This document shows, one piece after another, positions 1 to 31,135 of a stretch of 31,135 bases of DNA. This DNA is from Schoenoplectus triqueter (Eukaryota > Streptophyta > Magnoliopsida > Poales > Cyperaceae). Every line of letters starts with the position of its first letter. Positions within the stretch are counted from its first letter, which is position 1. A model generated the notes under the pieces. The model made no database searches and was not told the origin of the DNA. It saw only the letters and a list, made by a program, of their open reading frames with translations. Where the stretch lies: the NCBI GenBank assembly GCA_964058805.1, contig CAXKVV010000027.1:1-31135 (forward strand), written 5' to 3'. The position numbers were made by a program, and so were the translations under genes.

Positions 1-791
1 ACATGGGTCAGTCCCAAAGGAATGGCTTTTGGCATTGGGGCTGCCCCAAAGAGGTTCCGTTTTCGCCATTGGAAGCCATCCACCTGGACCTGGACTATAA
101 TTGCACAGAAAAAAGGATTTATGATGCACCATCCACGATCCCAAAGAGGGGACCCAACTATTCGAACAAAGGCATCTCTCTCTGATCAAGTCTCAAGTCT
201 CGTATCTCAACACCTCTCCAGGATGGTGCTTTTCTTTCATGATTACTTAATTAATTACACATGGACTGATTCCCTCACAGTGATTCTCGGTTAATGAGTC
301 CATGCCATGAGCATGCTTCCCAATTTGCACCAAAGCAAAGCGTAGTCACTAGTCATGATGAGGCCTATGATATGAGAAGGTTTTTGGGTTTAGGGTTTCT
401 CTTCTATTTTTGCATGGCAAAATATGGTGCCTCAAAAGAAAAGGGGCTTTAGACAATGGCCTAAAGTTTTATGATGAAAAGGTTCCGAGTACTGATCTTG
501 GACCTGGCTTCCTTTATGGAGGTGAAAAGAGGTCTTTGCTTCGTGAAAAAGTTGGCTAAAAAAATGAGAAAAAGGGAAGATAACGCTGGTACCGGACCCT
601 TTGATCAAAAGTCTCAATCTTTTCATGACCTTCTTTTCTCATTGCGGTCTTGGAATTAGGATTTGGTTAGCAAAAAGTGTATCTAAATGAGAAAGAAAGA
701 ATGATCAAAAGTACGTTTAAACATCAACCTAATGATGCATGAAATGATATGGCTTGTGGGTTTTTTAGGAGACCTTTTCGAGTGTATTTTT
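1..791. other. Intergenic 3' flank of the bHLH gene
   Basis: This stretch lies downstream of the stop codon of the minus-strand bHLH gene and probably includes its 3' UTR in the last few hundred bases. The first 200 bases are less AT-rich than the rest of the intergenic DNA. They allow a 90-residue open frame (22-294, +) that resembles no family I recognise. No intron-exon structure, RNA gene or transposon end is evident. Two telomere-type units occur at 386-398. Confidence 0.5.
386..398 (+). repeat. Two interstitial telomere-type units
   Basis: The sequence GGGTTTAGGGTTT is just under two units of the plant telomere repeat TTTAGGG, equivalent to a telobox (AAACCCTA) on the minus strand. It lies about 400 bases beyond the bHLH stop codon. 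It is too short to be a telomere relic with certainty and may be chance or a binding site for telobox proteins. Confidence 0.45.
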
Positions 792-1952
792 TTAGGGTTT
801 TGGGTGGGGCAAAGGTGTTTGCATGGCAGAAAAACCATTGTTGTTGGCAACAAAGTCATCATTTCTACCTAGGCCTTCTAAAGCTCTCACCTGAGACTTT
901 AGAAACTTCAGATAATTTGCTGCTTCATCAAGCATGGTTGCAGTATCCATCTTGCTACCGCCTGGTACCAGGCGCTGTAAAACCCTCAATCTTTCACTGA
1001 CTCTTTCTCTTCTCATCCTGGCCGCAACTGTCTGCGGGTCACTTGATATTCTCACATTCTTTCTTTTAGGTTTTTCCACTGTCTCCTCAGCACCGAGGTT
1101 TACCGGCCTCATGGCTGCTGCTCTGTATATCATTTCTTTTACTTGTGCCATCGCCTCTGTGTCTGGTTCGAACTCTCCATCATGTCCCCCAAAGTTTATG
1201 CTCGAATAGCATGCCGAGTTATTTTCCATTCGTTGCCTCTTCTGTCTGCTTTTACATGCAAAAGATATTTCATATCCCCTTTCATTGACAAGAGGGCTAC
1301 TCTTGCCTTGTTGGAGAAGGCTATATGGCTGGTTCTCTTCCTTTTCTAGTTTTCTCTTGTTTCTTTCTGAGTTTAATGAAGATCGGGATGTGTGTGGCGG
1401 CTCAGGATTCGACGAGCTCTGCGAGGCCGCCTCATCACGGTTTGAAAATTGGTTCCCGTCAAATGAGCCACAGTTATCTGATTCCCCAGATATGATATTA
1501 CTGCTGTGACTCAAGTTATAAGGGTTTTCACTGGTTGAGAAGATGGGTTCAAACAAATTACTGTGCTGGTTTAGCATGACTGCAGCATTGGTGCATGGTA
1601 GGAGGGAAGGTAAATTTTGAGGTGGTAGATCAGTTGATCCCCATGTGCTTGTGTCATGGTGGTTTTGTAATGAGTTGAGATCTGATACTGAACCCAAGTT
1701 GGGATGAAGAACCATACCCTCAATTTGAGTATTTCTTTCTAGGTTGGAGCTTGCTGTTTCACACGGTTGAATGTCTTGCACTTCTAAACTTGTGGCAATT
1801 AGCGTTTCTTCAAGAACCGCTTTTCCTCGTATTTCACCACTGTAGAAGTATGCATTTGATTCAGAGAAGTTGTCATATTGGATGCTTGACAGACATCCGG
1901 GAATCGTTGGATTTATCTCGCTTTGCATGTAGATGGAATTAGCCCAATCCAT
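792..1952 (-). CDS. bHLH transcription factor, bHLH87/HECATE-like (subgroup VIIIb type)
   Basis: This 386-residue protein is encoded in one uninterrupted coding exon. Residues about 304-358 form a basic helix-loop-helix domain: basic stretch [17 protein letters not shown], loop around [10 protein letters not shown] (328-337), then helix 2 with [19 protein letters not shown]. Upstream, residues 264-287 ([20 protein letters not shown] and following) match a block conserved just before the domain in bHLH87 and HECATE-like proteins. The N-terminal 200 residues are Ser/Asn/Gln-rich and probably disordered. The length is close to Arabidopsis bHLH87. In the basic region, Gln and Ala replace the usual His-5 and Glu-9, as in the HECATE/INDEHISCENT group, so binding to a canonical E-box is doubtful. 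It is expected to be nuclear and to act as a dimer. The start is the first ATG of the frame, just after a plausible UTR splice acceptor. Family assignment is firm; bHLH87 orthology is likely, not proven. Confidence 0.92.
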
Positions 1953-1967
1953 CGCTTTTGTCAGATG

Positions 1968-2494
1968 CTAAAACCGAGAAAAATAATCACAGTTAAAATC
2001 AAAATTATAAATCAAAATTTCGACAAATATCAATATTACCCGAAAAAAAATTATATAAATATTTAGTAGCTGATAGCCTACTATTGCTAAAGCTGTCCTA
2101 ATAATATATTGGAATGATCGTAAATTTAAATTTTATTGAGCATCATAAATTAATATTGGTAGTAGTGCTCTAATGTTCAGCCTTCTCAAATTGATTCAAA
2201 CAAGAATGCACAGAGAGGGGTATCATTACGGATATGTTTATTTAAATTCTTAACTATTAAATGGGCACAAACAAAAGTATAAAGAAAGAGAGAATCCAAG
2301 AATACTCACTCAAAACATTAAACTAAAAAAAAAATAGAGAAGAAAAATTAGAAAACTAACGGTAAAAATGGTAATATTGTTGTCAGGCAAGATAAAATTG
2401 TCATATCAAAAAATACAAGAGCTTATAAAGAACAATATCAAAATCACTAAACCAAATAACTAGTACAAATTAAGAATTTAAGATCGTACCTTAC
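1968..2494 (-). other. Probable 5'-UTR intron of the bHLH gene
   Basis: On the minus strand a donor (AAA|GTAAGG, G at 2494; alternative GG|TACG site five bases further) and an acceptor (CGGTTTTAG ending at 1968) bracket about 530 bases of AT-rich DNA. The downstream exon would start 15 bases before the ATG at 1952. The interior has no long open frame. This is inferred from splice consensus only. Confidence 0.5.
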
Positions 2495-2864
2495 TTTCTG
2501 AAGAAATGATGTTGCTCTCAGAGTTTCTGAACTTGCTTCACGGGAAAAAGTAGCTCAAGCGTAATGAAGCCAAAAGAGACTTAAGCTAGCGTCAGAATTG
2601 CAACCAAATCTCTCAACTTGGTAGGATGTGACAAAAGCATTAAATTCTCATGATCATCGCGATCTCAGACCCAATGTTGCACACGAAAAGATAACCTCTC
2701 CAAAAAGCAACAAATTGGTATGGAAAACAGAATTTCAACTATGATTATGCTCCTAGAAGTTTGAAAGGAACAGAAGAAATTAAGAAATCTATAATAGTAT
2801 GGTCCTGACTCAAGGTTGTACCACCATATATGTTTTTCAAAGTTTTTTCTCTTAGGCTACTTCG

Positions 2865-3000
2865 AAAAAGAGAGAGAGAGAAACGGTGGGAAGAAGAGGG
2901 AACTTGCCTTTAAATAGAGGAGAACAGTTTAATTGTTGGCAAGAAGAGGGAACTTGAGAACAAGCGAGGAAGAGAGAGAGAGAGAAACGGTGGGAGAGAA
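2865..3000 (-). promoter_or_regulatory. Putative core promoter of the bHLH gene with CT-rich patches
   Basis: A TATA-like CTATTTAAAGG is read on the minus strand near 2910-2920. It is flanked by two (GA)n runs on the plus strand, which are (CT)n pyrimidine patches on the coding strand. Two short blocks are repeated: the GA run followed by AAACGGTGGGA (about 2870-2891 and 2971-2995) and AAGAAGAGGGAACTTG (2891-2906 and 2941-2956). The distance to the intron donor allows a 5'-UTR exon of about 400 bases. The transcription start is not proven. Confidence 0.35.
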
Positions 3001-3685
3001 GATTGACAGCATATGATAGTTATAAAGAGGCTATATGAAATAGATTTATATATCTAGAAGGAAAATATGCAATAATTGTTTAATGTGTAAGGTATGAAAA
3101 GGACTGCTCCTATCTTTTGTTTTTTTCTGTTTATTCCTTGGGTAGGATGCTATTTTTTCCCCAAGACTAAAACAGTGGGAAAAAGAGGTCTGAGAGTTTG
3201 AGCACCACCATTTTTTGTCAACAGCTTTTCTTCTTCTTTTTTATTTAGTTAAGGTCAATGAAAGTTGATATATATACCGATGTATAGTTATATTACTGTT
3301 AACTCCTAGATTCCAGTTTAATACTGCCACTCTTAATTAGATTTTCAGTTTAATTATTCGGTTTATTAAATTTCAACGAAATAAAACAACATATATATGT
3401 AATTAATTCATTCTAATATGTTATCAATCAGTTTACACAGATCTAATGTTCAATTTATTTGAAAGAATATTTATTATGAATCAAACGAGTTATTTCAAGC
3501 GATGATAGTAGTAATGCAGCAGGTAATAATGCCTGAACATCCCATGTGTTATTTATAGTTTTGTTCGTTTTATTCAACTTTGCACGGTGCATGTTTACAT
3601 GCATGAAATGAAGTGATGTTTATGAATTATCATGACCGTACATGTAATATATACATGAGATGGATGGTGCCAATGAATCAATATC
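3001..3685. other. AT-rich intergenic DNA
   Basis: No supported coding region or RNA gene is visible. The stretch is AT-rich single-copy-looking sequence between the bHLH promoter region and the CACTA-like element. Confidence 0.5.
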
Positions 3686-4943
3686 CACTACTACTGCAAA
3701 ATCGACAACGATTTTGAAACACTTTTAATAATGATTCTCGAACCATTATTAAAGAGATATTAAAAAAATATAAATAATTATTATTAAATTGCATTATTAG
3801 AATCGTTCTTAGAGGATTTTTAACTAATAATCATTGTTAAAAGACCTTTAACAATGAGTTAAGAACCATTGCTAAATATATTTTTTTTAATCTTTAACTG
3901 ATTTCTTTAATAATTATAAATATATAAAAAATATACATCAATAAAAATGAAGAAGCCAGTATATATATGTTATTTATTCAATATTAATATGAAAAGGTAT
4001 ATAAATTATAAAAAAATAAAAATAGTTAAAAATAATAAAAAATAGATTTATTCAACAATAAAAAAATATTATAAAACTTCAAACACGTTTATGAGATACC
4101 ATACGAGGTTTTTTTGCCCCAAAAATTTTCATAATAATGATAGCCATTAATCTTATGGATCAAATCATAAGCTTTTTGTGATTGTTGTAAAACGTCTCAA
4201 TCGGAGTTTTCTATAAAAAAAATTATAACCGTTTGAAATTATGATGGTTGGATTTCGATTTTAATTTCTTCATTATGTCCTTTTTTCTTTCTATATCTCT
4301 CATCACTCTTTTACATTTGAAATATGTGAGGAAGGAGGGGAAAATAGTAGTAATCCGTGGAGTTTTAATTTTTATATCGGAATGAACAAATGATTGGATT
4401 TAAGCGTATAGCATTCTGTGGGAATATCAAAGATGAAATGCTATTGATATGTTTTTTCTATCAGCGTAAAGTTCAAATCTCACTCTTTAACGATGAGTAA
4501 AAACTAAATGAAAAAAATGGTGTAATAAATGTATAGGAATGAGGACTATAAAACATAAAGGCGCGTGCCAAGAGGAACTTCAAAGTGCAGTTGAAATTGG
4601 AATGGCTCAATTGGAAATTCCCTCTTTCCCGTCCGAATATATATTTTTTTTGAAAAATCCGTACGGTATGAAGCATATAAAATTGAAATTTTATTAGTTA
4701 AGAATCATTGTTAAATGATGTAATTAGCAATAATTTTCTGCAAAGAATCATTGCAATTTTTTTATTGCTCATCCCAATTTTTGACGTTTCTGACCTTCAT
4801 TTTCATAATGTTTTTTTTATTAAAAACTGTTATAATAAAATTATTAATATTTCAGTAATGTTACTAACTCATTTTTATAAAAAAAATATCAATAACCATA
4901 ATTGAATTAATAGATGTTGACTAATCCTCTTTCTGTTATAGTG
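3686..4943. mobile_element. Non-autonomous CACTA-like DNA transposon (candidate)
   Basis: The left end reads CACTACTACTGCAAAA. The right end, read inward on the minus strand, is CACTATAACAGAAAG. The two share CACTA and about 8 of the first 11 bases. Flanking triplets are ATC on the left and ATA on the right, an imperfect match to the 3-bp duplication expected for CACTA elements. Subterminal repeats support the call: variants of GTTAAGAAYCATTGYTAAAT occur near both ends (about 3857 and 4696). Small perfect stems also occur, such as AAAATCG/CGATTTT (3698-3715) and CATTGTTAAA/TTTAACAATG. The roughly 1.26-kb element carries no transposase frame. Confidence 0.5.
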
Positions 4944-6562
4944 ATATTCGTGCCGACAATATATATGACTCGGTACCAATTGATTGAATGTGAAACTTCA
5001 TAAATAATCATTAAATCAAACAATTAAACTAGTACTGTACACAAAGCGCAAGGCACAGAAATGAAGCTACATTTATTTCTTTAGCTCGGGGATGTGGATG
5101 GCCACATTAATTCTTCATTAATCAGGAACAAGGAGTATCATATATTCTGATCATCAGGCATACATTTATTTTCATAGTACCACAATATACATGATGATAA
5201 TATTTTACTATGAATGTGTCACAACACATCTATAATCTGATACGTATGGTGCGTACATAAGTTTTGGTCTAATTTGTTAATTAATTGTAATATATTAAGA
5301 AGCCGCTAAAATCCTTAAATATTTAATTGGCAGTCAAAGAACTTTTTTTTAGATAGAGAAGGCAATCAAAGAACTTGTAAATTGGGGAAAAATTACATTG
5401 TATTATACGACGAAATACATTGACAATTACTTTTTACTTTTTAATTAAATAATGCTTGACGCGGAAATATAACATTAAAAAATGTGTACAGTAAAATTGT
5501 ATATGCAATTATATGCGATCAGTTACAATGTGTACCTTCTTTTGGACATATATATATATATATATATATATCGAATTAATTTTGTAGGGTTTTCTAGAAA
5601 AAAAAGGCCTAAAGAAACAAAAATAATAAAAATGCTAGTGAATTTAGAAGGTTTTGTGTACTTATCGTCTTATCCATCGATCTGTCTAATAACCGTGACA
5701 GTTTGTATTCAAGAAATGCGGCTGATCTTTGACCTGAACAGTAGGTAACGCATGCAGACACCCTAAATAGAAGGGTTGCTTCTGGTTTCAAAAAATTGTT
5801 GTGAAAAAACAACCAAGAAGAATATGTTGTGAAAAGAAAGAGAAAAGAAGGAACAAATTAATAACAGATCTCATCACAAGAGATCATGACGAAAAAGACA
5901 AGGAACAATATTTGGCTATATTAATTCCAATTTTCCTATTGGTGGAAAGCCACAATCAAACAAGAAGTATAAACAAAAGGACACATGGATTGCGCTATAC
6001 AATGAGATGTTCAATCTGCATGATTACAAACAACTTATCGATTCAGTTTTAATTTTTCTATTTACTAAAATATATGCTAATTTATTAATTTGTATTTTTC
6101 TAATGGGTCTATCAAGTTGAACTTTCAATGAATAGCTAAACTGGTACCCGGCTTAGACTTTTTCACACAAGAATAGTGAAGAAACAGGAGGATGTCACGT
6201 TTGAATTTGGAAAAACTGTTGCATCTGAGATCTTTGAGCAGATACACATATTAGTAATTAATTATATATTTTTGCACGCTTGATGAGCTGCTGAAAATTC
6301 TGTATGATTAGGTAACAAGGAATGTACCTCCTGTTTTAAGGAGAAGTCATGAGTGATAAGATTTGGCTAGCTAGCAATAGGAACCAATTTGCTGAGAGAT
6401 ATATTTGTTTATTAATTTATTGACACCTCCAATTTTGAATTCATTGTACTTCCAATGCAAGACTGGCTAGCTATCTAGCCGGTACAGCTACATATATGTG
6501 TGAAGTTAGGTGATCGATTATTGTTTGATAATATAATATACGAAAGTAGTATTAGAAGAGTA
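4944..6562. other. AT-rich intergenic DNA with a TA microsatellite
   Basis: No gene is supported here. Open frames of 83-88 residues (5482-5748 and 5801-6052, +) have no recognisable domain and look like chance frames. A (TA)n run lies at 5548-5571. Confidence 0.5.
5548..5571. repeat. (TA)n microsatellite
   Basis: About twelve uninterrupted TA units. No hairpin element of the A-D type is attached to this run. Confidence 0.9.
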
Positions 6563-6922
6563 CAGTTTTTTTACAATAATTATTTAAATAATCCTAATTT
6601 TAATAATAAAAGTGATAAAATTGAAATTTTAAGAATACGAATGACAGCGCGTCACTGCTAGTGGCGCTGTGTAAATGCGTCAATCCCATTGGTGTGTTTG
6701 TGCAAAGATGCTACTGAGAGGTGTCTTTCAATTTTTTTTAAACTTAGAGTTGCTTCTTGGTCCTAATGCCAATGGGAAAAACATCACTCCTACTGACGTC
6801 TTTCAGTTTTTTTTAAGAAAAAACTGAAAAGTAAAAAAAAAATCGTATTCTTAAAATTTTGATTTTATCACTCTTATTATTAAAATTAGAATTATTTAAA
6901 TAATTATAATAAAACAAAACTG
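6563..6922. mobile_element. MITE with about 75-bp terminal inverted repeats, Mutator-like
   Basis: The arms at about 6563-6640 and 6842-6922 are inverted copies, both beginning CAGTTTT and continuing through ATAATTATTTAAATAAT to AAGAATACGA. The nine flanking bases are AGAAGAGTA on the left and AGAAGTGCA on the right, matching at 7 of 9 positions. This is the size of a Mutator-type target duplication. The less AT-rich core holds an imperfect hairpin with stem ACAGCGC/GCGCTGT (6644-6670), an inverted pair CCCATTGG/CCAATGGG (6685 and 6769), and a roughly 30-bp imperfect direct repeat (6711 and 6790). No coding capacity is present. Confidence 0.6.
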
Positions 6923-8563
6923 AGAAGTGCACTAGTGGAAAAAAATGGAAATACTGGTAATTGGAAGAGAGTAGTGGATATTTGTTCGGCAATCACAATT
7001 AATTGTGGTGACATTGACATAGAATAAAAATGCAAAATAGTACGATGAATAGTCTTAATTCTTATTCGATCAAATGGTGGAATACTGAAAGAGGGCAGTT
7101 TTATATGACGGATACCACTCTTCTAATTGATATTTTGTGGAATGATAATTTATTTTTTTGAATAATATACAAAAATAACTATTATATTCTAACAATACTA
7201 TGTAATCACTATTCTCCTCTTGAGCGCAACTTTGGAAAGTGCTATTCTGAATAAATTTAAATTTAATTGATAATAAAATAGGAAATATATATATATTGAA
7301 AATACATTATTTTCTTTCTCTCTCTTTGATTCTACTATTTGAACTGTTACCTATATGGTAGGGAATTAGTGGGGCGATGTTGGGAGCATTTCATTTTTTT
7401 TTCTACGTATGAAGAGTGTTATTCTAGCATCTCTCTCAACATAAATTTTTTGAACTAGCACAAACAGAACTATTCAGAACAGTGTTAAAAGAAGTACTAA
7501 TGTATCATGAAAGATATATGAGCTTAAATTTTGTGAGATACTTATAGTTAATCATTTGCTATATAAAAAAAATAGAATGATTACCTCTTGGCTCAGAACT
7601 TTAATTAATTAAAAACAGACTCATAATTAATATTCAACATTTCAACTAAATCAGTCATACATATGTTACAACTCTTGATGTGAATAATCACAAATTATAT
7701 ATTGAAATTCAAGCTGGAATAAAAATTGATGATGGTATGATGATTACTTCCGAGGACATATATTCCAGGCCATCAATTTTAATATCCATCTTATACGTAT
7801 AGTTGATTGCATATGCAAGATTGAGTTGTAACTTCTTTTGTTTGGGGCTTTTTAACTTTCACATGCTTAGCACTTCTACATAATAATATGCAAATAAGTT
7901 CGATTTAACTTATCTACTTTTTACTGCTACAATCTAAACGAGCCGGAGGCTATATTCCCCTTTTCAGAATCATATATGTACACCTTTTTTTTTAATTATC
8001 TATCTGCAAGCGTGCTACATTCAATGCTTCTGATTACTGGCTTTGTCTTGGACACTATTTAATTTTTTTTAATGATAGATTTAAAGTTTTGAACTCTTGA
8101 CGTAGCTTTTAAGAGCTAGCCGCTAGCTAGTCGGTGCATATATGTATTACATTTTTCAACTACATGTATATATAAAGTAATTGATATCAAAACATGATCT
8201 CTAATAGATAGCACTTTTGATAAAATAATGAAAACTTGGATAACATTTCAATGCATTGGAGATAATATATATCGGATCAATTTATAATAATAAAAATATT
8301 AAATAATTAAAAGAAGGAAGATGCCAACATGAAAGAAAAAGTCAAATGTTTTAAATGCTTTGTTACAATAGCTAACAAGTTGGACAATTTGGAATTTCCT
8401 TCCTATCATTGTCCCCCTGTTTTATGTTTGAGTTTTGACATTTTATTCCCAAATCCTTCTTCTACTTAATGTTTAACTTTTTTTGAAGTTGAATATATTA
8501 ATTAATCGATTATTCAATTTCGGCAATTTTGTTTGCAGTATGATTTTTGTGTTAATTAATTAA
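6923..8563. other. AT-rich intergenic DNA
   Basis: No coding region, RNA gene or convincing transposon end was found. Degenerate tRNA-promoter-like text near 8075-8100 was considered but not accepted. Confidence 0.45.
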
Positions 8564-9395
8564 ACTAGAGCTACAATTTAGACTTTGTCCCGACAATATA
8601 GTCTTCAAATAAATAACTAACAATATAATATTTTAAATATATTAATAAAATTTTACATTAAAAAAATTTAGACACGATATATTTAAATGCTAAGTAATAA
8701 TGATAATAATAATAATTATTATTATAATAATAAATAATATAATTAAATACATAATAATTTATAAATGATCATATAAAAAAGTTGGATCATTTTAAGAGTT
8801 AAATTTCACCTTAAGTTGATTACACACATTATTTTAAATGAGGAGAGAGAAACTATTTTATATGAACTTTGGATTCAAAAAGATGAAAAGATTAAAACAA
8901 AATCAATTGTGGAGAAAAGTGATGATATGACATACTTGAAAATTTTGAAAGCTTAACCGTCTTTATATATTACTAGGGTTGTAACTCAGACTTCACCTCG
9001 ACAATATAGTCCTCAAATAAATAATTAACAATATAAAATTTTAAATATATTTAATAAAATTTCACGGTAAAGAAAATTTAGACACGGCATTTTTAAATGC
9101 TAAGTAATAATGATAATTAAAATAATAATTATTATAATAATAATTATTATAATAATAAATAATATACTTAAATATATAATAATCTATAAATTATCATATA
9201 AAAAATTGAATCATTTTAAGAGTTAAGTTTCACCTTAAGTATATTATACATATTATTTTAAATTAGGAGAGAAAAATTATTTTATATGAACCCTTGAATT
9301 CAAGAAGATGAAAAGATTAAAATAAAATCAATGATAGAAAAAAGTAATGATGTGATATACTTAAAAAACTTAAAATCTTGACCTTATTTATGCAT
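8564..9395. repeat. Direct tandem pair of about 408-bp diverged repeats
   Basis: Copy 1 (8564-8971) and copy 2 (8972-about 9395) align end to end in the same orientation. Landmarks recur with a period near 408: CGACAATATAGTC, TTTAGACACG, AAATGCTAAGTAATAATGAT, an ATT/AAT trinucleotide tract, ATCATTTTAAGAGTTAA, CACCTTAAG, and AAGATGAAAAGATTAAAA. The copies differ by many substitutions and small indels, so the duplication is old. Each carries an (AAT/ATT)n microsatellite. No TG..CA ends, primer-binding site or coding frame was seen, so they are not convincing LTRs. The class is unknown. Confidence 0.8.
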
Positions 9396-9591
9396 TATGA
9401 ATTATGAATTCCCTTAGCCAGAGGGTGCTATAAGCTCACTACACCAAAGATTAACCCTCCAACTTATTTCAGAATATTCTTGTTCAATTCAAACATCAAA
9501 GACATCCTAGTTGCAGACATATATACGCGTCTAATCAACATCGATCATCTTTAATTTAGTACTTAAATAAGTTTGACATAATGTAATTAAC

Positions 9592-9604
9592 CAACTTGTT
9601 GATG
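9592..9604. repeat. Target-site duplication of the SINE (left copy)
   Basis: CAACTTGTTGATG is identical to 9734-9746 and directly abuts the poly-A end (poly-T on the plus strand) of the SINE. A fourteenth matching T is ambiguous because it merges with the tail. Confidence 0.85.
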
Positions 9605-9733
9605 TTTTTTTAGTACAGATGAGAGTCTAAGTAACTTAACTTTTAATTATTCATAAAAAAATCATTCAGATTTCGAACCAGCGACTTCTCATATGAAGAG
9701 TATAGCCTTTGTCACTAAACAAAGATTGATTCT
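9605..9733 (-). mobile_element. tRNA-derived SINE retrotransposon
   Basis: On the minus strand this 129-base unit starts at 9733. It has an A-box-like TTTAGTGACAAAGG (about 9706-9719), a B-box GGTTCGAAATC (9669-9679) spaced as in an RNA polymerase III promoter, a short AT-rich body and a 3' run of seven A residues. It is bounded by a perfect 13-bp direct repeat (9592-9604 and 9734-9746). Internal pol III boxes, the A tail and the target duplications together identify a plant tRNA-type SINE mobilised by a LINE machinery encoded elsewhere. The SINE family cannot be named from the sequence alone. The intact duplications suggest a relatively recent insertion. Confidence 0.8.
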
Positions 9734-9746
9734 CAACTTGTTGATG
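9734..9746. repeat. Target-site duplication of the SINE (right copy)
   Basis: The second perfect copy of CAACTTGTTGATG sits at the 5' head of the minus-strand SINE. Confidence 0.85.
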
Positions 9747-9876
9747 TGATGATAAAGTGAAATTTTTTATAGGACGCCAACATTTTATTATTTCTTATTT
9801 TTCAAATAAACAGAAAATTGTTATTTTTATGGGGACTTCAAGTTTATCATGATAGCTTTTCTACTTTTTAAGGAAC

Positions 9877-10039
9877 CAGTGGCGGAGTCACATTATCAAT
9901 ATTGGTGTCAATTGACACTACTAAATTTAAAAAAAAAATCTTACATATATATATATATATATTTAATTATTAATATTTATAATAATTTTTAAAATATATA
10001 AGTTAACACCACTTAATATATTTTCTAACTCCGCCACTG
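9877..10039. mobile_element. Short hAT-like MITE
   Basis: The ends are CAGTGGCGGAGTCA and, inverted, CAGTGGCGGAGTTA (13 of 14 identical). Flanks AAGGAAC and AATGAAC agree at 6 of 7 positions and look like a decayed target duplication of about 7-8 bp, as hAT elements make. The 163-base element has a perfect palindrome GTGTCAATTGACAC (9905-9918) and an internal (TA)n run (9943-9961). No transposase is encoded. Confidence 0.65.
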
Positions 10040-10047
10040 AATGAACA

Positions 10048-11799
10048 ATTTCAAGTTTATCTTGATAGGCCGAAAGCTTTATGACAATTATAAGGAACAA
10101 CTTCATACTCTTCTTAGTTATATTCTATAAGTAAGATTATCTTGAAATAGTGCTCTAACTAAGATTTAAACTGCAGTTACTCTATTTGATGGCTACAGAG
10201 GAAAAGGACACCCATGTACCTATCAATGGGTCTCTCGAGAAATGCTGACAGATGTTACGTGGCAAGCCTAAATTTAACACACTCTGCATTCTGCAGTAAC
10301 AAAATAGACGTTTCACATTCTCATAGTTACAGAGACTTGTGTATATATGCAGCAGAGGTACATGTGAGAGCAGCTTAGAAAACTTAAAACTGGACTAGCA
10401 ACATAACTTAAAAAATAATTAGATTTATATTGTAATTATGTTGTACTAAAACCTTGTTTCAGTTAAAAGAAACAGGTGGTCACTTGAACACATATTTTTA
10501 AAAAAGTTTCAAAAATATGTAATAACTTTTTAAGGTCATTAATCTTTGTTCATACGGAAAAGTAATCACTGAACTGAATTTTTCATGTACAACTTAGTTT
10601 ATTTTTAATAAGTTCTCAACTGGTTCAGTCGATCTATACAATGTAAATATTTTTGTTGATATTGACATTTTTTTTGTTAATAAGGATAATTTTTCTGATG
10701 TGGACCTAATTTTTGCTAACACGTAAAATTACATACGAGTATTCCATTACTTTTGAATCAAAAAATATAAGATGAAATAACTTAATTAGTTGTAACGAAT
10801 TCAGAATTCTTGTGACTTGTCACTTGTAGGGGCCAAATTGAGATTAAAAAAATCAATTTTTTGATATAACAAAATAGGAGACTATGTTATATTTTAGACC
10901 ATTCAATTGAGTATCAGATAGTTAAGATAAATTTAATTTGGTGTGACCGGAGAAGAGAGATTAATGAGTAAAAATCATTAGCATTGCTTAATAATTAACA
11001 GTACTTCTCTACTCGTATGAAATGTTTGAAAAATAACTAAGCACCGGCTTTTCGTTTCAACCATCATGGATTAATCCTATATAAATTTAAAAAAATGAAA
11101 ATTTTGAAAGAATTTATGCAAAGGACCACTGTATCACCACATTACAGCCCATAGCCACAATTGCCATTTTCTCCTTGTTTCATGTTTAGATATATTTTTC
11201 TTTATTCGTCAACAGATTAGATCAATAAGTATAAATAACTGGTTAAAAATGGATAATTATTACAGATTTCTTATATATTATTATGATCAACTTCTAGTCT
11301 CCAGTGTAATCAAATAAAGATGTGGAGGTCCATGTTGATTTTTTGGAACACCCACTTCTAAGGACCACACACAATCACCTTCTATTAATTTGAAATCAAA
11401 TAATTAAATACTTAATTTGTTGATAATAATAATTCATATATTCTGAAATTGTGTCATCTCACCTGCCGAATTTAAAGAAGAGACCTTCAATTTATTGCCT
11501 AATCACATACTTCTATTTCTTAAAATGAAATATCGACTGATTTTACGATCTACTGTGGCAACAAAATTTGAGAAGTTCAACTTTCCTTTATCTTTTTCAT
11601 ATAAATAATTGTAGAAATAACCAATCTTATCTCTCTTTGATAAATTTATAACTTCATGCATAGCAATGAACAAGAGAGATGACAATTGTAACCGATTTGT
11701 AGAGTCAAATGGAGGAAATGACGAACTTGCATTTTTGGAACTTCACTAGCTACACCAAGCGCAACACAGAAAATTCTACAGATAAACAATAGAGTCTAT
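10048..11799. other. AT-rich intergenic DNA
   Basis: No supported gene. The stretch at about 10470-10760 reads like degraded repeat sequence, but no ends could be placed. A 60-residue frame at 11503-11685 (-) has no recognisable domain. Confidence 0.45.
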
Positions 11800-11809
11800 G
11801 GGACCCCAA

Positions 11810-12215
11810 TCCATTGCAGGCGCGTGGGCCCATCCTTAATGAATGATTGGTGGGTATCCCTCCCGAACCGTCCCGTAGCGTGAGCCCCACAATCGGGCTT
11901 CAATTTCCATTTCTGTTTCATCCTCTGACGTCAGAGGCCTGAGTCCAGTCCGCATTTAATGCGGAGGCGAAGAATGAACCGCCACGGTTCGTCTGGACCG
12001 GACTCGTGGTCCCAAACCGGGTTCCGTGTGGCAGCTGGTGGGCCGCGGTTCTAGTGGAGAGACTCGTGGGTTGCGATCGAGCGCGCTGACGTGTTGCTCA
12101 GCGATTGGTTCTTAGCAGCGGCTATCGCATTGTCTCACATGGGATGAGGCTCCGCTCCGCTCAATTCTGGGACCATTTGCGCTGCATTACTTGCTGCGTT
12201 TCTTCTTCTCTGCTG
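11810..12215. promoter_or_regulatory. Isolated CpG-rich, palindrome-rich island, possible promoter of an unseen transcript
   Basis: About 400 bases are clearly GC-rich and hold roughly 35 CpGs, inside DNA that is otherwise strongly AT-rich. Promoter-type motifs are present: TGGGCC (site II/TCP type, within the palindrome TGGGCCCA at 11825-11832), TGACGTCA (bZIP type, 11926-11933), TGACGTG, and two inverted CCAAT boxes (ATTGG near 11845 and 12104). Perfect palindromes include 11922-11937, 11949-11965, 11976-11990, 12015-12023 and 12084-12103. No coding frame with family resemblance flanks it on either side. It could be a promoter of a non-coding transcript, an orphaned promoter, or a conserved regulatory block. 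Confidence 0.5.
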
Positions 12216-13029
12216 TTTATTTTATTTTTTGATTTTTTGATGGTTGTTACTTGGTATTAGTTGATGATTTTATTTTTGTATTTAGTAGAGAGTGGGAATG
12301 AGTCGGATGAGGAGAGGATTGCGAATTAAACAGTGGCACAGTCGTGAAAGGATCCATCTCTGTCGCTGATCCAATAGTGCTGCTAGTGCTAGATCTGGTC
12401 GGAGTGTTTGTGCATTGTACATTGTACAGAACATATGTCAGTTTCATGCATTAATCCCCACCCTCTTTAAGTCAACCTCTAGCAAACTACCCTAGTGCGG
12501 CCTTTATATTATTATATATTAATATCTGAATTATTAGTGAATATATTATTTATTAAAAATATTGAGAAGTGTTGGGACTTGCTTATTTTATATTTAAAAT
12601 GAAGATGATTAGAGTATCAACTTTTGATCTACCAGAAAAAAAATGATTTTCTGTGTGAGAGATTGTAAGTTTAAAATTTGAATGAGGATTTTTAATGAAC
12701 AATTAAAAATAAATAATTTAGACCCTCATCTTTATTAAAAAAAATGAAGATCTTTGAAGTTTTTTGTGGTGGCTGTGTTGTTGTGAATTAACCCATCCAG
12801 TTGATTTTTTGTTTTGTAAAAAAACATCAAATGTAGTGATTCTTAATTTTGATTGCACCATAGATGACGTAATATTCAAATTAATTACGTATCTTAGTTT
12901 TAATTGTTCTGTTATAATAATAGTTTGATTAGATCAATTGGTATAAATCTCAAATTGCATAATGTGTCCCCATATATATGACTTTTATTGTCATGTCTAC
13001 TGCATTTGAGTAGGGATAAAAGAATTGGA

Positions 13030-13030
<1 letters not shown>
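12216..13030. other. AT-rich DNA next to the CpG island
   Basis: The start (about 12195-12240) is pyrimidine-rich, like a 5' UTR reading rightward from the island. The only notable frame is 12247-12447 (-, 66 residues), Ser/Thr-rich with no domain. A transcript in either direction is possible but not supported by splice or coding evidence. Confidence 0.35.
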
Positions 13031-13064
<34 letters not shown>

Positions 13065-13074
13065 AGAGAGAGAG
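13031..13074. repeat. (TA)n(GA)n microsatellite at the left edge of hairpin element A1
   Basis: About fourteen TA units run directly into (GA)n, then into the degenerate left end of element A1. This TA-then-GA pattern recurs at most junctions of the hairpin elements in the window. Confidence 0.85.
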
Positions 13075-13458
13075 TTTATGATGTTTTGTAAAGTAAAAAA
13101 TCGTTACTGTTTTGGGATGAGATTTCATATTCCGAGGTCTCAAATGATCAATCTAAGTTGATCAATAATTTCTTCATGTCAAAACTTTGTAGGATATTAA
13201 ATTTCATGATTTTTTGAGCTTTCTAATTATTCTTTAAATTATTTTTAAAAACAGCCCTGAAATAGACTATTTTTTTATATTAAACAGGGCTGATTTTAAA
13301 AAATAGTTAGAAAGCTTAAAAAATTATAAAATTTAATATCCGACAAGATTTTGATATGAATAAATTATTAAGCAACTTAAATTGACCATTTGAGACCTCG
13401 GCATATGAAATCTCATCCCGAAATAATAATAATTTTTTGCTTTGCAAAGCACCATAAG

Positions 13459-13460
<2 letters not shown>
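13075..13460. mobile_element. Fold-back hairpin element, family A copy 1
   Basis: The left arm (about 13075-13245) and right arm (about 13290-13460) are inverted copies. Both contain matching landmarks such as GATGAGATTTCATAT, GAGGTCTCAAATG and GGATATTAAATTT with their reverse complements. The arms meet at a core beginning CAGCCCTGAAATAGACT and closing with CAGGGCTG. The right end carries TGCTTTGCAAAGCA and ACCATAA before a (TA)n run; the left end is a mutated version of the same. There is no coding capacity. The transcript would fold into a hairpin of about 170 bp, a likely small-RNA source. Confidence 0.75.

Positions 13461-13514
<54 letters not shown>
13460..13514. repeat. (TA)n(GA)n microsatellite joining elements A1 and B1
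   Basis: About fifteen TA units followed by about thirteen GA units. The same arrangement joins A2 and B2 at 20251-20297. Confidence 0.9.
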
Positions 13515-13942
13515 TGGAGATATCGTGAGCTTAAGCTCACGGAGGCCTTCCGTGAGCTTAACTCAAAAAACATATCAAATCATTTCAAAATTTTAATTTA
13601 TCATTCTCATTAAATTCTTTATATGAAAATCTCATGGGATGTAAAAATTTGGAGCGTTTTGAGCTTTTTAAATTGTGGTTTTTAATTTTTGAAAATCAGC
13701 TCTAAAAATAATAATAATATATTCAATACTTGAACATCATTTTAAAAAATTAAAAACGGTGACTTAAAAAGCTCAAAACACTCTAAATTTTTGCATCCCA
13801 CAAGATTTTTATATAAAGAATTTAATGGGAATGATAAATTAAAATTTCGAGATGATTTAATATATTTTTTGAGCTAAGCTCACGGAACGCTTACGTGAGT
13901 TTAAGCTCACGGTATCTCTCTCTCTATATATATATATAGTAG
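13515..13942. mobile_element. Fold-back hairpin element, family B copy 1
   Basis: The ends carry GAGCTTAAGCTC, a perfect 12-bp palindrome, then CACGGAGGCCTTCCGTG, a second palindrome. Equivalent text occurs inverted at the right end (about 13872-13912). The arms contain ATTTTAATTTATCATTCTC and its inverse plus AGCTTTTTAA and its inverse. They flank a loop around 13700-13745 (AAAATCAGCTCTAAAAAT and following). The right edge runs into CTCTCTCTATATATATATAG. There is no coding capacity. It is the same family as 20298-20692. Confidence 0.75.
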
Positions 13943-15820
13943 AGATGCATGCATGTGCACCTGCACAGCTCAATCTGGCAAAGACTAAAGAAAAGATATT
14001 ACAATGACAATGCATCTATATTCCTAGGACTAGTTTTTGCATACACAGCCTATGAGAGGTACATAATTGGCTAATTGCTCTTTGTACTGCACTTTTCTCT
14101 TTTCTTCACTTACCCATTGAGCTCGCCGTACTGAGCGTCGATATTTACCAAGAGACTTCTTCCAACATGCTGGACCACCGGCTGCTATCACAGTCACCAT
14201 CACGGTGCTTTCTCTCTCACCCTTCGGTACCGGTCTTTGTTAATGGTCACTAGTCATTAGGCATTATTTAACTCCCCTCCCTCAATTTCGGATAATATAC
14301 AGTTGTGCAAACATCATTGAAATGTTGCATTTTGTCTAATTTGGAAAAATCTCCACATTATACAAACTTATATTCTAATTTAAAATGGATGATACAGAGT
14401 CGTAATCATTCATCTTACAATAGGAGAAGAACAGAAAACTTGCCAGCTCCCCTTCTTTTCCTCCTGTCGCATTCTACAATGTCTCCATCATTATTTCTCT
14501 CTTTACGATATTATATAATTTAACAAACATATTAGAGGTAGTATATAATAATGCTATTGTTTGATAGTTGATGCAAATTAAAAATAGAATGGATACATCC
14601 ACATCAACATGAGGTTAATATATCCACCAACCTCCAACCATCTTAATATGATGTGAAAGTACATTGGCACCATCCGAGGAATGAAGGAGGATTAGATTGG
14701 TATCCTACCAAATTCCTGCCTTCCCCAAACAGGAAAGATCACATTATAATTATACCACCAATATCATGAAGACAAGTGTCCCACCAACACAATACAACAA
14801 AAGTATACACAACAAAAGAAGTTACCACCTTTTATGCATTCAAATTCTTTTTGGCATGTAACATTTTGGCAAGTTCACCTATCAGTTTGTAAGTCAAAAT
14901 TTTCACTTTAAAAACGGCTATGTGAAGTAAACTTCTTCAGTTATTGTATGCATTGCTTGTGTCAATTTGAATGATCAAGAAAAAGATTTGTTGAAAGAGA
15001 GAGAAAGGGAGGTGGTCCATGAGAGGGGATGCATCCAATTAGAGAGGGCCCACAAAGTAGGTGCCAAGTCGAGAGATTTGGAGGTCTGAATCTGATCAGC
15101 TCAAATCTATGCTAATTTGGGCTTAGCTCCACATCTTACTCCTACCATTAATGGATTCCAAGCACCTCGCCAACAGAGAAAGGAGTTCACAAAGCACACA
15201 CTACAGTTTTATTTGAATTGAAAGGTTCGCATTGCACTGCTATATCAAGCTAGAAGCAATTTGGGTCGTTTGGTGTAAAGGACAGCCCAGATTTGTTTCC
15301 GACCATTTAATGAAGTCCATTGAATCAGTGATTAACTGATTATCCTATAAATCCCTCCCCAATCAAGTGAGAAACTACATATGCTTTGTTTTAGTTACCT
15401 AGAAAAATCGAACTTTCACCTCGGATATTCTAAGAAATTAAATTGGTGTCTTAAAGTTCATTTTGTACCGAATTAGTCAATGAAAGCATTTATAAACATC
15501 ATTTACCTTTGAACTTGTATTTCCACAGATTTAGCCTTAAATTATTGAAAATAAAACTAAATTAGTCCTTCCAAAAATATTCTTATAACGTTGTTTCCCT
15601 TTACTAAAACATTCTCAGAGTTCAAAAAACAACTTGATTTTTTTTTTTGCTTTTGTTTTTTGGCAGTTCATGATTGTTGTTTGGGAAAAAGCATTAAGGT
15701 CCGAAACCTAAATTGTCGTTATGTATCCCTTTTCTTTTAAACTAATCAACAGAGGATGAATAGTACAAGTGAGCAAAAGAGAACAACTTCTTACAAATGT
15801 TATTAGATATAGAAAATGTT
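13943..15820. other. Intergenic DNA between hairpin B1 and the telomere-binding gene
   Basis: No supported gene. The part around 13960-14240 has a more balanced base composition, but no conserved frame. The stretch 15400-15600 resembles degraded repeat DNA. The last bases before 15820 may belong to the 3' end of the minus-strand gene. Confidence 0.4.
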
Positions 15821-16021
15821 ATCATGAATGCACAGTTGTCATAAATATCATCTAAAGCTCTACAAACCCCAGGCCAAACCAAGCAAACCGTTTACAAGTT
15901 GGAAAGTAAAAAGCTACCAGGTGACGAGCTCATTTACAAAGTTTGTACCCCTCAGGCCTACTAATGATGAGTTATTCAAATACTAACAGGTTAAGAGCAC
16001 ACTTTCTTCAGTCCCTGAGCT
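15820..16021 (-). other. Probable 3' UTR of the telomere-repeat-binding gene
   Basis: This segment directly follows the stop codon on the minus strand and has mixed base composition, unlike the AT-rich DNA beyond it. The poly-A site was not identified. Confidence 0.3.
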
Positions 16022-18930
16022 TCAGTAAGCTATAGTGAATACTTCTCCTCTTGAACCTGCATCCATAGCATCAAGAAGACCTCTAATTTATTAAAAACCA
16101 ATACAATCTCTAATTAATTGTGACAACAAAACACTGCAATTGAGGCTTGTAAAAGACATTTTCTTTTACTTGGGCTGTGTTTGGGAGTGAGGTAATTAGG
16201 GATAATTTTATCACCACCTCTCACATGTGATCGAGTTATTCCTCACTTATCACCACTTTAGCCCACAAACAAACAGGGTAGTAGGAAGTAATCATCAAAG
16301 GAGACGCAAAGATAGCACCATAAGTAAGGAGAACATAAAAACCACTAATGGATTACTCCATTGCCAGAATAGGCAGAATAAGCCAAATGACTTGACCGTA
16401 AAATTAAAATTAAAAAAACTTACCAAATGACCATAAAACTTTTGCAACTGAAAAAATATATAAAAAAAAAGCAATAAAAATCCTTGCTTCTAAGTTGATG
16501 ACCACAGAACTCTTAGGTCATTGAAAAAAAACAAAATAAAAGAACAGAGCAACTCCACTTCCTGAAAATTCACATATTTCCTGTTTTTTGTCCCTTAGGA
16601 CGTACTCCAATGGAAATGAATGACAGGAAGGGAAGGGATATCCATTTTTCACATTGCTTACAAGTTTTATTTCAAGAGGTAAATGAAGGTGAATGGAGGG
16701 GTATCGAGTGAATTCTTCTATTTATATTCTCAAAAATCATAACCTCCTATTTTTGGGGTGTAAAATTTTGCACCTCCCTTTGATCGTCTTCTCTTCCCTT
16801 CCCTTCAAACTCAAACTCGGGAGCAGACCTTTGAGTTCTGGGGAACCTATTTAGGACCAGAACCCCTTTCAAAAAGGCAGTCAACATTTATGTTGAAAAA
16901 ATCAAGCATAAATCAAATACAGATGCAAAGCTCATTCCTCATATGCAGCAGATATTGTCATTATGCATAAATGTACTTCACATTAAAATGCCCACGCAGG
17001 AAGAGTATTGGTGATATTTAAAAGGAATTCTGCAATATAATTAAATATTACTAATTATGTAAATGAAAGACATACATCGCTCGAAGATTTCTTTGGCAAG
17101 GGAAAGGAAGGCTTCAGACTCTTCTGCCATTTTGGAGATGTTCTCTGCTTGTTTTGCAGCCTCTAAAGCGAAATAGCACTTGGCCTCGGCATCCGCTATC
17201 CTGCTAGCAGCATTTTTTGCCTCTTCTTCGATGGGGTCCACCACACCTCCATGTAGTCTTAGGCTCTTGTTTGAGTGCCTGCTTATGCTGTTTTGCGGCT
17301 TCCGCTGTTGTAATGTTGGGTCCTTTTGCTTCTGGATTGGTGTTTTTACTCCGAAGGATGCTTCTTTGAGCCGATAAGCCTTTGCAACCTTTTTTTTGAG
17401 TAATTATTGAAAATTCTTGCAACTTGTAAGTTCAGGATCATGATATATTAGCTAGGCAAGTGATTTTATGGGCTCAAAACCTTACCTTTTCAATTTTATT
17501 CTGTTGGATGAGTCGTCTTAATTTGGAACTGAGAAGCCGCCTAAAGTTCTCTGGTACCTCATGTTTTAACTGCATACAAGGAGAAATAATAGTATGAAAA
17601 AGAAATAATTGGGCTAATAAAATTTTCTAGTCAAAGAGGGGGTTATCAAAAATATACCTCAATGAAATTACATATGGTACCAATTTCTGATCCATTTGGT
17701 TCAGTCGACTTTAGCGAGGAAAGAGCATCCATGATTATAGAATTATACCTAAGGTTGACCAAATTCAATTCAAACAATAGTAATATACTTATCATGACAC
17801 ATCAAAATTTTACTGATGAACTCTCTATAGTAATAATGTTTTTATCTCTCTTCTGTTTTTCTTTGTTTTCAAAAAAAAAGAAGAGAAAAACAGAAAAGGG
17901 CCACTTGATTCCAGCAATCCAAGAAATGAAGCAATTTTAGCAACAACATGACTCAGACAAAACAGTACATACAAAAAAAAAGCTTCTCAACCAAACCCAA
18001 TTAAGCCAAGCTAGCATGAATTGACATCAACCCAATTAGACCACAATTTAAGCAAGTGTGCATGATTAGACTAATGTAATTCGGTGAATAGAAAAAAAGG
18101 GGAAGGGCAAACAAACTTGGGTTTCTTGGCAGTGTCAGTGACTTCAATTCTTTTGAGAGTCGAAGGAAGACAAAGCGTTGGCAAGTTGGAGGGACCACTG
18201 CTGCCAGCACCTGTTGGCCTCTGGGGAGATGATGGTAATTTCGATTTTGGTGTTCTTATTTTCTCTCTTGAACCCAATCCACTGAAGCTTACACTCATAT
18301 TCCTCCATTTATCCTTAATCAAATTCACCACCAAAAATGAAGTATTTGATTTGAAACACAACAATTAAGGAAAAACATGCTTATTTGGTAACAAGATCTA
18401 AAGCTAAGATAATCTATCCTACAAACCTCACTGAGTCATGAATTAAAGCTTAACACACATGCAAGGTTGTAATTAATTCCCTGATTGTTTCCATACATCA
18501 GCATTTCATACTCCACCTAAATTTTAAAATTGCAAACACTATTGAACTGCAATTAACTTCTCTCTAAAACCCTATAAAAAGTAACAAACATCAATTCTTG
18601 AAACTAGCTAGAGTTCAACAATTTTGGTGATAATCTGGAATAATCAGTGGCATGCATCTCTTGTAACAAATTCTTCCCCAGATAGCAACAACTCGAAAGA
18701 TCGAAAAATGTAATAGGCAGGCTGACTGTTGAAAAAAAGAGAGGAATTACAATCTTGAGAAAATTTTATGATGATTGAACCTTGAGATCAATGTTGGATC
18801 GGGAAGCGAGTAGGTGAGAGAACTCTGGGTCTTTCTGTATGTTGCGCCACTTCCCTGCGCCATGTTTATTCACACCCGCCTTGAGAGCTTCTTCCTCCTC
18901 TGACGTCCACTTTAGCTTTGGAGCTCCCAT
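16022..18930 (-). CDS. Telomere repeat-binding factor, single-Myb-histone type, six exons
   Basis: Exons on the minus strand are 18930-18781, 18313-18117, 17748-17658, 17569-17486, 17388-17076 and 16056-16022, giving 870 bases and 289 residues. All junctions keep frame with GT/AG ends. Residues about 5-60 form a Myb/SANT domain ([24 protein letters not shown]) ending in the telobox-binding motif [10 protein letters not shown], which is rebuilt across intron 1. Residues 117-180 form a linker-histone H1/H5 domain ([31 protein letters not shown]). Residues 225-279 form an Ala/Glu-rich coiled coil. The tail [11 protein letters not shown] comes from the tiny last exon after a 1-kb intron. This order defines plant TRB/SMH proteins, nuclear factors that bind telomeric and telobox DNA. 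The least certain junction is the exon 5 acceptor, which has a poly-A rather than pyrimidine tract. The ATG at 18930 fits the family N-terminus MG-KLKW; an in-frame ATG lies 19 codons upstream. Confidence 0.9.
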
Positions 18931-18996
18931 TTCGACCTCGAGTTTCGCTCTTTCGTGCTTCTCTCCCTCTTTTCTTCTGTTTCTCAACCCTGTTAT

Positions 18997-19012
18997 AAAA
19001 ACCCTAACCCTA
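18997..19012. promoter_or_regulatory. Telobox in the 5' region of the telomere-binding gene
   Basis: AAAACCCTAACCCTAG contains the telobox AAACCCTA (18998-19005) followed by a second CCCTA. It lies 67-82 bases upstream of the ATG at 18930, where the 5' UTR or transcription start is expected. Proteins of this gene's own family bind this motif. Confidence 0.7.
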
Positions 19013-19019
19013 GATTTGG

Positions 19020-19840
19020 AGTCAGAGAAAACTCATGTTTTGAAGTTATAACGGAAATTCCATCTATACCCTTCCACGATTTTAAATTTACTCATCCTGC
19101 TTGTTGTTACGCTGTACACCAAAAAATTTACTCCGCGTCCAAATTTCTTAAACCTTATAAATCCTTTTAAATAAAATATTATCACACTGGAGCCGTAAAA
19201 ATTCATAGTAAGTGGATCACTCGTAATTCATTGAGGATTTATTCGAATTTAACTTGTTCGTTAAATTCATTAAATTAATAAGGTGAGTATGAGCTAAATC
19301 TGATTCGACTCATTAAACTCATTAAATTTGTTAAGTTAACAAATTAATATCAAGCCAGCATTTTTATCTCGTTAAGTCAACTAAATACAAAGCAATGGCT
19401 TTTTAAATATATGTGTTACATTGAGTATTAAAAAGTTACAATAGTTCAAAAAAAATTATTTGATCTGGTAAAATTTTCGACGTAAATGACGCCTCGCTAA
19501 AAATTACAAATTTAGTGAAACTTCACAATTTTTTGATGCATTTATTTAATCATTTTATTCATTTGTTTTAGATAGTAAAGATAATTTATAGCTCTATAGA
19601 TAATAAGTAGATCTCGGCTTAGCAAAATTTTATTTCTTATATATTTATTTAACTAATTTAAAAAGTAGTGTCTACAAATTTCGTGAAATGAAAACAAATT
19701 ATATGAAACAACATTCTTAAACCGATCTAATTTACAGAGAAACAAAAACATATGTAAAAGTTATTTTTGAAAGGTAATAAAAGTAATGTTTTTATCCTTT
19801 TTACAAAATCAATTAATCAATATTAAATAACTGAATATAT
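19020..19840. other. AT-rich upstream DNA of the telomere-binding gene
   Basis: Contains the probable promoter, then AT-rich sequence with no supported gene. A TATA-like TTTATTTAAAAGG can be read on the minus strand near 19165, but the transcription start is unknown. Confidence 0.4.
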
Positions 19841-19844
19841 ATAG

Positions 19845-20250
19845 AGAGATATGTTATGGTGCTTTGCAAACTAAAATATATATATTATTTTGGGGGTGAG
19901 ATTTAATATCCCGAGATCTCAAATGATGAATCTAAGTTGCTCAATAATTTATTCATTTCAATACCTTATAGGATATTAAATTCATGATTTTTTGAGCTTT
20001 CTAGCTGTTTTTTAAATTATTTTTAAAATCAGCCTTGTTTAACATAAGAAAATAGTCTATTTCGGGGCTGATTTTAAAATAATTTAAAAAATAGCTAGAA
20101 AGTCATAAAATCATGAAATTTAATATCCCACAAAATTTTGACATGAAAAAATTATTGACTAACTTAGATTGATCATTTGAGATCTCAGAATATTAAATCA
20201 CATTGGAAGGCAATATAGATTTTTTGCTTTGCAAAGCACCATAATACATC
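19845..20250. mobile_element. Fold-back hairpin element, family A copy 2
   Basis: It begins TATGGTGCTTTGCAAA and ends TTTGCAAAGCACCATAA, so its termini are inverted copies. The arms share GAGATCTCAAATGAT, GGATATTAAATT and TTTTTTAAATTATTTT with their reverse complements. The core reads CAGCCTTGTTTAACATAAG through TAGTCTATTTCGGGGCTG, the reverse complement of the A1 core with a few changes. There is no coding capacity. It is followed by (TA)n(GA)n and element B2. Confidence 0.8.

Positions 20251-20297
<47 letters not shown>
20251..20297. repeat. (TA)n(GA)n microsatellite joining A2 and B2
   Basis: About twelve TA units then about twelve GA units, matching the A1/B1 junction in order and position. 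Confidence 0.9.
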
Positions 20298-20692
20298 TAA
20301 ACATATCGTGAACTTAAACTTACGGAGGTCTTCTGTGAGCTTCACTCAAACAGTATATTAAATCATCTCTAAATTTTAATTTATCATGCTCATTAAATTT
20401 TTTATATGAAAATCTTGTGGAATGCAAAAATTTAGAGTGTTTTAAACTTTTTAAGTCATGATTTTTAATTTTGGAAAATCAGCTCTAAAAATATTTAATG
20501 TTTGAACATTATTTTTAAAAATAAAAACTGATGATTTAAAAAGCTCAAAACACTCTAATTTTTTATATCCCACAAGATTTTCATATAAAGAATTTAATTA
20601 GTATGATAAATTAAAATTTGGAGATGATTTGATGTATTTTTTAGTTAAGCTCACGAAAGGCCTCCGTAAGATTAAGCTCATGATATTTTTAC
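20298..20692. mobile_element. Fold-back hairpin element, family B copy 2
   Basis: It is collinear with B1: ATATCGTGA, a degenerate end palindrome, ATTTTAATTTATCATGCTC, ATATGAAAATCTTGTGG, AAAATCAGCTCTAAAAAT, then the inverted arm ending at CTCACGAAAGGCCTCCGTAAG and AAGCTCATGATAT. Core orientation is the same as in B1. There is no coding capacity. Confidence 0.8.
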
Positions 20693-20757
20693 TCTCTCTC
20701 TCTATATATATAGAGAGAGAGAGATCTCTCTCTATATATATAGAGAGAGAGAGAGAG
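20692..20757. repeat. Two tandem CT-TA-GA palindromes between B2 and C
   Basis: The unit (CT)n-TATATATA-(GA)n is present twice in a row with ATCT at the join. Each unit is a near-perfect palindrome of about 30 bases. It looks like two element termini brought together. Confidence 0.85.
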
Positions 20758-21165
20758 TAAAGCTAGTGTGCTCCTCGGAGCACGGAGCCCCTCCGTGATT
20801 CTAAATCAAAAAAATATAATAAATAGTTTTCAAACTTTGATTTATCACCCTCATTAAATTTTCATATTGAAATATTATGGGGAACAAAAATTTTGGGTGT
20901 TTCGAGTTTTCTAAATCGTTCTTTTTAATTTTTAAAAATAATATACAAACATTAAATATTTTATCATTATTTTTAGAGTTGATTTTCAAAAATTAAAAAG
21001 TGCGACATAGAAAACTTGAAACGCCTCAAATTTTTGTACCCCATAAGAAATCAATATGAAGAATTTAATGAGAGTGATAAATCAAAATTTTTAAATATTA
21101 TTTGATATATCTTTTGAGTTAGGATCACGGAGGGGCTCTGTGCTCTTAGCAGCACGTTAGTTTTA
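20758..21165. mobile_element. Fold-back hairpin element, family C (diverged relative of B)
   Basis: The left end has GTGCTCCTCGGAGCAC, a 16-base near-palindrome, then CACGGAGCCCCTCCGTG. The right end has GATCACGGAGGGGCTC and GCTCTTAGCAGCAC. The arms share TTTGATTTATCACCCTCATT and ATGGGGAACAAAAATTTTG with their reverse complements. Layout and several words match family B (end palindrome, ATTTATCA, CTCATTAAATT, TTTTTAATTTTTAAAAAT), so B and C appear to be related. There is no coding capacity. Confidence 0.75.
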
Positions 21166-21179
21166 CTATATATATATAG

Positions 21180-21587
21180 TCCGACTATGGTGCTTTGCAA
21201 AGCACAGAGGCGTTGTGTGCTTTGCGTTTTATTTTTAATTTTAAGTCAGAAATAATCGATCCGAACTGTTCAATCTAATCTTCATATAAAAATCTATTAG
21301 TAAACCAAATTTTATATTTTTTTAAAAAAAATTTGCTATTTTTTCTGATGAGGAGAAAAATGACTTGATCTGAGAATTCTGGTTCATCCAAAAATGATGG
21401 TTTTCCCCCCTAACCAAAAAAATAGCAAATAAATTCTAAAAAATATAAAATTTGGTTTACTAATAGATTTTGATATGAAGATTAGATTGAATGATTTGGA
21501 TCGATCATTTCTAATTTAAAATTAATAATAGAGCACAAAACACACAACGCTCTTGTGCTTTGTAAATCACCATAGCCTAATTCTATA
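21180..21587. mobile_element. Fold-back hairpin element, family D copy 1
   Basis: It opens CCGACTATGGTGCTTTGC with the perfect 16-bp palindrome GTGCTTTGCAAAGCAC, and closes GTGCTTTGTAAATCACCAT. Arms of about 170 bp include TCAATCTAATCTTCATAT, AAATCTATTAGTAAACCAAA and TTTTATATTTTTTT with their inverses. The core reads GATGAGGAGAAAAATGACTT through TTCATCCAAAAATGATGG. The end palindrome is shared with family A. There is no coding capacity. Confidence 0.8.
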
Positions 21588-21589
21588 TA

Positions 21590-22005
21590 TATATAGAGAG
21601 AGAATTAGGTTATGGTAATTTGTAAAGCACAAGAGCGTTGTGTGCTTTGCGCTCTATTATTAATTTTAAGTCAAAAATTATCGATTCAAACCGCTCAATC
21701 TAATATTCATATCAAAATCTATTAGTAAACCAAATTTTATATTTTTTTGGAATTTATTTGCTATTTTTTTGAATAGGGGGGAAACCGTCATTTTTGGATG
21801 AACCAAAATTTTCAGATCAAGTCGTTTTCTCCTCATCAGAAAAAATAGCAACAAATTCTAAAAAATATAAAATTTGATTTAGTAATAAATTTTGATATGA
21901 AGATTAAATTGAATGGTTCAGATCGATTATTTCTGACTTAAAATTAAAAATAGAGCGCAAAGCACACAATGTCTCTGTACTTTGTAAAGCACCATAGTCG
22001 GACTA
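21590..22005. mobile_element. Fold-back hairpin element, family D copy 2 (inverted relative to copy 1)
   Basis: Its right end GCACCATAGTCGGACT is the reverse complement of the left end of D1. Its left end AGAATTAGGTTATGG mirrors the right end of D1. The core is inverted too (TTTTTGGATGAACC, CTCCTCATCAG). D1 and D2 therefore form an inverted repeat of about 410 bp per arm, with a short TA/GA spacer at 21584-21601. Confidence 0.8.
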
Positions 22006-22028
22006 TATATATATATATATATATATAT
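22005..22028. repeat. (TA)n microsatellite hosting the Helitron-like element
   Basis: About twelve TA units close the hairpin chain. The run resumes as GT/TA repeats at 22494-22517 on the far side of the Helitron-like element. Confidence 0.85.
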
Positions 22029-22494
22029 ACTATTATATAAAGCATCTAAGAATTGGAGGGTCCATTTTTTGTCATGGTAAATTTTTATTATACCCATTTT
22101 ATCCCTCAATTAGACAGATAATATTTATTGTTGGTTGATCGAACATATGTGATCGCGTCCATTGATCATCTCTTTCTCTCCATTTCTTTCCCTTATATAC
22201 TATTATTTCCATATTTTTTGTTTTTTATTTAGCAACCTTGTGCATATTTGGTAAGAAATTAATGGTGATAATATATGTTAGAATAATTTACTTTTCTTGC
22301 CATAAAAATCATGAATCATTAACTCATATTGTGCAAAAATCTCATCCAAGATTAAATATAGTCTTTATTATATGTTTTCTCTATAATTTGGTGAATTTAT
22401 AATTTAATATTAGATAAATGTGAATTTTTTTTATCTTATAATATTTTAATGTTTAAATAAAAAATTCTGTTGCAACGCGCGGGTATATAGTTAG
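22022..22494 (+). mobile_element. Short non-autonomous Helitron-like element
   Basis: The left end TACTATTATATAAAGCATC and the following GAATTGGAGGGTCC resemble the 5' end of many plant Helitrons (usually TC plus TATACTATTA..AAAGC). The right end has GTTGCAACGCGCGGGTATAT followed by AGTTAG before T, close to the GC-rich 3' stem and CTRR/T end of Helitrons. There is no terminal inverted repeat or target duplication, as expected. Flanks are TA- and GT-rich. No Rep/helicase frame is present in its roughly 470 bases. The 5' boundary is approximate because it merges with the (TA)n run. Confidence 0.65.
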
Positions 22495-22517
22495 TGTGTG
22501 TGTGTATATATATATAT

Positions 22518-24980
22518 TGTACAGAAGATTGAAAATCACAGAAAACAATATATGACGACTTATCACTTTATTGTTGTGTTGTTGAATCGAATATACGATT
22601 AAATATTGTATTTTGACTAAAAAAACACATATACCTATAGTCCATGTTATAGGCATAATTCGAAAACAATTTGACTCAAAAAAAAATAACAAATTAAATA
22701 TTCTTGTTTTGAGTCAATTTAATTGAGTCACTTTAGCAGCCATCCTTTATATCTCTTTATAAAAACAAGTTAAGAATGTCTACTAAAACTTTTGAGATCT
22801 ATTATCATATGTTGTTTTGTTGTATCGCTTCAGGAAAGAAGTTAAGAATGCCCACAAGAACAATAATAAATTGGTAACAATGAGAGCAACAGTGCAAACT
22901 TTATATATTAGCAGGATATATGCTTAAATAAAAAAATATTTATTTATATAGAACTATAGTGATAGTGTGATACGATGCTAGTTGTTTGGAAAGTAAGATT
23001 TTTAGTAAATGCATAAATGGCAAAAAGCTTTACCTTCAGCGTTATAACTTTATATATAAGAATTGTGCAATTTGTTTCATTTTAGTTTGTCGAGATAAAG
23101 ATTTAAACATGATATGGTGACCAACGGTTGAGATATATTTCATTTAATGTTCTGGTGCGTCGCTAAGAGGGTGACGCCCCAACGAAAATTGATTGGGTTT
23201 CATTTCCATAAAGATTGGTTGTTTTAGTACAGGGTTTGCCATCTGATTAGAGAAAAATATATTAATTGATGAAAATATATTAATTAGAGAAAAATCACCA
23301 TCTGATTAATAAATAATGGTAGTTGAAATAATTAATTCTAGAGGCGGTCTGTAAAATAAGGAAATTGTATTTACCTCAATAAATTACATTTTTGTCTTTT
23401 GCTATTTATCATTTATTTTTTTCATCTTGGTCTCTTTCATCTTTTTTTACTTTCTTTTTAAAATACTTATTGATCAGCGCTTGATTAATTTAATTATAGC
23501 ATTGTCTAAATTAAGCTTCAAATTAAATCATAGCTTGTGTCAGCATGCTACAGTAAAAGTCACCTCCTTTCAATTGAAAAATAAGCTTCAAATCAAAATT
23601 CTAAGACCAAACTTTTGTATGGTTTCTCGCTTTTCAAAATTAACCTGGCTTACAACAAACTACCAGAAAGAAACCATGAACAAGATTTTTACAAAGTTGC
23701 GTCAACGAACGGCTAGAGCACTTAAATATGTTTTACGACAAATAATTATTGTATTTATCTGTAACAAATGTATGGAAACTAAATATTAATATGATCAGTA
23801 CAAACTATAATGTTCATTCCCAATTCAAATTGTATTAATTCCAAAACGGGTCTAAATTTTTTCTTAAATTAAGGATATTGAAATTCTAAATTAATAAGGT
23901 TTACATGTTTATGTGTTGTTTGGATGGTGAGACAAAAAAAAAGGTAAGGAAAGAAAATGTTCTGTTTTATTCTTATTTAATTTGTTTGGATATTAAATAG
24001 AAAAATAAGGCTAATGACGGCTGCTCGTTTAATCTTATATAATTCCGTAGTTTATATGTTTTTTTCTTCTCATGTTCTATTTGTCTTAAATCACAATTGA
24101 GACATTTTTAGTTTTCTCTTGATTATTTTTTTCTGAATTTGTAAATTTTTGTTGATTTAATATAAAGAAAATAGAGGCTTACGCCTCTATTTCTTTTTTG
24201 ATTAAAAAATAATAAAAAATATAGAAAATAGATAACATTTTTGTCGGTTCTCTTCCCTCTCCTTTTGCTCTTTACCTCCCTTTTTTCTCTTTTGTAAAAT
24301 CACACATGGTATCAGGGTATCATCAGATAACAAAGGAACCAATAACGAGAATTACATGGCGACCTTTTTTTATTTTTACACTGTTATTTATTTTGTATGT
24401 TCTTTTTGAACTGTGCATCAATTCCCGCAAAAAGATAACATGACATAGAATCTAGGCTGTCTGCAATTAGGGAAATCAGGAGAATAGTGTACAATCTTCC
24501 TTGTACGAAAACATGATATAATTAATTGAACCCAGCAAGGCTGTAATTCCAGCAACCGAATGACAAAACTAAAATAACAATCAATCACAAAGAATAAGAG
24601 GTCAATTTATTTTCTCAATTTGATCTCTAATTCCAATACCAAATATATTTGTTTACATGTAAAACACATCCAAGGTAGTAAAAAGTACTCATTTCCTTCC
24701 AAGTCGAATCCGTTAGCAGCCAGAAAATTATATAATCACTTTAAAAAGCTCATAAAAATTAAGAAGCAACCAATTTTATCTAATCATATACAAAATGACA
24801 ACTCCACAAGCATCAGTCCACAAACAAAAAAAGAAAAGAAAAGAAAAAAGACTCTGTAAGTTATCTGTTACATTTAACTGTGATGATGAAGTGAAACTTC
24901 TCTACTCAATTGAGGGCAAGAAAGAAAAAGAAAAGAAAACACATGCCTTAACAAAACCAGTAGATAAGATATGATTGGCA
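22518..24980. other. AT-rich intergenic DNA upstream of the DUF3511 3' end
   Basis: No gene is supported. The longest frame (23427-23789, +, 120 residues) is Lys/Ile/Leu-rich with no domain and is probably chance. Small structures: a stem around 23158-23182 (GCGTC..GACGC), a local repeat with CCATCTGATTA at both ends (23239-23307), and a perfect 10-bp stem at 24169-24192. The last 200-300 bases probably include the DUF3511 3' UTR. Confidence 0.45.
24169..24192. other. Perfect short hairpin
   Basis: AAATAGAGGC, loop TTAC, GCCTCTATTT: a ten-base-pair stem followed by a T-rich tract. It lies in intergenic DNA, about 800 bases downstream of the DUF3511 stop codon. Confidence 0.7.
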
Positions 24981-25295
24981 TCACCACCATCCATACATCA
25001 TCCGATAGTATCGATCCTTCAACCACCGAAAGCTCTTCGTAAAAGATCCCTTCACCTTCCGTTCCACCGTGAACGACTTGTACTTGGCGACCCGTTTCTT
25101 TCTCTGAAACTCGGGGTCATTTAGCCATCCCTTGTAACTTTTGCTCTTCCCTTTCTTAGCATCTCTCATGTAATTGTTGTCATACGGGAACTGGTACGGC
25201 GTGCTGTACGATCGGCTGTACACCTCCAATTGCATGTTTCGTGCACCGACCTGGCTCTTCGACTTGAATTGATCCATGGATGATGATGAATTCAT
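24981..25295 (-). CDS. DUF3511 domain protein
   Basis: This intronless 104-residue protein belongs to a plant-specific family of small basic proteins of unknown function. The diagnostic C-terminal domain covers residues about 58-104: LNDPEFQRKKRVAKYKSFTV, then VERKVKGSFTKSFRWLKDRY, ending in the family's typical YGWW terminus. The N-terminal half is Ser/Tyr/Lys-rich and variable in the family (residues 1-20 Ser/Gln-rich, 46-56 Lys-rich). No signal peptide or membrane segment is visible. The first in-frame ATG is used; a second at codon 7 is possible. A TATATAAA box lies on the minus strand at 25482-25475, about 180 bases upstream. The function is not known and I do not propose one. Family assignment is firm. 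Confidence 0.93.
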   Translation of the reverse strand: MNSSSSMDQFKSKSQVGARNMQLEVYSRSYSTPYQFPYDNNYMRDAKKGKSKSYKGWLNDPEFQRKKRVAKYKSFTVERKVKGSFTKSFRWLKDRYYRMMYGWW

Positions 25296-25474
25296 GATGC
25301 GCTTTCCCTCTTGGAGAAGAGGGAGGAAGTAATAGGGCGAAATAGAATTGGGAGTTGACTACGGACAGAGTAGTTTAGGAAGAGATATTATTAGATGGCG
25401 GGACTTCAGAGGTGGAGCCCTTTTTCAGTGACAGTGCATCAGTAACTGTTAATACTCCGCGCGCTGGCAACAAT

Positions 25475-25482
25475 TTTATATA
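25475..25482 (-). promoter_or_regulatory. TATA box of the DUF3511 gene
   Basis: TATATAAA on the minus strand, about 180 bases upstream of the ATG, predicts a start near 25445 and a 5' UTR of about 150 bases. The 25 bases on its downstream (transcript) side are unusually GC-rich (TCCGCGCGCTGGC on the plus strand). Confidence 0.55.
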
Positions 25483-25499
25483 GCGTAACAAGTAGTCGG

Positions 25500-26953
25500 G
25501 TTGAAGAAATGTGATCTTCTGTATTTCTCTCCAAGTTCTAAGCAGTGTAACGAGTTGGTTTAGTGAGTTATAAGACCCGTCTCACGGAAAGAAGTAAAGA
25601 AATGAAAACGGGAGAGTTATAAAGGGGATGGGAAGAGAGAACACGCGTCTCTCGCTGGGTTTTGAATTCAAATAAGGTTGCTGCTGGTTAGCAATTCAGC
25701 AATATATATAGCATTTTCAAGTGTATTAGGTTAGGTGAATAAGTTCACAGGTGTCATATCGAAATCACGCGTCATTACTCGGAGACGGATATTCGCAAAT
25801 GAGGAAAATCTCTGTCTTTTTATAAAATATATAATATCAGCATGGTAATTATAAAATAATCTAGCCATCACCATTGACCAACAAGGAATTGTTAAAAGAC
25901 TGATTATTAAGGAAGTGGGACTCGGTGGTTCACAATCTTTCGAATTAAAAAAATGATTCAAATGGTTATTGAGATATTGATTTTGCATCGAGATTTATAA
26001 CAATCATTGAAAGTGCGAATCTCTGACCTCGAGGTCTGTTAAAAGTACGAATTCCGATATAAAGTAAATGATTCAAAAACCCTTTAAATCAATTTTTTAG
26101 TTCGAAAGACTGCGAACCTACCGTGAGTTCAAGGAAGTGATATCTGTATTTTCCATTTTCACTTGAAAAAAATTATATTTTTTAATAGAGTTATATTCTA
26201 CAGAGCCAATAAACCTTTAAGTACAATTTAAAATGTACAGTTCTAAACAGATGTGAAAGATCATAAATATAAAAGATCACATATATGAAAAAAAACAGAA
26301 ATATAAAATGTCTCTATCAGCCCTATATATATCCTTAAGGGTCATGGGTCATTAATATAAAATGTTTTTTTTCTTCCTCTTCTTCTCCTCTCTTTTTCCT
26401 CGAGAGCTCCTTCAAATAACATGTCATAAGAATTAGAGTAGTGCACCATGCACACACCATTCATCTGATACGGCCTATCTCTAAAATAGGACGTATCATT
26501 TTTCAGTTATAACTGATAACAACCATTTATATATTTTACATAACAAGTATTGTACGTAACTTAGATTGTAGTATTGATCAGATTTTTATAATATTATATG
26601 CGTGTTCAATTTATGCTCAAAGATTGTTTAAAATTTCAATGTAAAATTATTTTTATGGAAAATTATTTGCATTCAAAAGAAATTTTGGCGCAAGAAATAT
26701 TTTTAGAACGTTGAGGGCATATAAAATAGTTGTTAATAGGATTAACTGTACTTTTTTAAGAACTATATACACCTGAGGCACATCAAAATACATAATTTCA
26801 TACAAGAAAAAGGGAAATATATGATAACAACAGCTACCTGATAAAAAAAAGGAGCGAGAAATCAAGTCAATGATAAATTATCACCGATGTGACATAACTT
26901 ACAAAAAGCTAAATGTTAAGCATTCTTTGTGAAAATACTAATATGAATCAACC
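25500..26953. other. Intergenic DNA
   Basis: The DUF3511 promoter region gives way to AT-rich sequence with no supported gene. The 85- and 70-residue frames at 25731-25988 and 26653-26865 (-) show no domain. An inverted-repeat cluster lies at 26466-26515. Confidence 0.45.
26466..26515. other. Inverted repeat next to a perfect palindrome
   Basis: TGATACGGCCTAT and ATAGGACGTATCA form a 13-bp stem with one mismatch and a 7-base loop (26466-26498). Six bases later CAGTTATAACTG (26504-26515) is a perfect 12-bp palindrome. Confidence 0.7.
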
Positions 26954-27343
26954 CGCTTTTAACAATTTTAACCGTGATTTTTAATAAGTACGAAATAAAT
27001 TATAATTTGAATAATAAATATTAATTATAATTTTAATAATAGATAGGCAGCGCGCTAATCCTACTAGTATTTTCCACTAAACACATTAATGAGACTAGCG
27101 TGTTTAAGAGATGCATCGGTATCTGCATATACCATTGTGTCCGTGATGTTGTCCTGGTGGAAAGGTGTCAGTCTCACTGACACGTTTAGTGAAAAAATAT
27201 CAGTCCCACTGACACATTTAAAACACACACCCTACATGTACATTGTCGTACCTATTATTAATGTTTTAATTAATTAATATTTATTACTAAAATTATGATT
27301 TATTTATACTTATTAAAAAAATCACGACAATTTAACGGCTACA
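26954..27343. mobile_element. MITE-like element with about 80-bp inverted arms
   Basis: The left arm (about 26970-27045) and right arm (about 27255-27325) are inverted copies: CGTGATTTTTAATAAGTA, ATAAATTATAATTTGA, AATAAATATTAATTA and TTTTAATAATA on the left have counterparts read inverted on the right. Boundaries are approximate and no target duplication was found. The core holds the palindrome AGCGCGCT and a perfect hairpin GTGTCAG-TCTCA-CTGACAC (about 27166-27184), with a partial second copy about 30 bases on. No transposase is encoded. The GCAGCGCG core text recalls the element at 6563-6922. Confidence 0.6.
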
Positions 27344-29800
27344 AGGCCATTTTCTCCTTTCGGTTATGAGAAAGAATGAGATGTCTAATCTAATTCAGAC
27401 ACTATATTTAAAAAAAAATGGTGTACCAATTAATCTTATAGCAAGTAGATGGTGATGATCAGCCGCCAACATAAGGCATCTGTTGTCTTACCCAAAAAGC
27501 CCCGCAATTAAATTCCTAATTCTCTTATCTCAAAATAATATTAAATCCTCAATTTTTTTATAAATGCGAGTTAGCAAATATACAATTCATTTTTTTTGTT
27601 ACCTTCAATGCAGTTAAGTAATTTAGTTTGTTATAAGATAACACATTTCATATTAAATTAATACTCAGCATATTCAAAATTAGTTACTAATTGAAATTGA
27701 ATGTTAAAAAGTAATTTAGTTTAGTCGTGAATAAAAAAATATATTGTCTTGCTTACAATTAACAGCTAATACGGACAGGACATAGTCGAGCTTTTACTAT
27801 TCTTTAGCTTTGAGCAACTTAGTCAATTCAATGTTTTACAAATTCATCCGCTAAAAAAACATATTGATGACTCCACAAAATTTATAGGAAAGAAAAGAAA
27901 AGAATTAATTAAAAAGGAGTCGACCTTTTGATTGGTGGGAATTGTACGCACTCCATTAGGCAAGGTGGGACCCTTTTCTCATTTAATTGACAGCAACATA
28001 ACTTGTTCAATGTTTTTTTTAACTTCATTGTAATTTATTATTTTTATTTAATTTCATTGTAATTATGTTATTGTGTTTAGAATATGTCAGAATTCTTAAA
28101 ACTTGGAGCCGCTTAATGTCAACGCTATTTGTTTGGTTTGTAAATGTTTTGACCAACATAATATTCGAATAATAGGAAGGGGAATAAATTGGGTGGCAAT
28201 GATATAAAGAAATAAATTGATTAATAATGCAATATTGATTGTGTATTTCAACTGTTGGAATTCCTCATGTTTCGTATACTATATTGGTACATGCTATGTA
28301 CCTCACGTTTTTGTTGAAAGACTGCCTTAATAGTTAAAATTGTACTTTTATAAAGAATTTAAGTGAATTTAGTTTATCAACTAAGTTCATCTACCGATCT
28401 ACGCCCAAATTAAGGAAAAATGCCTCATTATTATGTATTAAATTTTGTAAAAAATCATTAGTTGTGGGCAAATTCTTTAATTTGGTGAACTTTTAAATAA
28501 ATATAAAACCTCACAATTTCTAGCACACGCAATGAGATAAGAATTCTCATTTTGAATTCTCTTTTTTTTTTTTCTAAATCTCTCTTTTTTTTGTTTGCAA
28601 TTTATGGGCAGTTTAAGTTAACAATAATAAGATAGTGCAATCATTAATGCCTAATGCATAAAGATAGTTTGATCATTGATGCATAATGTAATGCTGCAAC
28701 AGCAATTTAGAAGATCCAAACTGCTCCTCAACCATCATTAAAATTTCAAAATAATAACAATAATCTGACAACATATCAGTACTCAATGCATCATACTTGC
28801 AACTTATTCTTTCTAAAAAATAAAAAACAAACAATAACTTTTTTGGGCTATTTTTGTCTCATAAATCTCCTATCAAGGCCTCGAACAAACCAACATTATG
28901 TCAAAATCCATAATTGAAACATATTGAACCCGTACTTCTCTCATGAACTCTCTTTTTTTAGCTCCCTTTGTGCACAAAGGAAAAAAAAAATATAGGACTG
29001 GTGCTAAAAAAATGTTTTTTGGAGGTTCAAATTACAAACCAACTACAGTATCACATTTGCAGTTATTATAAAAAAATTTCTTTTCTTTTCTTTTGAATTA
29101 CTAAGCGGAAGACAACTTAAAAAAAAAATAAAAAAATGTTTAGCGGACTTTTAAGATAAAAATGACAGTGTAATGATCATCAGGGGATGAGGACGCCTTT
29201 TCTAGAAAAATTGGGACATAATATAAGTGGCTCAAATTGACTTTAGAACTTGACTTCTTTCTTAGAGCATCTCCGTATTGGGTTTGAAATTTTGCAACAT
29301 GATATAAAAAAATCGAGATTACGGTACTTTGTGGCATCATCTAGTTATTCATATTTTTTTCCATTAATTTAGTAGTTGATTTGTACTATGGTCTAGATAA
29401 CATTATAATAAATGCATTTTTCTAAAAGAAACGTGGACACCACGCCATTCATCATAATGAAATATAATTTATCATTAAGATAATTATAATTAAATGATTT
29501 TTTGGTGAGTTCATTTATCCCAAAATAATTAGTTAGGGACAATAAACAATGTAGATGCAAACACAACACTGCGCTATCAATCAATTATCATTTATCATTG
29601 ATTCAAGATAAATGGATTAAATTTAAGCCCAACCAAGATATATCATATACGGTGCATGGTTGATTCCGCGTGTATATGGGGCGAGATGAGACTTTACGGC
29701 CCAAAATCCGGTCCACAAATGAGCAGCGCGAGGAGGTCAACTCAACTGGGAAAAAGAAAACCATAGGTTTTTTTTTTTTAATTTTTGTTGATGAGCCACT
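27344..29800. other. AT-rich intergenic DNA upstream of the transporter gene
   Basis: No gene is supported. Frames of 60-67 residues at 29140-29806 have no recognisable domain. A roughly 31-bp imperfect tandem pair lies at 28629-28691. Confidence 0.45.
28629..28691. repeat. Imperfect tandem pair of a roughly 31-bp unit
   Basis: AAGATAGTGCAATCATTAAT and AAGATAGTTTGATCATTGAT start two adjacent copies (28629 and 28660), each ending in an AATGCAT/ATAATG type word. Confidence 0.65.
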
Positions 29801-30056
29801 TGTCATCCAGCTCTTTCACGCTCGAAAATGGGCCCCATCTGTCAGACCTCTTTTTGGTGCTTTTTTTATTTCTTTTTTTGTAAAAAGGAAAAATTTATAG
29901 GCAAACAGAACATAAAGAGAGAAAGGCGCAAACAAGCGTGCTCAAGGAATCGACCTGCCAACCGAGAGAACGAGAGAAGCTTTAGTTACAGGCTACAGCG
30001 ATAGAGAGCGAGAGGGAGAAGGGAGAGGGAGAGGGGAGGGAGACGAGGGAAGAGAG
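29800..30056 (+). promoter_or_regulatory. Promoter and 5' UTR of the magnesium transporter gene
   Basis: TGGGCCCCA (29829-29837), a site II-type motif typical of housekeeping promoters, and a TATA-like AATTTATAGG near 29892 precede the coding start. The last 55 bases before the ATG (30001-30056) are almost pure GA-rich purine sequence, a common plant 5'-UTR pattern and a possible GAGA-factor site. Confidence 0.5.
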
Positions 30057-31135
30057 ATGTGGGAAGCAATATGCATGACGCTAATAGCGACGTCAGGGAA
30101 CAACATAGGCAAGGTTTTACAGAAGAAAGGAACCCTAGTTCTCCCTCCCCTCTCCTTCAAGCTCAAGGTTCCTTCTCTCTTTTATTTTTCTCACTTGTAT
30201 ATTTGTGATTTGACATAGATCAGATGCATTTTCGGGTTTGCTTCCTGCACCGTTTGATCAGTTGGTTGAGTGTTGTGCGGTTTGATTGGTTTATTGCTGT
30301 TGCGATCAAATTGGGGAATTGCCTTGGATTAATCGATACAGTTGTTGACAAACTAATATTTTTTTTAATTTACTGATTGATATAGGTGATTGAAGCATAC
30401 TTATTCAACAAAATGTGGATTACTGGCTTCCTGATGGATATGTCAGGTGCCGGGCTAATGCTAATGGCACTATCTCAAGCTCCGGTACGTGCCATGAATT
30501 AGTCTAATCTGGAACAAAATTCATTTCAAAACATCCAATATGGGCTTATCTGCAAATGAAGTCAAACTATGAGTTTAATTGGTGGAAAGTACATCTTGTA
30601 TATTTTGAGAATTTCTCCTCCTATTACTTGTATAGCTTTTAATTGACAGCTATATGTGAAATAGGAGGAAAACTAACTTGACGTGAAAGTTTCTTCTTTT
30701 ATTTCACATGTCAAATTGATCAAATTAATATGAACATTTCTGGGGCAAGTTAGTCAACTTTTTAGTTGGTATAACCCTTCTCTTATACAGTCATATAAGC
30801 AAGAATTATGTACATCGGATGCAAATTTAAATATTATCTGGTATGTTGTGGAAATTATATTATATTTTTTACTTAGCTTTCGAAGAACAATTAAATTACC
30901 CGGAGTTGACATAAGATCTATTAAAAAAAATTATTCCATTTTTTGTTTCCTCTATATGGCTTTAATAATAGGTGTCAGTAATACAACCAGTTGCGGGATG
31001 TGGACTTGCAATACTTTCAGTGTTTTCTCATTTTTACCTCAAGGAGGCACTGAATGAACTTGACTGGGTTGGAATAACATTGGCAGGAATTGGTACAATA
31101 GGTAAGATCAATTCGCCCTGGTTCCTTTTTTAATT
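30057..31135 (+). CDS. NIPA-type magnesium transporter, NIPA9-like, 5' part (runs off the window)
   Basis: Exons 30057-30167, 30386-30484 and 30972-31101 join in frame through GT/AG introns. They give 113 full codons plus one base; the gene continues beyond the window. Exon 1 starts [20 protein letters not shown], a first membrane helix followed by LQKKG, the hallmark of NIPA (DUF803) proteins. Exon 2 gives a second helix ([20 protein letters not shown]) ending in QAP. Exon 3 opens [20 protein letters not shown], then FYLKE and a further helix [19 protein letters not shown] proteins are multi-spanning and are thought to move Mg2+ across the plasma or endosomal membrane. The motifs fit the plant NIPA9-like branch best. 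Roughly the first third of the expected protein is visible. Confidence 0.9.

What the first reader, a model, noticed from the sequence alone, without database searches (positions are those of the whole stretch)
19845..22028. Chain of five fold-back elements (A-B-C-D1-D2) stacked through TA/GA microsatellites
Five hairpin elements of roughly 400 bp lie end to end with almost nothing between them except (TA)n and (GA)n runs. They fall into two sequence-related pairs: A and D share GTGCTTTGCAAAGCAC ends, and B and C share an end-palindrome layout and arm words. This looks like repeated insertion into microsatellites that the elements themselves carry, so each insertion creates the next target. 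It is reminiscent of the rice Micron elements reported in (TA)n loci. The stacking of several families into one 2.2-kb array is, to my knowledge, not a standard annotation class.
Basis: partly seen in the sequence, partly recalled or inferred. Interest (0 to 1): 0.75.

Follow-up and report, generated by a model that had tools for sequence, protein, structure and literature searches.

The report
Stacked hairpin transposons in TA microsatellites
A 2.2-kb plant DNA stretch holds five short hairpin-shaped jumping elements joined end to end by simple TA/GA repeats; this is a well-formed case of a pattern already published for other plants, in an unnamed monocot with many such copies.

Summary
The array is real. 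Elements A, B, C, D1 and D2, each about 400 bp and folding back over nearly its whole length, lie end to end with only TA/GA repeats between them. They belong to dispersed families in an 82-Mb assembly of an unnamed monocot. The four families are distantly related, and D2 is D in reverse. Other loci carry arrays of other composition and orientation. Of 212 ends of 106 distinct full-length copies, 172 abut a microsatellite (control about 1%). Of 52 sampled B and C copies, 35 have an array neighbour within 100 bp; I found no array element inside another. Two C copies outside microsatellites have exact 9-bp target duplications, as Mutator-like elements (MULEs) do. This is the published SaTar / mt-MITE phenomenon (guayule, rice, sorghum, citrus, pineapple): new families of a known kind. 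Additions: a sixth member, a non-autonomous Helitron (22024-22494), abuts the same TA run; a second array (A'-B') lies at 13.0-13.9 kb; and in 46 of 51 readable copies the TA phase on the two sides does not fit a 9-bp duplication inside pure (TA)n. No autonomous partner (11 of 149 MULE matches examined) and no empty site was found.

The parts
19846..20251 (+). Element A, fold-back MITE (ends GAGATATGTTATGG .. CCATAATACATCT)
   Evidence: 91.9% to an 8-copy consensus; first-look candidates in assembly 305
20252..20294 (.). (TA)n(GA)n spacer A-B
20295..20694 (+). Element B, fold-back MITE (ends GAGTAAAC .. TTTTACTC)
   Evidence: 90.3% to a 37-copy consensus; 1824 first-look candidates (overlap with C)
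20695..20754 (.). (TC)n(TA)n(GA)n doubled spacer B-C (30-bp unit x2)
20755..21167 (+). Element C, fold-back MITE, sister of B (ends GAGTAAAGC .. TTTTACT)
   Evidence: 90.2% to a 35-copy consensus; 1700 first-look candidates
21168..21177 (.). (TA)5 spacer C-D1
21178..21584 (+). Element D1, fold-back MITE (AGTCCGACTATGGTGC .. GCCTAATTCT)
   Evidence: 1381 first-look candidates; best other copies 92%
21585..21599 (.). (TA)n(GA)n spacer D1-D2
21600..22004 (-). Element D2, same family as D1, opposite orientation, 89% to D1
22005..22023 (.). (TA)n between D2 and the Helitron-type element
22024..22494 (+). Element E: non-autonomous Helitron-type repeat (family 5' TCTATACTATTATATAAAG, here TATATA..; 3' ..GCGCGGGTATATAGYTAG, then T)
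   Evidence: 41 of the 42 other matches listed are 95-97% identical, one 92%; 766 first-look candidates
22495..22518 (.). (TG)n(TA)n right border of the array
13079..13454 (-). A' : second copy of family A in the window, in a second array
   Evidence: 86% to consensus A
13460..13514 (.). (TA)15(AG)13 spacer of the second array
13518..13917 (+). B' : second copy of family B in the window
   Evidence: 94% to consensus B

Best explanation
The array was built by successive, independent insertions of non-autonomous Mutator-like MITEs (fold-back, about 400 bp, ends GAG..CTC) into one TA microsatellite. Each insertion leaves TA repeats on both sides, and so leaves the next element two new landing sites next to an intact neighbour. 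The GA/TC runs next to the ends come from replication slippage of the terminal GAG/CTC beside T. A transposase acting in trans on the GAG..CTC ends is inferred. Shown here: dispersed families, intact ends at microsatellites, arrays without nesting in the sample, variable composition, and 9-bp duplications outside microsatellites for two family C copies. Inferred: the MULE transposase, the slippage step, and the order of insertion.
For: 172 of 212 ends of 106 distinct full-length copies abut a microsatellite of 10 bp or more; control 177 of 20,000. 35 of 52 sampled B and C anchor copies have an array neighbour within 100 bp; counting every full-length copy in the fetched loci of 3 kb or more it is 83 of 104, or 77 of 98 without two duplicated loci. 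A scan for elements split by another gave 2 candidates among 242 annotated pieces (233 without duplicates); neither is one array element inside another. Compositions differ between loci, e.g. L008 C,C,A,B,B,D,D and L035 B-,D+,B+. D1 matches its best dispersed copies at 92% but its neighbour D2 at 89%, so D2 is not a local copy of D1. Exact 9-bp flanking duplications GTATATTAT (L048) and TATTTAGTA (L060). Microsatellites sit at intact ends (180 of 239) but less often at ends lacking more than 30 bp (5 of 45) or 100 bp and more (3 of 15). GA/TC runs of 5 nt or more beside (TA)n were followed by T in 37 of 37 ends, as slippage from CTC+T predicts. Published parallels.
Against: No autonomous MULE with A-D ends was found in the 11 MULE places looked at, of 149 matches. 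The clean 9-bp duplications are only two, both in family C; L053 and C905, also outside microsatellites, show none, and the general duplication scan (5 of 106) did not exceed its mispaired control (mean 3.0, max 8), the other three hits being microsatellite artefacts. TA phase: 46 of 51 readable copies have the same phase on both sides, which a 9-bp duplication in pure (TA)n cannot give. No empty site was seen. Many of the 45 shortened ends lack only 31-45 bp and look like a short-ended B form, so that comparison is blunt.
Confidence: 0.8

Rival explanations
1. Insertion into microsatellites happens by a second route without a 9-bp staggered cut: homologous or microhomology joining of excised (perhaps circular) elements that carry filler TA repeats, as the SaTar authors suggest, with classical transposition only outside microsatellites.
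For: Same TA phase on both sides in 46 of 51 readable copies, expected of zero or even-length duplication but not of 9 bp. PMC5907723 reports flanks inconsistent with its 10-bp duplications and proposes this model.
Against: Intact rather than shortened ends sit at the microsatellites (180 of 239 against 5 of 45), which asks for end recognition. An 8- or 10-bp duplication explains the phase equally well. Loss of single terminal bases can shift phase; about ten ends look like that. The phase is unreadable by my rule in 51 of 98 B/C/D copies and in 6 of the ten extra C copies; by eye some of these (L054, C262) look opposite.
Confidence: 0.25
2. The elements are Tc1/mariner (Stowaway-like) MITEs that duplicate the dinucleotide TA, so TA runs are simply good targets.
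For: A TA duplication would give the TA..TA phase seen at most readable ends.
Against: The two cleanest non-microsatellite copies show 9-bp duplications (GTATATTAT; TATTTAGTA), not TA alone. The ends GAG..CTC are not the Stowaway CTCCCTCC end (recalled). No search for mariner genes was made.
Confidence: 0.06
3. The array is one composite unit, or a tandem duplication, amplified as a block.
For: Only that D1 and D2 are of one family; the A'-B' pair at 13.1-13.9 kb has two of the same families.
Against: The loci fetched with A, B, C and D show copies in different neighbourhoods and orders. D1 and D2 are less alike (89%) than D1 and its best distant copies (92%). A' and A have opposite orientation relative to B' and B.
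Confidence: 0.03

Closest known systems
SaTar elements (guayule, rice, sorghum, citrus; PMC5907723, abstract, Results and first part of Discussion read)
   Same: Small non-autonomous inverted-repeat elements at (TA)n and other microsatellites, joined end to end in mixed non-nested arrays, with 9-10-bp duplications in members outside microsatellites
   Different: Array members here belong to one loose sequence clan rather than unrelated families; neighbours were more frequent in my best-match sample (35 of 52 anchor copies) than the about 30% linked in guayule; no autonomous MULE linked yet; a Helitron sits in the same array
Ac-mMITEs / mt-MITEs (pineapple; PMC8449440, abstract, first part of Results and Discussion read)
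   Same: (TA)n flanks, non-nested clusters (46.1% of full-length copies), ends GA..TC with GA/TC runs attributed to slippage, 9/10-bp duplications outside microsatellites, no autonomous partner found
   Different: Families of 510-570 and 210-270 bp there, about 400 bp here; no sequence comparison was possible
MuTAnT (Medicago; PMC4486113, abstract and Results read)
   Same: Fold-back hairpin over the whole length, TA targets, 9-nt duplications in copies outside perfect (TA)n
   Different: 292 bp, one family, a putative autonomous element known; arrays not described in the sections read
Micron (rice; original paper not read, known through PMC5907723 and passages of PMC12550479)
   Same: MITE-like, targets (TA)n
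   Different: Sequence not compared

Membership tests
SaTar / mt-MITE (microsatellite-targeted non-autonomous MULE) | Small element defined by long terminal inverted repeats | tested here: met
   Consensus arms 86-93% over 386-412 bp; folds z -18 (D1) and -21 (B)
SaTar / mt-MITE (microsatellite-targeted non-autonomous MULE) | Most copies flanked by microsatellites | tested here: met
   172 of 212 ends; of 105 copies with enough flank 72 on both sides, 28 on one, 5 on none; best-match sample, not the whole genome
SaTar / mt-MITE (microsatellite-targeted non-autonomous MULE) | Non-nested, modular arrays of mixed families | tested here: met
   Scan over 242 annotated pieces (233 without duplicates): 2 candidates, neither an array element inside another
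SaTar / mt-MITE (microsatellite-targeted non-autonomous MULE) | 9-10-bp target duplications in members outside microsatellites | tested here: met
   Family C only: of 5 C copies with both ends and no microsatellite, 2 have an exact 9-bp duplication, 1 an imperfect one (L040), 2 none (L053, C905); no clear non-microsatellite copy of A, B or D in the sample
SaTar / mt-MITE (microsatellite-targeted non-autonomous MULE) | Ends shared with an autonomous MULE of the same genome | tested here: inconclusive
   149 MULE-domain matches; 11 places looked at, 6 of them on the 5' side only; none bears A-D ends; one D half-arm beside a MULE proved to be a D copy cut by an unrelated repeat
Helitron (element E) | 5' TC, 3' CTRR, no duplication, insertion between A and T | tested here: met
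   Family copies with both ends read A|TCTATACTATT .. CTAG|T by eye (criteria recalled); exceptions at the 5' end are the window copy, L083 and the second copies in L095 and L096; the window copy reads TTAG at its 3' end
Helitron (element E) | Mobilised by a Rep-helicase protein | not tested
   No search made
Tc1/mariner MITE (Stowaway) | TA target duplication | tested here: not met
   The two clean non-microsatellite C copies have 9-bp duplications; not testable for A, B, D
Micron (rice) | Sequence similarity to Micron | not tested
   No rice sequence was fetched or compared

The most novel reading that the evidence does not exclude
One element family uses two integration modes: a 9-bp staggered MULE insertion in ordinary DNA, and a phase-preserving insertion in (TA)n that leaves an even-length duplication or none. 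Because the ordinary duplication here is odd, the TA phase on the two sides is a simple, genome-wide test of which mode was used; a 10-bp duplication, as in guayule, could not have shown it. 46 of 51 readable copies favour the second mode.
Probability: 0.25. Interest if true: 0.6.

Novelty: new member of a known kind. Interest (0 to 1): 0.35.

Why it matters
It adds a dense, well-preserved case to the few plants in which microsatellite-targeted arrays have been described. The families are one related clan, so element ends and flanks can be compared directly. Because the ordinary duplication seems to be 9 bp, the TA phase beside each copy gives a cheap computational test of the unsettled question of how these elements enter microsatellites.

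Tried and rejected
Autonomous partner: of 149 MULE-domain matches I looked at 11 places: C802 (L099), C13 (L100+L104), C1063 (L101), C643 (L102), C766 (L103), and the 5' side of C970, C258, C1197, C881, C623, C1241 (L105-L110). None has A-D ends as its terminal repeats. C13 looked promising because a D arm lies beside the MULE gene, but the 5.2-kb repeat holding that gene also occurs in C802 without the arm and begins where the arm stops, so D was cut by it. The listed places of three end patterns (only the first 100 or so of 578, 101 and 825 are shown) gave, by eye, no other pair of ends around a MULE match.

Empty site: the left flank has no second copy; the right flank turned out to be a Helitron family, so could not test it. 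Loci L005/L006 are identical where they could be compared, with the same elements. Rfam: no match in the window. Identity of the plant: a bHLH87 gene at 792-1967 (-) has best named relatives in pineapple (48%), Typha (47%) and oil palm (45%), so a monocot, not named further.

Rejected: a fixed composite element; local duplication of D. Tc1/mariner is disfavoured. Weak points: loci were drawn as best matches to the window copies, so rates may differ genome-wide; counting every full-length copy (83 of 104) weights large arrays, and the anchor count (35 of 52) is the fairer one; locus ends cut arrays short; the microsatellite control includes the second array of the window; four overlapping loci (L001, L009, L015, L063) were dropped before the counts, but L065 (overlapping L008) and L006 (twin of L005) were left in, which one search corrects for the array counts; 21 of 127 full-length copies were dropped as identical; the nesting scan sees only elements whose two halves are both recognised.

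Full report
What is there. Reading 19500-22400 and the repeat search confirm five fold-back elements joined by TA/GA/TC runs: A, B, C, D1 and D2. Comparing copies with their flanks lets the ends be placed: all four families commonly end in GAG..CTC (A GAGATGTGTTATGG, B GAGTAAAGATACC, C GAGTAAAGCTAGC, D GAGTCCGACTATGG and, on its other end, GAGAATTAGGCTATGG), though the outer GA is often missing beside TA, as in D1 of the window. Single-strand folding of D1 and B is far below shuffled sequence. TATGGTGCTTTGCAAAGCAC, shared by A and D, occurs 578 times in the assembly with up to one mismatch and its reversed control 0 times.

Genome context. The window is one whole contig of an 82.09-Mb assembly of 2086 contigs. 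A bHLH87 gene in it is nearest to pineapple, Typha and oil palm among named proteins, so the plant is a monocot, otherwise unnamed. First-look candidate numbers are 305 (A), 1824 (B), 1700 (C) and 1381 (D); only 40 of each were scored, and B and C recognise each other, so these overlap. Consensus sequences show arms 92%, 93%, 93% and 86% alike over nearly the whole element; B and C are 81-85% alike; A is 67-69% alike to B, C and D over 156-235 bp; median identity of copies to consensus is 0.918, 0.931, 0.905 and 0.944. A further relative with the end TATGGTGCTTCGCGAAGCAC has 825 hits, control 0, many of the first 100 listed being pairs about 385 bp apart.

Flanks. Of 127 full-length copies in L001-L082, 106 were distinct. 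172 of their 212 ends have a microsatellite run of 10 bp or more starting within 12 bp, against 177 of 20,000 random positions of the window outside the array. Of 105 copies with enough flank, 72 have it on both sides, 28 on one and 5 on none. TA predominates, often with GA/TC next to the element; a few show (TTA)n, (GATA)n, (CA)n or (GT)n. GA/TC runs of 5 nt or more beside (TA)n are followed by T in 37 of 37 ends, while unexpanded CTC ends are followed by A in 15 and T in 11 (72 of 196 ends did not fit the pattern): this is what slippage of CTC+T predicts, and the pineapple authors reached the same view for their GA/TC runs.

Arrays. Of 52 anchor copies of B and C in loci of 3 kb or more, 35 have an array neighbour within 100 bp. 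Counting all full-length copies there the figure is 83 of 104, or 77 of 98 after dropping two duplicated loci; array sizes were then 1 (52), 2 (26), 3 (16), 4 (7) and 5 (5). Orders and orientations differ. A scan for split elements over 242 annotated pieces (233 without duplicates) gave two candidates: L062 holds a truncated D beside a related element, and L037 a B copy interrupted by about 400 bp of other DNA; neither is one array element inside another. Intact ends meet a microsatellite in 180 of 239 cases, ends lacking more than 30 bp in 5 of 45, ends lacking 100 bp or more in 3 of 15 (the 15 were counted from its list, and L005/L006 are one duplicated place). D1 is nearer to its best distant copies (92%) than to D2 (89%), so D2 looks like an independent arrival.

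Mechanism. Two C copies outside microsatellites have exact 9-bp direct repeats at their GAG/CTC ends (L048 GTATATTAT; L060 TATTTAGTA, with one extra G on the left). A third (L040) is imperfect, L053 has none, L050 has lost an end, and C905 has none. Over all copies the scan was not above its mispaired control (5 of 106; mean 3.0, max 8), because microsatellites match themselves; the case rests on those two. This fits Mutator-like elements. Inside pure (TA)n a 9-bp duplication must put the two flanks in opposite phase. Of 98 B/C/D copies, 47 were readable by a fixed rule: 42 had the same phase and 5 opposite. Of ten further C copies, 4 were readable and all 4 had the same phase. So 46 of 51 do not fit a 9-bp duplication in pure TA. 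By eye some unreadable copies (L054, C262) look opposite. An 8- or 10-bp duplication, no duplication, or loss of terminal bases could each explain the excess. The SaTar authors noted flanks that do not fit their 10-bp duplications and proposed recombination of circular intermediates; I saw no phase test in the sections that I read, and did not search for one as such.

What was not found. No autonomous element with A-D ends in the 11 places examined out of 149 MULE-domain matches, and no empty site.

The neighbour. From 22024 the array continues with E, an element with 766 first-look candidates; 41 of the 42 other matches listed are 95-97% alike, one 92%. Its family begins A|TCTATACTATT and ends CTAG|T, the marks of a Helitron (recalled); the window copy has lost the TC and lies directly in the TA run after D2. 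In one search, 8 of the 42 other matches run past position 460 of the query; of the six of these that I fetched, L083, L088, L089 and L098 have (TA)n at the 3' border and L097 a few bases away, L090 not. I fetched them partly for that reason, so L083-L098 are no fair sample.

A second array lies in the same window: A' 13079-13454 (-), (TA)15(AG)13, B' 13518-13917 (+).

Comparison. Non-nested arrays of microsatellite-targeted non-autonomous MULEs are described in PMC5907723 (abstract, Results, first part of Discussion read) and PMC8449440 (abstract, first part of Results, Discussion); PMC4486113 reports TA targeting by a single fold-back family (abstract, Results); PMC12550479 was seen in passages. 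The finding is a new set of families of this known kind; neighbours were more frequent in my sample (35 of 52) than the about 30% (guayule) and 46.1% (pineapple) of those reports, measured differently. The phase observation is its most useful addition.

Noticed in passing
window 13033-13940: A second array: A' (-) and B' (+) joined by (TA)15(AG)13 and bordered by (TA)n and (CT)n(TA)n.
   Followed up: partly
window 22024-22494: Non-autonomous Helitron-type element of a young, abundant family (766 first-look candidates; 41 of 42 other listed matches 95-97% identical) inserted in the same TA run.
   Followed up: partly
L115/L116 (C905:36871-37377): A C copy whose two flanks are inverted repeats of each other (39 nt, 95%), so it sits at the centre of a larger palindrome.
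   Followed up: no
L095 (C1494:8300-10250) and L096 (C4:337560-338720): Helitron family E occurs in neighbouring copies only 12-13 bp apart.
   Followed up: no
L099 (C802:2900-9600): A MULE-type 738-aa frame; 14 places share its 56.4-bit score; part of a repeat over 5.2 kb that in C13 cuts a D element.
   Followed up: partly
L101 (C1063:17800-23900): MULE with 217-bp terminal repeats (GGGAGCAGAGTGGGTG) and a 749-aa frame, apparently flanked by the direct repeat TTTTTTATT; no match to A-D.
   Followed up: no
window 792-1967 (-): bHLH87-like transcription factor gene; the closest relatives (99%, 90%, 88%, 86%) are unnamed jgi or lgn entries.
   Followed up: no
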